DNA from: Myxococcales bacterium | Lineage (GTDB): Bacteria; Myxococcota_A; UBA9160; UBA4427 | Length of the DNA stretch: 64,000 nucleotides | Reading direction: 5' to 3' | Assembly (NCBI GenBank): GCA_014240165.1 | Contig: JAAZXM010000001.1 | Location: 1-64,000, forward strand | Shown: one piece after another, positions 1 to 64,000 of the stretch | Layout: every line of letters begins with the position of its first letter | How positions within the stretch are numbered: position 1 is the first letter of the stretch | Translations under genes and position numbers: made by a program | Notes under the pieces: model-generated | Told to the model about the DNA's origin: nothing | What the model saw: the letters and a program-made list of their open reading frames with translations, nothing else | Database searches by the model: none

Positions 1-27
1 CCGTACGATCGGTCCACGGCTTCGGGT

Positions 28-1287
28 TCATGCGGGCTCCGTCGAAGTCGCTGTCCGGCCCTTGCCCGACGCCACTTCACGCGAGAGCCGGGTGAAGTCC
101 GCACCGGTGGGGTCCTGGAAAAGCCGCAGGCCGAATTCCGGCACCATGGCGAAGATGTGATCGAAAATGTCGGATTGGATCCCCTCGTAGCGTGTCCAAT
201 CCTGGTCGTTGCTGAAGCAATAGATCTCGATGGGAAGCCCGCTGGCGGAGGGAGCCAACTGGCGAACGATCAACGTATACCCGGCTTCGTGAATCTTCGG
301 GTGGGCCTTGAGGTAGGCGACCACGTAGGCGCGAAAGGTTCCGACATTGGTGAGTCGCCGGATGTCGGCGTTGATCTCGGGGTTGCGGCTCCCCTCGGCG
401 TTGTGCTCGGCGATGTCCGCCGATTTCTCGGCGAGATAGGTGTGCAAGAGCGCCCATCGCTCCAGGCGACCCACCTCGCCTTCGTTCAGAAAGCGAATGC
501 TGTTCAGATCAAGATTGAGGGCCCGCTTGATCCTGCGTCCCCCCGAGTCCGACATCCCGCGCCAGTTCTTGAACGATTCGCCGATGAATTTGTAGGTGGG
601 AACCGTGGAAATCGTCTTATCCCAGTTCTGCACCTTCACGGTATGCAGGGCCACGTCGATCACGTCGCCGTCGACGCCGGCCTGGGGCATCTCGATCCAA
701 TCCCCCAGCTGGATCATGTCGTTGCTGGCGATCTGGACGCTCGCCACCAGGGAGAGGATCGTGTCCTTGAAGACCAGCAGCAGAACCGCGGCCAGGGCGC
801 CGATACCCGAAACGAAGATCCAGGGCGATTTATCAAGCAGGGTGGCGACGATGGCCAGGGCCGCCATCGCGTAGATCACGATATTGACCACCTGCAAATA
901 GCCCTTGATCGGGCGTTGGCGGTATTTCTCGGTCTGGGAGTAGATGATGTTGAGAGCGTTCAGCGCGGACGAAGCCGCCAGGGCCGTCGCCAGCACCACC
1001 CCCGACACCGCCAGCCGGCGCACCAGGGAATCCACGTCGTCGTCGAGGTTCGGAATCACCTCCACGCCGAAATAGATCGTGAGGGCCGGGGCGATATTGG
1101 CGAGCTTTCTGAAAACTCGGGCGCTGGCGAAAGCGTCGTCCCAGGTATTGCTGCTACGGGCTGCCGCCCGGCGCATCGCGGCCACCAGAATCCAATTCGT
1201 GATGGCGTAGACGACCCAACTGACGACGCCCAGCCCGACCAGATAGGCGGCGGTTCTCGCAGGCTCGCTGCTCAACCATTCGGCCAT
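28..1287 (-). CDS. MscS-family mechanosensitive ion channel (YbdG-like)
   Basis: Inner-membrane channel predicted to open under membrane tension and release solutes on osmotic downshock. The 419-residue protein has several N-terminal membrane segments and then the MscS pore and beta-domain region: 'GIGALAAVLLLVFKDTI' is the pore-lining helix and 'IQLGDWIEMPQAGVDGDVID' is the typical start of the cytoplasmic beta domain. The size and the long C-terminal region fit the YbdG (miniconductance) branch better than small MscS. I chose the ATG at 1287 because GGAGGAGG lies 8-9 bases upstream; an in-frame GTG at 1311 would put that ribosome site inside the gene. It is transcribed away from uvrA. Family is confident; the exact subfamily is inference. 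Confidence 0.88.
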   Translation of the reverse strand: MAEWLSSEPARTAAYLVGLGVVSWVVYAITNWILVAAMRRAAARSSNTWDDAFASARVFRKLANIAPALTIYFGVEVIPNLDDDVDSLVRRLAVSGVVLATALAASSALNALNIIYSQTEKYRQRPIKGYLQVVNIVIYAMAALAIVATLLDKSPWIFVSGIGALAAVLLLVFKDTILSLVASVQIASNDMIQLGDWIEMPQAGVDGDVIDVALHTVKVQNWDKTISTVPTYKFIGESFKNWRGMSDSGGRRIKRALNLDLNSIRFLNEGEVGRLERWALLHTYLAEKSADIAEHNAEGSRNPEINADIRRLTNVGTFRAYVVAYLKAHPKIHEAGYTLIVRQLAPSASGLPIEIYCFSNDQDWTRYEGIQSDIFDHIFAMVPEFGLRLFQDPTGADFTRLSREVASGKGRTATSTEPA

Positions 1288-1528
1288 GCCCGCTTTCCTC
1301 CTCCACTTCACGCGCGTCCGGGAGGCGCGCGGGGACTCGCGCGAGAGCTTATCCGATCCTTGCCCGGCTGCCTGCTTGGGCGTCGGGTTGGGCGACTGCT
1401 TGGGCGACGCTGCCCGGCAGGCCCGTGCCCGCGGCCGCTAGGCGCGACTCGGGCGCCGGGTTATGCTCATGGGCTCATCGCCGCGCCCCTGGTTGCGGTA
1501 GCCCCTCGCATAAAAGTGCAGAAAGTTC

Positions 1529-4468
1529 ATGGAACTCGACCATATCCACATCAAGGGCGCCCGGGAGCACAACCTCAAGAACGTCACTGTCCGCATCCCG
1601 AAGAAAAAACTCGTGGTGATGACCGGCGTATCCGGTTCGGGCAAATCATCCCTCGCCTTCGACACCCTCTATGCCGAGGGGCAACGCCGTTACGTGGAGT
1701 CGCTGTCCGCCTATGCGCGGCAATTTCTCGGCCAGATGGAAAAGCCGCGCTACGAAACCATTCGCGGCCTCTCCCCCACGATCTCCATCGAGCAGAAGAC
1801 CACGGGCAACAACCCGCGCTCGACGGTGGGCACCATCACGGAGATCTCCGACTATCTGCGGGTTCTCTATGCCCGGGTGGGGGTGCAGCACTGCCATCAA
1901 TGCGGCGCCCGGGTTGCGGGCCAGAGTGCCGAGCAGATCGCCCGGGAAATTCTCTCGGCACCCGTCGGCAGCCGGCTCAGCCTGCTCGCCCCCCTGCTGG
2001 TCAACCGCAAGGGCGAGTTTCGCGAACTCCTCGCCGAGGCACGCCGGGCGGGCTGGACCCGCCTGCGCGTGGACGGCGAGGTGGTAGAAAGCGAAGAGGT
2101 CGAGAGCCTCGACAAGCGGCGCAAACACACGGTGGAAGCCGTCATCGACCGCATCGTCACGGGCCCTCGCGTCCGCGGGCGGGTCACCGATTCGGTGGAG
2201 ACCGCGCTGCGAATCGGCGAAGGCACCCTCATCGTTCACGACGGCAAGCGCGACCGCACCTTCACCGAAAGCGCGGCGTGCTCGCGCTGCCGAATTTCGT
2301 TCCCGGAACTCACCCCCCAGGCCTTTTCATTCAACTCGCCCCAGGGCATGTGTGACGATTGCAACGGGCTGGGGACGCGCTTCGAATTCGACCGCGACCT
2401 CGTGGTGCCAGACGAAACCCTGAGCATCGAGGAGGGCGCCGTCCGACCCTGGGGCGAGAAGACATCCGAGAAAACCGGCTGGGGGGCCAACTACCGGCGC
2501 CAGTTGATGGAGCAACTCGGGATCAATGCCGATCGGCCCTGGCATAAGCTGCCCCAGAAAAAACGCGACATCCTGCTCCACGGGACCGATACCCGGAAAT
2601 TCAAGATCGCCTGGGAGAACCGCTCGGGCAAAGGCCATTTCGACGTCACCTGGGAGGGCGTACTTCCCCGGCTGCTACGCCGCTTCAAGGAAACCCGCAG
2701 CGAGGGCATGAAGCGCTGGTACAGTCAATTCATCGCCAACACACGCTGCACCACCTGCGATGGTCAGCGCCTGCGCGCGGAAAGCGCGGCCGTGCGCATG
2801 GGCGGCCGGAGCATCGTCGAGGTCTCGGCGCTCACCGTCACCGAGACCCACGCCTTCTTCGGCGAGCTTGCACTCCAGGGCGCAGACCGCGAGATCGCCG
2901 CAGAAGTTCTGAAGGAGATCCGCGGCCGGCTCAGCTTTCTCGAAGCCGTGGGTCTTGGCTACCTCTCTCTGGACCGCGCGGGGCCGAGCCTGTCGGGAGG
3001 CGAGTCCCAACGCATTCGGCTGGCGAGCCAGGTGGGCTCGGAACTCACCGGCGTGATCTATATCCTCGACGAACCCTCGATTGGCTTGCATCAGCGCGAC
3101 AACCGGCGCCTGCTCGACACCCTGATCCGAATGCGCGACGTGGGCAATACCGTCGTGGTAGTGGAGCACGACGAGGAGACGATTCGCAGCGCCGACCACG
3201 TGCTCGATTTCGGTCCGGCGGCGGGTGTGCTGGGCGGCGAAATCATCCATGCGGGTACGCCCAAGAGCCTGGAGCGCAATCGCAAATCTCTCACCGGCGC
3301 CTACCTCTCGGGTCGACGAAAGATCGAAGTGCCCGCCGAGCGCCGCACCGCGACCGGGGCGATCAAGATTCTCGGCGCCCGGGAGAACAACCTGCGCGAT
3401 GTAGACGTGGAAATTCCCCTGGGCGTGATGACCGCCATCACGGGGGTTTCCGGCGCGGGCAAATCCTCCCTGGTCAACGCCATCCTCTACCCCGCCCTGG
3501 CGCGCAAACTCCACGCCTCCACCCGCCGGGTGGGCGCCCATCGCCGCATCTCCGGGCTCGGCAGCCTCGACAAGGTGATCGATATCGACCAGCGACCCAT
3601 CGGCCGCACGCCGCGCAGCAACCCCGTCACCTACATCAAGGTCTTCGACGAGATTCGCCGCTTCTTTTCCCAACTGCCCGAATCCCGGATCAATGGCTAC
3701 AAACCCGGCCGCTTCTCATTCAATCTCAAAGGCGGGCGCTGCGAGAGCTGCGAGGGCGATGGCGTCCGCAAGATCGAGATGCATTTCCTGGCCGATGTCT
3801 TCGTGCGCTGCGAGGAGTGCCAGGGAAAGCGCTTCAACGAGGCCACGCTCCGGGTCCGCTACAAGGGGCTTTCGATTGCCGACGTGCTCGCCCTCACCGT
3901 GCGCGAAGCCCTGGAGGTTTTCGCCCATCACCCGAAAGTTGCCGGCCCGCTTTCCATGCTCGAGCGCGTGGGCCTGGACTACGTCCATTTGGGCCAGCCC
4001 TCCCCCACGCTCTCCGGCGGCGAAGCCCAGCGCATCAAACTGGCCCGGGAATTGTCGAAGCGCGCCACCGGCCGCACCCTCTACATCCTGGACGAGCCCA
4101 CCACCGGGCTCCACTTCGAGGATGTCCGCAAATTGCTCGAAGTCCTCAATCAACTGGTGGATACGGGCAACTCGGTGTTGGTCATCGAGCACAATCTCGA
4201 CGTGATCAAGACCTCCGATTGGATCATCGACCTGGGGCCGGATGGCGGACCCGGGGGCGGCGAGATCATCGCCGAGGGAACCCCCGAGGATATTCGGCGC
4301 CAGCGCGCGTCCCCCACCGGTCGCTACCTCGCCGGCTTGCTGGGCCCGCAGAAACGTCGCGCTGCCGCGCGAGGCGGCGCGCAAAAAAAGAAGAAGAAGG
4401 CCGCGGCCAGCAAGCGGCCGAAGAAGAAGGCCGCGCGCAAGGCCGCATCGAAAAAGGCCCGCCGCTAA
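1529..4468 (+). CDS. uvrA: UvrABC excinuclease subunit A
   Basis: Damage-recognition ATPase of nucleotide excision repair; it dimerises, loads UvrB on damaged DNA and leaves. Two ABC cassettes are visible: Walker A 'GVSGSGKSS' (residues 33-41) and 'GVSGAGKSS' (near 640), signatures '[12 protein letters not shown]' and '[12 protein letters not shown]', and Walker B 'LDEPSIGLH' and 'LDEPTTGLH'. Zinc-binding CxxC pairs are present (CHQCG; CSRC...CDDC; CESC...CEEC). At 979 residues it is about 35-40 longer than usual because of a C-terminal tail of Lys, Ala and Arg. A TATGCT hexamer at 1462-1467 could be a -10 element. It converges on the damaged hydrolase gene, only 7 bases separating the two stops. 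Confidence 0.97.
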
Positions 4469-4595
4469 GGGCGCATCACGAAGCCTCGGGCGTCGCCGCG
4501 GCCCACTCGAGGATCGACCCGTTGAGCTCCCGGGGATACGCGTGGGAGAGGTCGCCGATTTCGATGAGTTCGACCTCGGCCCCCGCTTCCTCGAG

Positions 4596-4632
4596 TGCAC
4601 CCGCCCCGCCTGCCCGGCCTACGCCAGAGCGC
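4596..4632. repeat. 37-bp inverted repeat, distal copy (breaks the hydrolase)
   Basis: Perfect reverse complement of 5442-5478. In the hydrolase reading direction it begins with GCGCTCTGGCGTAG and ends GGGTGCA. It sits between 'IHGAL' and the 'ALEEAG' remnant, where the family normally has about a dozen residues including the Asp-Trp that follows GAL. It supplies the premature TAG. Judged the derived copy because here it destroys the frame. Confidence 0.93.
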
Positions 4633-5441
4633 CGTGGATCCAACGAATCCGCACCCCGGAAGCCCGTTCGAGATTCCCCTTGGCAAGATTCCCGGGGTGG
4701 AGCACCGCGGCCACTGGCGCCAGCGCGGTGAACGCGGATGCCTCGGCCAGGCCGTGGAGCAGCGAATAGGTGCCCCCATCGGAGAGTCCCGTGAGCAAGC
4801 GGCAGCGTGGGTCAACGTTCCACCGGTCCTCCACGTAATCCAGCATGGAGCCCAGCGCCGGACCATCGAGATCGCGGCCCATCAATGACCAGGTGGTCTC
4901 GCGAGAAGTCGGCGCCAGCAGCAGCCAACCCCGGGTGCGCGCCTCCCGCAGCCAGGTCCAAAGAAAATCTCCGCCGTGCCCAAAGCCCCCATGAAGCGCG
5001 ACCACCAGGGGCCACGCCCGGCTCTCGTCGTAGTCCTCGGGCACGTAAAAGCTGAACCCCCCACGCGCTTCGGGATCGTTGCTGGCATTGAAAATCCCGG
5101 TCCGACCCGGCGCTGGGGACAGGGAGCTCAACGCCTGGCGGCGCGCTTCGGCGCCGGGCTCGAGAAAAAAACGGCCAAAGGCCGGCGCCACCGGGCAAAG
5201 CGGGTAAAGGGCCGCCTGGGCACGACAATGCGCACGCATCGCCTGCATCAAGCTGGCCACACCCGCATCCAGGCCCTGGGCTTCCGCCTCGACCTCGGCT
5301 TCCCCAAGGAAGAGTTCCGCCGCTCGGAGTGCATGGCCCGCCGCTTTCAGCAGCGCTGCTGCGACGGGCTCGCGTTCGGCCGAATAGGTTTGCGCCGATG
5401 CCCGGCTCAGCGCTTCGGCCAATCGATCCCGGGCCGGAGCC

Positions 5442-5478
5442 GCGCTCTGGCGTAGGCCGGGCAGGCGGGGCGGGTGCA
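5442..5478. repeat. 37-bp inverted repeat, proximal copy (in-frame)
   Basis: Perfect partner of 4596-4632 in opposite orientation, with 809 bases between the copies. Here it is read in frame as 'HPPRLPGLRQSA' inside the hydrolase N-terminal region and looks like ordinary coding sequence, so it is taken as the source copy. Confidence 0.93.
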
Positions 5479-5752
5479 ACTCGCGCTGGATCTTCTCGAA
5501 AACCACCAGCATCCCGAGTAAGGCGGGGCCCAAATGCCCTACGGCTTCCAGAAAGGGGCCATCGCGCCCAGCACGCTCGTGATCCGTCACCCGGGAACGC
5601 TAACCCAAAGCACCCAAGCGGACCGAGTCGTATCTCTTTCGCTGGATGGCTGCCTCAGGCTTGTGGGGTATGCTCTGCGCCCATTAACGACCCCAATCCT
5701 CTTCTTCCTCGACCGGACCCTCAGGTACCGAGCGAGCCCGAAAGGAACCGCG

Positions 5753-6475
5753 ATGAAATCCTGCATCCGAGCCGAAGCGATCGCACGAAGGATCGGCCTC
5801 ACGCTCGCCGCCTGCCTGCTCCTGGCCACATTCGTGACCGGCGAAGCGCTGGCCAAGGCCCCCAAGACCGAAGACGAGAAGACCCTTTATTTCATCGGCA
5901 TAGTGATCAGCAGTCAGCCCCCCTTCTCGACGCTCAAGCCCGAAGAAATCAACATGGTTGCCCAGGGGCTGAAGGATTCCCTGGCGGGTGAAACCATCGA
6001 GATCGACGCCACCGAATATGGCCAGAAGGTCCAAACCTTCGTCCAGACGCGGATGGAAGAGCAGATCGCCACGCAGAAGGCGGCCGGAGAAGCCTACCTG
6101 GCCAAGATGGCGGCCGCGGACGGAGCGAAGAAGACCGAATCGGGCTTGATCTACATTGAGAACGACGCGGGCGAAGGCGATTCCCCCAACCCCACCGACA
6201 CCGTGAAGGTTCACTATCACGGCACCCTCTCGGACGGCACGGTCTTCGACAGCTCGGTGGAACGCGGGCAGCCCGCCGAGTTCCCCCTGAACCGGGTCAT
6301 CCCCTGCTGGACCGAGGGCGTAGCCATGATGAAACCCGGCGGCAAAGCGCAACTCATCTGCCCCGCAGACATCGCGTATGGGGATCGCGGCGCACCGCCC
6401 ACGATTCCCGGTGGCGCCACCCTGACCTTCGAAGTGGAATTGCTGGAGGTCATGCCCGCCCCCGCCACCCCCTAA
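5753..6475 (+). CDS. FKBP-type peptidyl-prolyl cis-trans isomerase, exported
   Basis: Periplasmic proline isomerase/chaperone of the FkpA/Mip type. The 240-residue protein starts with a signal peptide ('LTLAACLLLATFVTGEALA'), then a helical N-terminal dimerisation-like region, then the FKBP domain from about residue 125: 'VKVHYHGTLSDGTVFDSS', 'FPLNRVIPCWTEGV', 'IAYGDRGAPPTIPGGATLTF'. The conserved Tyr, Phe-Asp, Trp and Ile-Pro positions of the active site are present. The ATG at 5753 has AAGGA 6-7 bases upstream. A TATGCT at 5669-5674 may be a -10 box. It is divergent from the damaged hydrolase and convergent with mazG, and forms its own transcription unit. Confidence 0.94.
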   Translation: MKSCIRAEAIARRIGLTLAACLLLATFVTGEALAKAPKTEDEKTLYFIGIVISSQPPFSTLKPEEINMVAQGLKDSLAGETIEIDATEYGQKVQTFVQTRMEEQIATQKAAGEAYLAKMAAADGAKKTESGLIYIENDAGEGDSPNPTDTVKVHYHGTLSDGTVFDSSVERGQPAEFPLNRVIPCWTEGVAMMKPGGKAQLICPADIAYGDRGAPPTIPGGATLTFEVELLEVMPAPATP

Positions 6476-6485
6476 CCGGGGTGAT

Positions 6486-7196
6486 TCATTCTTCGGCTTC
6501 CGCCGGGGCCGGGCCCATGCGCGCCTCGAAGCGCGCGTTGGCATCGCGCAGCGCCTTCTCTGGGTCAGCCCCGAGCTGGCGGGCCAAGGCGACGCTGGCG
6601 AAGAGCAACTCGCCCAGGGCCTCGGCGGTTTCCGGACCGGGCTCCAGGGGCAATGCTTCCAGCCGGCGGGCGACCGCCGCCCGCGCATCCCCGGGCGAAG
6701 GGGTTGCCTCGTCCGCGGCACCCTCGGCCCGCGCCAGGAGTTTGGCGGCCCGCATCAACCCGGGCAGAGCCGCGGGCACCCCGGCAAAGGGGTCCGGGGA
6801 TTCTCGGCGCCGGGCGGCCCGAGCTTCTCGCTCCCGCGCCTTCTCGGCTTCCCAGGTCTGCCGCACTTCGTCGGGAGAACGCGCCGAGCCGTCCCCGAAA
6901 ACATGGGGGTGCCGGCGCACGAGTTTTTCCGCGATCCCCGTCGCCACCTGCTCGAAATCGAAGTGGCCGGCCTCGGACGCCATCTGGGCGTGATAGACCA
7001 CCTGGAGAAGCAGATCGCCCAATTCGCCCTGGAGGTCTTCCATGTCGCCGCGACGAATGGCGTCGTCGACCTCGTAGGCTTCTTCGAGGGTGTAGGGCGC
7101 GATGCTGGCAAAATCCTGCTCGAGGTCCCAGGGACAGCCCCGTTCGGGATCGCGCAACCTCGCCATGATCCCAAGCAATTTCTCGATGGCGCTCAC
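6486..7196 (-). CDS. mazG: nucleoside triphosphate pyrophosphohydrolase MazG
   Basis: Hydrolyses (d)NTPs to NMP and pyrophosphate; a house-cleaning or stringent-response-modulating enzyme. The 236-residue protein begins 'VSAIEKLLGIMARLRDPERG' and has 'CPWDLEQDFASIAPYTLEEA' and 'ELGDLLLQVVYHAQMA', the MazG helices with the ExxE..ExxD metal-binding pattern. A second, degenerate MazG-like half follows. It is slightly shorter than the E. coli enzyme (about 263). Start taken at GTG 7196, where family similarity begins; the frame is open further upstream but that sequence looks non-coding. It is divergent from yhbY. Confidence 0.93.
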   Translation of the reverse strand: MSAIEKLLGIMARLRDPERGCPWDLEQDFASIAPYTLEEAYEVDDAIRRGDMEDLQGELGDLLLQVVYHAQMASEAGHFDFEQVATGIAEKLVRRHPHVFGDGSARSPDEVRQTWEAEKAREREARAARRRESPDPFAGVPAALPGLMRAAKLLARAEGAADEATPSPGDARAAVARRLEALPLEPGPETAEALGELLFASVALARQLGADPEKALRDANARFEARMGPAPAEAEE

Positions 7197-7328
7197 AACA
7201 CCCCGGTCCGCGCGGAGGACTGGGCCCGGACGCCGAAGGCGGGTAGCATGACTGGCTTCCGCATTCCGACCCTTCCCTGCCCCCGAGCACGCCCAGGCCA
7301 CCCGGCGGGCGATGAGGAAACACGCGCC

Positions 7329-7652
7329 ATGGTAGCAAGCCAGAACGAAACCCCCGCCGGCCTCACCGGTCGCCAACGCCGGCACCTGCGCGGCCTGGCG
7401 AATCCGCGCAAGCCCCTGGTCCACGTCGGCGAAGCCGGCGTCTCCGAGGCGGTGATCCGCGCCCTGGACAGCGCACTCGAGGGGCACGAACTCGTCAAGG
7501 TCAAACTCCAGCAACCCGAGGACAAGAAAGCGGATGCTGCCCTACTCGCCGAGAAAAGCGGAGCCGAACTCTGCGGCCTGGTGGGGCATACGGTGATCCT
7601 CTACCGAAGGCGCCAGGAAGACCCGCGCATCGAACTCCCGAGCCTCGCTTAG
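7329..7652 (+). CDS. yhbY: YhbY/CRS1 family RNA-binding protein
   Basis: Small (107-residue) CRM-domain protein that binds pre-50S ribosomal RNA and helps large-subunit assembly. The CRM signature is visible: 'LTGRQRRHLRGLANPRKPLV', 'VGEAGVSEAVI' and 'ALEGHELVKVKL', then 'LCGLVGHTVILYRR', where the GxxG-like loop and terminal 'VILYR' are diagnostic. The ATG at 7329 has AGGAAA about 10 bases upstream. It stands alone between the divergent mazG and the convergent aldolase-like gene. Confidence 0.93.
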   Translation: MVASQNETPAGLTGRQRRHLRGLANPRKPLVHVGEAGVSEAVIRALDSALEGHELVKVKLQQPEDKKADAALLAEKSGAELCGLVGHTVILYRRRQEDPRIELPSLA

Positions 7653-7679
7653 GCCAGGGCGCCCGCCCGGGGCTCGCGG

Positions 7680-8666
7680 CTACCAGCCGCGCAGGTCCAC
7701 GGGCCATTCGTCCACCACCCGCTCTCCCTCGATCACGTGGAAACGCGCGTGGTAGGCGACCGTGGGGTCTACATGGGCGGGCACCACGCGAATGCGGTCG
7801 CCCACCTTCACGGGCGCTTCCGGGGCGAAGGTCAGGTGCTCGTCGGAGCAGAACCAAATCCGGGCGCCGTCGACATGGGGGTTGCCATGGTCCATCCCCA
7901 GGGCCTTGAGCCCGCAATCCGCCACCGCGAAGCCGTCGCCCACGGAGATCACCGTGGCCAGGACCCAGAAGGCCTGGACGAAGGGCAACCCCAACTTCGC
8001 GTAGGCGGTATCCATCAGAACGTAGGATCCCGCCTGGATCTCACTCGCGTAGACATTGCAATCGAAGGTGCCCGTACCGCCGGCGGAGATGATCTCACCC
8101 CCGACCTGTTCGTGGGCCTCGCGGAGCAGCGCCATACTCGCCGTACAAGCGGCCTCGCGCTCGCCCCTCTCCTCGACGCCCATGATATGGCCCTCGTAGC
8201 CCATCACGCCGCGAACGCCGAGCCCCTGGCGACGCGCCAGGTCCGCCAAGGCCCCCGCCGCCTCGGGCTTACACCCGCAGCGCGGCAGGCCCACGTTGAC
8301 GTCGATCAGAACCTCCTTCACCCCGCCCCGAGCCGCCGCCTCCACCGTGGTTTCGGAATCCACAGCCAACGTGATCCGGGCATCCAGGGCGCCAAGGCGA
8401 CTCGCATCGACGACCTCGTTGGCGAGCAGCAAATCCTCGCCCAGCCCTGCCGCCGCCATGCCCTCCATCTCGCGCACCGTCGCGCAGCAGAAAAGCGCGT
8501 GGCCTGCGTCGCGTTGACGCGCGGCGATGGCGGTGCATTTATGGGCCTTGACGTGCGGACGAAGGCGCGGCCCGGGCAGCGCCGCGTGCATGGCGCCGAT
8601 ATTGGCGTCCAGCGCTTCCGGATCCAGGAGCAGCGCGGGCGTCTGCAAATAATGCAGGGTGGTCAT
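7680..8666 (-). CDS. D-threonine aldolase-like PLP enzyme (alanine racemase N-terminal fold)
   Basis: Fold-type III PLP enzyme of the D-threonine aldolase/D-serine dehydratase (DSD1) family, which acts on D-beta-hydroxy amino acids. Visible: 'TPALLLDPEALDANI' at the N-terminus, the PLP lysine region 'LRPHVKAHKCTAIA', 'HIMGVEE' and 'SAGGTGTF', and in the C-terminal beta domain 'CSDEHLTF' and 'VVPAHVDPTVAYH', the metal-binding His/Asp site of this family. 328 residues, normal for the family. The start at 8666 follows 5 bases after the amidase stop, so the two are probably co-transcribed and may both act on amino-acid derivatives. The exact substrate cannot be told from sequence. Confidence 0.88.
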   Translation of the reverse strand: MTTLHYLQTPALLLDPEALDANIGAMHAALPGPRLRPHVKAHKCTAIAARQRDAGHALFCCATVREMEGMAAAGLGEDLLLANEVVDASRLGALDARITLAVDSETTVEAAARGGVKEVLIDVNVGLPRCGCKPEAAGALADLARRQGLGVRGVMGYEGHIMGVEERGEREAACTASMALLREAHEQVGGEIISAGGTGTFDCNVYASEIQAGSYVLMDTAYAKLGLPFVQAFWVLATVISVGDGFAVADCGLKALGMDHGNPHVDGARIWFCSDEHLTFAPEAPVKVGDRIRVVPAHVDPTVAYHARFHVIEGERVVDEWPVDLRGW

Positions 8667-8671
8667 GCGCT

Positions 8672-10078
8672 TCAGACCGCGGGCCAGGAGCCAAAGCAAT
8701 CGGTATGGCGCTCGAAGGCGCGCGCCACCTGGAGCACGAGATCGTCGCAATGACGAGGGCCCACGATCTGCAACCCGACGGGAAGGCCCGCTGCGGAAAG
8801 CCCCGCGCGCACGGTGGCGGCGGGGTGCCAGGAAAGATTGAAGGGCATGGTGAACGAGCCGTAGTTGGCCGCCGGTTGAGGGCGGCCTTCGAGTTCGGAC
8901 AGGAAGGGCCCCCGGGCGGGCGGCGCATCGTAGGGGACCGTCGGCGTGAGCAGAACGTCGTAGCGCTCGAAAACATCGGCACAGAAGCGGTTGATCTCGC
9001 TGCGCAGCCGGCGCATCTGGCCCCAGCGTTCCGGAGTCATGCGCGACCCCGCCTTCACGCCACCGATGAACGAGCGGCCGAACTCCTCCTCGTGCTCGGG
9101 CAAAAGGGTGTGCAGTTGGGCCAACATTTCCCAGGCCCCGCTCATCCCCCAGGCGCCGCCGGGCTCGGGAAGCCCGGTGTCCAGAGCCTCGAGGGAAATG
9201 CCCATCTCGGGCAGCAGGCCCGCCGCCGCTTCGGCGATCTCCGCCACGTCGGATTGCACCACCGCGTAGCCCAGGTCCGGCGAGTAGGCGGCCCGCAGCC
9301 CATCCGGCAGGTCATCGAGCACCGCCCGGTAGGAAAGGTCCTGTGCGGGCAGGGAGTTGGGGTCCAGGGGATGCGGCCCCGCGGCCACATCCAAATGAAG
9401 GGCGGCATCGGCCACGCTCCGGGTCAGGGGGCCGTGAACCGAGGTGTCGTCCATCACCCAAAGAGCGTGGGGGCCGTGGGGAATCCGCCCATAGCTGACC
9501 TTGAGACCGAAACAGCCCGTCACCGAGGCGGGAATCCGGACCGAACCGCCGCCATCGCTGGCCGTGGCCAGGGACACCACGCCCCCGGCGATGCCCGCCG
9601 CGGAGCCGCCGCTCGAGCCCCCCGGCGTTCGGTCGAGGTCCCATGGATTGCGCGATTCACCGAAGAGCAGGTTCTTGGAAATCGCGGTGTAGCCGAACTC
9701 CGGGGTATTGGTCTTGCCCACCACGATGGCTCCGGCCCCACGCAGCCGTTCGGTCTGCAGCGAATCGCGGGTGGCGAGATTGTCCTTGAAGGGAATCGAG
9801 CCATAACTCGTCACCATCCCCTCGGCATCTTCAAGATCCTTCACGCCGAGAGGGATACCTTCCAGGGCGCGTCCATTCCCTTTGGCGAAGCGGGCGTCGG
9901 CGCTTCGCGCCTCGGCGAGAAGAACTTCTTCGTCACGAAGGCTCGTGAAGCAGTTCAAGCTGGATTGGGTTTCCCCGATCCGCCGCAGGGTCTCGCGCAT
10001 CAACTCCTCGGCGGAAAATTTCCGTGCCACCAGATCGGCACTCAGATCAGTGACTGAACGTTGCAGCCATTCACTCAT
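8672..10078 (-). CDS. amidase signature family hydrolase
   Basis: Hydrolyses an amide bond with a Ser-cisSer-Lys triad. All three sites are visible: Lys in 'GIPLGVKDLEDAEG', the Gly/Ser-rich 'RTPGGSSGGSAAGIAGG', and the nucleophile Ser in 'SDGGGSVRIPAS'. 468 residues, normal for the family. The ATG at 10078 has GAGGGAGA upstream; an in-frame earlier ATG at 10120 is less likely. It resembles gatA, but gatA is encoded separately with gatB and gatC, so this is a catabolic or detoxifying amidase. Probably an operon with the downstream aldolase-like gene. Confidence 0.93.
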   Translation of the reverse strand: MSEWLQRSVTDLSADLVARKFSAEELMRETLRRIGETQSSLNCFTSLRDEEVLLAEARSADARFAKGNGRALEGIPLGVKDLEDAEGMVTSYGSIPFKDNLATRDSLQTERLRGAGAIVVGKTNTPEFGYTAISKNLLFGESRNPWDLDRTPGGSSGGSAAGIAGGVVSLATASDGGGSVRIPASVTGCFGLKVSYGRIPHGPHALWVMDDTSVHGPLTRSVADAALHLDVAAGPHPLDPNSLPAQDLSYRAVLDDLPDGLRAAYSPDLGYAVVQSDVAEIAEAAAGLLPEMGISLEALDTGLPEPGGAWGMSGAWEMLAQLHTLLPEHEEEFGRSFIGGVKAGSRMTPERWGQMRRLRSEINRFCADVFERYDVLLTPTVPYDAPPARGPFLSELEGRPQPAANYGSFTMPFNLSWHPAATVRAGLSAAGLPVGLQIVGPRHCDDLVLQVARAFERHTDCFGSWPAV

Positions 10079-10162
10079 GATGTCTCCCTCGTCTCGTGGG
10101 GCGATGCGTGAGCGGAGCACGACAAGCCCGGAGCCAGAAGAGCCCGGGCCCCGCCGTGGCGA

Positions 10163-10768
10163 TCAGAAATGGCACATGGCACCCAGGCGAATCATCCCAA
10201 TCCCTGAAATCGAATTGCTATTGCTCGCGTAATAGTTCGCATCCATGAAAGTGCCCCAATGCTTGCTGATCATCACTTCCATGCCAGCGCCAAAACGGAA
10301 GAGGAAAACCGTTTCACTCAGTGAACTCCCGAACTGGTTCGAAGCGCGGAAACTCTGCTCGGAGATCCCGCTCCCGACGCCAAACGCCAGGTAGGGCTGA
10401 ATCCAGCCCGGCACATGCCGTGAGGTCAAGACGAAGGGGTAGAATTTCGCAGCCCCGCCCACCGAGAGAAGCGAGGCATCACCGTTCACCGCCCCACCCT
10501 GGACAACATCACCGGCGCCCAACCACATCACTTCGATGTCGGCACCGATCCACCCGTTGAAGCGATAGCCCGCCGTAAACGAGAAGCCGATCATGGAGCC
10601 ATCCGCCGAGCCCACGGCGCTCGGGCCGCCCATATTATTCCAGCCGATGGGCATGGCGAATTGGCCGTAAAAACCCTGGGCATCGTTGTAGGTCTGTGCC
10701 CGGGCGGCCTGGGGCGCCGCCCCCAGGAAGAGGCTCAGCGCCCCAATCAGGAGAATCAAATTCTTCAA
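10163..10768 (-). CDS. outer-membrane beta-barrel protein (OmpA-like small barrel)
   Basis: Unassigned outer-membrane protein. After a signal peptide ('LILLIGALSLFLGAAPQAA', cleavage near 'ARAQ') the mature part alternates hydrophobic and polar residues with many aromatic/glycine strands: 'IGFSFTAGYRFNGWIGADIE', 'LSVGGAAKFYPFVL', 'WIQPYLAFGVGSG', 'FLFRFGAGMEV'. It ends in Phe ('GAMCHF'), typical of a barrel recognised by BamA. Start taken at TTG 10768 because the signal peptide begins there; ATG 10873 would add 35 atypical residues. The upstream 135 bases hold a GAGCCCGG/CCGGGCTC inverted repeat (10849-10887), a possible terminator for ilvE. No ligand can be predicted. Confidence 0.78.
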   Translation of the reverse strand: MKNLILLIGALSLFLGAAPQAARAQTYNDAQGFYGQFAMPIGWNNMGGPSAVGSADGSMIGFSFTAGYRFNGWIGADIEVMWLGAGDVVQGGAVNGDASLLSVGGAAKFYPFVLTSRHVPGWIQPYLAFGVGSGISEQSFRASNQFGSSLSETVFLFRFGAGMEVMISKHWGTFMDANYYASNSNSISGIGMIRLGAMCHF

Positions 10769-10903
10769 GGATTCAGAGCCTTTCTGCTGGTTTTCTTGAT
10801 GAAGTTTCGAGCCTTGGAGAGAGGCCCCGAACCCCGGGCAGCCCGCCTGAGCCCGGCCGGGGGTACGACTCATCTCGCCCCGGGCTCGGACTCGATGCCC
10901 CTG

Positions 10904-11839
10904 TCAGAGATAGGTGAGCCAATCGGCATATTGCTTATCGCGCGCTTCGACGATGTCGAAGAAGGCGGCCTGCAACTCGCCCGTGATGGGACCTCGCTTG
11001 CCCGACCCGATCGTGCGGTGGTCGATCTCTCGAATCGGTGTCACCTCGGCGGCGGTCCCCGTCAAGAAGATTTCGTCGGCGATGTAGAGATCATCACGGG
11101 TAATGGTTGCCTCTTCGACATCCATCCCGCGATTGCGCGCCAACTCGATCACCGTCGCCCGGGTGATACCGTCGAGAATCGTTCCCAGGGGCGGAGTCCT
11201 GATCTTGCCCCCCCGAACGACAAAGATGTTTTCGCCGGAGCACTCGGAAACGAAACCCTGGGTATCCAACATGATGGCTTCGTCGTAGCCGTCGAGCAGG
11301 GCTTCACGCTTGGCGAGAATCGAGTTGACATAGTCGCCGCAGGTTTTCCCATTGGTCATCTTGGCGTTGACGTGGTGCCGGGCAAAGGTGGAAACCTTGG
11401 CGCGAATTCCCTGGGCCATGCCCTCTTCGCCAAGATATTTGCCCCACTCCCATGCGATCACCGCCACGCGAATGGCGTTGTCCCCAGGGTTGAGACCCAT
11501 GGCCCCATCGCCAATGAAAACCAAGGGCCGGATATAGCCTTCGCTCAAGTTGTTCCGCCGCAGGCATTCGAGGACCACATCATTGAGGTGCTCGCGCTTG
11601 AAGGGAACCTCGAGCAGGTTGATCTGTGCGGAGTCGTAGAGCCGGCGCATGTGTTCGGGCAGCCGAAAGACGGCCGATCGATCATCGGCTGTTCGATAAC
11701 AACGAATCCCTTCGAAGACGCCGAGGCCATAGTGCAGGCTATGGGTGAGCACATGAACCCGTGCTTCATCCCAGGCCACGAACTCGCCATCGAGCCAGAT
11801 CGTCTCGCCCGTCACACCGCGAGCCGCGTCCACACCCAT
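10904..11839 (-). CDS. ilvE: branched-chain amino acid aminotransferase
   Basis: PLP class IV aminotransferase for the last step of valine, leucine and isoleucine synthesis. 311 residues. Typical landmarks: 'IWLDGEFVAWDEARVHVLTH', 'LHYGLGVFEGIRCY', the catalytic-lysine region 'RHHVNAKMTNGKTCGDYVNS', 'EAIMLDTQGFVSECSGENIF', and 'DEIFLTGTAAEVTPI' near the C-terminus. The ATG at 11839 has AGAGGAGAA about 7 bases upstream, which rules out earlier in-frame starts. It lies 112 bases downstream of mtnA on the same strand and could be read from the gatCAB-mtnA transcript or have its own promoter. KEGG-type isoform distinctions were not attempted. Confidence 0.95.
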   Translation of the reverse strand: MGVDAARGVTGETIWLDGEFVAWDEARVHVLTHSLHYGLGVFEGIRCYRTADDRSAVFRLPEHMRRLYDSAQINLLEVPFKREHLNDVVLECLRRNNLSEGYIRPLVFIGDGAMGLNPGDNAIRVAVIAWEWGKYLGEEGMAQGIRAKVSTFARHHVNAKMTNGKTCGDYVNSILAKREALLDGYDEAIMLDTQGFVSECSGENIFVVRGGKIRTPPLGTILDGITRATVIELARNRGMDVEEATITRDDLYIADEIFLTGTAAEVTPIREIDHRTIGSGKRGPITGELQAAFFDIVEARDKQYADWLTYL

Positions 11840-11951
11840 ACACCGTTCTCCTCTAGTTCGGCCGGGCAGGCGCATGCACGCGCGGAAGGGCCCGTGGCCG
11901 GACGTCCCAGTTTGACCGTCTGGGGCCTTCGTTGCAACGGCAGTCAAAGCC

Positions 11952-13037
11952 TCAGGAAAGGGAATCGAAGAGAGCCGCGATCCCGTCCCGGGTGGGCGGC
12001 CGGAGCAGGCCTTCCTCGGTAATCAGGGCGCTCACCAGGCCCACAGGGGTGATATCGAAGGCGGGCTGGCGCACCCCCACCGCATCCGGGAGCAGGATCC
12101 GGTCCCCGATCCGGGCCACTTCGTCCCGGCCCCGGATTTCGATGGGAATCGCCGAGCCATCGGCGACCTTCAGGTCGATGGTGGAAAGCGGAGCGGCCAC
12201 GTAGAAGGGGATTTCGTGGGCGCGGGCCAGAACCGCCAGGGCGTAGGTGCCAATCTTATTGGCCACATCGCCATTGGCCGCGATCCGGTCGGCCCCCACC
12301 ACCACCAGGTCGACCTCGCCTCGCCGCATCAGGTCGCCCGCCATATTGTCGGTACAGACCTCCACGGGAATCCCGTCCCTGGAAAGTTCCCACGCCGTCA
12401 GGCGAGCGCCCTGGAGCAAGGGGCGAGTTTCATCGGCCAATACCTGAACCCGGCGACCCGACTCCACCGCGGCACGCACCACCCCCAGAGCCGTTCCGTA
12501 GCCGCCCGTCGCCAGGGCGCCGGCGTTGCAATGGGTCAGCACCCGGGCATCGTCGGGGACGAGTTCCGCTCCGGCCAGCCCGATCCGCCGACAGGTCAAT
12601 TTATCCGCCTCGAGAATCGCCTCGGCCTCGGCAACAAGTCCCGCCCGGAAAGAATCCACCGATGCGCCTTCCTCCTCGGCCAATCGGTTCAGGACCGCGC
12701 GCATGCGCTCCAGGGCCCAGAAGAGATTGACCGCCGTGGGCCGAGTCCTCTCGAGCCTGGGAATCACATTCGTCTCGAGGTCGCGCACCAGATCAACGAT
12801 TTCCGTGGCCGCGCTGCGGGCCGCCCCCAAGGCAACCCCCATGGCGGCGGCGCAACCGATGGCCGGCGCTCCGCGAATCGCCAGGGTCTCGATGGCCTCG
12901 GCGAGTTCGTCCACCTCGCGAAGCAGGAGATAACATTCCTCGCCGGGCAATTGACGCTGGTCGAGAAGTTCGACGGCTCCGGCTCGCCAGCGGAGGGTGA
13001 ACCAGCCGGCTTCGGTCCCGGGCTCAGTCTCCGCCAC
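11952..13037 (-). CDS. mtnA: methylthioribose-1-phosphate isomerase
   Basis: Methionine-salvage enzyme converting 5-methylthioribose-1-phosphate to methylthioribulose-1-phosphate; it belongs to the eIF-2B alpha-like family. 361 residues. Visible: 'IRGAPAIGCAAAMGVALGA', the catalytic Cys in 'THCNAGALATGGYGTALG', and the catalytic Asp in 'VVVGADRIAANGDVANKIGT'. It starts with GTG at 13037, overlapping the end of gatB by 14 bases, so translation is probably coupled. No other methionine-salvage gene (mtnB, C, D, P) is in the window. Confidence 0.95.
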   Translation of the reverse strand: MAETEPGTEAGWFTLRWRAGAVELLDQRQLPGEECYLLLREVDELAEAIETLAIRGAPAIGCAAAMGVALGAARSAATEIVDLVRDLETNVIPRLERTRPTAVNLFWALERMRAVLNRLAEEEGASVDSFRAGLVAEAEAILEADKLTCRRIGLAGAELVPDDARVLTHCNAGALATGGYGTALGVVRAAVESGRRVQVLADETRPLLQGARLTAWELSRDGIPVEVCTDNMAGDLMRRGEVDLVVVGADRIAANGDVANKIGTYALAVLARAHEIPFYVAAPLSTIDLKVADGSAIPIEIRGRDEVARIGDRILLPDAVGVRQPAFDITPVGLVSALITEEGLLRPPTRDGIAALFDSLS

Positions 13038-14541
13038 GGATCATTTCCAAGAGCCGCTTTCGCACCTCCGCCGGGTTGGCTTTGCCTTGAGCCGCCTTCA
13101 TGACCTGGCCCATGAGGAAATTCAGCGGTTTGTCATCGCCCTCGCGGACGCTCTCCACTGCGGCAGCGTTGGCCTCGATCACCTGGCTAGCCCAGCCGTC
13201 GATGAGACCCGTATCGGAAACCGCTTCGAGCCCGCGCTCCTGGATCAGCGCCTCGGGGTCACCACCCCGCTCCACGAGTTCCGGCAATAGATCCCGCGCA
13301 CTCTTGGCCGTCACGCGACCTTCCTCCACCAGACGAATCAGGCTCGCCAGGGTCTCGGCCTCCAGGGCAGAATCCTCGACCTCGAGATTTCGCTCGTTCA
13401 ACTCCTGACGCAGATCGCGAGCGATCCAATTCGCTGCGGCCTTGGCCGAGCCACAGGCCTCGGCGCAGCGCTCGAAGAAATCCGCCAGGCTGCGGCTCCC
13501 CACCAGGATCTGAGTGGCTTCGGCCGCCAGGTTGTATTGCTCCCGGAAGCGTTCGAGCTTCTCTTCGGGAAGCTCCGGAAGCTCGGCACGAACGGCCTGG
13601 ATCCGCGCTTCGTCGATGAGCAGGGGAATCAGGTCGGGATCGTCGAAATAACGATAATCGTCGGCGTTTTCCTTCAGACGAAGCACCCGGGTACGCCGCC
13701 GATCCACGTCGTAGGCCATTGTCGCTTGCTGGATCTCGCCCCCATCATCGAGGATTTCCGACTGGCGCAAGATCTCGGCCCCGATGGCCCCCTCGACATT
13801 CGCGAAGGAGTTGAGGTTCTTGATCTCCGTCCGCGTGCCGAATTCGCTGCTGCCGTGCAGCCGCAGGGAAACGTTGGCGTCACAGCGAAATTGCCCCTTC
13901 TCCATGTCGGCATCGGAAACCTCGATGTATCGAAGAATCGAACGCAGCGACCGGAGATAAGCCCCGGCTTCGGCCGCCGAGCGAAGGTCCGGTTCGGAAA
14001 CGATCTCGAGCAGGGGCACGCCTGCCCTATTCAGATCGATATGCGTGCCGTCCGCGCCGGTTACGGCCACATCGTGAATCGATTTTCCGGCGTCCTCCTC
14101 CAGGTGGGCTCGGGTCACGCCAATGCGCTTGACCGAAGTAGCCGAGTCGCCCTTCTTCTTGCCCTTTTTGCCCTTCCCCGCTTCGCCCGAGGCCGGAACC
14201 TCGATTTCGATCCAGCCATCGCTCACCACCGGCTCCTCGTATTGGGAGATCTGGTAGCCCTTGGGCAGATCGGGATAGAAATAGTTCTTGCGCGAGAAAA
14301 CCGACCGCGTATTCACCGTGGAATGGGTGGCCAGGCCCAGGCGAATCGCCAAATCGATCACCCGTTCGTTGAGCACCGGAAGCACCCCGGGCATGGCCAG
14401 GTCGATGGGATGAACGTCGTGGTTGGGGGCGTCCCCATAGCGCACGGGGGCGGGGCTGAAGAGCTTGGACTCGGTTCGCAGATGCGTATGAACCTCGAGC
14501 CCGATCACCACTTCGTATCGTTCAAGGGGGTTCGCCGTCAT
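13024..14541 (-). CDS. gatB: Asp/Glu-tRNA amidotransferase subunit B
   Basis: tRNA-binding and kinase subunit of GatCAB, which converts misacylated Glu-tRNA(Gln) or Asp-tRNA(Asn) to the correct amide. 505 residues. 'YEVVIGLEVHTHLRTESKLF' opens the cradle domain; 'RKNYFYPDLPKGYQISQYEE', 'HLEEDAGKS' and 'DLNRAGVPLLEIVSEPD' are classic; the C-terminal YqeY-like helical domain is intact ('LNFLMGQVMKAAQGKANP'). An unusual Lys/Gly stretch near residues 118-132 ('GEAGKGKKGKKKGDSATS') lengthens a loop just before 'VKRIGVTRAHLEEDAG'. The ATG at 14541 follows 25 bases after gatA. Confidence 0.97.
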   Translation of the reverse strand: MTANPLERYEVVIGLEVHTHLRTESKLFSPAPVRYGDAPNHDVHPIDLAMPGVLPVLNERVIDLAIRLGLATHSTVNTRSVFSRKNYFYPDLPKGYQISQYEEPVVSDGWIEIEVPASGEAGKGKKGKKKGDSATSVKRIGVTRAHLEEDAGKSIHDVAVTGADGTHIDLNRAGVPLLEIVSEPDLRSAAEAGAYLRSLRSILRYIEVSDADMEKGQFRCDANVSLRLHGSSEFGTRTEIKNLNSFANVEGAIGAEILRQSEILDDGGEIQQATMAYDVDRRRTRVLRLKENADDYRYFDDPDLIPLLIDEARIQAVRAELPELPEEKLERFREQYNLAAEATQILVGSRSLADFFERCAEACGSAKAAANWIARDLRQELNERNLEVEDSALEAETLASLIRLVEEGRVTAKSARDLLPELVERGGDPEALIQERGLEAVSDTGLIDGWASQVIEANAAAVESVREGDDKPLNFLMGQVMKAAQGKANPAEVRKRLLEMIRGGD

Positions 14542-14566
14542 GGTTTCGCCTCTACGGACTGCCCGC

Positions 14567-16018
14567 TCATGCCCCGGGCGGCCTTCGCTCGTGATGATCG
14601 GTGAGTCGCTGGAAGGCATCCGCCACCCGCAGCAGGGTGGCTTCGTCGAGAGCGCGGCCGAGGAGTTGCATGCCCACCGGCAGGCCGTCGATCTCGCCGC
14701 AGGGCAGCGAGATTCCCGGCAAGCCAGCCAGGTTCGCCGAGACCGTATAGATATCACCGAGGTAGAGGCTGACGGGATCGTCGAGCTTGGCCCCGATGGG
14801 AAAAGCGACTTCGGGATAGGTGGGCCCGGCGATGACGTCGCAGCGCTCGAAGGCCTGCTCGAAATCTCCGCGCACCAGGGTGCGCACCTGCTGGGCCTTG
14901 CGGTAGTACGCGTCGAAATATCCCGCCGAGAGCACGTAGGTCCCCAATAGGATGCGCCGTTTGACCTCGGCGCCGAAACCCTCGGAACGCGAGCGCCGGT
15001 ACATGGCGTCGAGATCCTCGACGCCTTCGGCACGTCGGCCGTAGCGCGCGCCGTCGTAACGCGCGAGATTGCTCGAGGCCTCGGCAGTGGCCACCAGGTA
15101 ATAGGTGGAGACCACGTAGGGCGTATGAGGAAGCGTCACCTCCACCACCTTGGCGCCAGCCCGCTCGAGAGTATCTACGCCCTGGCGCACCGCGCTGATG
15201 ACGGCCGGATCCGCGCCATCGTCGACGAAATATTCTTTGGGCAAGCCGATGGTCAGGCCCGCGACATCTCCGGTGAGCGCCGGTTCGAGAGAGGGCAACG
15301 CTTCGGGAAGCGAAGTCGAGTCGCGCGGATCGTGACCCCCGATGGCCTCGAGAACCCATGCGGCCTCGCGGGCGGTGTGGGTGAAGGGACCGATCTGATC
15401 CAGGGAAGAGGCGAATGCCACCAGGCCCCAGCGCGAAACCCGGCCATAGGTCGGCTTCATTCCGACGACGCCGCAAAACGAAGCCGGCTGCCGAATGGAG
15501 CCCCCCGTATCGCTTCCCAGGGCGAAGCCGGTGATTCCCGCCGCCACCGCCGCCGCCGACCCCCCGGAAGAGCCGCCGCAGGTCCGGGCGGGATCCCAGG
15601 GATTGTGCGCGGGCCCGAAGATGGAGTTCTCGGTCGTCGCCCCCATGGCGAATTCGTCCATATTGGCCCGGCCCAGGATGATCGCCCCCGCCGCCTGCAA
15701 ACGTTCAGCGGCGGCGCCGTCGTAGGGAGAGACGAAGGGCTCGAGAATGCGCGAGGCGCAGGTCGTGGGCTCACCCTGCATGACCATGTTGTCCTTGAGG
15801 AGAACCGGGGCCCCTTCCAGGGGCGAACGCGAATCGCCGCCCCGGCGACGGGCGTCCGACTCCGCGGCCTCGGCCAATGCTGCCTCGGCCCGCAAACCGA
15901 TTACGGCGCCCAAATCCTTGCCGGAATCCTCCGACCGGGCCAGGGCCTCGGTCACCAACTCGACGGAAGAGATCTCGGAGGCTTCAAGAGCCGCCCGCTG
16001 CGCCTCGAGACTTTCCAC
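14567..16018 (-). CDS. gatA: Asp/Glu-tRNA amidotransferase subunit A
   Basis: Glutaminase/amidase subunit of GatCAB; it releases ammonia from glutamine and passes it to GatB. 483 residues. Amidase-signature triad: Lys in 'PVLLKDNMVMQG', 'TCGGSSGGSAAAVAAG', and the nucleophile Ser in 'GSDTGGSIRQPASFCG'. GatA-specific 'YGRVSRWGLVAFASSLDQIG' and 'RRILLGTYVLSAGYFDAYY' are present. It starts with GTG 16018, two bases after the gatC stop, with a GGAGGAGAGC ribosome site inside the end of gatC. Second gene of gatC-gatA-gatB-mtnA. Confidence 0.97.
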   Translation of the reverse strand: MESLEAQRAALEASEISSVELVTEALARSEDSGKDLGAVIGLRAEAALAEAAESDARRRGGDSRSPLEGAPVLLKDNMVMQGEPTTCASRILEPFVSPYDGAAAERLQAAGAIILGRANMDEFAMGATTENSIFGPAHNPWDPARTCGGSSGGSAAAVAAGITGFALGSDTGGSIRQPASFCGVVGMKPTYGRVSRWGLVAFASSLDQIGPFTHTAREAAWVLEAIGGHDPRDSTSLPEALPSLEPALTGDVAGLTIGLPKEYFVDDGADPAVISAVRQGVDTLERAGAKVVEVTLPHTPYVVSTYYLVATAEASSNLARYDGARYGRRAEGVEDLDAMYRRSRSEGFGAEVKRRILLGTYVLSAGYFDAYYRKAQQVRTLVRGDFEQAFERCDVIAGPTYPEVAFPIGAKLDDPVSLYLGDIYTVSANLAGLPGISLPCGEIDGLPVGMQLLGRALDEATLLRVADAFQRLTDHHERRPPGA

Positions 16019-16020
16019 CC

Positions 16021-16323
16021 TCAGCTCTCCTCCCCGTCGATCACCTTGGGGACCACGAAGGCGCTCGCCTCACGCAGGGGCGCGTTGGCCAGAGCCAGCT
16101 CCGGGTCGATGCCGGGGCTGGCCTGATCCGCCCGCATCGGGGTCGCCAGGGGGATCGCATGGGCGGTGGGCTCGATTCCCGCGGTATCCAGGGCCTGGAG
16201 CTGATCCACGTGGTCGAGGATGCGACCCAGATCGTGGGTCATGGCCTCGACCTCGTCGTCCGAGAGCGAAAGCCGGGCCAATTCAGCGGTCCGTTCGACA
16301 TCTTCCCGGGTGATTCGCGACAT
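16021..16323 (-). CDS. gatC: Asp/Glu-tRNA amidotransferase subunit C
   Basis: Small GatCAB subunit that wraps around GatA and stabilises its contact with GatB. 100 residues; starts 'MSRITREDVERTAELARLSL', with the paired helices 'DLGRILDHVDQLQALDT' and the conserved tail 'LREASAFVVPKVI'. First gene of the four-gene minus-strand operon; its promoter must lie in the 120-bp gap shared with the divergent DEAD-box helicase gene. Confidence 0.96.
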   Translation of the reverse strand: MSRITREDVERTAELARLSLSDDEVEAMTHDLGRILDHVDQLQALDTAGIEPTAHAIPLATPMRADQASPGIDPELALANAPLREASAFVVPKVIDGEES

Positions 16324-16443
16324 GGCGCGCAAAGCTAGCACGGACGCCCCGGGGTCCCGTGCGCAGGACGGCCAATGCTCGATTCGATGCGCGGCTGCTT
16401 CATTTGCCAAGCACCCGGCCGGGCCCTAGGCTACGTCCCCTAT

Positions 16444-17940
16444 ATGACTGAACTTTCTGAACTTTTTTCCGAAGTGGCCGAAGACATCCAGACTTCCATC
16501 AAGGAACTCGGCTGGCATACGCCCACCGCGGTCCAGGCCAAGGCGATTCCCCTCATGCGGGGAGGCGGGGACCTCATTGTCCAGGCCCAGACCGGCAGCG
16601 GCAAAACCGGCGCATTCGGCATTCCCCTGGTGGAAGGCATCGACACCTCCATCGCCCGCATCCAGGCCCTGGTCATGCTCCCCACCCGGGAACTCGCCAA
16701 CCAGGTGGCCACGGAACTGATCACCCTGGGTCAGCATCGCGGCGTTCGCGTTCTTCCCGTCTATGGCGGAACGGGCTACTCCGAGCAGGTGGATGCCCTG
16801 GAAGCCGGCGTTCACATCATCGTGGGCACACCGGGTCGCATTCTGGACCATCTCGGCAACGGGCGGATGGACCTGCGCGATGTCAGCTCCCTGGTGCTGG
16901 ACGAGGCGGACGAAATGCTTTCCCTGGGCTTCTGGCCCGATATGCGGGAGATCGCCACCTACCTGCCCGAGAAGCGGCAATCCCATCTCTTCTCGGCGAC
17001 CATTCCCGAGAAGGTCCGATCCCTGTCCCGGTTCTTTCTCACCGATTCGGAATTCGTCGCGGTGGACGACGGGCTGAGCGCGCCCCAGCAGATCGAGCAC
17101 TTCTACTATGTCTGTAGTGCGAACGAAAAAGAGGGGCTGCTCGCGCGCGTTCTCGAGTTCGAAGACCCCGAAAGCGCGATCATCTTCTGCAATACCAAGG
17201 CGGATGTTCGCTTTATTACGGGCTATCTGAGCAAGCGCGGCTTCAATGCCGACCAGATCTCAGGTGATCTCGCCCAGGTTGCCCGGGAAAGAGCCCTCAA
17301 ACGCATCAAGTCCGGGGAATTGCGTTTCCTGGTGGCCACGGATGTTGCGGCCCGGGGCATCGACATCAGCGATCTTTCCCACGTGATCAGCTACGCGACC
17401 GCCGACGCACCCGAGATCTACGTGCACCGTACGGGGCGCACCGGGCGAGCGGGTAAAGCCGGCGTTGCGATTTCACTGGTCTCCGGTCTCGACATCGGCA
17501 ACTTCAAGCATATGCAGAACGTCAACAAGATCGAAGTGATCGAGCGCAAGCCGCCCACCGAGAAGGATATGCAGCGGCGGATCCGGGAACGGATCCAGGT
17601 CAAGGTGGAGCACGAAATGCGCGAGTTGACCCCCGCCCAGGCGGATTTCGAAGTGGATCGGCTGATCCCCGTGGTTGAGGAAATGGCCGCCAGTCACGAA
17701 GGGCGCCGAGACCTGGCGGGAATTTGCGCCGCCTACCTGGCCGAGCACCGTCCGGAAACCACCATCGAAGAGAACGTCGAGACCGCCCCCGCTGCGCAGA
17801 GCCCCAAGCGAGCGCGGGGAGGTGGACGAAGCGGCGGTGGACGCGGTGGAGGCGGTGGCGGGCGACGCGGTGGAGGCGGCGGCGGGCGACGCGGTGGAAG
17901 CGGCGGCGGGCGCAGCAGAGGCGGGCGCGGACGCTCCTAG
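16444..17940 (+). CDS. DEAD-box RNA helicase with C-terminal RGG tail
   Basis: ATP-dependent RNA helicase of the DeaD/CsdA kind, for ribosome assembly or RNA unwinding in the cold. 498 residues with all motifs: Q-motif region 'GWHTPTAVQAKAIPL', I 'AQTGSGKT', Ia 'PTRELA', Ib 'TPGR', II 'DEAD', III 'SAT', IV 'IIFCNT', V 'ATDVAARGID', VI 'HRTGRTGR'. A helical region follows, then a low-complexity tail from about residue 455 made of Gly and Arg, built partly from 24-bp repeats in the DNA (17833-17904). RGG tails usually bind RNA or promote phase separation. ATG 16444 is the family-consistent start. Confidence 0.96.
   Translation: MTELSELFSEVAEDIQTSIKELGWHTPTAVQAKAIPLMRGGGDLIVQAQTGSGKTGAFGIPLVEGIDTSIARIQALVMLPTRELANQVATELITLGQHRGVRVLPVYGGTGYSEQVDALEAGVHIIVGTPGRILDHLGNGRMDLRDVSSLVLDEADEMLSLGFWPDMREIATYLPEKRQSHLFSATIPEKVRSLSRFFLTDSEFVAVDDGLSAPQQIEHFYYVCSANEKEGLLARVLEFEDPESAIIFCNTKADVRFITGYLSKRGFNADQISGDLAQVARERALKRIKSGELRFLVATDVAARGIDISDLSHVISYATADAPEIYVHRTGRTGRAGKAGVAISLVSGLDIGNFKHMQNVNKIEVIERKPPTEKDMQRRIRERIQVKVEHEMRELTPAQADFEVDRLIPVVEEMAASHEGRRDLAGICAAYLAEHRPETTIEENVETAPAAQSPKRARGGGRSGGGRGGGGGGRRGGGGGGRRGGSGGGRSRGGRGRS
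17833..17904 (+). repeat. three 24-bp in-frame tandem repeats in the helicase RGG tail
   Basis: Units 17833-17856, 17857-17880 and 17881-17904 differ at few positions and begin GGCGGxGGACGCGG or GGCGGGCGACGCGG. They are in frame with the helicase and encode GGGRGGGG, GGRRGGGG and GGRRGGSG. A divergent fourth unit follows. Expansion or contraction by a unit would keep the frame. Confidence 0.85.
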
Positions 17941-18002
17941 CTCCTTGGCCTGCGCCTTGGATAGGCGAACCCTCCGGCTGACCCTTCAGGCCGGGTAAGG
18001 GG

Positions 18003-19298
18003 GTGGGGGCGATCGTCCGCAAGCGCAAAACCGTCGAATCGCAGATCCGCTCTCTCAGCGGCGGCTTCGCCGCACTGCGAAAGCCCGGCGCTTGGCTCTA
18101 TCTCGTGGTCGCCGCGGGCGCCGGGATGCGAATTTTCCTGTTGCTGGCCAGCGAAGGCACCCTGGACGTCGAAATCTGGCAGGCCCACGCGAAGACCCTG
18201 ATGGAAGTCGGCGTGGTGGACTACTACCGCGGCGGGCGTTTCACCTTCAATCACCCGCCGCCCATGGGGCTGACCGCGAGCGCGCTGCTATCTCTTTCCG
18301 AGAGCAGCGGACTCGGTTTTCCTTTCCTGCTTCGCCTTCCCTTCGCCCTGCTCGACGCCGTCACCGCGCTGCTCCTTTTCCGTTGCCTGTCCCTGGCCAA
18401 GCATCGCGGGCTCCGGAATGCAAGGTATGCCCTGGCGAGCCTGTTCTGGCTCTCCCCCCTGGCCGCCATTTTTTCGGCCTACCACGGCAACAGCGACTCG
18501 GCCGTGGCCTTCTTTCTTGTCGCGGCCACCCTTTGCCTGGCCCGGGGCAATCCGGTTTGGGCGGGCGCAGTTCTTGGCCTGTCGCTCTGGGTCAAAATTC
18601 CCGGCCTGATCGCCTTGCCCGTCCTGCTCCTCTCGATTCCCGAATGGCGCGATCGTTTTCGCTTTTGCCTGGCCATGGGCGGCGTCGCCTTCTTGGGGTA
18701 TTTCCCGTGGCTGATCCAGGACGGCGCTGCGGTCATCCGCTCGGTCTTTCTCTACAAGGGCCTGGTGATCCAGACCACCGTGGGGACCCCCATTTGGGGG
18801 CTTCAGGTTTTCTACCCCGACCCGGCCGAGCTTTCCCCTTCCGCCTTCGACCTCTTTCGCCGCTTCAGGGCGGGCTATTACCAATGGAATTCAGTGATCG
18901 CTCTGGGGCCGGTGGTGGCCTATGCGCTGCTTCGCGATCGCTCCCGAAGCGTCGAGACGGTTCTCGCCGGGCTCGCCGGAAGCTATTTGATCCTCTACGG
19001 GCTCACCAATTTCTGGGCCTTCCAATACCTCGCCTGGTCGCTTCCGTTCTGGGCGATTCTCGGCTTCCGCATCGCCTCCTTCGCCCATATCTTGACCTTT
19101 CTGTACATCTACGGTCTCTACGCATGGCTTTGCGGAAGCCCTCTCCTGCTCGGTGAGTGGGATTTCATCGGCAAGAGCAACTGGCCCGCTACTCTCCTGA
19201 CCCTCCGCGATCTCAACGTCCTCTTCTTCTTCACGGCTGCGCTCTATCTCCTGGCCGGAGCGAGTTCCGAAGCCTGGAAACGCTGGCGGGGCAGGTAG
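18003..19298 (+). CDS. polytopic membrane glycosyltransferase (GT-C fold, GT87/DUF2029-like)
   Basis: Probable polyprenyl-phosphate-sugar-dependent transferase in the inner membrane. 431 residues with about ten hydrophobic segments. The first extracytoplasmic loop carries an acidic pair, 'EGTLDVEIWQAHAKTL', as in GT-C enzymes, and 'FTFNHPPPMGLTASALLSL' matches the 'YPPLF'-like second motif of that fold. Start is GTG 18003 with G-rich sequence immediately upstream; a later start is possible. It lies 62 bases downstream of the helicase gene on the same strand. Sugar and acceptor are unknown. Confidence 0.78.
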   Translation: MGAIVRKRKTVESQIRSLSGGFAALRKPGAWLYLVVAAGAGMRIFLLLASEGTLDVEIWQAHAKTLMEVGVVDYYRGGRFTFNHPPPMGLTASALLSLSESSGLGFPFLLRLPFALLDAVTALLLFRCLSLAKHRGLRNARYALASLFWLSPLAAIFSAYHGNSDSAVAFFLVAATLCLARGNPVWAGAVLGLSLWVKIPGLIALPVLLLSIPEWRDRFRFCLAMGGVAFLGYFPWLIQDGAAVIRSVFLYKGLVIQTTVGTPIWGLQVFYPDPAELSPSAFDLFRRFRAGYYQWNSVIALGPVVAYALLRDRSRSVETVLAGLAGSYLILYGLTNFWAFQYLAWSLPFWAILGFRIASFAHILTFLYIYGLYAWLCGSPLLLGEWDFIGKSNWPATLLTLRDLNVLFFFTAALYLLAGASSEAWKRWRGR

Positions 19299-19384
19299 GG
19301 CCGGTCAACCCCGCCGCGACGGGCCCGCTGAGGGGGGCCTTCACGCGCAATGCGATTCAGCTCGCCCATCTGGGGCGCGGGATT

Positions 19385-20359
19385 TCAGTCGCCGCGCTTC
19401 TCCACAATGCCGTCGGCGCGCAGGGCGAGCACGCGCTGGTCGGAAACGCCCTGGCGTATCTCGAATTGGCGTTGGCCGCATGCCAGGTGCAAGCTCGCGG
19501 GCGGGTGGGCATCCCCCAGCGAGGCGGATAGGGAAGCGGCCGGGGAGCCGTCTTCTTTACCGGCTTGGGCCAATGCCCAGCTTCGCAGGGCATCGAGAAT
19601 CGCTTCGGAGCTTCCCGCTACCAGGGGACCGCCCTGCCCTCCCTCGGTCGCGCGGCCGCCCCCAGTGAAGCGAATCGCCTCGCGGTGACCAGCGGCATCG
19701 CCCAATACGATGGTCCCCTCCCCCGACGCTGGACGATCCGTGCACCAGCCGATTCCAGCCTCGACATCCTCGAAGCGCTGGAGACATTCCTGCACAAAGA
19801 GTTGAATCGACGCGGCTGGGGGCCCGGCCGGGGTCGGCTCTTCGCGTGGCGGCGTGCCCTGGGGCGCGTCCGGCACGATACAGGCGGCGAGACCCGCCTC
19901 GTTGACCCCGCCCCATGCCGAAACCTGCCACGGTGAGGTGATTTCGAGGGATGCGAAACCTACCTCCGGGAGGCTCCGGCGCACGAGCCCCGAGGACTCG
20001 GCGAGGGAGAGGCTCAGTTCGGCGCCGCCCTCTTGACCGAGGGAGCACTGCGCCCATTGGTCGCTTTTACCCGGACGCGGAAGCGCCTGCAATCGCAGCA
20101 GTGAATCCAGGGGTATGTCCGCGCCCCGGGCCAGGCCATCCGCGCGTTCGGCGAGATGGGTGAAATGGCGAATCATCTCCCGGGCGCTCCCCGAGCCGCG
20201 AGTCGCACCGCTGGTGAAGGCTGCCAGGCTCGGCCAACGGCTGCGTCGGGTGCTCAGCCCTGCCTGCTCCGCGCATTGGCGAATCGGTCCCCGGAGCGCG
20301 AGCCCCTGCTGGTAGCCCAGGTCGCGGGGGTGCCCCGAACACTCGATGACTTGCCACAT
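19385..20359 (-). CDS. C45-family (acyl-CoA:6-APA acyltransferase-like) Ntn hydrolase
   Basis: The N-terminus 'VIECSGHPRDLGYQQGLALR' matches the 'G.P.e.G...G..l' motif that opens peptidase family C45. The likely autoproteolytic nucleophile is Cys in 'WAQCSLGQ', where many relatives have CTS. 'SWAWGVNEAGL'-type sequence appears as 'VSAWGGVNEAGLAACIVPDA'. If functional it would self-cleave before that Cys and hydrolyse or transfer an acyl amide. 324 residues, near family length. It follows larE by 27 bases and is likely in the same operon, though no functional link is obvious. The Cys assignment is inference. Confidence 0.68.
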   Translation of the reverse strand: MWQVIECSGHPRDLGYQQGLALRGPIRQCAEQAGLSTRRSRWPSLAAFTSGATRGSGSAREMIRHFTHLAERADGLARGADIPLDSLLRLQALPRPGKSDQWAQCSLGQEGGAELSLSLAESSGLVRRSLPEVGFASLEITSPWQVSAWGGVNEAGLAACIVPDAPQGTPPREEPTPAGPPAASIQLFVQECLQRFEDVEAGIGWCTDRPASGEGTIVLGDAAGHREAIRFTGGGRATEGGQGGPLVAGSSEAILDALRSWALAQAGKEDGSPAASLSASLGDAHPPASLHLACGQRQFEIRQGVSDQRVLALRADGIVEKRGD

Positions 20360-20386
20360 CTTCCTGTCCTCGAGTCAGCCCGCGCT

Positions 20387-21286
20387 TCAATCGCCCGCAG
20401 TGGGTTCGGGAGCGGCAGCCGTCTGTGCGCCCCCAGGCAACGCCGGTGACGCTGACGGGCCCAGGTCCGTCAACACTTCGTTGAGCGACCCCAGGCGATA
20501 GCCCTCGAGATCGAGACTGACCCACTTGAAACCCAGGGGCTTGATGGCAGCGGCCATCCGCCGCATCAGGTCCGGGGAAATTCCGCCCTCGAATTCCGCG
20601 GGGTCCACCTCGATTCGGGCGATCTCGCCGTGGTGCCGCAATCTGACCTGGCGCAGACCCAATGCCCTGAGCAGGGTTTCTCCCCGGTCCACCTGATCCA
20701 GACGCTCCGCCGTGACCTCGGTCCCGTAGGGAAGCCTCGAAGCCAGACAAGCAGACGCCGGGAGATCCCAGCAGGGCAAGCCCGCTTGCTTCGAGAGCGA
20801 ACGGATCTCCTGTTTGGACAATCCCGCTTCCAGCAGAGGGGAGCGAACCCGGTGCTCCTCCGCCGCCCGATGACCCGGCCGAAAATCACCCTGGTCATCC
20901 GTGTTGACTCCATAGGCCAGCGCGTCGTAATCGAGTTCCTCGAGCAATGCGTCCATCCGCGAGAAAAGTTCACTCTTACAGTGATAACAGCGATCGGGCG
21001 CGTTTCGTCGGTACTCGATGCTCTCCATCTCGTGGGTGGACACGAACCGATGCGGGATATCGAAATCTCGCACGATCTGCTCCGCCATCGCGCGATGGCT
21101 CGCGGGGTACGAGGGCGAAACCGCCGTGACCGCCAGGCATCGATCCCCCAGCGCCTGCCGGGCCGCCCAGGCGAGATAGCTGGAATCCACGCCGCCTGAA
21201 AAAGCCACCAGGAGACGGCCGCCCTCGGCCAGGCCCTCCATGAGGGCCTGCTCTTTTCGTTGGGCCGGATCAGTGAGCGGGGTCAT
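20387..21286 (-). CDS. larE: LarE-type ATP-dependent sacrificial sulfur transferase
   Basis: In the lactate-racemase cofactor pathway LarE adenylates the pyridinium carboxylate precursor and donates sulfur, ending as a dehydroalanine protein. 299 residues. PP-loop 'LLVAFSGGVDSSYLAWAA', 'VTAVSPSYP', 'NAPDRCYHCKSELFSRM', 'AYGVNTDDQGDFRPG', and the candidate sacrificial Cys in 'LPASACLASRLPYG' are all typical. Start taken as ATG 21286; an in-frame GTG at 21331 is the alternative and neither has a strong ribosome site. larA, larB and larC are absent from the window, so the cofactor may serve another LarA-like enzyme elsewhere. Confidence 0.88.
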   Translation of the reverse strand: MTPLTDPAQRKEQALMEGLAEGGRLLVAFSGGVDSSYLAWAARQALGDRCLAVTAVSPSYPASHRAMAEQIVRDFDIPHRFVSTHEMESIEYRRNAPDRCYHCKSELFSRMDALLEELDYDALAYGVNTDDQGDFRPGHRAAEEHRVRSPLLEAGLSKQEIRSLSKQAGLPCWDLPASACLASRLPYGTEVTAERLDQVDRGETLLRALGLRQVRLRHHGEIARIEVDPAEFEGGISPDLMRRMAAAIKPLGFKWVSLDLEGYRLGSLNEVLTDLGPSASPALPGGAQTAAAPEPTAGD

Positions 21287-21407
21287 CGCGGCAAGGTAAG
21301 AGCCCTCCGAGACGCGGTCAAGCAGGCTCACGGCCCACCACGAGAGGGTCCCGGGGACCCTTTCCCAGGGGAGAGTCGGCTATGCTGCTCGCGATGGGGA
21401 AACCACG

Positions 21408-22502
21408 ATGAAGCTGCGCGTGGGTCTGCTCTTTGGCGGCCGCTCGGTGGAGCACGAAGTCTCGGTGGTGTCAGCGACCTCGATTCTTCGAGCCCTGGAT
21501 CGAGATCGCTACGACGTCTCGATCATCGAGGTCGATCACTCCGGGCATTGGCATCTACGCGATGACCTGGGAACCGACGCGGATGAATCCGGCAAGGGAG
21601 CCGAGATCAGCCTGCCCCCAATTCCTGGGGCAGCGACACTCTTTCCCCTGGCCAATCCCGAAGGTCCTGCCGTCGCCCTCGATGTCATCTTTCCCATCAT
21701 CCACGGCCGGGGGGGTGAGGACGGCGCACTCCAAGGTTTGCTGGAACTCAAGGAAATCGCCTACGTGGGGTCGGGGGTGTTGGGCTCGGCGATCCAGATG
21801 GACAAGGACATAACCAAGAAGCTGCTCGCCCACGCGGGCCTGCCCGTTCTCCCCTGGGTTCCCTTCCCGAGCCATGCCGTGGAGGGCGACGGGATCGACC
21901 GCGCCATCGCGGCGGCAGAAGAGGAACTCACCTACCCCCTCTTCGTCAAACCAGCGAACTCGGGCTCTTCGGTGGGCATCAGCAAGGCGCGAACAGCCGA
22001 CGAATTGGTCGCCGGAATCCGCGAAGCCGCTCTTCACGACGACAAGCTGATCATCGAACAAGGGCTGGACGCCCGTGAAATCGAAGTGGCCGTTCTTGGT
22101 CACCATTCGCCTGAGGCCTCGATTCCGGGGGAGATCCTTCCCCACCACGAATTCTACGACTACGAGGCGAAATATCTCGACGGAGCGACTGAACTCCTGA
22201 TTCCCGCACCGCTTGGCGAGGACGAGAGTCGCGACCTGCGCGCGATGGCGCTCGAGGCCTTTTGCGTGGTGGAAGCTTCGGGCATGGCCCGGGTCGATTT
22301 CCTGATCGACCGCGCAACGGGCAAGCCCTACCTGAACGAGCTGAACAGCTTGCCCGGCTTCACCGATGGGTCAATGTACGCGAGGCTTTGGGAAGCGAGC
22401 GGGCTCCCCTATGCCGAACTCCTATCCCGGCTCATTGAGCTTGCACTCGAACGACGAGAAAGCCGAAGCCGGTTTCCTCGCGCCCTGCGCTCAATGAGCT
22501 AG
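21408..22502 (+). CDS. ddl: D-alanine--D-alanine ligase
   Basis: ATP-grasp enzyme joining two D-alanines for peptidoglycan. 364 residues, the longer (Ddl type A/Van-like) length. Visible: 'VGLLFGGRSVEHEVSVVSA', 'FPIIHGRGGEDGALQGLLEL', 'VKPANSGSSVGISKA', the omega-loop region 'EFYDYEAKYLDG' whose Tyr and Lys fit D-Ala rather than D-Lac specificity, and 'MARVDFLIDRATGKPYLNEL' with 'NSLPGFT'. ATG 21408; a TATGCT at 21381-21386 would be a -10 giving a very short leader. It stands alone, not in a mur cluster. Confidence 0.95.
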   Translation: MKLRVGLLFGGRSVEHEVSVVSATSILRALDRDRYDVSIIEVDHSGHWHLRDDLGTDADESGKGAEISLPPIPGAATLFPLANPEGPAVALDVIFPIIHGRGGEDGALQGLLELKEIAYVGSGVLGSAIQMDKDITKKLLAHAGLPVLPWVPFPSHAVEGDGIDRAIAAAEEELTYPLFVKPANSGSSVGISKARTADELVAGIREAALHDDKLIIEQGLDAREIEVAVLGHHSPEASIPGEILPHHEFYDYEAKYLDGATELLIPAPLGEDESRDLRAMALEAFCVVEASGMARVDFLIDRATGKPYLNELNSLPGFTDGSMYARLWEASGLPYAELLSRLIELALERRESRSRFPRALRSMS

Positions 22503-22531
22503 GCCAGAGCGCGCGGCCACCGCGCACCCGC

Positions 22532-24013
22532 CTATTTGTCCCACCGGCCGCCCGGGCGCACGCGCTCGGCTTCGGCTTTTCGCCGAGCCGCTTCCATTGG
22601 GTCACTGGGCGGCAGGGCGTAACCCAGCGCTCGCAGTTGCGCCCGCATCATTTCATCGATTTCGACCTCGGGGTTCTCCCAGTCCTGGCTCGGCTCCGCC
22701 AGGAAATTCGCCACATCTTCAGCGAACCCCGCCGCCACCTCCGAATCGACTTGACTCAGATCGGACTGCTCCCCGGGATCCGCTCCATGGTCGAAGAGTT
22801 CCGTTTCCTCCGGTCGCTCCCGGGACATGATGAAGCGATAGGGCTCCTGCCTGAGCGAGATGATCTCATCCGATGAACCTGCGGTCTGCCCCCAAGACCG
22901 GTCGAGTTGCGCGATGAGCGCCCGCCCCTTGAGTTCCGGCGGCACTTCGCCGAGTCCGGCGGCGGCCAGGATTAGCGGCATCAGCGACTGGCCCTCCGCA
23001 TCAGGCAGCGGGGGCAGTCCAACCAAATCGAGGACTGTGGGCCAGATATCGATATTGGCCACCGGCTCGCTGACTACGATACCCCCCTGGATCGCGACAG
23101 GAGGCGCGATGATCAGCGGAACGTCCTGCACTTCCCAGTAGAGATTGCGCGCGTGCCCCTCGCCCTCGTGCTCGAAGAAGGCCTCACCATGATCCGAAGC
23201 AATTACGATCACTGTATTATCGAGAAGACCATCGGCCCGAAGTTGATCGACAACCACGCCAACATTCTGATCCACCCAGTGGAGCGAACTGTCATAAATA
23301 TCCGAGAACAAGCTTCCGTAGACCGGGGCCGTGTCGCTGTATGTGTATTGGTGGACATCCATGTAGTGGAGATAGAGAAAGAACCGATCGTCATGAACTC
23401 CGCTCAGAAATTCCGCGCCAGCCTGGGTCGCGTCCAGATCGGTGCCCTGGATCCTTTGGCTGGAGGGGTTATGACGCTGAACTGGCGAGGCTTGCCGATT
23501 GGGCGTGGGCCTGTAGTAGAGATCGAAGCCCCGATCAAAACCAAAATTGTTGGCCACCCATCCGTTTCGCCAAACCCCGGCCGTACGAAATCCCGCGCGC
23601 TGAAAAACCTCCGCGGGAAGAGTGCCCTCCTTTGGCAGCCCATGGAAGAAGCGCGTCACCCCAGTGTGCTCTGGTAGAAGCCCCAGCCAGAGTGAGGCCA
23701 TGGATGCCTTTGTCCAACTCGATTGCGACTCCACCTGTTCGAAGCGAATGCCGCGGGCCGCCAGGGCATCCATATTGGGCGTCGTTTCCCGTTCGTACCC
23801 GTAAGCACTCAAACGATCGGCTCGGAGCGTGTCGATCAATATAAAGACGACGTTCAGGTCCTGGCGCTCTCCGAGACTCGCCAAGTCCTCGGCCGTGGCG
23901 GCGGGCAGGTCCACAGCAACACGTTCGAACTGGGAAAGCACGGCTGCAATAAGCACGATTCCCGCAAGCGAGAAGTAGAACCACGGGGAGTCGATCAACT
24001 TACGCAGGAACAC
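22532..24013 (-). CDS. membrane-anchored sulfatase-fold protein with Thr at the nucleophile site
   Basis: Alkaline-phosphatase-superfamily enzyme held by an N-terminal membrane helix ('FYFSLAGIVLIAAVLSQF') with its catalytic domain outside. Metal-site motifs: 'VVFILIDTLRADRLSAYGY' and 'VIVIASDHGEAFFEHEGEGH'. At the formylglycine position the motif is 'SQSSWTKASMASLWLGL', i.e. Thr-Lys-Ala-Ser in place of Cys/Ser-x-Pro-Ser-Arg, so it cannot be matured as a normal sulfatase. Thr nucleophiles occur in LtaS and EptA phospho-transferases. 493 residues. GTG 24013 has GGGAGG upstream. Two relatives are encoded at 39.7-42.7 kb. Substrate unknown. Confidence 0.85.
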   Translation of the reverse strand: MFLRKLIDSPWFYFSLAGIVLIAAVLSQFERVAVDLPAATAEDLASLGERQDLNVVFILIDTLRADRLSAYGYERETTPNMDALAARGIRFEQVESQSSWTKASMASLWLGLLPEHTGVTRFFHGLPKEGTLPAEVFQRAGFRTAGVWRNGWVANNFGFDRGFDLYYRPTPNRQASPVQRHNPSSQRIQGTDLDATQAGAEFLSGVHDDRFFLYLHYMDVHQYTYSDTAPVYGSLFSDIYDSSLHWVDQNVGVVVDQLRADGLLDNTVIVIASDHGEAFFEHEGEGHARNLYWEVQDVPLIIAPPVAIQGGIVVSEPVANIDIWPTVLDLVGLPPLPDAEGQSLMPLILAAAGLGEVPPELKGRALIAQLDRSWGQTAGSSDEIISLRQEPYRFIMSRERPEETELFDHGADPGEQSDLSQVDSEVAAGFAEDVANFLAEPSQDWENPEVEIDEMMRAQLRALGYALPPSDPMEAARRKAEAERVRPGGRWDK

Positions 24014-24362
24014 GCCTCAGACCTCCCTGATCGCGGACCCCCGCGATGTCCTTCCGGTCAACACAACCGAACTGAAGACAGTCGATTACCAGAACCGGCG
24101 GACCGGGGCAACGCCATGGGGCGACCAGTGACCGGGTGGGGGTCTTTCCCGCACACGGCCCAGCCCCCCCGGCGCAGCACGCCCCCAGTCAATCTGCCCT
24201 GCCCCGGGGCGAGTTCACGCGATCAGTTCCAGTCAATGCCGGCGCGTCTGCCGGTGAAAAAACCCGGCTGAAAACCAGGCTTCCGGAGGGCAAAAGAAAA
24301 GGGCGACCACCCGGATCCCGAGTGGTCGCCCCAAACTTAAGCCGTGGCTCCTGATCCGAAGA
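24014..24362. other. intergenic region between the sulfatase-fold and PEP-CTERM genes
   Basis: 349 bases with no coding frame I can support. It holds the terminator of the PEP-CTERM gene (see 24292-24331) and must also contain the promoter of the minus-strand gene starting at 24013, though no convincing -35/-10 pair stands out. Confidence 0.6.
24292..24331 (-). terminator. rho-independent terminator of the PEP-CTERM gene
   Basis: A perfect 10-bp stem GGGCGACCAC (24301-24310) pairs with GTGGTCGCCC (24322-24331) around an 11-base loop. Read on the minus strand it is followed at once by a CTTTTCTTTTG tract, and it lies about 30 bases past the PEP-CTERM stop. This is the clearest intrinsic terminator in the window. 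Confidence 0.88.
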
Positions 24363-25400
24363 TCAGTTCTTCATGCGCCTGCGTCCGAGAGCCACCAAGC
24401 CTGCAGCACCCGAAACCAGCAGCAACACTGTGCCGGGCTCGGGGACGAACTTGAAGTTCTGGCGGAAGACGCCAGGAAGGATCGGCTGGCCGAGCGCCGA
24501 TGCATCCACGCGAACCGGCGAAATCAGCGTCACCACACCACCCGCAGCCGAAGAGGCCAGGTTCTGGGTGCCGCCCAAATTCACCGTATTCCGCTCCGAG
24601 ATAACGGCCATCGTCGAAGCCGTCGATGCGTAGGCGCCCATTGTGGTCAGCGCCATGGCAGTCTGACCTTCCATCGTGGTCAAGTTCAGTGTCACGCCGA
24701 CACCCGTCGCGCCACCTGCCGGACCCGGGCCACCCGGTCCGCGACCAGGCACGGAGATCACGTTGGTCGTAATGCCCGTGATCTGAACCTTACCCGTAAT
24801 CCAGGGGCCGCCCGTAGCCTTGAGGGTAACCCCAGGCCCAAGCACGACATTCTCCACACCGCCCAGACCGAGGGTCGTCAGCGGGAAGGGAATTCCGAAG
24901 CCTGCGATCTGCAGAACGATCGCGCCGGAGAAATTACCCGCGGAGGCCGTGCCACCCGCTCCGAGACAGCCCGTAGCACAGAGCGTATCTGAGCCTGCGG
25001 AGAAGTTAGGAGCGGCTGCCGTCAGTCCGCCGCCCCACGGATTGTTGCTCGCAACACCGGAGGCGAAGTTGGACGTATAGGACGCGGCCTGGTTCGTGGC
25101 GGTCAGCGTCAGGTTGTCGATCAACGCTACGCCGGTGAGGAGCGTAGTACCCGCAGTGATGCCGGAACCCTGAAAGAGGCTGGCTGTCGTCGAAATGTCA
25201 TGACCGCCACCAACGCCATTCGTCAGTGTCGCGTTCCCAGCGTAGCTCCCGGGAATAGTGATCGTCGGAAGACCGGCGACATTGACCTTGAAGCTACTGG
25301 CTCCAGGAATCAGTACGGCAGCTGAGCTTGCGGTGGCAACGACCGCGCCGATCGCCGTTATCGCGATCAGACCAACTAACTTGTTTAACATCAACTTCAT
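24363..25400 (-). CDS. PEP-CTERM sorting-domain surface protein
   Basis: Exported protein of 345 residues whose C-terminus is a textbook PEP-CTERM signal: 'FVPEPGTVLLLVSGAAGLVA' followed by basic 'LGRRRMKN'. An exosortase would cut near Pro-Glu-Pro and process the protein for the cell surface. A signal peptide lies at the N-terminus ('LVGLIAITAIGAVVATASSA'). The mature part is rich in Gly, Ala, Ser, Thr and Asn, like many PEP-CTERM adhesin or matrix proteins, and has only two cysteines ('LCATGCLG'). ATG 25400 has AAGGGG 8 bases upstream. No exosortase gene lies in the window. A candidate sigma-54 promoter is at 25555-25569. Confidence 0.92.
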   Translation of the reverse strand: MKLMLNKLVGLIAITAIGAVVATASSAAVLIPGASSFKVNVAGLPTITIPGSYAGNATLTNGVGGGHDISTTASLFQGSGITAGTTLLTGVALIDNLTLTATNQAASYTSNFASGVASNNPWGGGLTAAAPNFSAGSDTLCATGCLGAGGTASAGNFSGAIVLQIAGFGIPFPLTTLGLGGVENVVLGPGVTLKATGGPWITGKVQITGITTNVISVPGRGPGGPGPAGGATGVGVTLNLTTMEGQTAMALTTMGAYASTASTMAVISERNTVNLGGTQNLASSAAGGVVTLISPVRVDASALGQPILPGVFRQNFKFVPEPGTVLLLVSGAAGLVALGRRRMKN

Positions 25401-26044
25401 GGTTGATACCCCTTGTTCACGAATCACGTGGATTTTAGGACGTGCTTTGATTGTCTTCGCTCAATCTGGCTCTACGAGGTCTTTCTCTATCTTCTCTTCA
25501 TGGCTTCTTTATGGGTTCTCAATCGGGTTTTCTGAATCTACTCAGAAGCGACGAGCGAAACCAGTACCACCCTGACCACCCATGTCGAAATACCTCACGA
25601 TTATGATGGCAAAGCGTCCAACTTGTCCAGAAGTTTCCGGACCCCAAAGAGCTAAAATCGGTTTTAGTACGCATGTTTAGTGGCCTTGAAAACGAAAAAG
25701 TGACGCCATTCTGAGATAATTCGAAGACTCGGGAAGCGGAGTACAACTGAGACAATCCCGCGATATCGCCCTGGGAGGCGAGGGTCGGGCATCCCTGCGG
25801 GGCCCTGCATTCATCTTGCGCTTAATCGGTCCGGGATTCGGAGTTCAGGTCCCCCGCCCGCGCAAAAAACCGGTCTTCCACCGGCATCGGGGCCCGATCG
25901 ATATTAGAAAGCGATCGACCGCGCCGCTGGAAGCCCAGCTCTTGGAAGTGCGCGTGACTCACCCTAAGCTGCGACGTCCCCACGAGGGATCCCCACCCGA
26001 GAGGGGACCTCAGCGGACCCCTTCGTCGCGGAGGCATTTTGACC
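25401..26044. other. divergent intergenic region, AT-richer than its surroundings
   Basis: 644 bases between the PEP-CTERM gene (-) and the TPR lipoprotein gene (+). No supported gene. The part from about 25430 to 25720 is visibly richer in A and T than the rest of the window, as expected for a regulatory region, and contains the sigma-54-like element. The right part (25740-26030) is GC-rich and includes the GGAGG ribosome site of the TPR gene at about 26030. Confidence 0.6.
25555..25569 (-). promoter_or_regulatory. candidate sigma-54 promoter for the PEP-CTERM gene
   Basis: On the minus strand the sequence TGGTACTGGTTTCGC matches the -24/-12 consensus TGGCACG-N4-TTGC with invariant GG and GC correctly spaced and three mismatches elsewhere. 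It would leave a leader of roughly 140 bases before ATG 25400. PEP-CTERM genes in PrsK/PrsR-type systems are known to use sigma-54. The match was found by eye and could be chance. Confidence 0.35.
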
Positions 26045-28471
26045 ATGTCGGCACCCTTTCATTTCGACTCACACCTGCGGCGCTTGGGCGCGGGCCGGAT
26101 CGCCTCCGGCGTCCTGATCGGACTCCTGTCGGGGGCCCTGATCGTCCTGGGCTGCGGACCGAGTTCCGAAAGTCAGCTCACCGAGGTGCGAGCGCTGCAA
26201 GAGGCTTCACAATTCGACGCCTCCATAGCCCCCTTGCGGAAGCTCATCGCCGATGAGCCCGACCATCCCGAAGCCAATCTCCGCCTGGGCATCGCGCTGC
26301 AACAAACCGGAAGGCCGAGCCTCGCAGTTTGGCCCCTGCAAAAGGCGAGCCTCAGCGAGGAGCATGGAGTGCAGGCCGGGCTCCTTCTGGCAAGCACGTT
26401 GGCAGCCAGCCAGTCCTACGAGGAAGCGATCCGCGCCTACGGGAGAGTCCTCGAACGCAACCCCGACAGTACAAGCGCGCTGTTTGGACTCGGCCAAGCC
26501 CAGCTCTCGATCGGGCAAGCCGCAGCGGCCCTCACAACTTCCGAGAAACTCCTGCTGGTTCTCCCGGACGATCAACTTGGGGCCTCCCTCAAGGGAGCCG
26601 CACTCATCGACCTCGACCGAGGTGATGAGGCTGAGGCGGTTTGGAAGGGTGTTGTAAACCGCGCGGTCGCGGGCAACAACCCCACGGACGCTGCTCGCAA
26701 ATGCGCGGCCCTGGCCGTCTTCTACCGCGGCCAGAATGACAGCAAAAGTGCCCGCGAGACCTTCTCGCGCTGCATCGCCGACTACCCGCTGAATCACCAA
26801 CTCAGGCAACACGCGTCCGAGTTCTTCGTCTTCCACGAGGAATTCGATACCGCCGTGAGTATCTGGCAAGCCGCCATCGAGGCAGCCCCCGAAGATATTG
26901 CGCTCAGAGTTCGGTTGGCGGAAATCCTCTCCAGCATCAACCGGACTGATGAATCATTGAAGGTGCTGCAGGAGAGCGTGGAACTCTTTGACACCGCCGA
27001 AGCTTGGATATACCTCGCAGGCTTTCTGCGCATTCAGGGCGATTTGAAAGCGGCCCGGGAGGCACTCGAGGAGGGCATGGAGCGCAGCCGGAGCGTCGCT
27101 CCCTCTCTGCGCTTCACCTTGGCTGATCTGCTGATCGAGGAGGGCAACTACGACCGGGCGCTCAGCATCGCCGAAAGCCTTGAGGAGCCCAGTTATCGGG
27201 CGATGATCCGGGGCGCCGTTCTCCTGCAGCAGGGCGATGCGGCGGCAGCCCTCGAACTCCTGGACTCCGGGCTCCGCCTCTATCCCAACAACGCGGGGGC
27301 ACGTTATCTGGCGGGTCAGGCCGCTTTGGCTACGGGTGAGGTCGAACGCGCCATGGCGGAGTTCCGCGAGGCAATTCGTGTATCGGAAACCGAAACCGAT
27401 GCCGCCCTCAGGCTGGCAGAATTCTACTTTCACGAGGGCGAGTATCTGAATGCCGTTGCTTTCGCCGATCGTCATATCGCCAAGCGACCCTATGTCGACC
27501 CCTCTGCACATATCATCTCGGCGCGCAGTTCACTGATTGTCGGAAACTACGAGCGGGCCGAGGGAACCCTGAGCAACCTGCGGCTCAGGGCACCTACTCA
27601 GCCGACATCCTTCCTCGAATTCGCCCAACTCAGGCGCATCAGTGAAGGTCCTGAGGCTGCACTCCAGGTCTTGTTGGAAGGCGACTTCGATCTGACCGAG
27701 CCCGATAACTCGGCGATGCTGCGGGCCGTCGCCCAGGACTATCTCTCCCTGGGCAAAGGAGCCAATGCCCTCGCCCTGATCGACGAAGCTTTGGCCGCGA
27801 ACCCCGACTGGCCGGACTTCCACGATCTCAGAGGACGAGTCCTTTTATCCCTCGACAACCAGGCAGAGGCGGAGGCCGCCTTCTCCCAGGCGCTCAACCT
27901 CGACCCCAAATTCCCACCCAGCCTCGAGGCGCGGGGAAGCCAGGCCCTTTGGAGCGGTGATCTGGCCAATGCCCTGGCGTACTTCGAAAAGGCCGCCCAA
28001 GCAGAACCCTCCAACGCTCAATACGTCTACCTCCAGGCGCAAATCCGCTACGCGCAAGCCGCGAGCGAACTTGCTGAAAGCTTGTTCCGGCGGGCGCTCG
28101 AACTCGACCCAGGGCATGTGGGTGCCAACAACGATCTCGCCTGGCTGCTGGCCAGCCAGGAGCGTGAACTCGAAGCCGCCGGCGACCATGCCGCTCGCGC
28201 CGTCCAACTGGACATGAACGCGGATACCCTGGATACCCTGGGCTTCGTTCGTCTACAGTCGGGCGACCCGAAGGCCGCGGCTGAGGTACTCCGAAAGGCC
28301 CTCGAGCACCGTCCCGATTCGCCTTCCATCGAATTTCGACTGGGTCTCGCGCTGTCCGCAAGCGGCGAGAAAGAGGCCGCCAGGGAAATGTTCCAGAAGG
28401 CGCTCGGGACTCCAGACTTTCCAGAGGCGGAGGCGGCACAAGCCGAACTCTCCAACCTCGAAAGCTCGTAA
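26045..28471 (+). CDS. large TPR-repeat lipoprotein (PrsT-like)
   Basis: 808-residue lipoprotein: hydrophobic signal then lipobox 'ALIVLGCGPSS', with Cys as the lipidation site. The remainder is almost wholly TPR helices with repeated W-LG-Y/A-P patterns, for example 'YEEAIRAYGRVLERNPDS', 'AEAEAAFSQALNLDPKFPPS' and 'AESLFRRALELDPGHVGANN', ending with 'DTLGFVRLQSGDPKAAAEVL'. Length and position beside a PEP-CTERM gene resemble PrsT, the TPR protein of exosortase/EPS systems. ATG 26045 has GGAGG upstream (TTG 26039 is also possible). Probably an assembly or tethering scaffold at the envelope; the PrsT comparison is inference. Confidence 0.83.
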   Translation: MSAPFHFDSHLRRLGAGRIASGVLIGLLSGALIVLGCGPSSESQLTEVRALQEASQFDASIAPLRKLIADEPDHPEANLRLGIALQQTGRPSLAVWPLQKASLSEEHGVQAGLLLASTLAASQSYEEAIRAYGRVLERNPDSTSALFGLGQAQLSIGQAAAALTTSEKLLLVLPDDQLGASLKGAALIDLDRGDEAEAVWKGVVNRAVAGNNPTDAARKCAALAVFYRGQNDSKSARETFSRCIADYPLNHQLRQHASEFFVFHEEFDTAVSIWQAAIEAAPEDIALRVRLAEILSSINRTDESLKVLQESVELFDTAEAWIYLAGFLRIQGDLKAAREALEEGMERSRSVAPSLRFTLADLLIEEGNYDRALSIAESLEEPSYRAMIRGAVLLQQGDAAAALELLDSGLRLYPNNAGARYLAGQAALATGEVERAMAEFREAIRVSETETDAALRLAEFYFHEGEYLNAVAFADRHIAKRPYVDPSAHIISARSSLIVGNYERAEGTLSNLRLRAPTQPTSFLEFAQLRRISEGPEAALQVLLEGDFDLTEPDNSAMLRAVAQDYLSLGKGANALALIDEALAANPDWPDFHDLRGRVLLSLDNQAEAEAAFSQALNLDPKFPPSLEARGSQALWSGDLANALAYFEKAAQAEPSNAQYVYLQAQIRYAQAASELAESLFRRALELDPGHVGANNDLAWLLASQERELEAAGDHAARAVQLDMNADTLDTLGFVRLQSGDPKAAAEVLRKALEHRPDSPSIEFRLGLALSASGEKEAAREMFQKALGTPDFPEAEAAQAELSNLESS

Positions 28472-28484
28472 AGCCCGTGGACAA

Positions 28485-31034
28485 GTGAGGACGATCGCCT
28501 TTCGAGCAGTCGGTCCAGGCCGCCCAGAAAATTGGGAACGGCTCAAGCGCGCCGTGCGGCTGAGCCTCGTTGGCCTGATCCTTTCATGCCAACCCCAAGC
28601 CGAGCAGGTGGAAGAACACATAGCGAGGGCCGAAGCACTTCTCGCGGAAAACCGCGGAAGCGAAGCCCTGATCGAATTGCACAACGCGGCCCTGCTGCGG
28701 CCCGATGACCCGGATCTCGATCTGCGGGTGGCGGAGGTATCGGTCCGCTACGGCTATTTCGGTGATGCCGTTGATTTCTACCGCGATGCTCTGGCCCTGC
28801 GTCCCGATGACGATGACACCCTGCTGAAGTTGGCTTGGTTGCTCGTTGATATCGATTCCAAGGCCTCTGAAAAGCGGGTTGATGAACTCCTGGCACGCAA
28901 CCCCAACAACGCACGCGCCATCCTGATACGCGCCCACGCGGCGATCCAAGCCGGCGACATAGACGCGGCCATGCGACACATCTCCAGCGCCCGGCGTGCC
29001 CACCCATCGGAACCTGAAATCGAACGCGTGCTTGCACTCGCCTACGAAGCCCGGGGCCGAGCCGCGCTCGCTCGCAATCCCATGGCAGTCCGCTCGCCTC
29101 GGGTAAGTCTGTCCATAATGCGCGCTTGGGATCGCTATCTCGCCCGAAAGGGAGAGTTCCCCCTGCTGGGCCATTTGGGTCGCGCACGCACCTTGGGCTG
29201 GTTGCCAGGAAGAGCCGGCGAGGCCAACGAAGCGTATCGCGCCGCGCTCGAGAAGAGCCGGACGCTGGGCAGCCCCTACGAGCGAGTTCGAACGGCCCAG
29301 GAAACCGCGCGCTTCGCCAGTCGCAACAACAACGCGGAACTCGCCGAACAAGCCATCCGGAGGTGGCTCGAGATCGCGCCCAGGGATCTGGGGGCCTGGC
29401 AGGCACTGATCGATCTCGATCATCCAGATCCCGCCAAGCACCGACAGCAGACCTTCCACAGTCTCCTGAAGGCCATTCCCGATGATCCCAGGGTACAGGT
29501 GCTCTACGCCCAGAATCTCTTGTCGGACCAGGGTCTGTCAGCTGCCCTCGGCCACCTGGAAAGCAAGATGGGCCAGGGGGAAGACGACGCGATCCTGCTG
29601 GTGGGGATCTTCGATATTCAGAACCGGGCCGGAAGGCTCAATGATGCGGCGGCCACCCTCAGGATAATGCACTCACGGTTCCCTGATCATCCAGCCACGC
29701 GCCTGGCCACTGGAGAGCAGCAGGTTCGGGAAGGAAGATACGATGATGCGGTGGTCAGCTTGGAGCGGGCCCTGGCGATCGAGGCCACCGGCAAAGGCTT
29801 TCGCGCGCTGGCGCGCGCAGAGCAACAGCGAGGCCAGTTCCAGAAAGCCCTCGAGGCGATCAACAAGGCCATCGGCCTTGAACGTGCGACCGACCCCAGC
29901 AGTCTGCGCCTCAAGGCCCTGATCCAGCGCGAGTTGGGTCAGGAAGCCGGGCTCGCCGCGACCCTGCTTCGGCTGCGTCGGCTGGTCGGGTTGAGCCCCA
30001 GTGAGAAATTGCACCTCGCCCAGAGCTATTACAACCGAAATGCCCACGGAATCGGGCGCAAGGTATTGACCGGTCTGCTCGAAAGCGGAGACGCCGGACC
30101 GGGGGCGGCGCTCGAATTTGCCCGCCGCGACGCGGGGAACGCCGACCACCGGCCCCAGATTCGCCACTACCTGGAGCAGAGCTTCGAGAAATTCCCGGAC
30201 AAAATCGAGTTGCTCGCCGCCCTGACCGAGGTCGACGCACTGGACGGACGCGTGGAAGAAGCCCGTCGGCGCCTGAATACAACCATCGCCGCGCGAAGCT
30301 GGGTGGGGAAGCCCTACCTGGTTCGGGGAGAATTCCTGCTCGGCATCGGCGAACTCGTCGGCGCTCGGGACGACGCAGAGCGCGCGCTTCGTCTCGACCC
30401 CTCCACCGCGAACGAGGCCTTCGACATCATGACGGTGGCCTACGTGCAAAGCGGAGGACTTCCGAGAGTGATCGCCGGCTTCGAGAAGCAGAGAGCGGAG
30501 ACCGGCCTTTCCGCCGACCGAACAGCGCTCCTGGCGCGACTTCACGTCGCCGCAGGCAATACCGAACGCGCCCTCGAACTCTACGGGATAGCCCTGGATC
30601 AGGGCAGCGACCTGCTCTTCGTCAAGAACGATCTCGCCTTCCTCCTGGCCAGCACAGGAGGCGACCTGGATCGGGCCCTCTCCCTGGCCAAGTTGGCGGA
30701 GAACGCGCCCGGAGACGATATCTCCACGGCGGATACCCTGGGCTTCGTGTATCTCAAGCAGGGCAAACCCGATGTGGCTGTCTGGCAATTTCGCCAAGTG
30801 GTAGCCGAAGCGAATCCGCCCGTGGCCGACTACTACCATCATCTCGGGCTGGCCCTTTTCGAATTGGGCAAGGACGACCAGGCCCTGCAAGCGTTCCGGC
30901 GGGCATTGGCCTTGAACCCGCAATTCGACGACGCCGAGACCGCGCGCCAGCGCATCGCCCAGATCGGCGCGCGCAATCGCGAAGCCCCGCCGGAGGCGAA
31001 AGCGCAAGAGGCGGCGGCGCCCGAGGCTTCCTAA
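28485..31034 (+). CDS. second large TPR-repeat lipoprotein
   Basis: 849 residues, starting GTG 28485 only 13 bases after the preceding TPR gene, so the two form an operon. A basic N-terminus is followed by 'LVGLILSCQPQ', a likely lipobox with Cys at about residue 35. TPR units run the whole length; the end 'ADTLGFVYLKQGKPDVAVWQ' closely parallels the end of its neighbour, which suggests the pair arose by duplication and then diverged. No enzymatic domain is visible. Role probably scaffold in surface polysaccharide or PEP-CTERM protein export. Confidence 0.8.
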   Translation: MRTIAFRAVGPGRPENWERLKRAVRLSLVGLILSCQPQAEQVEEHIARAEALLAENRGSEALIELHNAALLRPDDPDLDLRVAEVSVRYGYFGDAVDFYRDALALRPDDDDTLLKLAWLLVDIDSKASEKRVDELLARNPNNARAILIRAHAAIQAGDIDAAMRHISSARRAHPSEPEIERVLALAYEARGRAALARNPMAVRSPRVSLSIMRAWDRYLARKGEFPLLGHLGRARTLGWLPGRAGEANEAYRAALEKSRTLGSPYERVRTAQETARFASRNNNAELAEQAIRRWLEIAPRDLGAWQALIDLDHPDPAKHRQQTFHSLLKAIPDDPRVQVLYAQNLLSDQGLSAALGHLESKMGQGEDDAILLVGIFDIQNRAGRLNDAAATLRIMHSRFPDHPATRLATGEQQVREGRYDDAVVSLERALAIEATGKGFRALARAEQQRGQFQKALEAINKAIGLERATDPSSLRLKALIQRELGQEAGLAATLLRLRRLVGLSPSEKLHLAQSYYNRNAHGIGRKVLTGLLESGDAGPGAALEFARRDAGNADHRPQIRHYLEQSFEKFPDKIELLAALTEVDALDGRVEEARRRLNTTIAARSWVGKPYLVRGEFLLGIGELVGARDDAERALRLDPSTANEAFDIMTVAYVQSGGLPRVIAGFEKQRAETGLSADRTALLARLHVAAGNTERALELYGIALDQGSDLLFVKNDLAFLLASTGGDLDRALSLAKLAENAPGDDISTADTLGFVYLKQGKPDVAVWQFRQVVAEANPPVADYYHHLGLALFELGKDDQALQAFRRALALNPQFDDAETARQRIAQIGARNREAPPEAKAQEAAAPEAS

Positions 31035-32785
31035 TCGGGAAGGGGGCTGACCCCGCGCCTGCTTCGCTCGAGCCTCGCGCGAAATGCCAGCTCTCCCCGC
31101 AGCGTCTCCGCGTCTGCTCGCAATTCATCTGCGATGGGGCCGGGTCGTTCCGCAGCGGCCTCGAGTACTCTCGCCGCCCCCTCGAGTTCGTCTACCGCCA
31201 CATAGGCCTGGGCCAGTGCCCGCGCCTTGTAATGGCTCGGCTCGGGAATGCCCCCCAACCGGTCGATCCAATCCTGGGCCATCTCGCGCTTGATCTCGAT
31301 GAAGGCCGGGTCGCCCTGCATCCCCCCGTACGCCGCATCCTTCAGGAGATGGTCCACGCGGTTATAGCCCCTGGCCCGCGCGGAACGCAGGTAGATGAGG
31401 GCGGTCTCATGGTCTCCGCGCCGGGCGGCCCGACTCGCCTTGCGGGTACTCGCCGCGGCACCGTCGGGATAATTGCGTTCCGCATCCGCCATGAAGCTCT
31501 CGGCGGAGTAGAAGACCTGGGCGCGCTCCCTGGCCAGGAAGGCGAAGAAGAGCAGAAGAGCCAGAGTGGCAGCAAGCAAGGCGGCCCGCACCGCACGAAC
31601 CCCGCCCCCCGAGCCCAGACGGGCCCCCAAGGCGGGTAGCCCCTGCTGGCCTGCCAGAAGAACCCCACCGATCAGCCCGGGAAGGATGAAGTAGAGGTAG
31701 CGATCGGCCATGGGATAGGGAAGCGGGACGATGCCTGAGAGCGGCGCGAACCCCGCAGCGGCCCAGAGCCAGTAGATGGCCTCTTGCCTTCGGTGGCGGA
31801 GACAGAAGATCACACGCCAGCCGAGCAGGACAAGGAAGACGGCGCCGCCCAGCAGCCACGGGTCCGCAACGGAATCCACCGGAGCGGGCTCATGGAAGGT
31901 CGAAAGGCCCAATCCAAAGCTGGCCATCACGGCGTAGCGCGAGGCGACGGAGAGAATCATCGCGACCCGAACCCAGGGATCAGCGTAGAGGGTGGGCGCG
32001 AGTCCGGCGGAGAGCGAGAAGGCCATGGCCTCTGCAACTCCGAAGGCCACCACCACCGCCAGCCATCCCAGCAGCCAGCGCCCCCTGGAAGCCCCGGCTG
32101 CCGAAGAGCCACTCAACCAATCCGAGAGAGCAACCACCACCAGGGCCGAAGCGGAAAAGGGTTTGGCAAGCAGAGCCAGGGCGAAAAGCAGCAGGGCCAG
32201 GGCCGGACGCCGGGGATGCCAGAGGATGGCGCCCAGGGAAAGCACCAGGGCCAGGGAACTCTTGAGCTGAGAGATCCAGGCCACGGATTCCACATTGGCC
32301 GGATGAAGCAGGAAAACCCCAGCGCCCAGGGCCGCGGGCCATGCGCCAATGCCGCTGCGCCGGAAGAGCAAGGCGAGCAGCACCGACCCCAACACATGAA
32401 GCAAAACATTCACAACGTGGTAGCCGACGACGTTCGATCCGAAGAACTGCCACTCCAAGGCGTGCACACTCAGGTGAACGGGCGCGTAGTTCTCCACCAA
32501 TTCGGCGACTTCGCTGACAGGGTTCCAAATCGCAATCAGGTTATCCAGGTTCGGCGTATGGATGTATTGGTTGTGGGCGACGTAGTGAAAATCATCAGAG
32601 ATGAACTCACCTTCGAAACTCGGGGCATAGACCAGCAAGGCCAACACCGCGAAGATCAGGCCCAGGCCGAGGGGCGACGGCGTCCCCCACCGCGGAGAGG
32701 CGTCGGAGCTTCGAGATCCCGGTTTTGCCGAAGTCGCGTGAGCCAGGCGCTGCTCCTGATGACGAGACCGACCGCTCGCGCCCAA
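31031..32785 (-). CDS. TMTC-like polytopic membrane protein with C-terminal helical repeats
   Basis: About 584 residues with 9-11 hydrophobic segments. First loop acidic pair 'EFISDDFHYVAHNQYIHTP' and the signature 'LHPANVESVAWISQLKSSLA' match the TMTC/DUF1736 family of GT-C O-mannosyltransferase-like proteins. The last 180 residues are soluble and helical ('ALIYLRSARARGYNR'), in the place where TMTC proteins carry TPRs. The start is uncertain: no ATG lies between the galE stop and the first membrane segment, and TTG 32785 is chosen after an AGAAGGA. The stop overlaps that of the second TPR gene by 4 bases on the opposite strand. Sugar donor unknown. Confidence 0.75.
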   Translation of the reverse strand: MGASGRSRHQEQRLAHATSAKPGSRSSDASPRWGTPSPLGLGLIFAVLALLVYAPSFEGEFISDDFHYVAHNQYIHTPNLDNLIAIWNPVSEVAELVENYAPVHLSVHALEWQFFGSNVVGYHVVNVLLHVLGSVLLALLFRRSGIGAWPAALGAGVFLLHPANVESVAWISQLKSSLALVLSLGAILWHPRRPALALLLFALALLAKPFSASALVVVALSDWLSGSSAAGASRGRWLLGWLAVVVAFGVAEAMAFSLSAGLAPTLYADPWVRVAMILSVASRYAVMASFGLGLSTFHEPAPVDSVADPWLLGGAVFLVLLGWRVIFCLRHRRQEAIYWLWAAAGFAPLSGIVPLPYPMADRYLYFILPGLIGGVLLAGQQGLPALGARLGSGGGVRAVRAALLAATLALLLFFAFLARERAQVFYSAESFMADAERNYPDGAAASTRKASRAARRGDHETALIYLRSARARGYNRVDHLLKDAAYGGMQGDPAFIEIKREMAQDWIDRLGGIPEPSHYKARALAQAYVAVDELEGAARVLEAAAERPGPIADELRADAETLRGELAFRARLERSRRGVSPLPD

Positions 32786-32804
32786 CCGGGCGGGCGGGTT
32801 CCTT

Positions 32805-33836
32805 CTAACGGGAGAAACCCTTGGGGTTCGCCCGGTGGAAACGCCACGCATCGGCCAGGATATCTTCGAGGTCCGAACGCCGAGGTTGCCACCCCAACAA
32901 ATCGAAGGCCCGGGTTCCGCCCGCAACCAGCACCGGGGGATCACCCGGCCGGCGCGGAGCGATGCGCTCGGGAATCGCGTGGCCCGTTACCCGCCGCGCG
33001 GCTTCGATCACTTCGCGTACGGAGTAGCCCTCGCCCGTGCCCAGGTTGCACGCCAGGGATTGGGTTCCCTGCTGGAGACGGGAAAGAGCGCGCAGGTGCG
33101 CGTCGGCCAGATCGACAATATGGATGTAATCCCGGATACAGGTGCCGTCGGGCGTGGGGTAATCGTCGCCCAAAATCTCGATCAACTCGCGCTGGCCCAG
33201 GGCCACCTGGAGAATCAGGGGAATCAGGTGGGTTTCGGGCTCGTGGTGTTCGCCCAAATCCCCTTCGGAATCGGCTCCGGCGGCGTTGAAATAGCGCAGC
33301 GCCGCATAGCGAAGCCCGTAGGCATGGGAGTAGTCCTGCATCATGTGTTCCATGTGAAGTTTCGTGCGCCCGTAGGGATTGATAGGGACCTGGGGGTTGT
33401 CCTCGGTCAGGGGAAGCGCCACGGGTACGCCGTAGGTGGCGCAGGTGGAAGATAAGACGAGTTCCTCGCAGCCCGCATCGCGCATGGCCTCGAGCAGGTT
33501 CCAGGCGTTGATAACGTTCTCCCGGTAATACAGCGACGGATCGCTCACCGACTCACCCACATAACAACGCGCGGCGAAATGCATCACCGAACGCGGCTGC
33601 CACTCGGCGAAGGTCTCGGCCAGGGCTTCGCGATCGGCCAGGCTCGCCTCGACCAACGGCGCCTTGACGGCCTCGGGATGCCCGGTGGCAAAACTGTCGA
33701 AAACCACGACGGGAACGCCCTGCTCTTCGAGCACCCGTACGGTATGGCTACCGATATAGCCCGCCCCGCCCACCACCAGAACGGGCCCCGAGAGGGAGAG
33801 GGCGTCGGCTTCGCTCTGGGCGGAATCGGTCGTCAT
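32805..33836 (-). CDS. galE: UDP-glucose 4-epimerase
   Basis: Interconverts UDP-glucose and UDP-galactose (or the N-acetyl forms) for glycan synthesis. 343 residues, short-chain dehydrogenase fold: 'VLVVGGAGYIGSHTVRVLEE' binds NAD, 'MHFAARCYVGESV', catalytic Ser in 'LSSTCATYG', 'YGRTK' supplies Tyr-x3-Lys, 'RYFNAAGAD', and 'DGTCIRDYIHIVDLADAH' is GalE-specific. ATG 33836 chosen because the Rossmann strand begins 20 residues later. It lies upstream of, and on the same strand as, the TMTC-like gene. Confidence 0.95.
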   Translation of the reverse strand: MTTDSAQSEADALSLSGPVLVVGGAGYIGSHTVRVLEEQGVPVVVFDSFATGHPEAVKAPLVEASLADREALAETFAEWQPRSVMHFAARCYVGESVSDPSLYYRENVINAWNLLEAMRDAGCEELVLSSTCATYGVPVALPLTEDNPQVPINPYGRTKLHMEHMMQDYSHAYGLRYAALRYFNAAGADSEGDLGEHHEPETHLIPLILQVALGQRELIEILGDDYPTPDGTCIRDYIHIVDLADAHLRALSRLQQGTQSLACNLGTGEGYSVREVIEAARRVTGHAIPERIAPRRPGDPPVLVAGGTRAFDLLGWQPRRSDLEDILADAWRFHRANPKGFSR

Positions 33837-33927
33837 CGCGACGGGGATCATACACGAAGCCACGGGAAGACCCGTATCTTCGTCCACGCCAGCAGACGCC
33901 TTCGGCGTAGGGTAGGATCCGCCCAAG

Positions 33928-35103
33928 GTGGAGAAGCACGACCTTCCGGCAGTCGAACTGAGCGTCGTCATGCCCTGCCTCAACGAGGCGGAGACTCTTG
34001 CCACCTGTATCGGCAAAGCCCAGGCCGCCTTCGAGGAGTGCGGATGTACGGGCGAAGTCATCGTGGCCGATAACGGCAGCGAGGACGGCTCCCCGAGCAT
34101 CGCCGAGGACCGGGGCGCCCGGGTGATCCACGTGGCGGAAAGAGGCTACGGGAATGCCCTGATGGCCGGGATCGCGGCAGCCCGAGGTCGCTTCGTCATC
34201 ATGGGCGACGCCGACGACAGCTACGATTTTCGCGAAATCCCCCAATTCGTCGAAAAGCTGAGGGCGGGCAACGACCTGGTACAGGGTTGCCGCCTGCCCG
34301 GCGGCGGGGGGCGGGTCATGCCCGGCGCCATGCCCTTCCTTCATCGCTGGCTGGGAAACCCGCTTCTCTCGGGCCTGGCCCGAATGATGTTCAAGCTTCC
34401 CATCCGTGACATTTACTGCGGCATGCGGGGTTTCACGCGAAGCCATTTCGACAAACTCGAGCAGCGCTGCACCGGCATGGAATTCGCTACGGAAATGATC
34501 ATTCGCTCGAGCATGCAGGGCGCCCGCATCGCCGAGGTACCCATCACCCTGCACCCCGACGGCCGCAAGAGCCACGGCCCTCACCTGCGGACGTTCCGGG
34601 ATGGTTGGCGCACCCTGCGCTTCTTTCTTCTCTACAGCCCACGCTGGGTCTTCCTGCTTCCGGGCTTGCTCCTGCTGGCGCTGGGCACCCTCGGCTACGC
34701 CCTGGCCCTGCCCGGCGTGCGCCTGCTGGGCGCGCAGCTCGGCGCCCACACCCTACTGGTGGCCAGCCTCTCCCTTCTGATGGGTTTCCAATTCCTGCTC
34801 TTCGCCATCGTGAGCAAAACCGTGGCCGTGGGGATCGGGCTCTTGCCAGAGGATCCGCGCATGAAACGTTTCTTTCAGATCGCGACCCTGGAACGCGGCA
34901 TTCTGCTCGGCTCCGGGGGCCTGATCGCCGGGCTTCTTCTGATTGGCAGCGCCGCCCTCGATTGGCAGCGCGGCGCTTTCGGCGACCTCGATTACGCCTC
35001 GACCCTCAGGCAGGTGGTCCCGGGGGTCACCTTGGCGGCCCTGGGCATCCAAACGATTCTCTCGGGGTTCTTCGTCAGCATGCTGGGAATGAGTCGCCGG
35101 TGA
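33928..35103 (+). CDS. GT2 glycosyltransferase, DPM1-like with C-terminal membrane domain
   Basis: Likely makes a polyprenyl-phosphate sugar at the inner face of the membrane. 391 residues: an N-terminal GT2 domain ('LSVVMPCLNEAETLATCIGK', 'VIVADNGSEDGSP', 'MGDADDSYDF' with the DxD-type metal site, 'CGMRGFTRSHFDKL') followed by about four membrane segments from residue 225. This layout is common in bacterial dolichol-phosphate-mannose synthase-like proteins. GTG 33928 start. Its stop overlaps the next gene's GTG (GTGA), so it heads a coupled operon of GT2, methyltransferase and GT-C protein. Confidence 0.88.
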   Translation: MEKHDLPAVELSVVMPCLNEAETLATCIGKAQAAFEECGCTGEVIVADNGSEDGSPSIAEDRGARVIHVAERGYGNALMAGIAAARGRFVIMGDADDSYDFREIPQFVEKLRAGNDLVQGCRLPGGGGRVMPGAMPFLHRWLGNPLLSGLARMMFKLPIRDIYCGMRGFTRSHFDKLEQRCTGMEFATEMIIRSSMQGARIAEVPITLHPDGRKSHGPHLRTFRDGWRTLRFFLLYSPRWVFLLPGLLLLALGTLGYALALPGVRLLGAQLGAHTLLVASLSLLMGFQFLLFAIVSKTVAVGIGLLPEDPRMKRFFQIATLERGILLGSGGLIAGLLLIGSAALDWQRGAFGDLDYASTLRQVVPGVTLAALGIQTILSGFFVSMLGMSRR

Positions 35104-35702
35104 AGTTCGCAGACAAGCTCCATGGTTCCTGGTTGGGACCGCGCAGGGTGGGGGCCCTCGTCCATCACCTGGCCCGGCTGCTTCCCGAGCAAGGCTCCCT
35201 CCTCGATGTGGGCTGCGGAGACGGGGCCCTGACCGAGCAACTCGGCCGGCAAAAACCGGGGCTCGAGATCTCGGGGATTGATGTCGCAAAGCGACCCGGC
35301 GCTCGGGTGCCCATCGGACTTTTCGATGGTGAGCGCATCCCCCACGATGATCAGACCTTTGATCACGTGCTCCTCGTCGACGTACTTCACCATTGCGATC
35401 CCCCCGAAACGCTTCTGGCGGAAGCGCTTAGGGTCACCCGCGGCCACTTGCTGATCAAGGATCATCGACTGGAGGGCTGGCTCGCGGGGCCGACCTTGCG
35501 CGCCATGGATCGCGTGGGCAACGCGCGGCACGGCGTCCCCCTCCCCTATTCTTATTGGTCCGAGGCGCGCTGGCGGGAGACCTGGCAAAAGCTCGGCCTC
35601 ACGGTGGACAGCTTCGAGGTCGACCTCCGGCTCTACCCTCCCCCCCTCGGCCTGGCCTTCGACCGGGGTCTTCACTTCATTGCCAGCCTGAGCCGGGCCT
35701 GA
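35100..35702 (+). CDS. class I SAM-dependent methyltransferase
   Basis: 200 residues. Motif I 'LLDVGCGDGALTEQL' binds S-adenosylmethionine, 'ISGIDVAKRP' ends the second strand, 'FDHVLLVDVLHHCDPPETLL' is motif II/III. The later part ('PLPYSYWSEARWRETWQKLG') resembles small UbiE/COQ5-like enzymes in glycan clusters. Starts GTG 35100 overlapping the GT2 stop by 4 bases. Possibly methylates a sugar or lipid carrier product of the neighbouring glycosyltransferases; the substrate cannot be read from sequence. Confidence 0.87.
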   Translation: MKFADKLHGSWLGPRRVGALVHHLARLLPEQGSLLDVGCGDGALTEQLGRQKPGLEISGIDVAKRPGARVPIGLFDGERIPHDDQTFDHVLLVDVLHHCDPPETLLAEALRVTRGHLLIKDHRLEGWLAGPTLRAMDRVGNARHGVPLPYSYWSEARWRETWQKLGLTVDSFEVDLRLYPPPLGLAFDRGLHFIASLSRA

Positions 35703-35704
35703 AC

Positions 35705-37378
35705 GTGAGCGCCGCCTCCAATACGCGCCCCCTGGCCCAGGGCCGGATCCTGGGCGCGTGGTTGCTGATCAGCCTGGCGGTGAGCGCGGCTGCGCTTCCC
35801 GGCATCGACCGATTGGGGCTCTACTACGACGAAGCCTTTCTCGCCCAACAAGCGCGGGATTTCGTCGAACCGGGGTCCGGCGGAACACACCCGGCCAGCG
35901 TGCGCAGCGTGACCCTATTCGACCGCCCCTTTCCCGTCCGCAACGCGGTCTACCTCGGCTCGCTCAAGAGCCAACTTCTCATCCCCGCCCTGGCCTGGGC
36001 GGGATCCAGCCCTCGGGTCGTGCGCGTCACAACCCTCGCCACGGCTTTGCTCGCGCTCTTGTTCGCCATGCTCTGGGCCGCTCGACTCTTTGACGCGGAG
36101 ACCGCTCTGGTGATGGGCGTTCTGGTGGCGAGCGACCCGACCTTCTACTTCTTTTCCCAATTCGAGTGGGGACCGTTCACGACGAATTTCCTCTGCCGCT
36201 CCGCCGGCGCCCTGGCCGCCGTCATGGCCTGGCAAAGCGCATCCCCGACAAAGGCCATCGCCGGGGCCGTGACTGCGGGCGCATTCCTCGGGTTGGGCGT
36301 CTTCAGCCGCGCCGACTTCATCCTGATCCCCGCCGCCGCCGCCGGCGCCCTCGTCATCTGCCGGCCGGATCTGGTTCGCCAGGTATGGGCCGAGCGCCGA
36401 GGAGCACTCGTCGGCTTCACCGCGGCTTTCTGCTTGGCGGCGCTGCCCATGATCACCTCCCTGGCCGGATTGCTGGGCAGCGCCAGCGTGGCGGGGCAAC
36501 GCGGCGACCTCTTCTTCCGCGCCCGGGTTCTCTGGCAGAGCCTCGATGGTTCCCACTTCCTGCGCCTGATGGAAAGCGGCGGGCTCTTCGACCGCGCCGC
36601 GCAAGTCGATGCCCCGGGCGGCTTGCTGGGCTGGATGATCCTGCCCGCTGCAGCCGTCCTGATCGTCGACGGAGTGCGCAAATACGGGCGACGCGCGCTC
36701 AACGCCCCCGATGCCCGCGCTTTCCTGCTTGTCTTCAGCCTGCTGCTCACGACCTTGATGCTCGCCCTGCCCGGCGCCGTCCGCGCCCATCACCAACTCA
36801 ACACGCTCCCGCTTCTGCACCTGATCGTGGCCAGCGCAGCGCTCACACTCTGGCGCCGAGGAGGGGGCTGGGGAACGGCGCGGATCCGTTCGGGAATCGC
36901 TGTTCTGCTGACGGCGACCGCGGCGGCCAATCTCGTTCTGATTCATCGAACCAGCGACTTCATCGACGCCACCGGGGGCCGCGGCCGCTGGAGCCACGCA
37001 TTGAGCGATTTTGCCCGGGAACTGAACGCCCGGCCCGGAGAAGCCGTAGTCAGCCTGGAATGGGGCTTTCACGAACCCCTTCTCTTTCTCACCCGGGATG
37101 TTCCGCTGGAGGAGAGCACCTGGGCGCTCTCACGCAGCGTGGCCGGGGGCCAGCCCTGGGTTCGCGAAGCCAACGCCGGAACCACTTACCTGGTTCACGA
37201 CTCGCCCTACGATCTCTTCGGCTTGGGGCCCCGATTTCTCATGGCCGCGCGGATGGCCGGTCCCGAAATCGCGCGCATTCGCAGCCACGAAGACGGTACG
37301 GGCGAACCCGCGTTCTACAGCGTTCACGTGCCCGGGCCCCATCGCGTGCACTACAACGGCGCCTTTCGGATTCGCTAG
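35705..37378 (+). CDS. GT-C (GT39/ArnT-like) membrane glycosyltransferase
   Basis: 557 residues, about ten membrane segments. The first loop has the acidic pair 'LGLYYDEAFLAQQARDF', the catalytic-base region of GT39/GT83 enzymes; a soluble C-terminal part follows ('LSLEWGFHEPLLFLTRDV'). Starts GTG 35705, two bases after the methyltransferase stop, completing a three-gene unit. Expected to transfer a sugar from the polyprenyl-phosphate made by the upstream GT2. Its stop codon shares the CTAG tetranucleotide with the stop of the opposing STT3-like gene. Confidence 0.82.
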   Translation: MSAASNTRPLAQGRILGAWLLISLAVSAAALPGIDRLGLYYDEAFLAQQARDFVEPGSGGTHPASVRSVTLFDRPFPVRNAVYLGSLKSQLLIPALAWAGSSPRVVRVTTLATALLALLFAMLWAARLFDAETALVMGVLVASDPTFYFFSQFEWGPFTTNFLCRSAGALAAVMAWQSASPTKAIAGAVTAGAFLGLGVFSRADFILIPAAAAGALVICRPDLVRQVWAERRGALVGFTAAFCLAALPMITSLAGLLGSASVAGQRGDLFFRARVLWQSLDGSHFLRLMESGGLFDRAAQVDAPGGLLGWMILPAAAVLIVDGVRKYGRRALNAPDARAFLLVFSLLLTTLMLALPGAVRAHHQLNTLPLLHLIVASAALTLWRRGGGWGTARIRSGIAVLLTATAAANLVLIHRTSDFIDATGGRGRWSHALSDFARELNARPGEAVVSLEWGFHEPLLFLTRDVPLEESTWALSRSVAGGQPWVREANAGTTYLVHDSPYDLFGLGPRFLMAARMAGPEIARIRSHEDGTGEPAFYSVHVPGPHRVHYNGAFRIR

Positions 37379-39660
37379 CGCGGCTGAGCGCCGACGAATA
37401 CCTGGGCGCCCTCGGTCACCGCTTCTTCGGAAACGTGGACGTAGTCGCGATCACCCGCGACCTCGATCGCATATGGGCCCTGGGCACGGGTGCGCTGAAG
37501 GGGCTCGGAGAGATCGGGCAATTCCGTCGCGTAGGGAACATTGAAGGTCGCCTTGCCCGAGGGATCGGCCCGAGCCACGACGCGATAACCGAAGGGCCGA
37601 CCGAAGCGGGCGCGCAAGGCGAGGGATACTGTGACCTCTTCACCGGCGGGCGCCTCCACCACCAGGCGAGCACCGGGTACGATCTCGAATAGTTTATATG
37701 CGGGGCCGCCGCCTTGGCGCGGGCGAAAAATTTCGCTCACTCCCCTGCCCCCCGGCTCGGATTCGGTGATCAGCCGGAAATGCGCGAGCGCGGGCTTCCC
37801 CTCCATCGCGCCGCCATCGTACGCATGGAGTTGCCCGGTCACCGCGCGGGGATCCTCGTCCGCCGTCGTGAGCACGTACCGCCCGCGCAGCGCCTCGGCC
37901 CAGCGCAGAGCGACCCCCTCGCTCCTCGCCTCGAGAAAGGCAAATGCCTTTTTCCAATTCTCCGGCCCGATATACCACCAGAACGGGTTGGTGGAAGAAG
38001 GCCGCCGGGCTCCGTATTGGATCGCATGACCCAGGTTCGGATGGGCGATCACCCCGTAGACGGGATCGGGCCCCGGACTCGAATAGCCCCCGGTCTCGGG
38101 CGTGACCGCCCGCACTTCGGCCATGAATTGCGCGAGGGTATACGCCACGCTGCGGGTGATGGCGGGCCCGGGCTCTCCGCCGGTTTCCAGGGCCTCGAGG
38201 GATGCCCGGGCCCGCGGTCCGTAGACCGAAGCCACGGCGGGCCAGAGCAGCGCGCCCGCCAGAACAACGACGCCGACGAAACGCAGACTCGCCCGCAGGC
38301 CCGAGGCCCTCATGGGATGCGTGAAATACGCCGCGCAGCGGCAAGCGAAAACACCAAAGAGCACCGCAAAGGCCGGAGCCAAGTCGTTCCCATAGCGCCG
38401 CTGGTCCAGCGCAAGAACCGAGAAAACGAAAATCCAACCCGCCAGCAGCATCGCGCTCGGCCTGGTCGAGCGCCGCGTGCTCGGGGAAAGACCCAACCAC
38501 GCGGCGGCCACCGGCAGAAAGGGAAGCGTATAAACAAAGCCCCCCCACGCGAGTTCTCCACGCCCGGCGGGCAATCGATCCCAAATTCCAAAGAGCGGGT
38601 TCTGCTCTCCGGTGATCGTTCCGACGCTGTCGGTCTGGGCGAGAAAGCCGAGGGCCGGCGCGAGGGCTTCGCGAAGTTCCGGGACAAGCGCGGCACAAGC
38701 GATCCACAAAAGCCCGACACTGGCCCCCCACAACATGGGGCGGGCGACCCCGCCGCCGGGCTTTCGGTTTTCGGCCAGGCCCGCCACTGCGCTGACACTC
38801 GCGATGGCCAGGGTGACGAGCACCGGAAACCAGGAAAAAGAGATGGAGGAGAACGTTCCGCCCAGGGGCGCTGGAGACGCGAGCAGAAGCGGAACCAGGA
38901 GCAGCCCACTGGTCGCCGCCGCCCCAGCCTGGACGAGCAAAACACCCGCGCCGCGCCCCAGAATGCCTGCCCCAAGAAGAAGCGCATTGGCCAGAACCAC
39001 GTAGAGAAGGCTTCCATGCCAGGTCAGCAGGAGCCCCAATTGAGCAAAGCCCAACACGAGGCCCCAGCGCCGAACGCGTCCAGCGGGCGAGCCCCTTTCC
39101 GCCAGACCCAGGCAGGCCAGGAGCAGCCAAGCGCCGAACATCGCCACTGCGGCGTGGTGGTCCGGGTTGCCCACCCGGGAATAGACAACGCCAATGGGCA
39201 GGCAGGCGTAGACCCCTGCGGCGGCAAGGCCGGCAGCGGGGGACGCAAGCAGGCGACCCGAGAGATAGATGGGGATCAGTGCGATCACCGCACAAGCCGG
39301 ACCCGCCCAGGCCGCCACCCGCTCGAATCCGACAACATCGGTGGCCACGAGATGAGCCACCCCCCCGATGGCGATATCGAAGAGCGGCGGCCAGGGCACC
39401 GGGGCGCCATCGGGAAAATTGACGTAGGAATCCCAGAGCAGGAGCGCCGGGAAATTGGCGAAGGTGTAGAAAGCCCTGCGCAGGTGATATTGAGCATCGG
39501 CTGGGGGGAAGATCACCTCATCGCCCACGAAGACGAACTCGAAGCCGAGGCTTCGGATCAAAAGGGCCAGCAGCATCAGGCAGGCCAGCGCGGCCGCGAC
39601 GCCGACTCGTCCGCCGCGCCCACCCCCGCTGTCCCCGCCGTGCTCGGGGTTCATGCGCAT
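37375..39660 (-). CDS. STT3/AglB-like oligosaccharyltransferase
   Basis: Would move a lipid-linked glycan to protein outside the inner membrane. 761 residues: about 12 membrane segments then a soluble domain. Family motifs: first-loop acidic site 'PPADAQYHLRRAFYTFANFP', the archaeal-type DHH motif 'SRVGNPDHHAAVAMF', and a TIxE-like loop 'SVGTITGEQNPLFGIWD'. The WWDYG region is degenerate: 'AHPNLGHAIQYGARRPSSTN' aligns with 'W-D-x-G-H...RRP' but lacks the tryptophans. A beta domain ends the protein. ATG 39660 with GAGGG 5 bases upstream beats GTG 39699. It may instead modify a glycan or lipid. Confidence 0.8.
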   Translation of the reverse strand: MRMNPEHGGDSGGGRGGRVGVAAALACLMLLALLIRSLGFEFVFVGDEVIFPPADAQYHLRRAFYTFANFPALLLWDSYVNFPDGAPVPWPPLFDIAIGGVAHLVATDVVGFERVAAWAGPACAVIALIPIYLSGRLLASPAAGLAAAGVYACLPIGVVYSRVGNPDHHAAVAMFGAWLLLACLGLAERGSPAGRVRRWGLVLGFAQLGLLLTWHGSLLYVVLANALLLGAGILGRGAGVLLVQAGAAATSGLLLVPLLLASPAPLGGTFSSISFSWFPVLVTLAIASVSAVAGLAENRKPGGGVARPMLWGASVGLLWIACAALVPELREALAPALGFLAQTDSVGTITGEQNPLFGIWDRLPAGRGELAWGGFVYTLPFLPVAAAWLGLSPSTRRSTRPSAMLLAGWIFVFSVLALDQRRYGNDLAPAFAVLFGVFACRCAAYFTHPMRASGLRASLRFVGVVVLAGALLWPAVASVYGPRARASLEALETGGEPGPAITRSVAYTLAQFMAEVRAVTPETGGYSSPGPDPVYGVIAHPNLGHAIQYGARRPSSTNPFWWYIGPENWKKAFAFLEARSEGVALRWAEALRGRYVLTTADEDPRAVTGQLHAYDGGAMEGKPALAHFRLITESEPGGRGVSEIFRPRQGGGPAYKLFEIVPGARLVVEAPAGEEVTVSLALRARFGRPFGYRVVARADPSGKATFNVPYATELPDLSEPLQRTRAQGPYAIEVAGDRDYVHVSEEAVTEGAQVFVGAQPR

Positions 39661-39723
39661 CCGGCCCTCATGCCACTGTACACGCGCCCAGTGTATCACC
39701 CCGTGCAGGCGAAGCGGGCGGGG

Positions 39724-41166
39724 TCAGGGAGCGGAGTCGGAGATCGGCGAAGCAGCGGGCGATGCTTGATTCGCATCTTCGGAAGCGTCGGCCTCATGGG
39801 GGGGCAGGTAGCCCAAGGCGCGCAACTCCTCGACGTGCTCGGGCGCCATGGGACCGGCAGCCACCAGGGAAGCGCGCCGTGCGAGATAATCGCCGAGCGC
39901 CCCCATGGCGCGCGTATCGGGATCCGCTGGGCGCCACTTCCCGGCAGCGTTGCGACGCACGGTCTCGGACCTCGTCGGAATCGCCGAGCCCTCGGGTCGA
40001 TCCGAGGCCGCGGCACCCGCGATTCGCGTCCACGACTCCGCGCCATACGCCGCGCTCTCGCCATCGGTATCGCAGAAGATCAACCGATCGCGCGGGAATT
40101 GTTCATCCCCCCCCTGCCCGGAGAGAGCGTACCCGCTGGCGCCGGGAAGTTCGGGCAACCGGGCCAGGGCCAACAATGTGGGGGCGACGTCGACGTGGCT
40201 CACCGGCCCCCGGACGCGACCCGGGGCCAGACCCGGGGCCACCACGATAAAGGGAACCCGGGCGAGTTCAGGAGCCGTGGACTGACCATGCTGGAAGAAC
40301 CATCCCCCTTCGCCCAGGCTTTCGCCGTGATCCGCCGTCAGCAGGATCACCGCGCCCCGCTTGGCGCTGCGGGCCTCCAGGGCCTCAATGACTCGACCCG
40401 CCCAATGATCCGCATAGCGGATCTCCTCGGCATAGCGCGCGGCGTAGAGCGCTGGATCCCGCGCCTCGCCCAGCGCCTGGTAGGCGGGAATACCCGCCCG
40501 GCCGGAATTGCCCGGAAGCACGCCGAGTTCGCCCTTCATGGCCAGGGGCACCGGGGCGATGGTGCCGGACCATTCGCCTGGAGGCGTGTAGGGGCCGTGG
40601 GGATCCTGCAGGTGAAGCCAGAGAAAAACCGGCTGGGATCCCGGGCGGGTCATCAACCACTCCAGCGCACGCCCCGCCGTGGCCCCCGCCTGGCGTTCGA
40701 AATGAAAATCCCGATTGCGTTCACTCGAGGGGAGTTCATCGTCGTAGACATGAAAACCCCGATCCAGACCGATCCGCCGGCGCAGAACCACGTTGCTCAC
40801 GAACGCTCCGGTGGCGTAGCCGGCCTCGGCGAAACGTTGGGCCAGGGTGGGCAGGCCCTCGAGCCGGGTATCGCCGTTGCGCGATCCGATGGAGTGCTCG
40901 CGGACGTAGCGCGAAGTCATGATCGATGCGTGAGCCGGTGCCGTGAGGGTCGCTGCCGCGATGGCGTTCTCAAAAAGCACGCCCCGCGCAGCGAGGGCGT
41001 CCATCGTCGGGGTGTTTTCCTCGGCGAACCCGTAGGCGTGAACGTAGTCCGCACGCAGGGTGTCGACGGTAATCAGCAGCACATCCGGGGGGTCGGCTTC
41101 GGGTGCCGGGGCACAGGCGAGGAGCCCAGTGACCAGTGCGAGCAGGCACGCCTCAAGCGCCTTCAT
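39724..41166 (-). CDS. sulfatase-fold lipoprotein with Thr at the nucleophile site
   Basis: 480 residues. N-terminal signal with lipobox 'LVTGLLACAPA'. Metal-site motifs 'DVLLITVDTLRADYVHAYGF' and 'VILLTADHGESLGEGGWFFQ'. The nucleophile segment reads 'AAATLTAPAHASIMTSR': Thr-Ala-Pro-Ala where formylglycine sulfatases have Cys-x-Pro-Ser-Arg. The C-terminus 'EHVEELRALGYLPP' is shared with its neighbour and the 22.5-kb paralogue. Its ATG overlaps the upstream paralogue's stop (ATGA), so the two are co-translated. Likely a periplasmic phospho- or sulfo-ester enzyme acting on envelope glycans. Confidence 0.87.
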   Translation of the reverse strand: MKALEACLLALVTGLLACAPAPEADPPDVLLITVDTLRADYVHAYGFAEENTPTMDALAARGVLFENAIAAATLTAPAHASIMTSRYVREHSIGSRNGDTRLEGLPTLAQRFAEAGYATGAFVSNVVLRRRIGLDRGFHVYDDELPSSERNRDFHFERQAGATAGRALEWLMTRPGSQPVFLWLHLQDPHGPYTPPGEWSGTIAPVPLAMKGELGVLPGNSGRAGIPAYQALGEARDPALYAARYAEEIRYADHWAGRVIEALEARSAKRGAVILLTADHGESLGEGGWFFQHGQSTAPELARVPFIVVAPGLAPGRVRGPVSHVDVAPTLLALARLPELPGASGYALSGQGGDEQFPRDRLIFCDTDGESAAYGAESWTRIAGAAASDRPEGSAIPTRSETVRRNAAGKWRPADPDTRAMGALGDYLARRASLVAAGPMAPEHVEELRALGYLPPHEADASEDANQASPAASPISDSAP

Positions 41167-42740
41167 TCGGCGTACCCCAGGGCTTCGAGGCGCGCCCGAT
41201 CCTCCGGGCTCAGGGGTGCGGGATCGCGCTGCTCCCGGGTATGGGCCCGGCGCCAGGCTGCGATTTCTGCCCGCATCGCCCGGGCGCGTTCGGGCTCCCG
41301 CGCGGCCAGGTTGGCCTTCTCCTCGGGATCCGCCTCGAGGTCAAAGAGCTCCAGGGTTCCCTCCTCGGGGCCTTCGATCAATTTCCAACGGCCTCGGCGA
41401 AGACCGAATTTCTCGCCCAGGGCAGCCGCGCCCTCGCCGGCGGCGCCTGCTGCGCCACCTGCAGCACTACCTGCAGCGCCACCTGCAGCACTACCCGCAG
41501 CACTGCCCGCAGCACTGCCCGCAGCACTGCCCGCAGCACTACCTGCAGCACTACCTGCAGCACTACCTGCAGCACTACCTGCAGCACTACCTGCATAGTG
41601 CCGCCGGTAGAGATGCACGGGCCGCTCGGCATCCAGCGCTTGCGACTCCAGAAGCGCTCCAGAGAGGCTCGCGCCGTGCGGGGCTTCGCTCCAGGGCATG
41701 CCCAGCACGTCGTAGAGCGTGGGGGCAAGATCGCTCAGGCGAACGGGTCCGGGAACCACCGCTCCCGGGGCAACCCGCCCGGGCCAGCGAACGATCAAGG
41801 GGACGCGAACGCCTTCCTCGTAGATGTGCTCGCCATGGTGCATATGGCCGTGGGACATCAAGCCCTCCCCGTGATCGCCGGTCACCACCACGAGGGTTTC
41901 GGTGTCGAGAGAGCGCCGTTCGAATGCCGCCAGCAGACGACCGATCTCCTGATCGGTATAGGCAAGAAGAGCGTCGTAGAAGAAGATCGTGCGATTGACC
42001 TTGAGTGCTTCACGAGGTCCGGGCACGAAGGGAGGATCGTAACCCTTGGGCAAGAGGTAGGGGTCGTGGGGATCGAAATAGTGCACGAAGAGAAAGAAGG
42101 GCTGCTCGGGATGGGCTCGCTCATCGAGCCATTCGAGCGCTCGCCGGGTGGTGTCGTCGGCCCGGCCGTAGAATTTGCCCTCGACCACACCCCCTTCCCA
42201 GAGCCGACTTCCGGCCAGGACATCGGCCTGGGAGAAATCCGCATCGAAATGATCGAAGCCCTGGGCAAAGCCAAAGGGCTCGGAGAGCACATGGGAACTG
42301 ACCACCGCCGCCGTCTCGTAACCCGCCGCCGCCAGGCGCTCCGCCAGGGTCTCGAACTCGTCTTCCAGGGGTCGACCATTCTTCAAAACACCGTGTGCAA
42401 TCGGGGGCAGTGCGGTGAACAGGCTCGCGTGGCTCGGGGCCGTGGTCGCCGAGGGCGCATACGCCGTTTCGAAAAGCATGCCCTCCTGGGCCAGGGCCCG
42501 CAGCGAGGGAGAGGTGTCTCGGGCATAGCCGTACGCCGAGAGATGATCGGCCCGGGTGGTATCCATCGAGATCAGCAGCACGTTGGGGCGTGGATCCTGG
42601 CGCCGGAGCTCGGCGGGATCCGGACCGCAGGACAGGGGCAGCAAGAACAAGGACAGACATCCCCAAAAACAACGATGCCTTCCGGCCCCATGCCCGTTCC
42701 CGTCCCGGTCGACGAAGCCACCCCGCATGGGCCGCAACAT
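41163..42740 (-). CDS. sulfatase-fold lipoprotein with GSAA minisatellite linker
   Basis: 525 residues; lipobox 'LFLLPLSCGPD'. Metal-site motifs 'NVLLISMDTTRADHLSAYGY' and 'LVVVTGDHGEGLMSHGHMHH'; nucleophile segment 'APSATTAPSHASLFTALP' with Thr at the formylglycine position. Between 'PVHLYRRHYA' and 'EKFGLRRGRWKLIEGPEE' it carries about 50 residues of Gly-Ser-Ala-Ala, encoded by 12-bp tandem repeats (41461-41592), in a loop just before the conserved 'RWKLI' strand. The C-terminal 'LFDLEADPEEKANLA' is typical of sulfatases. First gene of the pair; divergent from the GT2 at 42.8 kb. Confidence 0.88.
   Translation of the reverse strand: MLRPMRGGFVDRDGNGHGAGRHRCFWGCLSLFLLPLSCGPDPAELRRQDPRPNVLLISMDTTRADHLSAYGYARDTSPSLRALAQEGMLFETAYAPSATTAPSHASLFTALPPIAHGVLKNGRPLEDEFETLAERLAAAGYETAAVVSSHVLSEPFGFAQGFDHFDADFSQADVLAGSRLWEGGVVEGKFYGRADDTTRRALEWLDERAHPEQPFFLFVHYFDPHDPYLLPKGYDPPFVPGPREALKVNRTIFFYDALLAYTDQEIGRLLAAFERRSLDTETLVVVTGDHGEGLMSHGHMHHGEHIYEEGVRVPLIVRWPGRVAPGAVVPGPVRLSDLAPTLYDVLGMPWSEAPHGASLSGALLESQALDAERPVHLYRRHYAGSAAGSAAGSAAGSAAGSAAGSAAGSAAGSAAGSAAGGAAGSAAGGAAGAAGEGAAALGEKFGLRRGRWKLIEGPEEGTLELFDLEADPEEKANLAAREPERARAMRAEIAAWRRAHTREQRDPAPLSPEDRARLEALGYAE
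41461..41592. repeat. 12-bp minisatellite, 11 units
   Basis: Eleven head-to-tail units of consensus GCAGCACTACCT (plus strand), the variants being GCAGCGCCACCT, GCAGCACTACCC and three copies of GCAGCACTGCCC; the last five units are identical. A degenerate unit precedes it at 41449-41460. On the coding (minus) strand each unit reads Gly-Ser-Ala-Ala, so unit gain or loss stays in frame. Confidence 0.96.
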
Positions 42741-42793
42741 AACTCCAGTCCATGAGGCCAGCCATCGAGAGCCGGGGTAGAATGGCGCGGGCC

Positions 42794-43567
42794 ATGCCGA
42801 AAACCGTTCTCGTCATCCCCTGCTTCGATGAAGCCAGCCGGCTGAGGCCCGAGGCTTTCGAGCAATCCCTCCAGAGGGATCCGGAAACCGATTTCTTCTT
42901 CGTCGATGACGGAAGCCGGGACGGCACGCCTCGTATCCTCGACGATCTGGCCTCGGGGAGCAGCGACCGGATCAGGGTGCTCCATCAGGCCACGAATCGC
43001 GGGAAAGCCGAAGCCGTCCGGCTGGGCATGAAGGCCGCGCTGGATGGCGGGGCGGATTACGCCGGCTATTTCGACGCCGATCTCGCCACGCCCCTGGAAG
43101 AACTCGCCCGGCTGCGTTCCGTCCTCGAAGACAAGAATGCGATCCAGATGGTTTTCGGATCCCGGGTCCAGCTGATGGGCCGAACCATCGAACGCCGGCC
43201 CCTGCGACACTATTTGGGGCGTGTTTTCGCCACGGTGGTCTCCCAGGTTCTGGGACTCGCGGTTTACGATACGCAATGCGGAGCCAAGCTCTTTCGTTCG
43301 GGGCCCGATATTCGGCGCCTCTTCGACGAGCCCTTCCTTTCGACCTGGGTCTTCGACGTCGAACTCATCGCGCGCTGGCGCGCGGGGGAAATAAGCGACA
43401 GCCTGCCCGCCGCAGAGCGCATTCTCTACGAGCTGCCCCTGAATACCTGGGTGGATGTCGCAGGCTCCAAGGTGCGACCGTCGGATTTCGTCCGCGCCCT
43501 CGAGGAAATCTGGCGAATTCATCGGCGCTATCTCGCCGGGGGTGCTCGCCCGGCGGCCCGTGAATGA
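42794..43567 (+). CDS. GT2 glycosyltransferase (dolichyl-phosphate glucosyltransferase ALG5-like)
   Basis: 257 residues, single GT2 domain: 'KTVLVIPCFDEASRLRPEAF', 'DFFFVDDGSRDGTPRIL', 'NRGKAEAVRLGMKAAL', 'YFDADLATPLEEL' with the DAD metal site, and 'DTQCGAKLFRSGPDIRRLF'. This pattern is that of polyprenyl-phosphate glucose/mannose synthases. ATG 42794 precedes the first strand; ATG 42782 is also in frame. Stop overlaps the next gene (ATGA), so this GT2 and the large GT-C protein form a coupled pair, echoing the unit at 33.9-37.4 kb. Confidence 0.9.
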   Translation: MPKTVLVIPCFDEASRLRPEAFEQSLQRDPETDFFFVDDGSRDGTPRILDDLASGSSDRIRVLHQATNRGKAEAVRLGMKAALDGGADYAGYFDADLATPLEELARLRSVLEDKNAIQMVFGSRVQLMGRTIERRPLRHYLGRVFATVVSQVLGLAVYDTQCGAKLFRSGPDIRRLFDEPFLSTWVFDVELIARWRAGEISDSLPAAERILYELPLNTWVDVAGSKVRPSDFVRALEEIWRIHRRYLAGGARPAARE

Positions 43568-45564
43568 GCCTGACTCCCCAGGCGCTCTTTCGCATACAAG
43601 CTGGCGCCTGGGCGGCGCTTTTGATCCTGTCGATGGCGGTGCTCTATCACGCGATCCGGATCGATGACGAGGTGCCCTTCCTCCTCCAAGGAGATGGCCC
43701 CGCATGGATCATGGCTCCCCTGCCTCGAACCGCGGATCTCATCGTGGTCGATCCGGAGAACCCGCCGAAGCGCGTCTTCAGCAAGCGCTTCAACGCCGAG
43801 GGCGGGAGCGCACCGGCCCTGCTCCGCGGCCGCGCCCTGCGCGGGGCGACCGCCCGCCTGAACGATGAGCCCCTGGTGCTGCGCAGCCGGGGGAGTGGCT
43901 GGAAAGAGGGCTTCGACGCCGACCTTACGGGCCGGCTCCTCCCGGGCCGGAATCAACTCGAGGTGACGGTGGTCAACCCGGCTGGGCCCGCCCTGCTCCA
44001 ACTCGAAATCGACCGGCCCGGCGAACCCGTGGTGTCGGATGCCAGCTGGGAAGTCAGCGACGCGCTTCCCGGCCGGGTCCACGCACAGAGGGCCACCGAT
44101 CTCGCGCTCCACCCCGAAGCGCGCAATTTTCCTTCCGCCCTGCAGGTTCGGCCCGGGGCTCTGGCCTGGGTCCTTGGCGCTTTCGCCATAGGAGCCACCC
44201 TCGCCTGGCGAAGGCCGCATTGGCTGACGCGAATTCCCGAGAACCGCTGGCCCCTCTGGACATTGGGCGCCGTGGTGCTCTTCTGGGTCCTGGTCTTCGC
44301 CTTCAAGTTCGCGCAGATGCCGGCCCTTCTGGGCTTCGACGCGCCCGGTCATCTTGCCTATATCGATTACCTCCTCGAACACCGCGCGCTGCCCACGGCG
44401 GCCTACGGGTTCTCGACGTATCACCCGCCCCTGTTTTATGGGCTGACCAGCGGACTCGCCCTGCTCTTTGGAAGCGATCCGAGCAGCTTTGGAGGGGCCA
44501 TCGTCTACCGCCTGATCCCTTTCGCTTCGGGCCTGGCGAATGTGCTGCTCGTCGCCTTCGCGGCCCGCCGAATTTGGCCCGGCGAGGGGCTGCGGCCGAG
44601 CCTCGCCATCGCGGCGGCGGGTTTGCTCCCCATGAACCTCTACATGTCGGCCTACGTATCCAACGAACCCCTGCTCGCCGCTTGGGTGAGCGGCGCCCTT
44701 GCACTGGGGATCGGCATTCTTCTGGCCGAGCGCCTTCGCCCTCTTGCGCTCGCTGCGCTGACCTTGATCCTGGGGGCAGCCCTGCTGACCAAATTCACCG
44801 CGCTCGCCCTGGCTCCGGTGATCGCGTTCTTCGTCGTCTTACGCGCCTGGCTATTGGACGGGCATGGGCCGGCGCGCAGCCTGGCCTTTTTCGGCGCCAT
44901 GGGGGCGGGGGCCCTGGCGCTTTCGGGCTGGTTCTACCTGCGCAATTGGCTGCTCTTCGGCGATCCCCTGGTCTGGAATCTCGACGTTCCCGGGGCGGCC
45001 AGCTGGTGGATGCGTCCGGGTTTCCATACGGCGGGCTGGTACGCCCGCTTCGGCGAAGCCCTCTCGTACCCCTTCTTCGCCGGGTACGCCTCGTTTTGGG
45101 ATGGCCTCTACTCGACCTTCTGGGGCGACGGCCTGGTGGGGGGCATGGCCCGGGCCAGCACGCGGCACGCCTTCTGGAACGACGAATTCCAGCGCCTGGT
45201 CTACCCCCTGGCCCTGCCCGCGACCCTGGCCATCGTGGCGGGCGCCGGCAAGCTCTGGTTGGACTCCTTTCGGGAAAAGAGCGTCGCGCTCCGGCTCGTC
45301 TTCAGCATGCTGGTCACGGTCCTCTTTCTCCTCGCCTTCTCCTTGGGCCTGATCAGCCTGCGACTGGCCTTCTACGCCCAGGCGAAAGCCTTCTACCTGC
45401 TCTGCGCGGTTCTTCCCCTGGCCATTGCCGCCGCCGAAGGGCTGGCCGCGCCCGCCCGCTGGGCGTCACAGGGAGAGAGCTTCCCCCGGCGCGCCTTGCT
45501 CTGCGCCTGGGCGGGTTGGGGCGCGAGCCTCGCGGCGTGCATCGGGCTCGCCTATCTGGGCTGA
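43564..45564 (+). CDS. GT-C-like membrane protein with N-terminal extracytoplasmic domain
   Basis: 666 residues. One N-terminal membrane helix, then about 170 residues predicted to lie outside and to form a beta-rich domain ('LRGATARLNDEPLVLRSRGS', 'LLPGRNQLEVTVVNPAGPAL'), then ten or so membrane segments. The GT-C acidic loop is 'LGFDAPGHLAYIDYLLEHRA' followed by 'TYHPPLFYGLTSGLAL', as in GT39/GT83 relatives. The added sandwich-like domain could bind the glycan acceptor. Translationally coupled to the upstream GT2, which probably makes its donor. Catalytic class is inferred. Confidence 0.78.
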   Translation: MSLTPQALFRIQAGAWAALLILSMAVLYHAIRIDDEVPFLLQGDGPAWIMAPLPRTADLIVVDPENPPKRVFSKRFNAEGGSAPALLRGRALRGATARLNDEPLVLRSRGSGWKEGFDADLTGRLLPGRNQLEVTVVNPAGPALLQLEIDRPGEPVVSDASWEVSDALPGRVHAQRATDLALHPEARNFPSALQVRPGALAWVLGAFAIGATLAWRRPHWLTRIPENRWPLWTLGAVVLFWVLVFAFKFAQMPALLGFDAPGHLAYIDYLLEHRALPTAAYGFSTYHPPLFYGLTSGLALLFGSDPSSFGGAIVYRLIPFASGLANVLLVAFAARRIWPGEGLRPSLAIAAAGLLPMNLYMSAYVSNEPLLAAWVSGALALGIGILLAERLRPLALAALTLILGAALLTKFTALALAPVIAFFVVLRAWLLDGHGPARSLAFFGAMGAGALALSGWFYLRNWLLFGDPLVWNLDVPGAASWWMRPGFHTAGWYARFGEALSYPFFAGYASFWDGLYSTFWGDGLVGGMARASTRHAFWNDEFQRLVYPLALPATLAIVAGAGKLWLDSFREKSVALRLVFSMLVTVLFLLAFSLGLISLRLAFYAQAKAFYLLCAVLPLAIAAAEGLAAPARWASQGESFPRRALLCAWAGWGASLAACIGLAYLG

Positions 45565-46006
45565 AGCCGGAGCGCGCGCTCGGAGACGGGCGAAAGCACC
45601 GCCAGGGAGGTCGGTGCGAGAGGGAGCGGCAGCTCCCCCTCGCTGATCTCTACAAGGCCTGTTGCTCCTCGCGGCAAGATGGGCCGACCGAACCAGGAGA
45701 ACGCTGGATGAAGGCGTTGACCCACTCCTCACCCACCGCGATCCCTCAACAACAGGCAAAGACTGGGTCCGATTCGGCGTAGGGATCGTGTCAACCAGTA
45801 CCCCAGATCGCGTCTCCCGCAATGGGAAAATCGTCACCTGTGCGGCGGCGTATCGGGGCGGGCCTCAACTCGCTATAGGAATCAGCCACATAGCTGAAGC
45901 CCCAGCGACTGACGATGAGCGAGGACGGGGTCGGAATATTTTTTTAATCGCTGTAGAAAAATCGTCATCCGTAGAACGAAGTTCGACCCAAGCCCCGCCC
46001 CGCGAG
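45565..46006. other. intergenic region between the GT-C gene and pcrA
   Basis: 442 bases with no gene I can support on either strand; codon pattern is poor in all frames. It holds a strong hairpin (45616-45643) 51 bases past the GT-C stop and a T7 tract near 45940. Two converging transcripts must end here. Confidence 0.6.
45616..45643 (+). terminator. long hairpin, possible terminator of the GT2/GT-C unit
   Basis: GCGAG-A-GGGAGC pairs with GCTCCC-C-CTCGC around a GGCA loop: 11 pairs with one A/C mismatch. No T tract follows, so it may be a processing or rho-assisted end rather than a classic intrinsic terminator. Confidence 0.45.
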
Positions 46007-48211
46007 TCAGGCCAATTCGAGATTCGCAAAACGCACCAGGACCGTCTTGACCCCCACTCGGGCAAACTGAATTTTCAGCTTCTGATTGACCCCCGTTCCC
46101 ATGACTTCGAGAATTTTCCCATCCCCGAAGACCGGGTGTCGGACCCGCATTCCCGGGCGGACCTCGTCGCCCGCGTCGGGCGTTTCCTGGGAATAGGAGT
46201 AGTCGAATTGGGCGCCGGAGCCCGCCCCGCCCCCGGCTCTTCCTCGTCGGCGGCCTCAGCCTCCCTGGCTGAGGGTTTCAATGAGATCGCTGGGAATCTC
46301 ATCGAGAAAGCGGCTCGGCGACTGAAGGCTTCGTTCGCCGAAGCGGCGACGCTCGGCGGCGTGGGTGATATTCAACTGCTCCATCGCCCGGGTCATGGCC
46401 ACGTAGCAGAGGCGGCGTTCTTCCTCGATGCCCTCGCCATCACCGGCTGAACTCGCATGGGGGAAGATCCTCTCCTCCATGCCCACCAGGAAAACCACGG
46501 GGAATTCGAGCCCTTTCGACGAATGAACCGTCATCAGCGAAACCCGCTCGGTGCGCTCCTCCCAGCTGTCGAGATCCGAAATCAAGGCCACCTGGTCGAG
46601 GAAGAGTTCGAGTTCACTCCTCTCCTCATCGGGCGCCTCTTCGTTGGCCAGATGAAAATCCCGGGCGCTGGCCATCAACTCGAGCAGGTTGTCGCGACGG
46701 GCCTCGGCTTCGGGACTGCCCTCCTTCGCCAGGCTGTCCAGGTAGCCCGTACGCTCAAGCAGGCGGCCGATCAATTGATCCAGGGGGCGGCGCTCGGATT
46801 CTTCGCGCAATTCATCCAGCAAGGCGAGAAAATCACGAATCTTCCCCGATACCCGGGCGGGGGCATCGGCACCAAATTCACGAAGACCCACCATCATCGC
46901 AATCTGCTTGCGTGCCGCGAGAACTCCGACCTTATCCATGGTCGTCTTGCCGATCCCTCTCGCGGGCTTGTTGACGATCCGCAACAAGGCCTGATCATCC
47001 GAGGGATTGATGATAAGCCGCAGGTACGCCATGGCGTCCTTGATCTCGGCCCGATCGTAAAACCGGACTCCGCCCACCACCGTGTAGGGCATGTCGTATT
47101 TCAGCAATTCTTCTTCGAAGGATCGCGACTGCGCATTGGTTCGGTAGAGAATCGCGAAATTGCTGTAGGCCCTGCCTTCCGAAGCGCAGGCGGTGGCTAT
47201 TTTCCGAATCACGTAGGCGGCTTCTTCGCGATCGTCATCCGCTTCGAAGAATTGGATCAAATCGCCCCCTTCACGTTCGGTGAAGAGGCGCTTCTCCTTG
47301 CGCTCAATATTGTTGGAGACCACCGCCGATGCACCCGTGAGGATGGGCTGGGTGGAACGGTAATTTCGCTCGAGCTTGATCACCTCGGCTTCGGGGTAGT
47401 CCTGCTCGAAATCAAGGATGTTCCGGACGTTGGCGCCGCGCCATGCGTAGATGGATTGGTCGGGATCTCCTACCACACAGAGATTCCTATGCCCCGACGC
47501 CAGAAGATTCACCAAATCGAATTGCACGCCGTTGGTGTCCTGGAACTCGTCGACGAGAACGTATTGCCAACGCTTCTGGTAGAACTCGAGAACACGCGGA
47601 CGCTGCTTGAAGAGTTCCACCGTCTGCAAGAGGAGATCGCCGAAATCCAGGGCATTGGCGTCAACGAGCATGCGCTGGTAGATGCCATAGAAGCGGGCCG
47701 AAAGTTCATCGTCGATATCGTACGCATTGGCCGCGGCCTGGGCGGGAAGAACGCCGGCGTTCTTCCATTGGTCGATCCGCCAGCGAATTCGTTTGGGGTC
47801 GTGCGCCTTCGGATCCAATCCCTCGCGCTTCAGCGCCTGCTTGATGACCCCGATGCTATCGGCATCGTCGTAGATCACGAACCCGCGGCTGCGCCCCAGG
47901 TGACCAATATCCCGGCGAAGGATTCGTACACAAATGGAATGAAAGGTGCCGATGGCGAGATCTCCACCATCCGGGCCGAGCAATTTCTCGACGCGCTCCT
48001 TCATTTCGCCCGCCGCCTTGTTGGTAAAGGTGACGGCCAGCAGGCTGGTGGCCGGAATCCCGCAGACCCCGATCAAATAGGCGACCCGGCTTGTGAGTAC
48101 ACGCGTCTTCCCGCTCCCGGCGCCCGCAAGGACCAGCAAGGGGCCCTCGGTGATTTCCACGGCGCGGAGTTGTTCGGCGTTGAGGCCGGTCGTAATCGAT
48201 TCAGCGAGCAA
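46007..48211 (-). CDS. pcrA: UvrD/PcrA-type DNA helicase with an in-frame TGA before its C-terminal domain
   Basis: Superfamily 1A 3'-5' DNA helicase for repair and replication. Motifs: I 'LAGAGSGKTRVLTSRVAYLI', Ia 'AVTFTNKAAGEMKERV', II 'VDEFQDTN', III 'GDPDQSIYAWRGA', IV 'LERNYRSTQ', V 'TVHSSKGLEFPVVFL', VI 'YVAMTRAME'. Translation stops at TGA 46256-46258 after 651 residues. Without changing frame, the DNA then runs on to a stop at 46007 and encodes the PcrA C-terminal Tudor-like domain: 'PGMRVRHPVFGDGKILEVMG' and 'VGVKTVLVRFANLEL'. Total length would be normal (about 734). Just after the TGA a second frame looks more natural ('EAEAADEEEPGAG'), suggesting two compensating indels in G-rich DNA. 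Start taken at TTG 48211 with AGAGAGG upstream. Confidence 0.9.
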
Positions 48212-48383
48212 ATTCTGCCTCTCTGGCCGCCCCAATGAGCGACCCAGGAAGATCGGATTGGAAGCCTGGGGGTCGGTCCAGATTATCCGAGCCCGGCTTG
48301 GGTCTCAAACCGCGCCGGACAAAAGTTCCGCGAAGGAGCCTTGCGCGTTATCGTGGGTCCCCATTTCCAGGGAGAAATTCACC

Positions 48384-48848
48384 ATGACCCACCCCGAAGC
48401 CGAGATCCGCGCCACCCACGACCGTTTCCTCACGACCCGCGCTGAAATCGAGCGTGAGGAGCGCCCCTGGGCAGACCTCTCGGCCTTCTTCACCGAGGAT
48501 GCCTGGTACGTCGACCCCGCCTGGGGAAGGGTAGAGGGGCTGAGCGCGGTTCAGGAATTCCTCCAGGCCAGCATGCGGGGGCTCGAGAATTGGACCTTTC
48601 CCACCCAATGGACCCTGGTCGAGGGAGATCGCCTGGTCAGCTGCTGGATGAATCGGCTACCCGGCAGACGCGAAGACGGCAGCTACTACGAAGCGCCCGG
48701 AATCTCCACCTTCGAATACGCGGGCGAGGGAAAGTTCGCGTCCTGCTACGACCTGCTGAACATGGTGCATATTCGGGAGTTGATCGTGGAGAGCGGCTGG
48801 CGGCCCGGCCCCGGAGCAGTCGCCCCACCGCGCAACCCGGTCCGCTAG
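48384..48848 (+). CDS. SnoaL/NTF2-like protein
   Basis: 154 residues with the small alpha+beta cone of the SnoaL-like superfamily: helix 'EAEIRATHDRFLTTRAEIER', 'DLSAFFTEDAWYVDPAWGRV', 'EGLSAVQEFLQASMRGLENW', then beta strands ending 'FASCYDLLNMVHIREL'. Such proteins are isomerases, hydrolases or binding proteins and function cannot be assigned; the conserved Trp, Asp and His positions could line a steroid- or polyketide-like pocket. ATG 48384 has GGGAGAAA about 8 bases upstream. Divergent from pcrA, convergent with glmS. Confidence 0.8.
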   Translation: MTHPEAEIRATHDRFLTTRAEIEREERPWADLSAFFTEDAWYVDPAWGRVEGLSAVQEFLQASMRGLENWTFPTQWTLVEGDRLVSCWMNRLPGRREDGSYYEAPGISTFEYAGEGKFASCYDLLNMVHIRELIVESGWRPGPGAVAPPRNPVR

Positions 48849-48860
48849 AGCGCCCCTGCC

Positions 48861-50696
48861 CTACTCGACGGTCACGCTCTTGGCGAGATTCCGCGGTTGG
48901 TCCACGTCGGTGCCGCGGAGGGTGGCCACGTGATAGGCCAGCAATTGCAGCGGCACCACGGCCAGGATCGAGGTCAGAAATTCGCCGAGATCGGGAATAT
49001 GCACCACCTCGTTGGCCTTCTCGTCGAGGGACGTGTCGCCCTCGGTCGCGATGGCGATCACCCGGCCATCCCGCGCGCGCACCTGCTCGAGATTCGAGAC
49101 CAGCTTATCGAAGAGCGGACCGCTATTGGCGATCACGACGACAGGCATGTTCTCGTCGATGAGCGCGATGGGGCCATGCTTCATCTCGCCCGCCGCGTAG
49201 CCTTCGGCGTGGATATAGGAAATCTCCTTGAGCTTGAGCGCACCCTCCATCGCGATGGGGTACATGATGCCCCTGCCCAGGAAGAGGAAATCTTCGGCCT
49301 TGAAATAGCGCCGGGCGATGGCGGCGATTTCAGCGTCGAGCGCCAGGGTCTCTTCCACCAGGCGCGGCAAACGCATCAGATCGTGTAGCCGCTCGCCCAG
49401 GGCGTCGCCCTCCAGGCGCCCTCGCACATGGGCCAACTTGAGCGCCAGCAAATACAGGGCCACCACCTGGGTCACGAAAGCCTTGGTGGATGCCACACCG
49501 ATTTCCGGCCCGGCATGGGTGTAGAGAACATCGTCGCTTTCCCGGGCGATGGTGGATTCCCGAACGTTGCAAATGCTGAGGACGCGGGCGCCCTGATTTC
49601 TGCCCTCCCGGAGCGCCGCCAGGGTATCGGCGGTCTCTCCGGATTGGGAAACCGCGACCAGCATGGAATCCGAATCGAGAATCGGGCTGCGATAACGAAA
49701 CTCGCTCGCCAGGTCTACTTCGCAGGAGATACCCGCCAATTGCTCGATCATGTATTTACCCACATGACACGCGTAGGAAGCGGTTCCACACGCCACCAGG
49801 CTGATGGAACGAAGCGAGTCGGCCTGGTCCCGGCTGAATTCGATCGAATCGAGATCGATGCTGATCTCCGCCTCGTTCACCCGGGTCCCGATGGTGTCGG
49901 TGATGGCGCGAGGCTGCTCGAAGATTTCCTTCTGCATGAAATGGTCGTAGCCACCGCGCTCCGCGGAAACCGGATCCCATTGCACCGTGAGAAATTCGCG
50001 CTCCACGGAGCTTCCCTGGGCATCGACCACCTCGAAGCCCTCTTCCGAGAGCAGCGCGAAATCGCCATCCCAGAGCGTGATGATTTCCCGGGTATAGGGC
50101 AGGAGCGCGGGGATATCGCTGCCGAGAAAGGCCTGCTTCTCTCCCCGGCCCACGATGATGGGGCTGCCGCCGTTCTTTGCCGCCACCAGGTGCGCCGGAT
50201 CGGTATCCGACATGGCACCCAATGCATAGGAGCCCTGAAGCCTCGAGCACGATTCTCGAACCGCGGTCATCAGATCCTTGCCGCTCTGAATCTCGGCATC
50301 CACGAGATGGGCGATCAGTTCGGTATCGGTATCCGAAAGAATCTCGGCGCCTGTGGCCTCCAGTTCAGCCCGCAGTTCCCGGTAGTTCTCGATGATTCCG
50401 TTGTGCACGATCACCACGGAACCCGCGCGATGGGGGTGGGCATTGCGTTCCGAGGGTTTGCCGTGGGTTGCCCAGCGCGTATGGCCGAGACCGATCTTGC
50501 CTTCCAGGGGTCTGTCCCGCAGCACGCCTTCGAGATTGATCAGCTTCCCCTTGGCGCGCCGCACCTCGATGCTGCTCCCTTCCAGGGTAGCCACCCCAGC
50601 CGAGTCATAGCCCCGGTATTCCAGCCGGCGCAAACCATCGATCAACACGTTCACGGCCTGATGTTCCCGGCCGACATATCCAACGATTCCGCACAT
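48861..50696 (-). CDS. glmS: glutamine--fructose-6-phosphate aminotransferase (isomerizing)
   Basis: Makes glucosamine-6-phosphate, the first step to UDP-GlcNAc. 611 residues: N-terminal glutaminase with nucleophile Cys2 ('MCGIVGYVGREHQAVNVLID', 'HTRWATHGKPSERNAHPH', 'HNGIIENY') and two SIS sugar-isomerase domains ('VACGTASYACHVGKYMIEQL', 'SQSGETADTLAAL', 'HAEGYAAGEMKHGPIALI'). It ends in the conserved 'DVDQPRNLAKSVTVE'. It lies 78 bases downstream of glmU in the same direction, and no glmS ribozyme-like structure is evident in that gap. Confidence 0.97.
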   Translation of the reverse strand: MCGIVGYVGREHQAVNVLIDGLRRLEYRGYDSAGVATLEGSSIEVRRAKGKLINLEGVLRDRPLEGKIGLGHTRWATHGKPSERNAHPHRAGSVVIVHNGIIENYRELRAELEATGAEILSDTDTELIAHLVDAEIQSGKDLMTAVRESCSRLQGSYALGAMSDTDPAHLVAAKNGGSPIIVGRGEKQAFLGSDIPALLPYTREIITLWDGDFALLSEEGFEVVDAQGSSVEREFLTVQWDPVSAERGGYDHFMQKEIFEQPRAITDTIGTRVNEAEISIDLDSIEFSRDQADSLRSISLVACGTASYACHVGKYMIEQLAGISCEVDLASEFRYRSPILDSDSMLVAVSQSGETADTLAALREGRNQGARVLSICNVRESTIARESDDVLYTHAGPEIGVASTKAFVTQVVALYLLALKLAHVRGRLEGDALGERLHDLMRLPRLVEETLALDAEIAAIARRYFKAEDFLFLGRGIMYPIAMEGALKLKEISYIHAEGYAAGEMKHGPIALIDENMPVVVIANSGPLFDKLVSNLEQVRARDGRVIAIATEGDTSLDEKANEVVHIPDLGEFLTSILAVVPLQLLAYHVATLRGTDVDQPRNLAKSVTVE

Positions 50697-50774
50697 ACTT
50701 TATCCCCTGCTCCGCCCGTCCAGATACCTGAAGCCCCGGGCCCTCTGCCTGAGGCGGGGCTGATTTCCCGCCCG

Positions 50775-52208
50775 CTATCCCTTGCCGCCGCCCTTCTTCG
50801 TCTTCGTTCCCTGATCAGGAGCCGCGTTCCCCGCGCTCTTCGCCTCGGCTTCCTCTTCGGACGAGGGCGCCTCTTCGCGAAGCCTGCCCTCCTTACGCGC
50901 CACCCAACCCTCGACGGTTCGCTGACGAGCCCGAGCAACCGCCAAAGCATCCTCGGGTACATCCAATGAGATCGTCGAACCCGCCGCCAGGAAAGCACGC
51001 GCTTCGATTTCAACCGGTGAGATCAGGTTGACGTTGCACCCGATAAAAGCCCCATCGCCCACCTTGCTCCGGCTCTTCACATAGCCGTCGTAGTTCACCA
51101 CCACCGAGCCACAACCAAAATTCACATCCGAGCCCACATCGGCATCCCCGATATAGGTGAGGTGGGCAGATTTGCTGCCCGGCCCGAGCGTCGAATTCTT
51201 GACCTCGACGAAATTGCCGATCTTCACGCCATCCATCAGGTGTGAGTCGGGACGCAGATGCGAATAGGGCCCGAAGACCACCCCATCGTCGAGTTGGCTG
51301 TCCTCGATATAGCAATTGGCCTTGATGCGGACACCGCGGCCGATCCGTGTGGAGCCCGTGATGCAGCAACCCGGCTCGATCACCGTATCCACCCCGACCT
51401 GAACCGTGGCGTCGATATAGGTGGTCTCAGGGTCGATGAGCGTAACGCCCCCAGCCATGAGTTCCTCGTTGATGCGCGCCTGCATGATGCGAGTCGCAGC
51501 GGCGAGCTGATTGCGATCGTTGATGCCCACGCATTCTTCGGCATCCTCGACCCGAAGCGCCTCGACAACGCGGCCGATCTTCACCGCGTAGCCCACGATA
51601 TCGGTCAGGTAGAACTCACCCTGATTGTTGCCGGACTCGACCTTCCCGAGTCCTTCCCAGAGAAGTTCTGAGGACACCAGATAGACACCCGTGTTGCGCT
51701 CTTCCAGGGCGAGCTCTTCGGGACTCGCATCCTGGGCCTCGACAATCCGCTCGACCCGGCCCGCGCCGTCGCGCACGACTCGGCCAGGAATATCCCCCTC
51801 CGCGGTCAGCATCACGAGGTCGGCCGATGTCTCTGCCTTCAACTCGCGCATACGCCGCAACGTGCTGGCCCGCAGCAGCGGCGTATCGCCGTAGAGAATC
51901 AGGATATCGCCCGAGAAATCCGCCAGGACGTTTCGGCTCACCATCACCGCGTGGCCGGTCCCCTTCTGCTCGGCCTGAACCACGCAAGTTGTCTCTTCGC
52001 CCGCAGCCCGGGTCACCGCCTCGGCTTCACGGCCCACCACAACCACCAGGCGAGCGGGTTCGACTTCGCCCGCGACCCGCTGGATATGCCCGAGCATGGG
52101 CACGCCGCAGATTTCGTGGAGGACCTTGGGGCGCTCCGAGCGCATGCGGGTGCCCTGGCCGGCGGCCAGAATCACTACTGCGGTTTCACCCAGCGCGTTG
52201 CCGCCCAT
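50775..52208 (-). CDS. glmU: bifunctional GlcN-1-P acetyltransferase / GlcNAc-1-P uridyltransferase
   Basis: Performs the last two steps to UDP-GlcNAc. 477 residues: N-terminal uridyltransferase 'VVILAAGQGTRMRSERPKVL', 'LYGDTPLL', 'NNQGEFYLTDIVGYA', 'GINDRNQLA'; C-terminal left-handed beta-helix acetyltransferase with 'VFGPYSHLRPDSHL', 'GNFVEVKNSTLG', 'HLTYIGDADVGSDVNFGCG' and 'VNYDG'. After the catalytic domain comes a low-complexity tail of acidic residues then lysines ('SSEEEAEAKSAGNAAPDQG'...). ATG 52208 has GAGAGGGG upstream. First gene of glmU-glmS. Confidence 0.97.
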   Translation of the reverse strand: MGGNALGETAVVILAAGQGTRMRSERPKVLHEICGVPMLGHIQRVAGEVEPARLVVVVGREAEAVTRAAGEETTCVVQAEQKGTGHAVMVSRNVLADFSGDILILYGDTPLLRASTLRRMRELKAETSADLVMLTAEGDIPGRVVRDGAGRVERIVEAQDASPEELALEERNTGVYLVSSELLWEGLGKVESGNNQGEFYLTDIVGYAVKIGRVVEALRVEDAEECVGINDRNQLAAATRIMQARINEELMAGGVTLIDPETTYIDATVQVGVDTVIEPGCCITGSTRIGRGVRIKANCYIEDSQLDDGVVFGPYSHLRPDSHLMDGVKIGNFVEVKNSTLGPGSKSAHLTYIGDADVGSDVNFGCGSVVVNYDGYVKSRSKVGDGAFIGCNVNLISPVEIEARAFLAAGSTISLDVPEDALAVARARQRTVEGWVARKEGRLREEAPSSEEEAEAKSAGNAAPDQGTKTKKGGGKG

Positions 52209-52501
52209 CCAACAGGCCCCTCTCTTAATTGCGGGTCCCTGCCCGCCCTCGAATCCTCGGTTCGTTATCGGTACCCTGTGCGCCCAGCCCAAGCGAGGGT
52301 AACCGGATCCGACACCGATCGGACGCCGGTGTTTCCCAGGAAAGGGGACATTGGAGCGGCCCCGTGGGGGTTGGACTTTTCCCGCCCCACATTGCCGGCT
52401 TCTCGGGCGGCTCCTAGGCTCTGCCAGCGCCGCACGCCATCGCGCCACCCGGGCGCCGCCACCCTCTCCTCCCATCCGCCCCCGCCTGCACGGAGTCCGC
52501 C

Positions 52502-54184
52502 ATCCAGGTATTCGGCAATACCCGCGGCCTCAAGGCCAGCCAGGTCCGCCAACTCGAGCGCCTTTTTCAGCGGCGCCTGCCCGCCGACCGGCTGGTGGGC
52601 AACGATTTCGCCCGGCAACTGACCGCCATCAGCCACGACATCCGCCGCCAGGTGGGGGTGCTCGCCGACCGGCGCGGGGATGTTCAGCATGTGATGGTGG
52701 GCGACGCGCGAGCGATCGAGTTGCCCGATTGGGGACGCTTGCGCGCGGGCCGCGGCCGACTGCGCGGGCTGCGCTGCGTCCACACCCATCTGGCCGATGA
52801 AGGCCTTTCCCGGGACGACCTGACGGATCTCGCAGTGCTGCGTCTCGACGCCATGGTGAGCATCGCGGTCCTGGAAGACGGCCTGCCCGGCCTGGCCCAT
52901 ACCGCTTTCCTGGCACCCGCCAACGACGACGACCGCGCGACCGAGTTGCTCGAGCCGCGCCATCCCGCCCAACTCGACACCGATTTCGCCGTCTACATCC
53001 GGGACCTCGAGAATGAACTGGCCCGCGCCACGGGCGCGCATGAAATCGCGGGCAGTGAACGCGCGCTCCTCGTCTCGGTGAGTTCGGGGCGCGACCGCGA
53101 AACCCTGGACATCCACCTCGAAGAGCTGAAGGAGTTGGCCCGAACCGCAGGCGTGGAAATCGCCGGAACCATCACCCAAAACCGCAACAAGCCCGATCCC
53201 AAGACGGTCGTGGGCGCGGGCAAGCTCTCCGATCTCGTCATCCGTTGTTTCCAACAGAACATCGAGTTGGTCATCTTCGACCAGGACCTCGAACCCGGCC
53301 AGGCCCGGAACCTCGCCGACCGCATGGAACTCCGGGTCATCGACCGCACCCAGCTGATCCTGGATATCTTCGCTCAACGCGCCACTACCGCCGATGGCAA
53401 GCTCCAGGTGGAACTCGCCCAACTCCGCTACCGGATGCCCCGCCTCGCCCAGCGCGCCGACCTCTCGCTGTCGCGACTGGCGGGGGGCATCGGAGGGAGA
53501 GGCCCGGGTGAGAGCCGACTCGAGAGCGATCGACGCCGAGTGCGCGAGCGAATCGCCCGTCTCGAAAAGGATCTGAAGCGCCTGGCCGCCCAGCGCCAGG
53601 GGCGCCGCCAGCGACGCGGTCGCCGAGAGGTGCCGGTGCTCTCCATCGTGGGGTACACCAACGCGGGAAAGAGCACGCTCTTGCGGGCCCTGACCCAGTC
53701 GGAGGTCTTCGTCGAAGACAAACTCTTCGCCACCCTGGATCCGGTCTCGCGTCGCCTGCGCTTCCCCAGGGATCGCGAGGTTATCATCACCGACACTGTG
53801 GGTTTTATTCGCGATCTGCCCCCGGACCTGATGACCGCCTTCCGCGCCACCCTGGAGGAAATGCGGGATGCCGGCCTCTTGATCCACGTAGTGGACGCCA
53901 CGGCAGCGGATTTCGAACGCCGCATGGCCGCGGTTCGTACGGTTTTGGACGATATCGGACTGAACGAAAAGCCCGAACTTCTTGTCTTCAACCAGATCGA
54001 CCGACTCCCTGAGGGGGAAGGCGCCGCCCTGGCCCACCGCCACGGCGGGGTGGCGGTTTCTGCGCTTCGGGGTCAGGGTTTGATCGAATTGTTGCAAGCC
54101 GCAGAGCATGTACTCTGGGGCGATCAATCCGAAGCCGAGATCGGTCATTCGCTGACCGATGACTACGCGGCGGAAGGTTCCTGA
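52502..54184 (+). CDS. hflX: HflX-type ribosome-associated GTPase, unusual start
   Basis: Ribosome-splitting GTPase used under stress. G-domain: G1 'VGYTNAGKST', G2 Thr region, G3 'DTVGFIRDLP', G4 'NQID', G5 'VSALRG'; HflX-specific N-terminal domain and coiled coil 'GIGGRGPGESRLESDRRRVR'. The conserved N-terminus ('VFGNTRGLKASQVRQLERLF') lies upstream of the first GTG (52595), and no ATG, GTG or TTG precedes it in frame back to a TAG at 52415. The best initiation site is ATC 52502, with GGAG six bases upstream, giving 560 residues; CTG 52421 is the alternative. Divergent from glmU. Confidence 0.9.
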   Translation: MQVFGNTRGLKASQVRQLERLFQRRLPADRLVGNDFARQLTAISHDIRRQVGVLADRRGDVQHVMVGDARAIELPDWGRLRAGRGRLRGLRCVHTHLADEGLSRDDLTDLAVLRLDAMVSIAVLEDGLPGLAHTAFLAPANDDDRATELLEPRHPAQLDTDFAVYIRDLENELARATGAHEIAGSERALLVSVSSGRDRETLDIHLEELKELARTAGVEIAGTITQNRNKPDPKTVVGAGKLSDLVIRCFQQNIELVIFDQDLEPGQARNLADRMELRVIDRTQLILDIFAQRATTADGKLQVELAQLRYRMPRLAQRADLSLSRLAGGIGGRGPGESRLESDRRRVRERIARLEKDLKRLAAQRQGRRQRRGRREVPVLSIVGYTNAGKSTLLRALTQSEVFVEDKLFATLDPVSRRLRFPRDREVIITDTVGFIRDLPPDLMTAFRATLEEMRDAGLLIHVVDATAADFERRMAAVRTVLDDIGLNEKPELLVFNQIDRLPEGEGAALAHRHGGVAVSALRGQGLIELLQAAEHVLWGDQSEAEIGHSLTDDYAAEGS

Positions 54185-54223
54185 GCGGCGCATCGGATCT
54201 TGACTGGGGGGGGCAATCAATTG

Positions 54224-55237
54224 GTGAATCGAGCAATCCGTGCGAAGGTCGTCGGAACGGGCATGTATGTACCGGATCGCGTGGTGACGAACGATGACTT
54301 GGCCGAGTTGATGGATACCTCGGACGAGTGGATCCAGCAGCGGACAGGAATCAAGGAGCGCCGCTATATCGAGCCGGGCCAAATGCCTGCGGACCTCGCC
54401 CAGGCCGCCTGTGAGGAGGCCCTCGAAGCGGCTGGCCTCGAGGTGGGAGACCTGGACTTCATACTGCTTGCCACGCTCTCCTCTCAACACGAGTTTCCGG
54501 GCACGTCGTTCTTTCTCCACGACCAGTTGGCTGCGGGCCAGGTTCCCTGCATCGATCTGCGGGCTCAATGCAGCGGTTTTCTCTACGCGATGAACTTCGC
54601 CGACGGATTGATCCAGGCGGGCAAATCAAAAAGGGTCATGGTTGTGGGCTGCGAGGTCCAATCCACGGGTATCGATCGCACCAGCGAGGGACGCGACGTT
54701 GCCGTGATCTTTGGCGACGGGGCGGGCGCGGTGATCCTCGAGGCCAATACCGACGAAGACGATTCCGCTGGCATCCTCGACGTGACACTCCACTCCGAAG
54801 GCAAGCATGCTCGGCGACTCTGGCTCGAGGCACCCTCTTCGGGCCACATGCCCTGTCGCCTGACGCACGAGATGATCGACGAAAAAAAGCATTTTCCCGT
54901 GATGGATGGACGCCATGTCTTCAAGCACGCGGTCACGCGAATGCCTGAGGTACTGGCCGAGTCGTTGGCCACGGCCAGCATCAAGATCGATGACGTGGAC
55001 CTCTTCCTCTTCCATCAGGCGAATTTGCGGATCAACGAATTCGTCGCCCAGAAATTGGAAATTTCGCCCGATCGCACCTTCAGCAACATCGAGCGCTTCG
55101 GAAATTGCTCGGCAGCCTCCATCCCCATGTTGCTCGCCGAGGCCGATCGCGCGGGCAGGCTCGGCCCGGGAAAGATCGTCACCCTGACGGCCTTCGGTTC
55201 CGGCTTCACCTGGGGCAACGTGGTTCTGCGCTGGTAG
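54224..55237 (+). CDS. fabH: 3-oxoacyl-ACP synthase III (KAS III)
   Basis: Thiolase-fold condensing enzyme starting fatty-acid (or related) synthesis from acyl-CoA and malonyl-ACP. 337 residues. Triad: Cys in 'DLRAQCSGFLYAM', His in 'LFLFHQANLRINEFV', Asn in 'IERFGNCSAASIPMLL'. 'TSDEWIQQRTGIKERR' and 'FGDGAGAVILE' are typical, as is the final 'FGSGFTWGNVVLRW'. GTG 54224 is preferred, with G-rich sequence upstream; TTG 54200 is possible. It is not in a fab cluster, so a role in a special lipid or polyketide starter is possible. Confidence 0.9.
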   Translation: MNRAIRAKVVGTGMYVPDRVVTNDDLAELMDTSDEWIQQRTGIKERRYIEPGQMPADLAQAACEEALEAAGLEVGDLDFILLATLSSQHEFPGTSFFLHDQLAAGQVPCIDLRAQCSGFLYAMNFADGLIQAGKSKRVMVVGCEVQSTGIDRTSEGRDVAVIFGDGAGAVILEANTDEDDSAGILDVTLHSEGKHARRLWLEAPSSGHMPCRLTHEMIDEKKHFPVMDGRHVFKHAVTRMPEVLAESLATASIKIDDVDLFLFHQANLRINEFVAQKLEISPDRTFSNIERFGNCSAASIPMLLAEADRAGRLGPGKIVTLTAFGSGFTWGNVVLRW

Positions 55238-55361
55238 CCCGGACGGCCCGCTCAGCGCGCCCCTACGCGCGAGCTGGCGCCGCAACGCGTCACAGGGCGA
55301 TTTTCCCCTCGGGTATCCTCTAGGGATTCTCAGGGACGTCTGAATTTGTTTATGGCGTATC

Positions 55362-55390
55362 TTGACGCAATGACGCGTCGCGTCTATGAT
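55362..55390 (+). promoter_or_regulatory. near-consensus sigma-70 promoter
   Basis: TTGACG (55362-55367) and TATGAT (55385-55390) are separated by exactly 17 bases; each hexamer has one mismatch to consensus. It would start RNA near 55397, leaving a leader of about 108 bases before the phasin-like gene. This is the strongest housekeeping promoter seen in the window and implies high constitutive expression. Confidence 0.8.
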
Positions 55391-55505
55391 GCCGTGCGTC
55401 GCAAATCTCAGGCGGCCGCCTCCGGGACCACCGGGCGCTCAAACCGGCCTGAGTAAACCGAAAACCCCGGGAAACCCAAGACCCCGGAGAACACGAGGAA
55501 AAAAC

Positions 55506-55937
55506 ATGGCCCAGCAAAATACTCTGCTCGAGGACGGCTTCGATCGCATTCAGACCGCGTTCAAATCCGTCGAAGACGAAGTCCAGAAGGTCCAGAAGCG
55601 GTTCGAGACCGAGAGCAACAAGCTCAGCAAGTCGGCCAACAAGCGCATCAAGAACATCCGCAAGGAAATGCTGAAATACCCTGCCGTGAAGCAGGCCGAT
55701 TCCCTTCGCCAGGACCTCAGCAAGCAGTTCCAGTCGCGTGCCAAGGAATTCGAGAAGCAGGTCGGGGGAGGCATCGACACCGTACTCGGCAGCCTTCAGA
55801 TCGCGTCTCAGAGCGAGATCGACAAGCTCGACAAGAAACTCGGGCGCATCAATCGGCGGCTCAAGGCATTGGACAAGACCATCAGCGAGGCAACGGCCCG
55901 ACAGACGCCGCCCTCCTCGCCCAGCGCCACATCGTAG
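55506..55937 (+). CDS. phasin-like / small coiled-coil protein
   Basis: 143 residues, nearly all helix with heptad-like spacing and many Lys/Glu: 'GFDRIQTAFKSVEDEVQKVQ', 'FETESNKLSKSANKRIKNIR', 'KLDKKLGRINRRLKALDKTI'. No signal peptide, no Cys. This is the look of PhaF/PhaI-type phasins or other granule- or nucleoid-associated proteins, but no PHA synthase gene is nearby. ATG 55506 has GAGGAAAA upstream. A consensus promoter precedes it and a hairpin terminator follows, so it is a highly expressed single-gene unit. The function is not established. Confidence 0.7.
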   Translation: MAQQNTLLEDGFDRIQTAFKSVEDEVQKVQKRFETESNKLSKSANKRIKNIRKEMLKYPAVKQADSLRQDLSKQFQSRAKEFEKQVGGGIDTVLGSLQIASQSEIDKLDKKLGRINRRLKALDKTISEATARQTPPSSPSATS

Positions 55938-55993
55938 ACAGCTTCTTCTCCCCGGAACTCTTCCCAGGAGTTCCACACTTCCCAACCGCAAGC

Positions 55994-56025
55994 AGAGCCC
56001 GGCGGCTTCGTCGCCGGGCTCTTTG
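55994..56025 (+). terminator. hairpin terminator of the phasin-like gene
   Basis: AGAGCCCGGCG (55994-56004) pairs perfectly with CGCCGGGCTCT (56012-56022) around GCTTCGT, followed by a short T run (TTT). It lies 57 bases past the stop. Confidence 0.82.
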
Positions 56026-56078
56026 CGTTCGGGGCCATCCGGGAAAGCGCCAGGCCTTCCTTCCCGACCGCTCGCCGA

Positions 56079-57347
56079 TCAGCTGCCCTCGGTCTCGACG
56101 CCGAATCTCTGGACATAGAAATCGAGCGCCTTGCGCCTTTCGCCCCGGTCGATGCCGAAATCTCCGAGGTCGTATCGAATGCGGCCGTGCTTGCCCCGGG
56201 GATGCTCCCGCATGAAGGCGTCCATCGCTGCGTGGGCGGCCGAGGTCAGGGGCTGACCAGCCAGGGCGTAGATCTTCGCCACAGTCGCCAGATCATCCTG
56301 CATGAACTCGTGGAAGCGCACATCGATCGAGCGCTCCGAGGGCAGGCTTTCGCGATCTTCCACGCAGGCCCTCAGCATGGCCTCGATTCGCCGCGCCCAA
56401 TAGCCGCCCACCCGTTCGGGGTCGACCACGCTTTGGGAAAGGCGGGCGCTATAGGTCGCCATGGTGGCAAAAGAGGCCGTAATCGAGACCGGGTCGCGGT
56501 GGGTCACCACAAAGGTTGCATCGGGGAAGACGCGGTTCAGGGGACCGAATTGTTCGAGGTGCTGCGGCGATTTCAGGATCCAGCGACCGCCACCGGGACG
56601 GCGGGACTGGATGACCCGAAGCACCCGGGCCATATAGGCATACCAGGGCGTCTGGTCCGTCCCGCAATAGTACTCGCGCCAGCTCTCCGAGGGGGCAAGA
56701 GTTTCAAAGAACATGGTCGAGCCCGCGATGGCCAGCAGATGAATCTCCTCATGGGCATGGTCCGGCCACATATCGTGCATGCGCTTGAAATGCGGCATCA
56801 GGCGATCACGCATGTCGATGCCGTCGGCGGCTCTCTGCCAGCGGGGGTCGGCGCCCATATCGGCCCCGCGTTCAGCCAGGGGCGGCAGGGGTTCGAGACT
56901 CTCCCACCAGGGCAGGAAATAGAGGGCCGGATCCGATGAGATCAGGTTATGCAGGTGCGTGGTCCCGGTCCGAGGCAGGCCCGCGATCACGATGGGGCGG
57001 TCGAGGACCTGCTCCGAAAGCTCGGGCTGGTGCCGATAGGCTTCCTCGATGAGCAGGCGGTTCTTCAGGAATTGGAGTACCTGACCCCACACCGTGACTT
57101 CGCCCATGGGCGAGAGCCCCGCTTCCTGCTTCGCCCCCTTTAGAAAAACGGTCAGGGGCTCGCTGTAGATATCCTCGCCGAAATCGTCGAGGCCCGACTC
57201 GCGCGCGGCCTGCTCCAGGGCAGCGTCCAGGCTCCAGGGGATAGCCTGGGCCATGGGGGCCACGGCCTGCATCATCTCGACCACGTCCGCTGCGAACCGG
57301 GGGCTTGCCAGGTCGTCGATGCGGATATCCGCAGGTCTTTCACTCAT
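56079..57347 (-). CDS. sulfotransferase family protein
   Basis: 422-residue PAPS-dependent sulfotransferase-like protein. The 5'-phosphosulfate loop is 'PIVIAGLPRTGTTHLHNLIS' and the 3'-phosphate site 'ATFVVTHRDPVSITASFATM', with 'GRWILKSPQHLEQFGPLNRV' between. This Sulfotransfer_3-like group is common in marine and soil bacteria with lipid- or sterol-rich metabolism; the acceptor is unknown. ATG 57347. It lies 34 bases downstream of the HIT gene in the same direction, so the two may be co-transcribed. Confidence 0.9.
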   Translation of the reverse strand: MSERPADIRIDDLASPRFAADVVEMMQAVAPMAQAIPWSLDAALEQAARESGLDDFGEDIYSEPLTVFLKGAKQEAGLSPMGEVTVWGQVLQFLKNRLLIEEAYRHQPELSEQVLDRPIVIAGLPRTGTTHLHNLISSDPALYFLPWWESLEPLPPLAERGADMGADPRWQRAADGIDMRDRLMPHFKRMHDMWPDHAHEEIHLLAIAGSTMFFETLAPSESWREYYCGTDQTPWYAYMARVLRVIQSRRPGGGRWILKSPQHLEQFGPLNRVFPDATFVVTHRDPVSITASFATMATYSARLSQSVVDPERVGGYWARRIEAMLRACVEDRESLPSERSIDVRFHEFMQDDLATVAKIYALAGQPLTSAAHAAMDAFMREHPRGKHGRIRYDLGDFGIDRGERRKALDFYVQRFGVETEGS

Positions 57348-57381
57348 GCCAGGCTCCAGGGGAATGGCTTTGGGGGCGGTA

Positions 57382-57804
57382 TCAGGAGGCGACCTGGTCG
57401 TAACCCAGATGGGTGAGTGCGGAGCGGATGCGTTCGGCTTCCTGGGCCAACGCCTCGGGTGGCGTGTTGGCGTCGGCATTGTGAAAATCGAGGTCCGTCG
57501 GCTTCCAGACCGGCACCACGTGGACGTGAACGTGGGGAACCTCCAATCCCAAGACGATGGTGCCCACCTTGAGCGGGTTGTACTCCTTCTCCATCGCCTT
57601 GCCGATGGATTGGCTGACCTTGAAGAGATGCCCGACGAGTTCTGGGTCGAGATCGATCCAATGTTCCACCTCCGCCCGCGGCACCACCAGCGTATGACCC
57701 GGATTCAGCGGAGCAATGGAGAGGAAGGCCACGCAATGCTCGTCCTTCCAGACGAATTGACCCGGTAAATCGCCCTCGATGATCTTGGTGAAAAGGGTCG
57801 CCAT
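57382..57804 (-). CDS. HIT-family nucleotide hydrolase
   Basis: 140-residue histidine-triad protein (Hint/Fhit branch) that cleaves nucleotide phosphoramidates or dinucleoside polyphosphates. The triad 'PHVHVHVVP' supplies the catalytic His; 'FTKIIEGDLPGQFVWKDEHC' and 'FLSIAPLNPGHTLVVPRAEV' are the typical N-terminal strands. ATG 57804 with AGGAGG about 8 bases upstream. Divergent from the thiolase gene. Confidence 0.94.
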   Translation of the reverse strand: MATLFTKIIEGDLPGQFVWKDEHCVAFLSIAPLNPGHTLVVPRAEVEHWIDLDPELVGHLFKVSQSIGKAMEKEYNPLKVGTIVLGLEVPHVHVHVVPVWKPTDLDFHNADANTPPEALAQEAERIRSALTHLGYDQVAS

Positions 57805-58001
57805 AAATGCAACCTCCTGGAGGCTTTGGTTGGGGAGCGATCCAGAACCTAGCCCCCCGAAGCGCGAGAGTCAGAACACCCAAGGCAAAACTTCACCCCC
57901 GAAATCACTCCCTGGGCTCCCGCCGATGGGGACGATTCGAAGCCCAAAAGCCTGCTAGACTGCGCGCCCCAAATAGTGATCGCACTCGAGAAGGAGCCCC
58001 C

Positions 58002-59186
58002 ATGAGCAAGAAGGTCTACGTCGTTGGCGTCGGAATGACGAAATTCGAGAAGCCGGGCGGCAGGGATTGGGATTATCCCGATATGGCGCGTGAAGCGGGC
58101 ACCCGCGCCCTCGAAGACGCAGGCATCGAATTCTCCGATATCGAGCAGGCCGCGGTGGGCTACTGCTACGGCGATTCCACCAGCGGCGAGCGCGCCTTCT
58201 ACGAGCTCGGCCACTCGGGAATCCCGATTTACAACGTCAACAACAACTGCTCTACCGGATCCACGGCGCTCTTCATGGCCAAGCAATTCGTTGAGGGCGG
58301 CTTGGCGGATTGCGTCATGGCCCTGGGCTTCGAGAAAATGGAGAAGGGCTCCCTGGGCATCAAATACACCGACCGAACCATTGCGCTCGACAAGCACATG
58401 AAGGTGATGGTGGACCAAAGGGGAATGGACGCCTCGCCCTTTGCGGCCCAAATGTTTGGAAACGCCGGGCTCGAACACAACGAAAAATATGGCACCACGC
58501 CCGAGCACTTCGCCAAGATCGGCTACAAGAATCACCTCCATTCGGTCAACAACCCCTACTCGCAATTCCAGGACGAGTACAGCCTGGACGACATCAAGAA
58601 CGCGCCCCAGGTCTACGGCCCGCTGACCAAGCTTCAATGCTGCCCGACATCGGACGGCGCCGGCGCTGCCATCCTGGCCAGCGAGGAATTCGTCAAGAAG
58701 CATGGGCTCGAGGCTCAGGCCATCGAGATCGCCGGCATGGCGATGACGACGGATTTCGACAGTTCCTATGAGGGCAGCATGATCAAGATGGTGGGCCAGG
58801 ACATGACGCGATCGGCAGCCCAGAAGGTCTACGAGCAGTCCGGGATCGGGCCCGAGAATGTCGACGTCGTGGAACTCCACGACTGCTTCTCGTGCAATGA
58901 GCTGATCACCTACGAGGGGCTTGGGCTCTGCGAGGACGGTAAGGCGGGCGAATTCGTCGATTCGGGCGCCCAGACCTACGGCGGCAAGGTCGTGGTCAAT
59001 CCTTCCGGCGGGCTGATCTCCAAGGGTCATCCCCTGGGCGCCACGGGCCTCGCGCAATGCGCCGAACTCAACTGGCAACTGCGCGGTGAAGCGGACAAGC
59101 GCCAGGTCGACGGGGCCAAGGTGGCACTCCAGCACAACCTGGGTCTGGGCGGCGCCGCCGTCGTCACCCTCTACCGAAAAGGCTGA
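58002..59186 (+). CDS. thiolase / lipid-transfer protein (SCP-x type acetyl-CoA acetyltransferase)
   Basis: 394 residues. Thiolase fold with nucleophile Cys in '[20 protein letters not shown]' and second-half active site '[19 protein letters not shown]' and '[20 protein letters not shown]'. '[12 protein letters not shown]' and the N-terminal '[20 protein letters not shown]' identify the SCP2-thiolase (lipid-transfer) branch used in side-chain or fatty-acid beta-oxidation. ATG 58002 with AAGGAG upstream. It probably degrades branched or sterol-like acyl-CoAs, but other condensations are possible. Confidence 0.93.
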
Positions 59187-59274
59187 GACCCGAGCGAGAG
59201 TCCGGCGAAGCGAAATAGAAATCCGGAGGATCGGGCAGCCAACGCGCTCCCGGTCCGGCGATTGATCGGACCTG

Positions 59275-60663
59275 ATGGCCAATTCACCGGCTCCCCCGAA
59301 GCTCACCCCCCTGCGCAAGGCCGTCTTCGGATTGGGCGACCACAGCGTGAATATCGTCCTGTCCTGCCTCGCCCTGGTCTACTTCACCTTCCTGGTGACC
59401 GTGGCCGGGCTCGACCCCTGGAGAGCCGGACTCATCGCGTGGCTCGCGCGCCTGGTCGATGCGGTGAGCGACCCCCTGATGGGGCGCTTCTCTGACACCA
59501 TCCGCTGGAAATTGGGACGCCGGCGCCCCTTCTTCCTCATGGGGATGGTGCCCCTGGGCATCTTCTTCAGCCTGATGTGGACGACGCCTTTCACCGCCCA
59601 GAACGAGATGTTCGCCTTCTACCTCGCGGTCTACGTGGGCCTCGCCCTGTCCTTGACGGTCTTGTCGATTCCCTACATGGCGTTGATCCCCGAAATGGCG
59701 ACGGATTACGACGAACGCACTTCCCTCAACAGCTACCGATCCGCCGCCGCCGTCGTGGGAACCATGGTGGCCGCTGGCTTCTTTGGCGTGGCGGAATCTC
59801 TGGGAGGGGGAGCCGAAGGCTTTGCCACCACCGGGTTGGCAATCGGGGTTTGGCTGGTTCTGCCCTGGCCCTTTGTCTTCGCGGTGAGCTACGAGAAGGA
59901 CGTTCGGAAAATCCCTCGCAAGATCGATCTTCGGTCCACGCTGCTTGGACTTGCTCGACATGCCAGCTACATCCGACTGTGTTTCATCTATATCGGCGGC
60001 CGGGTTGCGATCGACCTGCTGGGGCTCGCGATCCCGCTCTTCTTCACGATCTGGCTCGGTCGACCCGGGGATGTGCACTGGGCCCTTCTTTCCATGCTCG
60101 GGGTAGTGGTACTTTCCCTTCCCTTCTGGCTCCGCTATGCCCGGCACAACGAGAAACACCTCATCTTTGCCATGGGGTCCGTCTGGTTCATTGCCTGCCT
60201 GGGGGTAATCGCGGTCGGTGATCCAAGTTGGCCTCGTTGGATGCTCTTCGTGATCTCAGCGCTGCTGGGTATCGGGTACGCAGCAGTAGACCTGATGCCC
60301 TGGGCGATGGTCGGCGAGGTGGTGGACGAGAACGAACTCGCCACGGGCGAGCGGGCCCAGGGCGTCTACAACGGGGTGCTCACCTTCCTGCGCAAGGCCG
60401 CGGGCGCCACCGCGTATATGGTGGCGGGCTTCGCCCTCTCGTGGGCCGGTTTCGACAAGGAAACCGAAAAACAGAGTGAAGACGTGATGACCACGATCCG
60501 CCTGCTCTCCACCGCGGCACCTGCCCTCTTCCTCCTATTGGGGCTCATCGCCGTGCGGGGCTACCCCTTGACCCGTGCACGCCACGCCAAAATCCTGGAA
60601 GGCCTGACGGCTCGGAGGAACGCGCCATCAGACGAGCGAAATTCGGGCGCCCCCAGCACCTGA
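59275..60663 (+). CDS. GPH-family (glycoside-pentoside-hexuronide) cation symporter, MFS
   Basis: 462 residues, twelve membrane segments. Family motifs: 'FGLGDHSVNIVLSCLALVYF' in the first helix, 'DAVSDPLMGRFSDTIRWKLG' followed by 'RRRPF' after helix 2-3, 'IPYMALIPEMATDYDERTSL' and the late 'DLMPWAMVGEVVDENELATG'. Most GPH members take up glycosides with H+ or Na+; relatives beside lipid genes are often annotated only as MFS. ATG 59275. It lies 89 bases after the thiolase in the same direction and may be co-transcribed. Confidence 0.9.
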   Translation: MANSPAPPKLTPLRKAVFGLGDHSVNIVLSCLALVYFTFLVTVAGLDPWRAGLIAWLARLVDAVSDPLMGRFSDTIRWKLGRRRPFFLMGMVPLGIFFSLMWTTPFTAQNEMFAFYLAVYVGLALSLTVLSIPYMALIPEMATDYDERTSLNSYRSAAAVVGTMVAAGFFGVAESLGGGAEGFATTGLAIGVWLVLPWPFVFAVSYEKDVRKIPRKIDLRSTLLGLARHASYIRLCFIYIGGRVAIDLLGLAIPLFFTIWLGRPGDVHWALLSMLGVVVLSLPFWLRYARHNEKHLIFAMGSVWFIACLGVIAVGDPSWPRWMLFVISALLGIGYAAVDLMPWAMVGEVVDENELATGERAQGVYNGVLTFLRKAAGATAYMVAGFALSWAGFDKETEKQSEDVMTTIRLLSTAAPALFLLLGLIAVRGYPLTRARHAKILEGLTARRNAPSDERNSGAPST

Positions 60664-60676
60664 GCCCCTGGGCGGC

Positions 60677-62008
60677 TCAGCCGGAGATCAAGGCCCAGAC
60701 ATTCGCGGCGGTGGAAGGCACCGAGTGCCAGAGCACAAAGAGAAGGAAGGGGGGCGCAACCCATCTCAGGAGAAAGCGCCATAAGCCGAGGCCCCCCTCA
60801 CCGGCACCGCCCGCCGCCTCGGCGACGGGATCCTTCATCACCCAGCCGGTGAAGATCGCGAGCATCAGCCCGCCGAGGAGCAGGAAGAAGTTGTTCGCCA
60901 CCTGATCCATGACGTCGAGCACGGCGATATTCCATGCCGCCCCCGACCCCAGAACCGTCACAACGACGCCCATCACCGCGACCGCCTTGGGCCGTGCCCA
61001 TTGCAGCTCATCCACCACCGCCGAGACCAGCACTTCGAAGAGCGAGAGCGCGGACGTCAGGGCGCCCACAACCAGGGCGATGAAAAAACAAAAGCCCACG
61101 ACACGGCCCGCGGCCCCCATCTCGGCGAAGGCCCGGGGCAGCGCGACGAAAAGCGCCCCCAAAGTGCTTTCCCCCACCGCGGCCTGGAGACCCAGGGCGA
61201 AGATGATCGGGAAGACCATCAGGCCGGCCAGGAAGGCAACGCCGAAATCGGCGCTCGCGATCGTCAAAGACTCCCGCGGCAAGTTGCCATCCCTGGGCAG
61301 ATAGCTCGCGAAGGTCATGATGGCGCCCATTCCCAGGCTCAAACTGAAAAATGCCTGACCCGCGGCGCTGACCACGACATCCATGGATAAAGCATTCTGC
61401 AGATCGGCGTTCAGGTAGTAGCTATATCCCGCCGACGCGTTGTCCAGGGTCGCGGCGTAGAGCGCGATGCCACAAACCAGCAAGAAGAGAAGCGGCATGG
61501 CGATGACCGAGACCCTTTCGATCCCCCGACTGACCCCGCCTGCCACGACCGCCATGGTGAACCCCATGAAGAGGACGTGAAAGAGAAAGGCGTGGTCCCC
61601 CTCGCTGATGGCCGCGAAATGCGCGCCGGGGTCGGCGGGCATGCCCACCACGAGCGCTTCCGCCGCATAGCGAACTGTCCAGCCGGCGATCACCGAGTAA
61701 TACGAAAGGATCAACAAGCCCGTAACGACGAAGAGTCCGCCCAATGCTTTCCAGCGCCCGCCGCCATAATGGCCCAATGCCCCAATGGGGCTCTTCCGCG
61801 CACCCCGACCAAGGGTGAGCTCGGCCAGGAGAATCGGAAGACCGATCAACACGGTGAAGAGCAGGTAGAGCGCCACGAAAGCGGCCCCGCCCTTCTCGGC
61901 GGTGAGGTACGAGAACCGCCACATATTGCCCAGCCCCACCGCGGAACCCACCGCCGCAGCGAGAAAACCGAACGAACTGCTCCACTGATCCCGCGATGCC
62001 TGAGCCAC
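60677..62008 (-). CDS. sodium-dependent transporter, neurotransmitter:sodium symporter family
   Basis: 443-residue inner-membrane LeuT-fold transporter for amino acids or amines with Na+. Helix 1 has the unwound substrate/Na+ site 'AAAVGSAVGLGNMWRFSYLT'; 'GLPILLAELTLGRGARKSPI' and helix 6 'QAFFSLSLGMGAIMTFASYL' are diagnostic. Eleven or so membrane segments end in 'LLRWVAPPFLLFVLW'. GTG 62008 is chosen, with GGGGGGT just upstream; the frame is open further but the added sequence is antisense to the next gene. Substrate not predictable. Confidence 0.92.
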   Translation of the reverse strand: MAQASRDQWSSSFGFLAAAVGSAVGLGNMWRFSYLTAEKGGAAFVALYLLFTVLIGLPILLAELTLGRGARKSPIGALGHYGGGRWKALGGLFVVTGLLILSYYSVIAGWTVRYAAEALVVGMPADPGAHFAAISEGDHAFLFHVLFMGFTMAVVAGGVSRGIERVSVIAMPLLFLLVCGIALYAATLDNASAGYSYYLNADLQNALSMDVVVSAAGQAFFSLSLGMGAIMTFASYLPRDGNLPRESLTIASADFGVAFLAGLMVFPIIFALGLQAAVGESTLGALFVALPRAFAEMGAAGRVVGFCFFIALVVGALTSALSLFEVLVSAVVDELQWARPKAVAVMGVVVTVLGSGAAWNIAVLDVMDQVANNFFLLLGGLMLAIFTGWVMKDPVAEAAGGAGEGGLGLWRFLLRWVAPPFLLFVLWHSVPSTAANVWALISG

Positions 62009-62137
62009 GCCACCCCCCAAGAAGACGCCCACGGATCGGAACTCGAGCAGAGGATAACGCCTCGACGGCGGCCATCCCACGCGGCAAGCTCCGGGCGGCG
62101 GTGCCCGGGGCCGTCCGGGCAATTCGCCCCCACTCTC

Positions 62138-63991
62138 ATGGAGGCCACGGTGGCCGACGCGCAAGCCCTCGCAGACATTCTCGACCGCCTCGATGGCCGG
62201 GGCTATAAGAGCTACGGAGAAATCCGGGGCCGCTTCGAATTCCAGCGCTTCGGTCTCTTCATCGACCGGGTCCAGGCCGACCCCTTTGCGTCGCCTTCGA
62301 AACTCCGGCTCCGGGTGCCCATGCACGAGGCCGGGCTGCCCGAGGCCCTCAGGAAAAACCCGATCCGGCGCCTGGCCCTGGCCGATTTCTTGGCCCGCTC
62401 ATTTCGGGATGCGATCTTCGCCGAGCGAAAATCGCTGACGCGCGGAAGCGCCGGACAGGCCTCCCGGAGCCGATCTCGCTCGGGCTCGGGCAGCGGCAAG
62501 AGCGGGAAAATCTTCATCGACGCCGGAGGCCAGGAAGTCCTCGAGCGGACCGCCATCAAGCTCACCCCCGATTGGGTGGAGGCCCGGATCGAAGTCGGAC
62601 TCCCCGCCGCCGGGCGACGCATTCTCGGCCGGGAGGCCCAGCGCCTGCTCGTCGAAGAGCTCCCGCAGCTCGTGGAAGCCGGGCTCCTGGCCGAGCACCT
62701 GGCGCTGGGCCCCATGCAGGCGTTCGTGGAGTGCGTGGAAAACCAGGAAGCCATTCGTGAGCAACTCGAGGGATCGGGCTGGCTCGGATTCGTGGCCGAT
62801 GGCGCGATCCTGCCCCGAGCCACGGGCGCGAGCGATATCCCCATGGCCGAGAGCGAAGCCGTCCGTTTCCACTCACCCGAATCCCTGGCCCAGGAAGTGA
62901 ACCTGCCCAACCCGGTGGGCCAAGAGGGACGACGACGACTTCGTGGCATGGCGATTCGCCACGGCATCACGCTCATCGTGGGCGGGGGATACCATGGAAA
63001 GTCCACCCTGCTTCGCGCGCTCGAAGCCGGCGTCTATCCCCACATTCCCGGCGACGGCCGGGAGTACGTGGTCACCGCTTCCGACGGGGTCAAGATCCGC
63101 GCCGAGGATGGGCGAAGCGTGAGCGGGGTCGACATCCACGCCTTCATCGATTCGCTCCCGGGCAAGAACGACCCGAACCAGACGCGATCGTTCTCGAGTT
63201 CAGATGCCAGCGGGTCTACGAGCCAGGCGGCGAATATCGTGGAGGCCCTGGAGATCGGCTCGCGAACGCTTCTCCTCGACGAGGACACCTCGGCCACCAA
63301 TTTCATGGTGCGCGACGCGCGGATGCAGCAATTGGTGGCTCGGGAACACGAACCCATCACCCCTTTCGTCGACCGGATCCGCGAACTCCACGACCGACTC
63401 GACGTCTCCAGCGTGCTCGTGATGGGCGGATGCGGCGACTATTTCGGGGTGGCGGATACGGTTGTGATGATGCGGGATTATGAGGCCCTGGATGTCACCC
63501 GGGAAGCACATCAGATCGCCGAAGAAGCGTCGAGCGGACGCGCCCAGGAAGCGCGGGCAGCCCTCGAAGCGCCAGCGGCCCGCAGCCCGCTGGCGGATCA
63601 CTTCGTCGCCTCCCGGGGCCGCCGAGACGAAAACGTTTCAGCGCGCGGGCGTGAACTGATTCTCTATGGCGAGGAATCCCTGGATCTCCGCTACCTCGCC
63701 CAACTCGCCGACGCGAGCCAGACCCGCGCCATCGCCCGGGCCATGCGTCTCGCCAGCCTGCACCTGATGGGCGGGGAGCGCATGGGGCTACGCGATTCGG
63801 CCCCTTCCCTTTCCCAAGTTCTCGACGCCTTGGATGCAATCCTGGACGAAGAGGGCCTGGAGGCCTTGGACCGCGCAGAACCCGGCACCCGGAGCGAACG
63901 CCATCCAGGCAACCTGGCTCGACCTCGGCGCCAGGAGATCGGCGCCGCCATCAATCGCATGCGTTCGCTGAAGACCCGCCCAGCACGCTGA
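62138..63991 (+). CDS. ABC-class ATPase domain protein (PF09818-like)
   Basis: 617 residues. P-loop 'ITLIVGGGYHGKSTLLRALE' and Walker B-like 'SRTLLLDEDTSATNFMVRD' with 'TSQAANIVEALEIGSRTLLL' match the family described only as predicted ATPase of the ABC class. The N-terminal part 'DGRGYKSYGEIRGRFEFQRF' and 'LFIDRVQADPFASPSKLRLR' is the family's own domain, not a membrane or substrate domain. A Ser/Gly/Arg-rich stretch ('RSRSRSGSGSGKSGK') at about residues 108-124 is an added linker. Function in the family is unknown. ATG 62138, divergent from the symporter gene. Confidence 0.87.
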   Translation: MEATVADAQALADILDRLDGRGYKSYGEIRGRFEFQRFGLFIDRVQADPFASPSKLRLRVPMHEAGLPEALRKNPIRRLALADFLARSFRDAIFAERKSLTRGSAGQASRSRSRSGSGSGKSGKIFIDAGGQEVLERTAIKLTPDWVEARIEVGLPAAGRRILGREAQRLLVEELPQLVEAGLLAEHLALGPMQAFVECVENQEAIREQLEGSGWLGFVADGAILPRATGASDIPMAESEAVRFHSPESLAQEVNLPNPVGQEGRRRLRGMAIRHGITLIVGGGYHGKSTLLRALEAGVYPHIPGDGREYVVTASDGVKIRAEDGRSVSGVDIHAFIDSLPGKNDPNQTRSFSSSDASGSTSQAANIVEALEIGSRTLLLDEDTSATNFMVRDARMQQLVAREHEPITPFVDRIRELHDRLDVSSVLVMGGCGDYFGVADTVVMMRDYEALDVTREAHQIAEEASSGRAQEARAALEAPAARSPLADHFVASRGRRDENVSARGRELILYGEESLDLRYLAQLADASQTRAIARAMRLASLHLMGGERMGLRDSAPSLSQVLDALDAILDEEGLEALDRAEPGTRSERHPGNLARPRRQEIGAAINRMRSLKTRPAR

Positions 63992-64000
63992 AGGCCCGGG

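Follow-up and report, generated by a model that had tools for sequence, protein, structure and literature searches.

The hydrolase locus and its setting

The window analysed here comprises the first 64,000 nucleotides (1-64000) of a contig of 221,032 bp, from a Myxococcales bacterium whose draft assembly (156 contigs, 4.28 Mb) is 94% complete and 1% contaminated. It includes a hydrolase gene, carried on the minus strand between its convergent neighbour uvrA (1529-4468, plus strand) and a gene for an FKBP-type peptidyl-prolyl isomerase (plus strand; listed open reading frame 5534-6475, with the true start probably at the ATG at 5754). The uvrA-hydrolase order is kept in the related genomes G001 and G002, and the wider arrangement MscS-like, uvrA, hydrolase, FKBP, MazG is found in G002, a member of the same genus, and in G001 up to the end of the contig. 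Further along the window, tandem 12-bp units (GCAGCACTACCT, GCAGCACTGCCC) occupy positions 41457-41595; the contig is otherwise poor in repeats.

The hydrolase reading frame (4619-5590, minus strand) begins with GTG and encodes 323 aa, while intact orthologues in the closest genomes have open frames of 374-394 aa (374 aa in each of G001 and G002). The window protein and one intact orthologue both match PF00756 (Esterase) weakly, just above the cut-off, and LC-Est1C and feruloyl esterases are among the solved structures matched. When the intact orthologue is aligned with LC-Est1C (3wyd), GLSDGG, HGxxD and the final His correspond, which assigns the nucleophile to GLSDGG, the acid to HGAxD and the histidine to LSH/LAH. 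With the intact orthologue as reference, the family therefore shows an alpha/beta hydrolase fold with a Ser-Asp-His triad. The window protein keeps the GLSDGG motif and its Ser; the catalytic Asp and His are both gone.

The orphaned 3′ end of the gene lies at 4476-4598 (minus strand) and comprises 40 codons and the native stop. This tail, ALEEAGAEVELIEIGDLSHAYPRELNGSILEWAAATPEAS, which reads ALEEAG...DLSHAYP...PEAS and includes the catalytic His codon in DLSHAYP, survives in another frame with its own stop at 4478-4476. A reading made earlier from the sequence alone (hereafter the sequence-only reading) had described precisely this separation of the His codon; in addition, the catalytic Asp of HGALD has been lost. 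Programmed frameshifting was considered and rejected, since the catalytic Asp codon itself is missing. Because both Asp and His are lost and a ribosomal frameshift could not restore the Asp, the truncated product should be inactive.

A 37-bp inverted repeat without parallel in the genome sample

The segment 4596-4632 matches the reverse complement of 5442-5478 at 37 of 37 positions, as the sequence-only reading had reported. Both segments lie within the hydrolase gene, 809 nt apart, and together the arms span 883 bp. From base composition, about 1e-12 such pairs would be expected by chance within 5 kb of each other in 305 kb. For an empirical background we scanned 902,723 bases (903 kb) sampled from the same genome for perfect inverted repeats within 5 kb. 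The next-longest were a 19-bp CT-rich simple repeat and an 18-bp palindrome, and no other inverted repeat of at least 20 bp within 5 kb occurred in the 903 kb, which makes the 37-bp pair the only non-simple one of at least 19 bp in that sample. The 37-mer has no further copies elsewhere in the assembly, and a mobile element or dispersed repeat was rejected on that ground.

Identification of the ancestral copy

The copy at 5442-5478 (minus strand), near the 5′ end of the gene, is the source. It encodes in-frame HPPRLPGLRQSA, and the window protein at this point (LHPPRLPGLRQSAAPARDRL) aligns without gaps with the orthologues, of which many share LHPP; the same-genus genome G004 reads CTC CAC CCG CCG CAG ATT CCC here. 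That this copy is ordinary coding sequence, as had been proposed, is thus borne out, and the gapless alignment rules it out as the derived one.

The copy at 4596-4632 (minus strand), the reverse complement of the source, displaces conserved orthologous sequence. All 30 relatives examined carry HG(A/T)xDW(M/L)FP at this site. The sequence-only reading had proposed an orthologue alignment and a residue count, and these were run: measured between the HG histidine and the leucine of L(S/A/P)H, the spacing is uniformly 102 nt (34 codons) in the relatives (30 of 30), compared with 86 nt in the window. The 3′ copy is derived because every relative retains the longer spacing. By comparison with the orthologues, approximately 14 codons (42 nt, starting at the Asp of HGALD) were exchanged for 26 nt, with loss of D-W-M-F-P and nine further residues. 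The net change of -16 nt shifts the frame and brings in the TAG at 4621-4619 that now terminates the hydrolase reading frame; displacement, stop and frameshift all agree with what had been claimed for this copy.

Microhomology at the junctions

At the entry point, the window carries the 9-nt sequence GCGCTCTGG (4624-4632, minus strand), whose reverse complement lies in the source at 5442-5450. The same nine nucleotides are present in the G004 orthologue, which has GGCGCTCTGG at this position (native GGCGCTCTGGATTGG) within the codons CAT GGC GCT CTG GAT TGG ATG. The exact 9-mer was found in only one of the 30 relatives, G004. The sequence-only reading had guessed at a native microhomology here, and the guess gains support from the 9 bp in G004 (GGC GCT CTG GAT); by extension from that genome, the native sequence of the window's species plausibly carried GCGCTCTGG as well. 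We computed for the window that an inverted junction placed at random within 1.5 kb would share at least 9 bp with a probability of about 1e-5.

The exit point is marked by GCA (4596-4598, minus strand), which is common to the source (5476-5478); the native Ala codon before LEEAG was probably the same. The exit homology would then amount to 2-3 bp. Beyond GCA, CTCG follows in both sequences with a one-base offset, an imperfect match.

Age of the lesion

Differences in the orphaned tail at the first, second and third codon positions number 8/8/16 against G002, 9/8/17 against G001 and 10/9/22 against G004. This third-position bias is the divergence pattern indicative of selection at the protein level. 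Since the two 37-bp copies are identical and the tail is undamaged and retains this bias, the lesion is recent, or else it is not biological.

A proposed template switch

We attribute the structure to an inverted template switch, a chemistry of which we are almost certain, whether it took place in vivo or in vitro; that it was a single, recent, microhomology-seeded event in vivo is our favoured and probable reading. Gene-sense strand synthesis would have paused with its 3′ end after GCGCTCTGG. Those 9 nt would have paired with CCAGAGCGC, about 0.8 kb upstream, located either on the folded-back nascent strand itself or on a same-polarity strand at the fork. Some 25-28 nt would then have been copied in reverse orientation, before a return through GCA to the original template about 42 nt further along. 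The outcome would be the 37-bp perfect inverted repeat, the net change of -16 nt, the TAG and the frameshift, leaving a fresh pseudogene lacking the Asp and His of the triad.

Written in the four-point notation in the direction of the gene, the switch has the order 3-2-1-4. The features of that model are found here: a stretch exactly reverse-complementary to one nearby (37/37, 809 nt), an ancestral source together with an insert displacing native sequence, and microhomology at the switch points, with 9 nt at entry seen in G004 and about 3 nt presumed at exit. The microhomology-seeded template switch that the sequence-only reading had advanced is thus supported by the orthologues, by the 9 bp of G004 and by the spacing in 30 relatives, and the mechanism is probably right.

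Comparison with known template-switch systems

The mutation class and its mechanism are already known; the present instance is new and unusually legible rather than a new system. The pattern 3-2-1-4 ranks among the two most frequent in great-ape genomes and allows intra-strand switching (PMC7954356). Short-range four-point switches in primates likewise include 3-2-1-4 events in which one reverse-complemented insert displaces a native stretch and leaves one inverted repeat; the event described here differs in its bacterial host, its longer reach (about 0.8 kb) and the 42 nt passed over from point 1 to point 4 (PMC7954356). In starving E. coli, microhomology-mediated switches are likewise bounded by a pair of inverted junctions whose homologies are short (3-30 bp in that system), although the embedded duplications measure 5.2-42.6 kb compared with a 37-bp insert here (PMC3161906). 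Small inverted switches have been attributed to switching within the replication fork, whose dimension in E. coli is quoted as roughly 1.5 kb (PMC3161906), and the 883-bp span of the arms falls inside that size.

Quasipalindrome mutations, known from thyA and the lacZ QP reporters of E. coli, similarly involve a nascent strand templated by itself or its sister, and create or perfect an inverted repeat (PMC7202029). Their arms, however, are adjacent and derive from a pre-existing imperfect palindrome, whereas in the hydrolase gene they stand 809 nt apart with about 9 bp of prior complementarity (PMC7202029). Judged from G004, these roughly 9 nt over 809 nt are not the prior imperfect inverted repeat with short spacer that a strict definition of quasipalindromes demands. 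The switch distance of about 0.8 kb exceeds that of classical quasipalindrome events, and this counts against the in vivo reading.

Alternative explanations

The same sequence could have been left by phi29 amplification or by single-strand fold-back during library preparation, that is, by in vitro fold-back priming fixed in the assembly where the consensus drew on thin coverage. Chimeras formed by phi29 are mostly inverted (85% of 475), short-range and microhomology-primed, with primer complementarity in 93.5% of the inverted joins less than 10 kb apart, and they share the intervening deletion with the event described here (PMC1855051). They arise in vitro, normally with one junction per read, whereas the hydrolase gene has two junctions in a large contig (PMC1855051). 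That the genome is a draft of 156 contigs also speaks for such an origin. An artefact would nevertheless require one molecule to have switched twice and to have gained majority support, at a site inside a 221-kb contig, and the scan of 903 kb revealed no second inverted repeat of at least 20 bp within 5 kb. The hydrolase is, moreover, the only frame-broken gene among 58 orthologue-like open reading frames compared (24,093 aligned aa). Two apparent further broken genes were set aside in this count: one near gatC proved to be a non-coding extension upstream of gatC, and the other, at the boundary with a neighbouring amidase gene, was judged an overlap effect. Single amplified cells seldom reach a completeness of 94%, and the same gene is independently broken in G004; both count against a chimera. 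These indirect tests disfavour an artefact, which we consider unlikely while giving it more weight than any other alternative, and we infer that the switch occurred in the cell.

Two further origins within the cell carry far less weight. Repair of a double-strand break by end joining, with capture of a stray fragment of the same gene, would also be expected to yield a small templated insert accompanied by a deletion, with microhomology on either side, but the 9-nt entry and approximately 3-nt exit homologies fit primed synthesis better and an exact inverted capture from the same gene is less parsimonious; we regard it as very improbable. The recombination site that the sequence-only reading had offered as an alternative is marginally less credible still and did not find support. 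Perfect inverted arms around a coding segment do recall an invertible segment in which the arms act as sites for flipping the 809-bp interior. That interior, however, lines up colinearly with every orthologue, the 5′ arm belongs to the ordinary ancestral coding sequence, the repeat is unique in the assembly and the relatives lack a second arm. The 3′ arm ruins conserved sequence rather than joining alternative ends, a flip would place antisense sequence in the gene, and among the surrounding genes that were inspected no recombinase stood out. The locus thus has neither two meaningful orientations nor conserved recombinase-linked sites.

The hydrolase gene in the genus and implications

The G004 hydrolase is disrupted by an independent, out-of-frame deletion of 287 bp (two conserved motifs lie 46 nt apart instead of 333 nt), in a draft with 8% contamination. 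The deletion lies at L034 (G004:C113), around positions 616-626, and removes about 95 residues. Two of the four orthologues of the genus were therefore found broken, one by the inverted template switch in the window and one by this deletion. Since the G004 orthologue is broken by a different lesion, the data suggest that the gene is dispensable in the genus. Repeats that recur in the form GTTATGTTAAAT...GGACGTTGTGC, at intervals of about 0.7-4 kb and reminiscent of integron attC cassette arrays, were also observed in two species of the genus (L096, 1816-1844/3043-3071; L090, 6643-6684/7367-7408; L110 and L101 of G002).

Where an inverted copy breaks a frame in a draft genome, it should be supported by reads before the gene is called a pseudogene. 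It is improbable that fork-associated rearrangement has a lineage-wide hotspot at the hydrolase locus, as two breaks by different events of microhomology type might suggest; if it had, the uvrA-FKBP region would offer a natural reporter with which template switching could be followed in an uncultured lineage. If the event itself is real, it is a natural example, unusually easy to read, of inverted template switching in a bacterium: the source, the entry homology, the copied and skipped lengths and the return point can all be followed, and it would place the distance of such a switch beyond that of the laboratory quasipalindrome hotspots.
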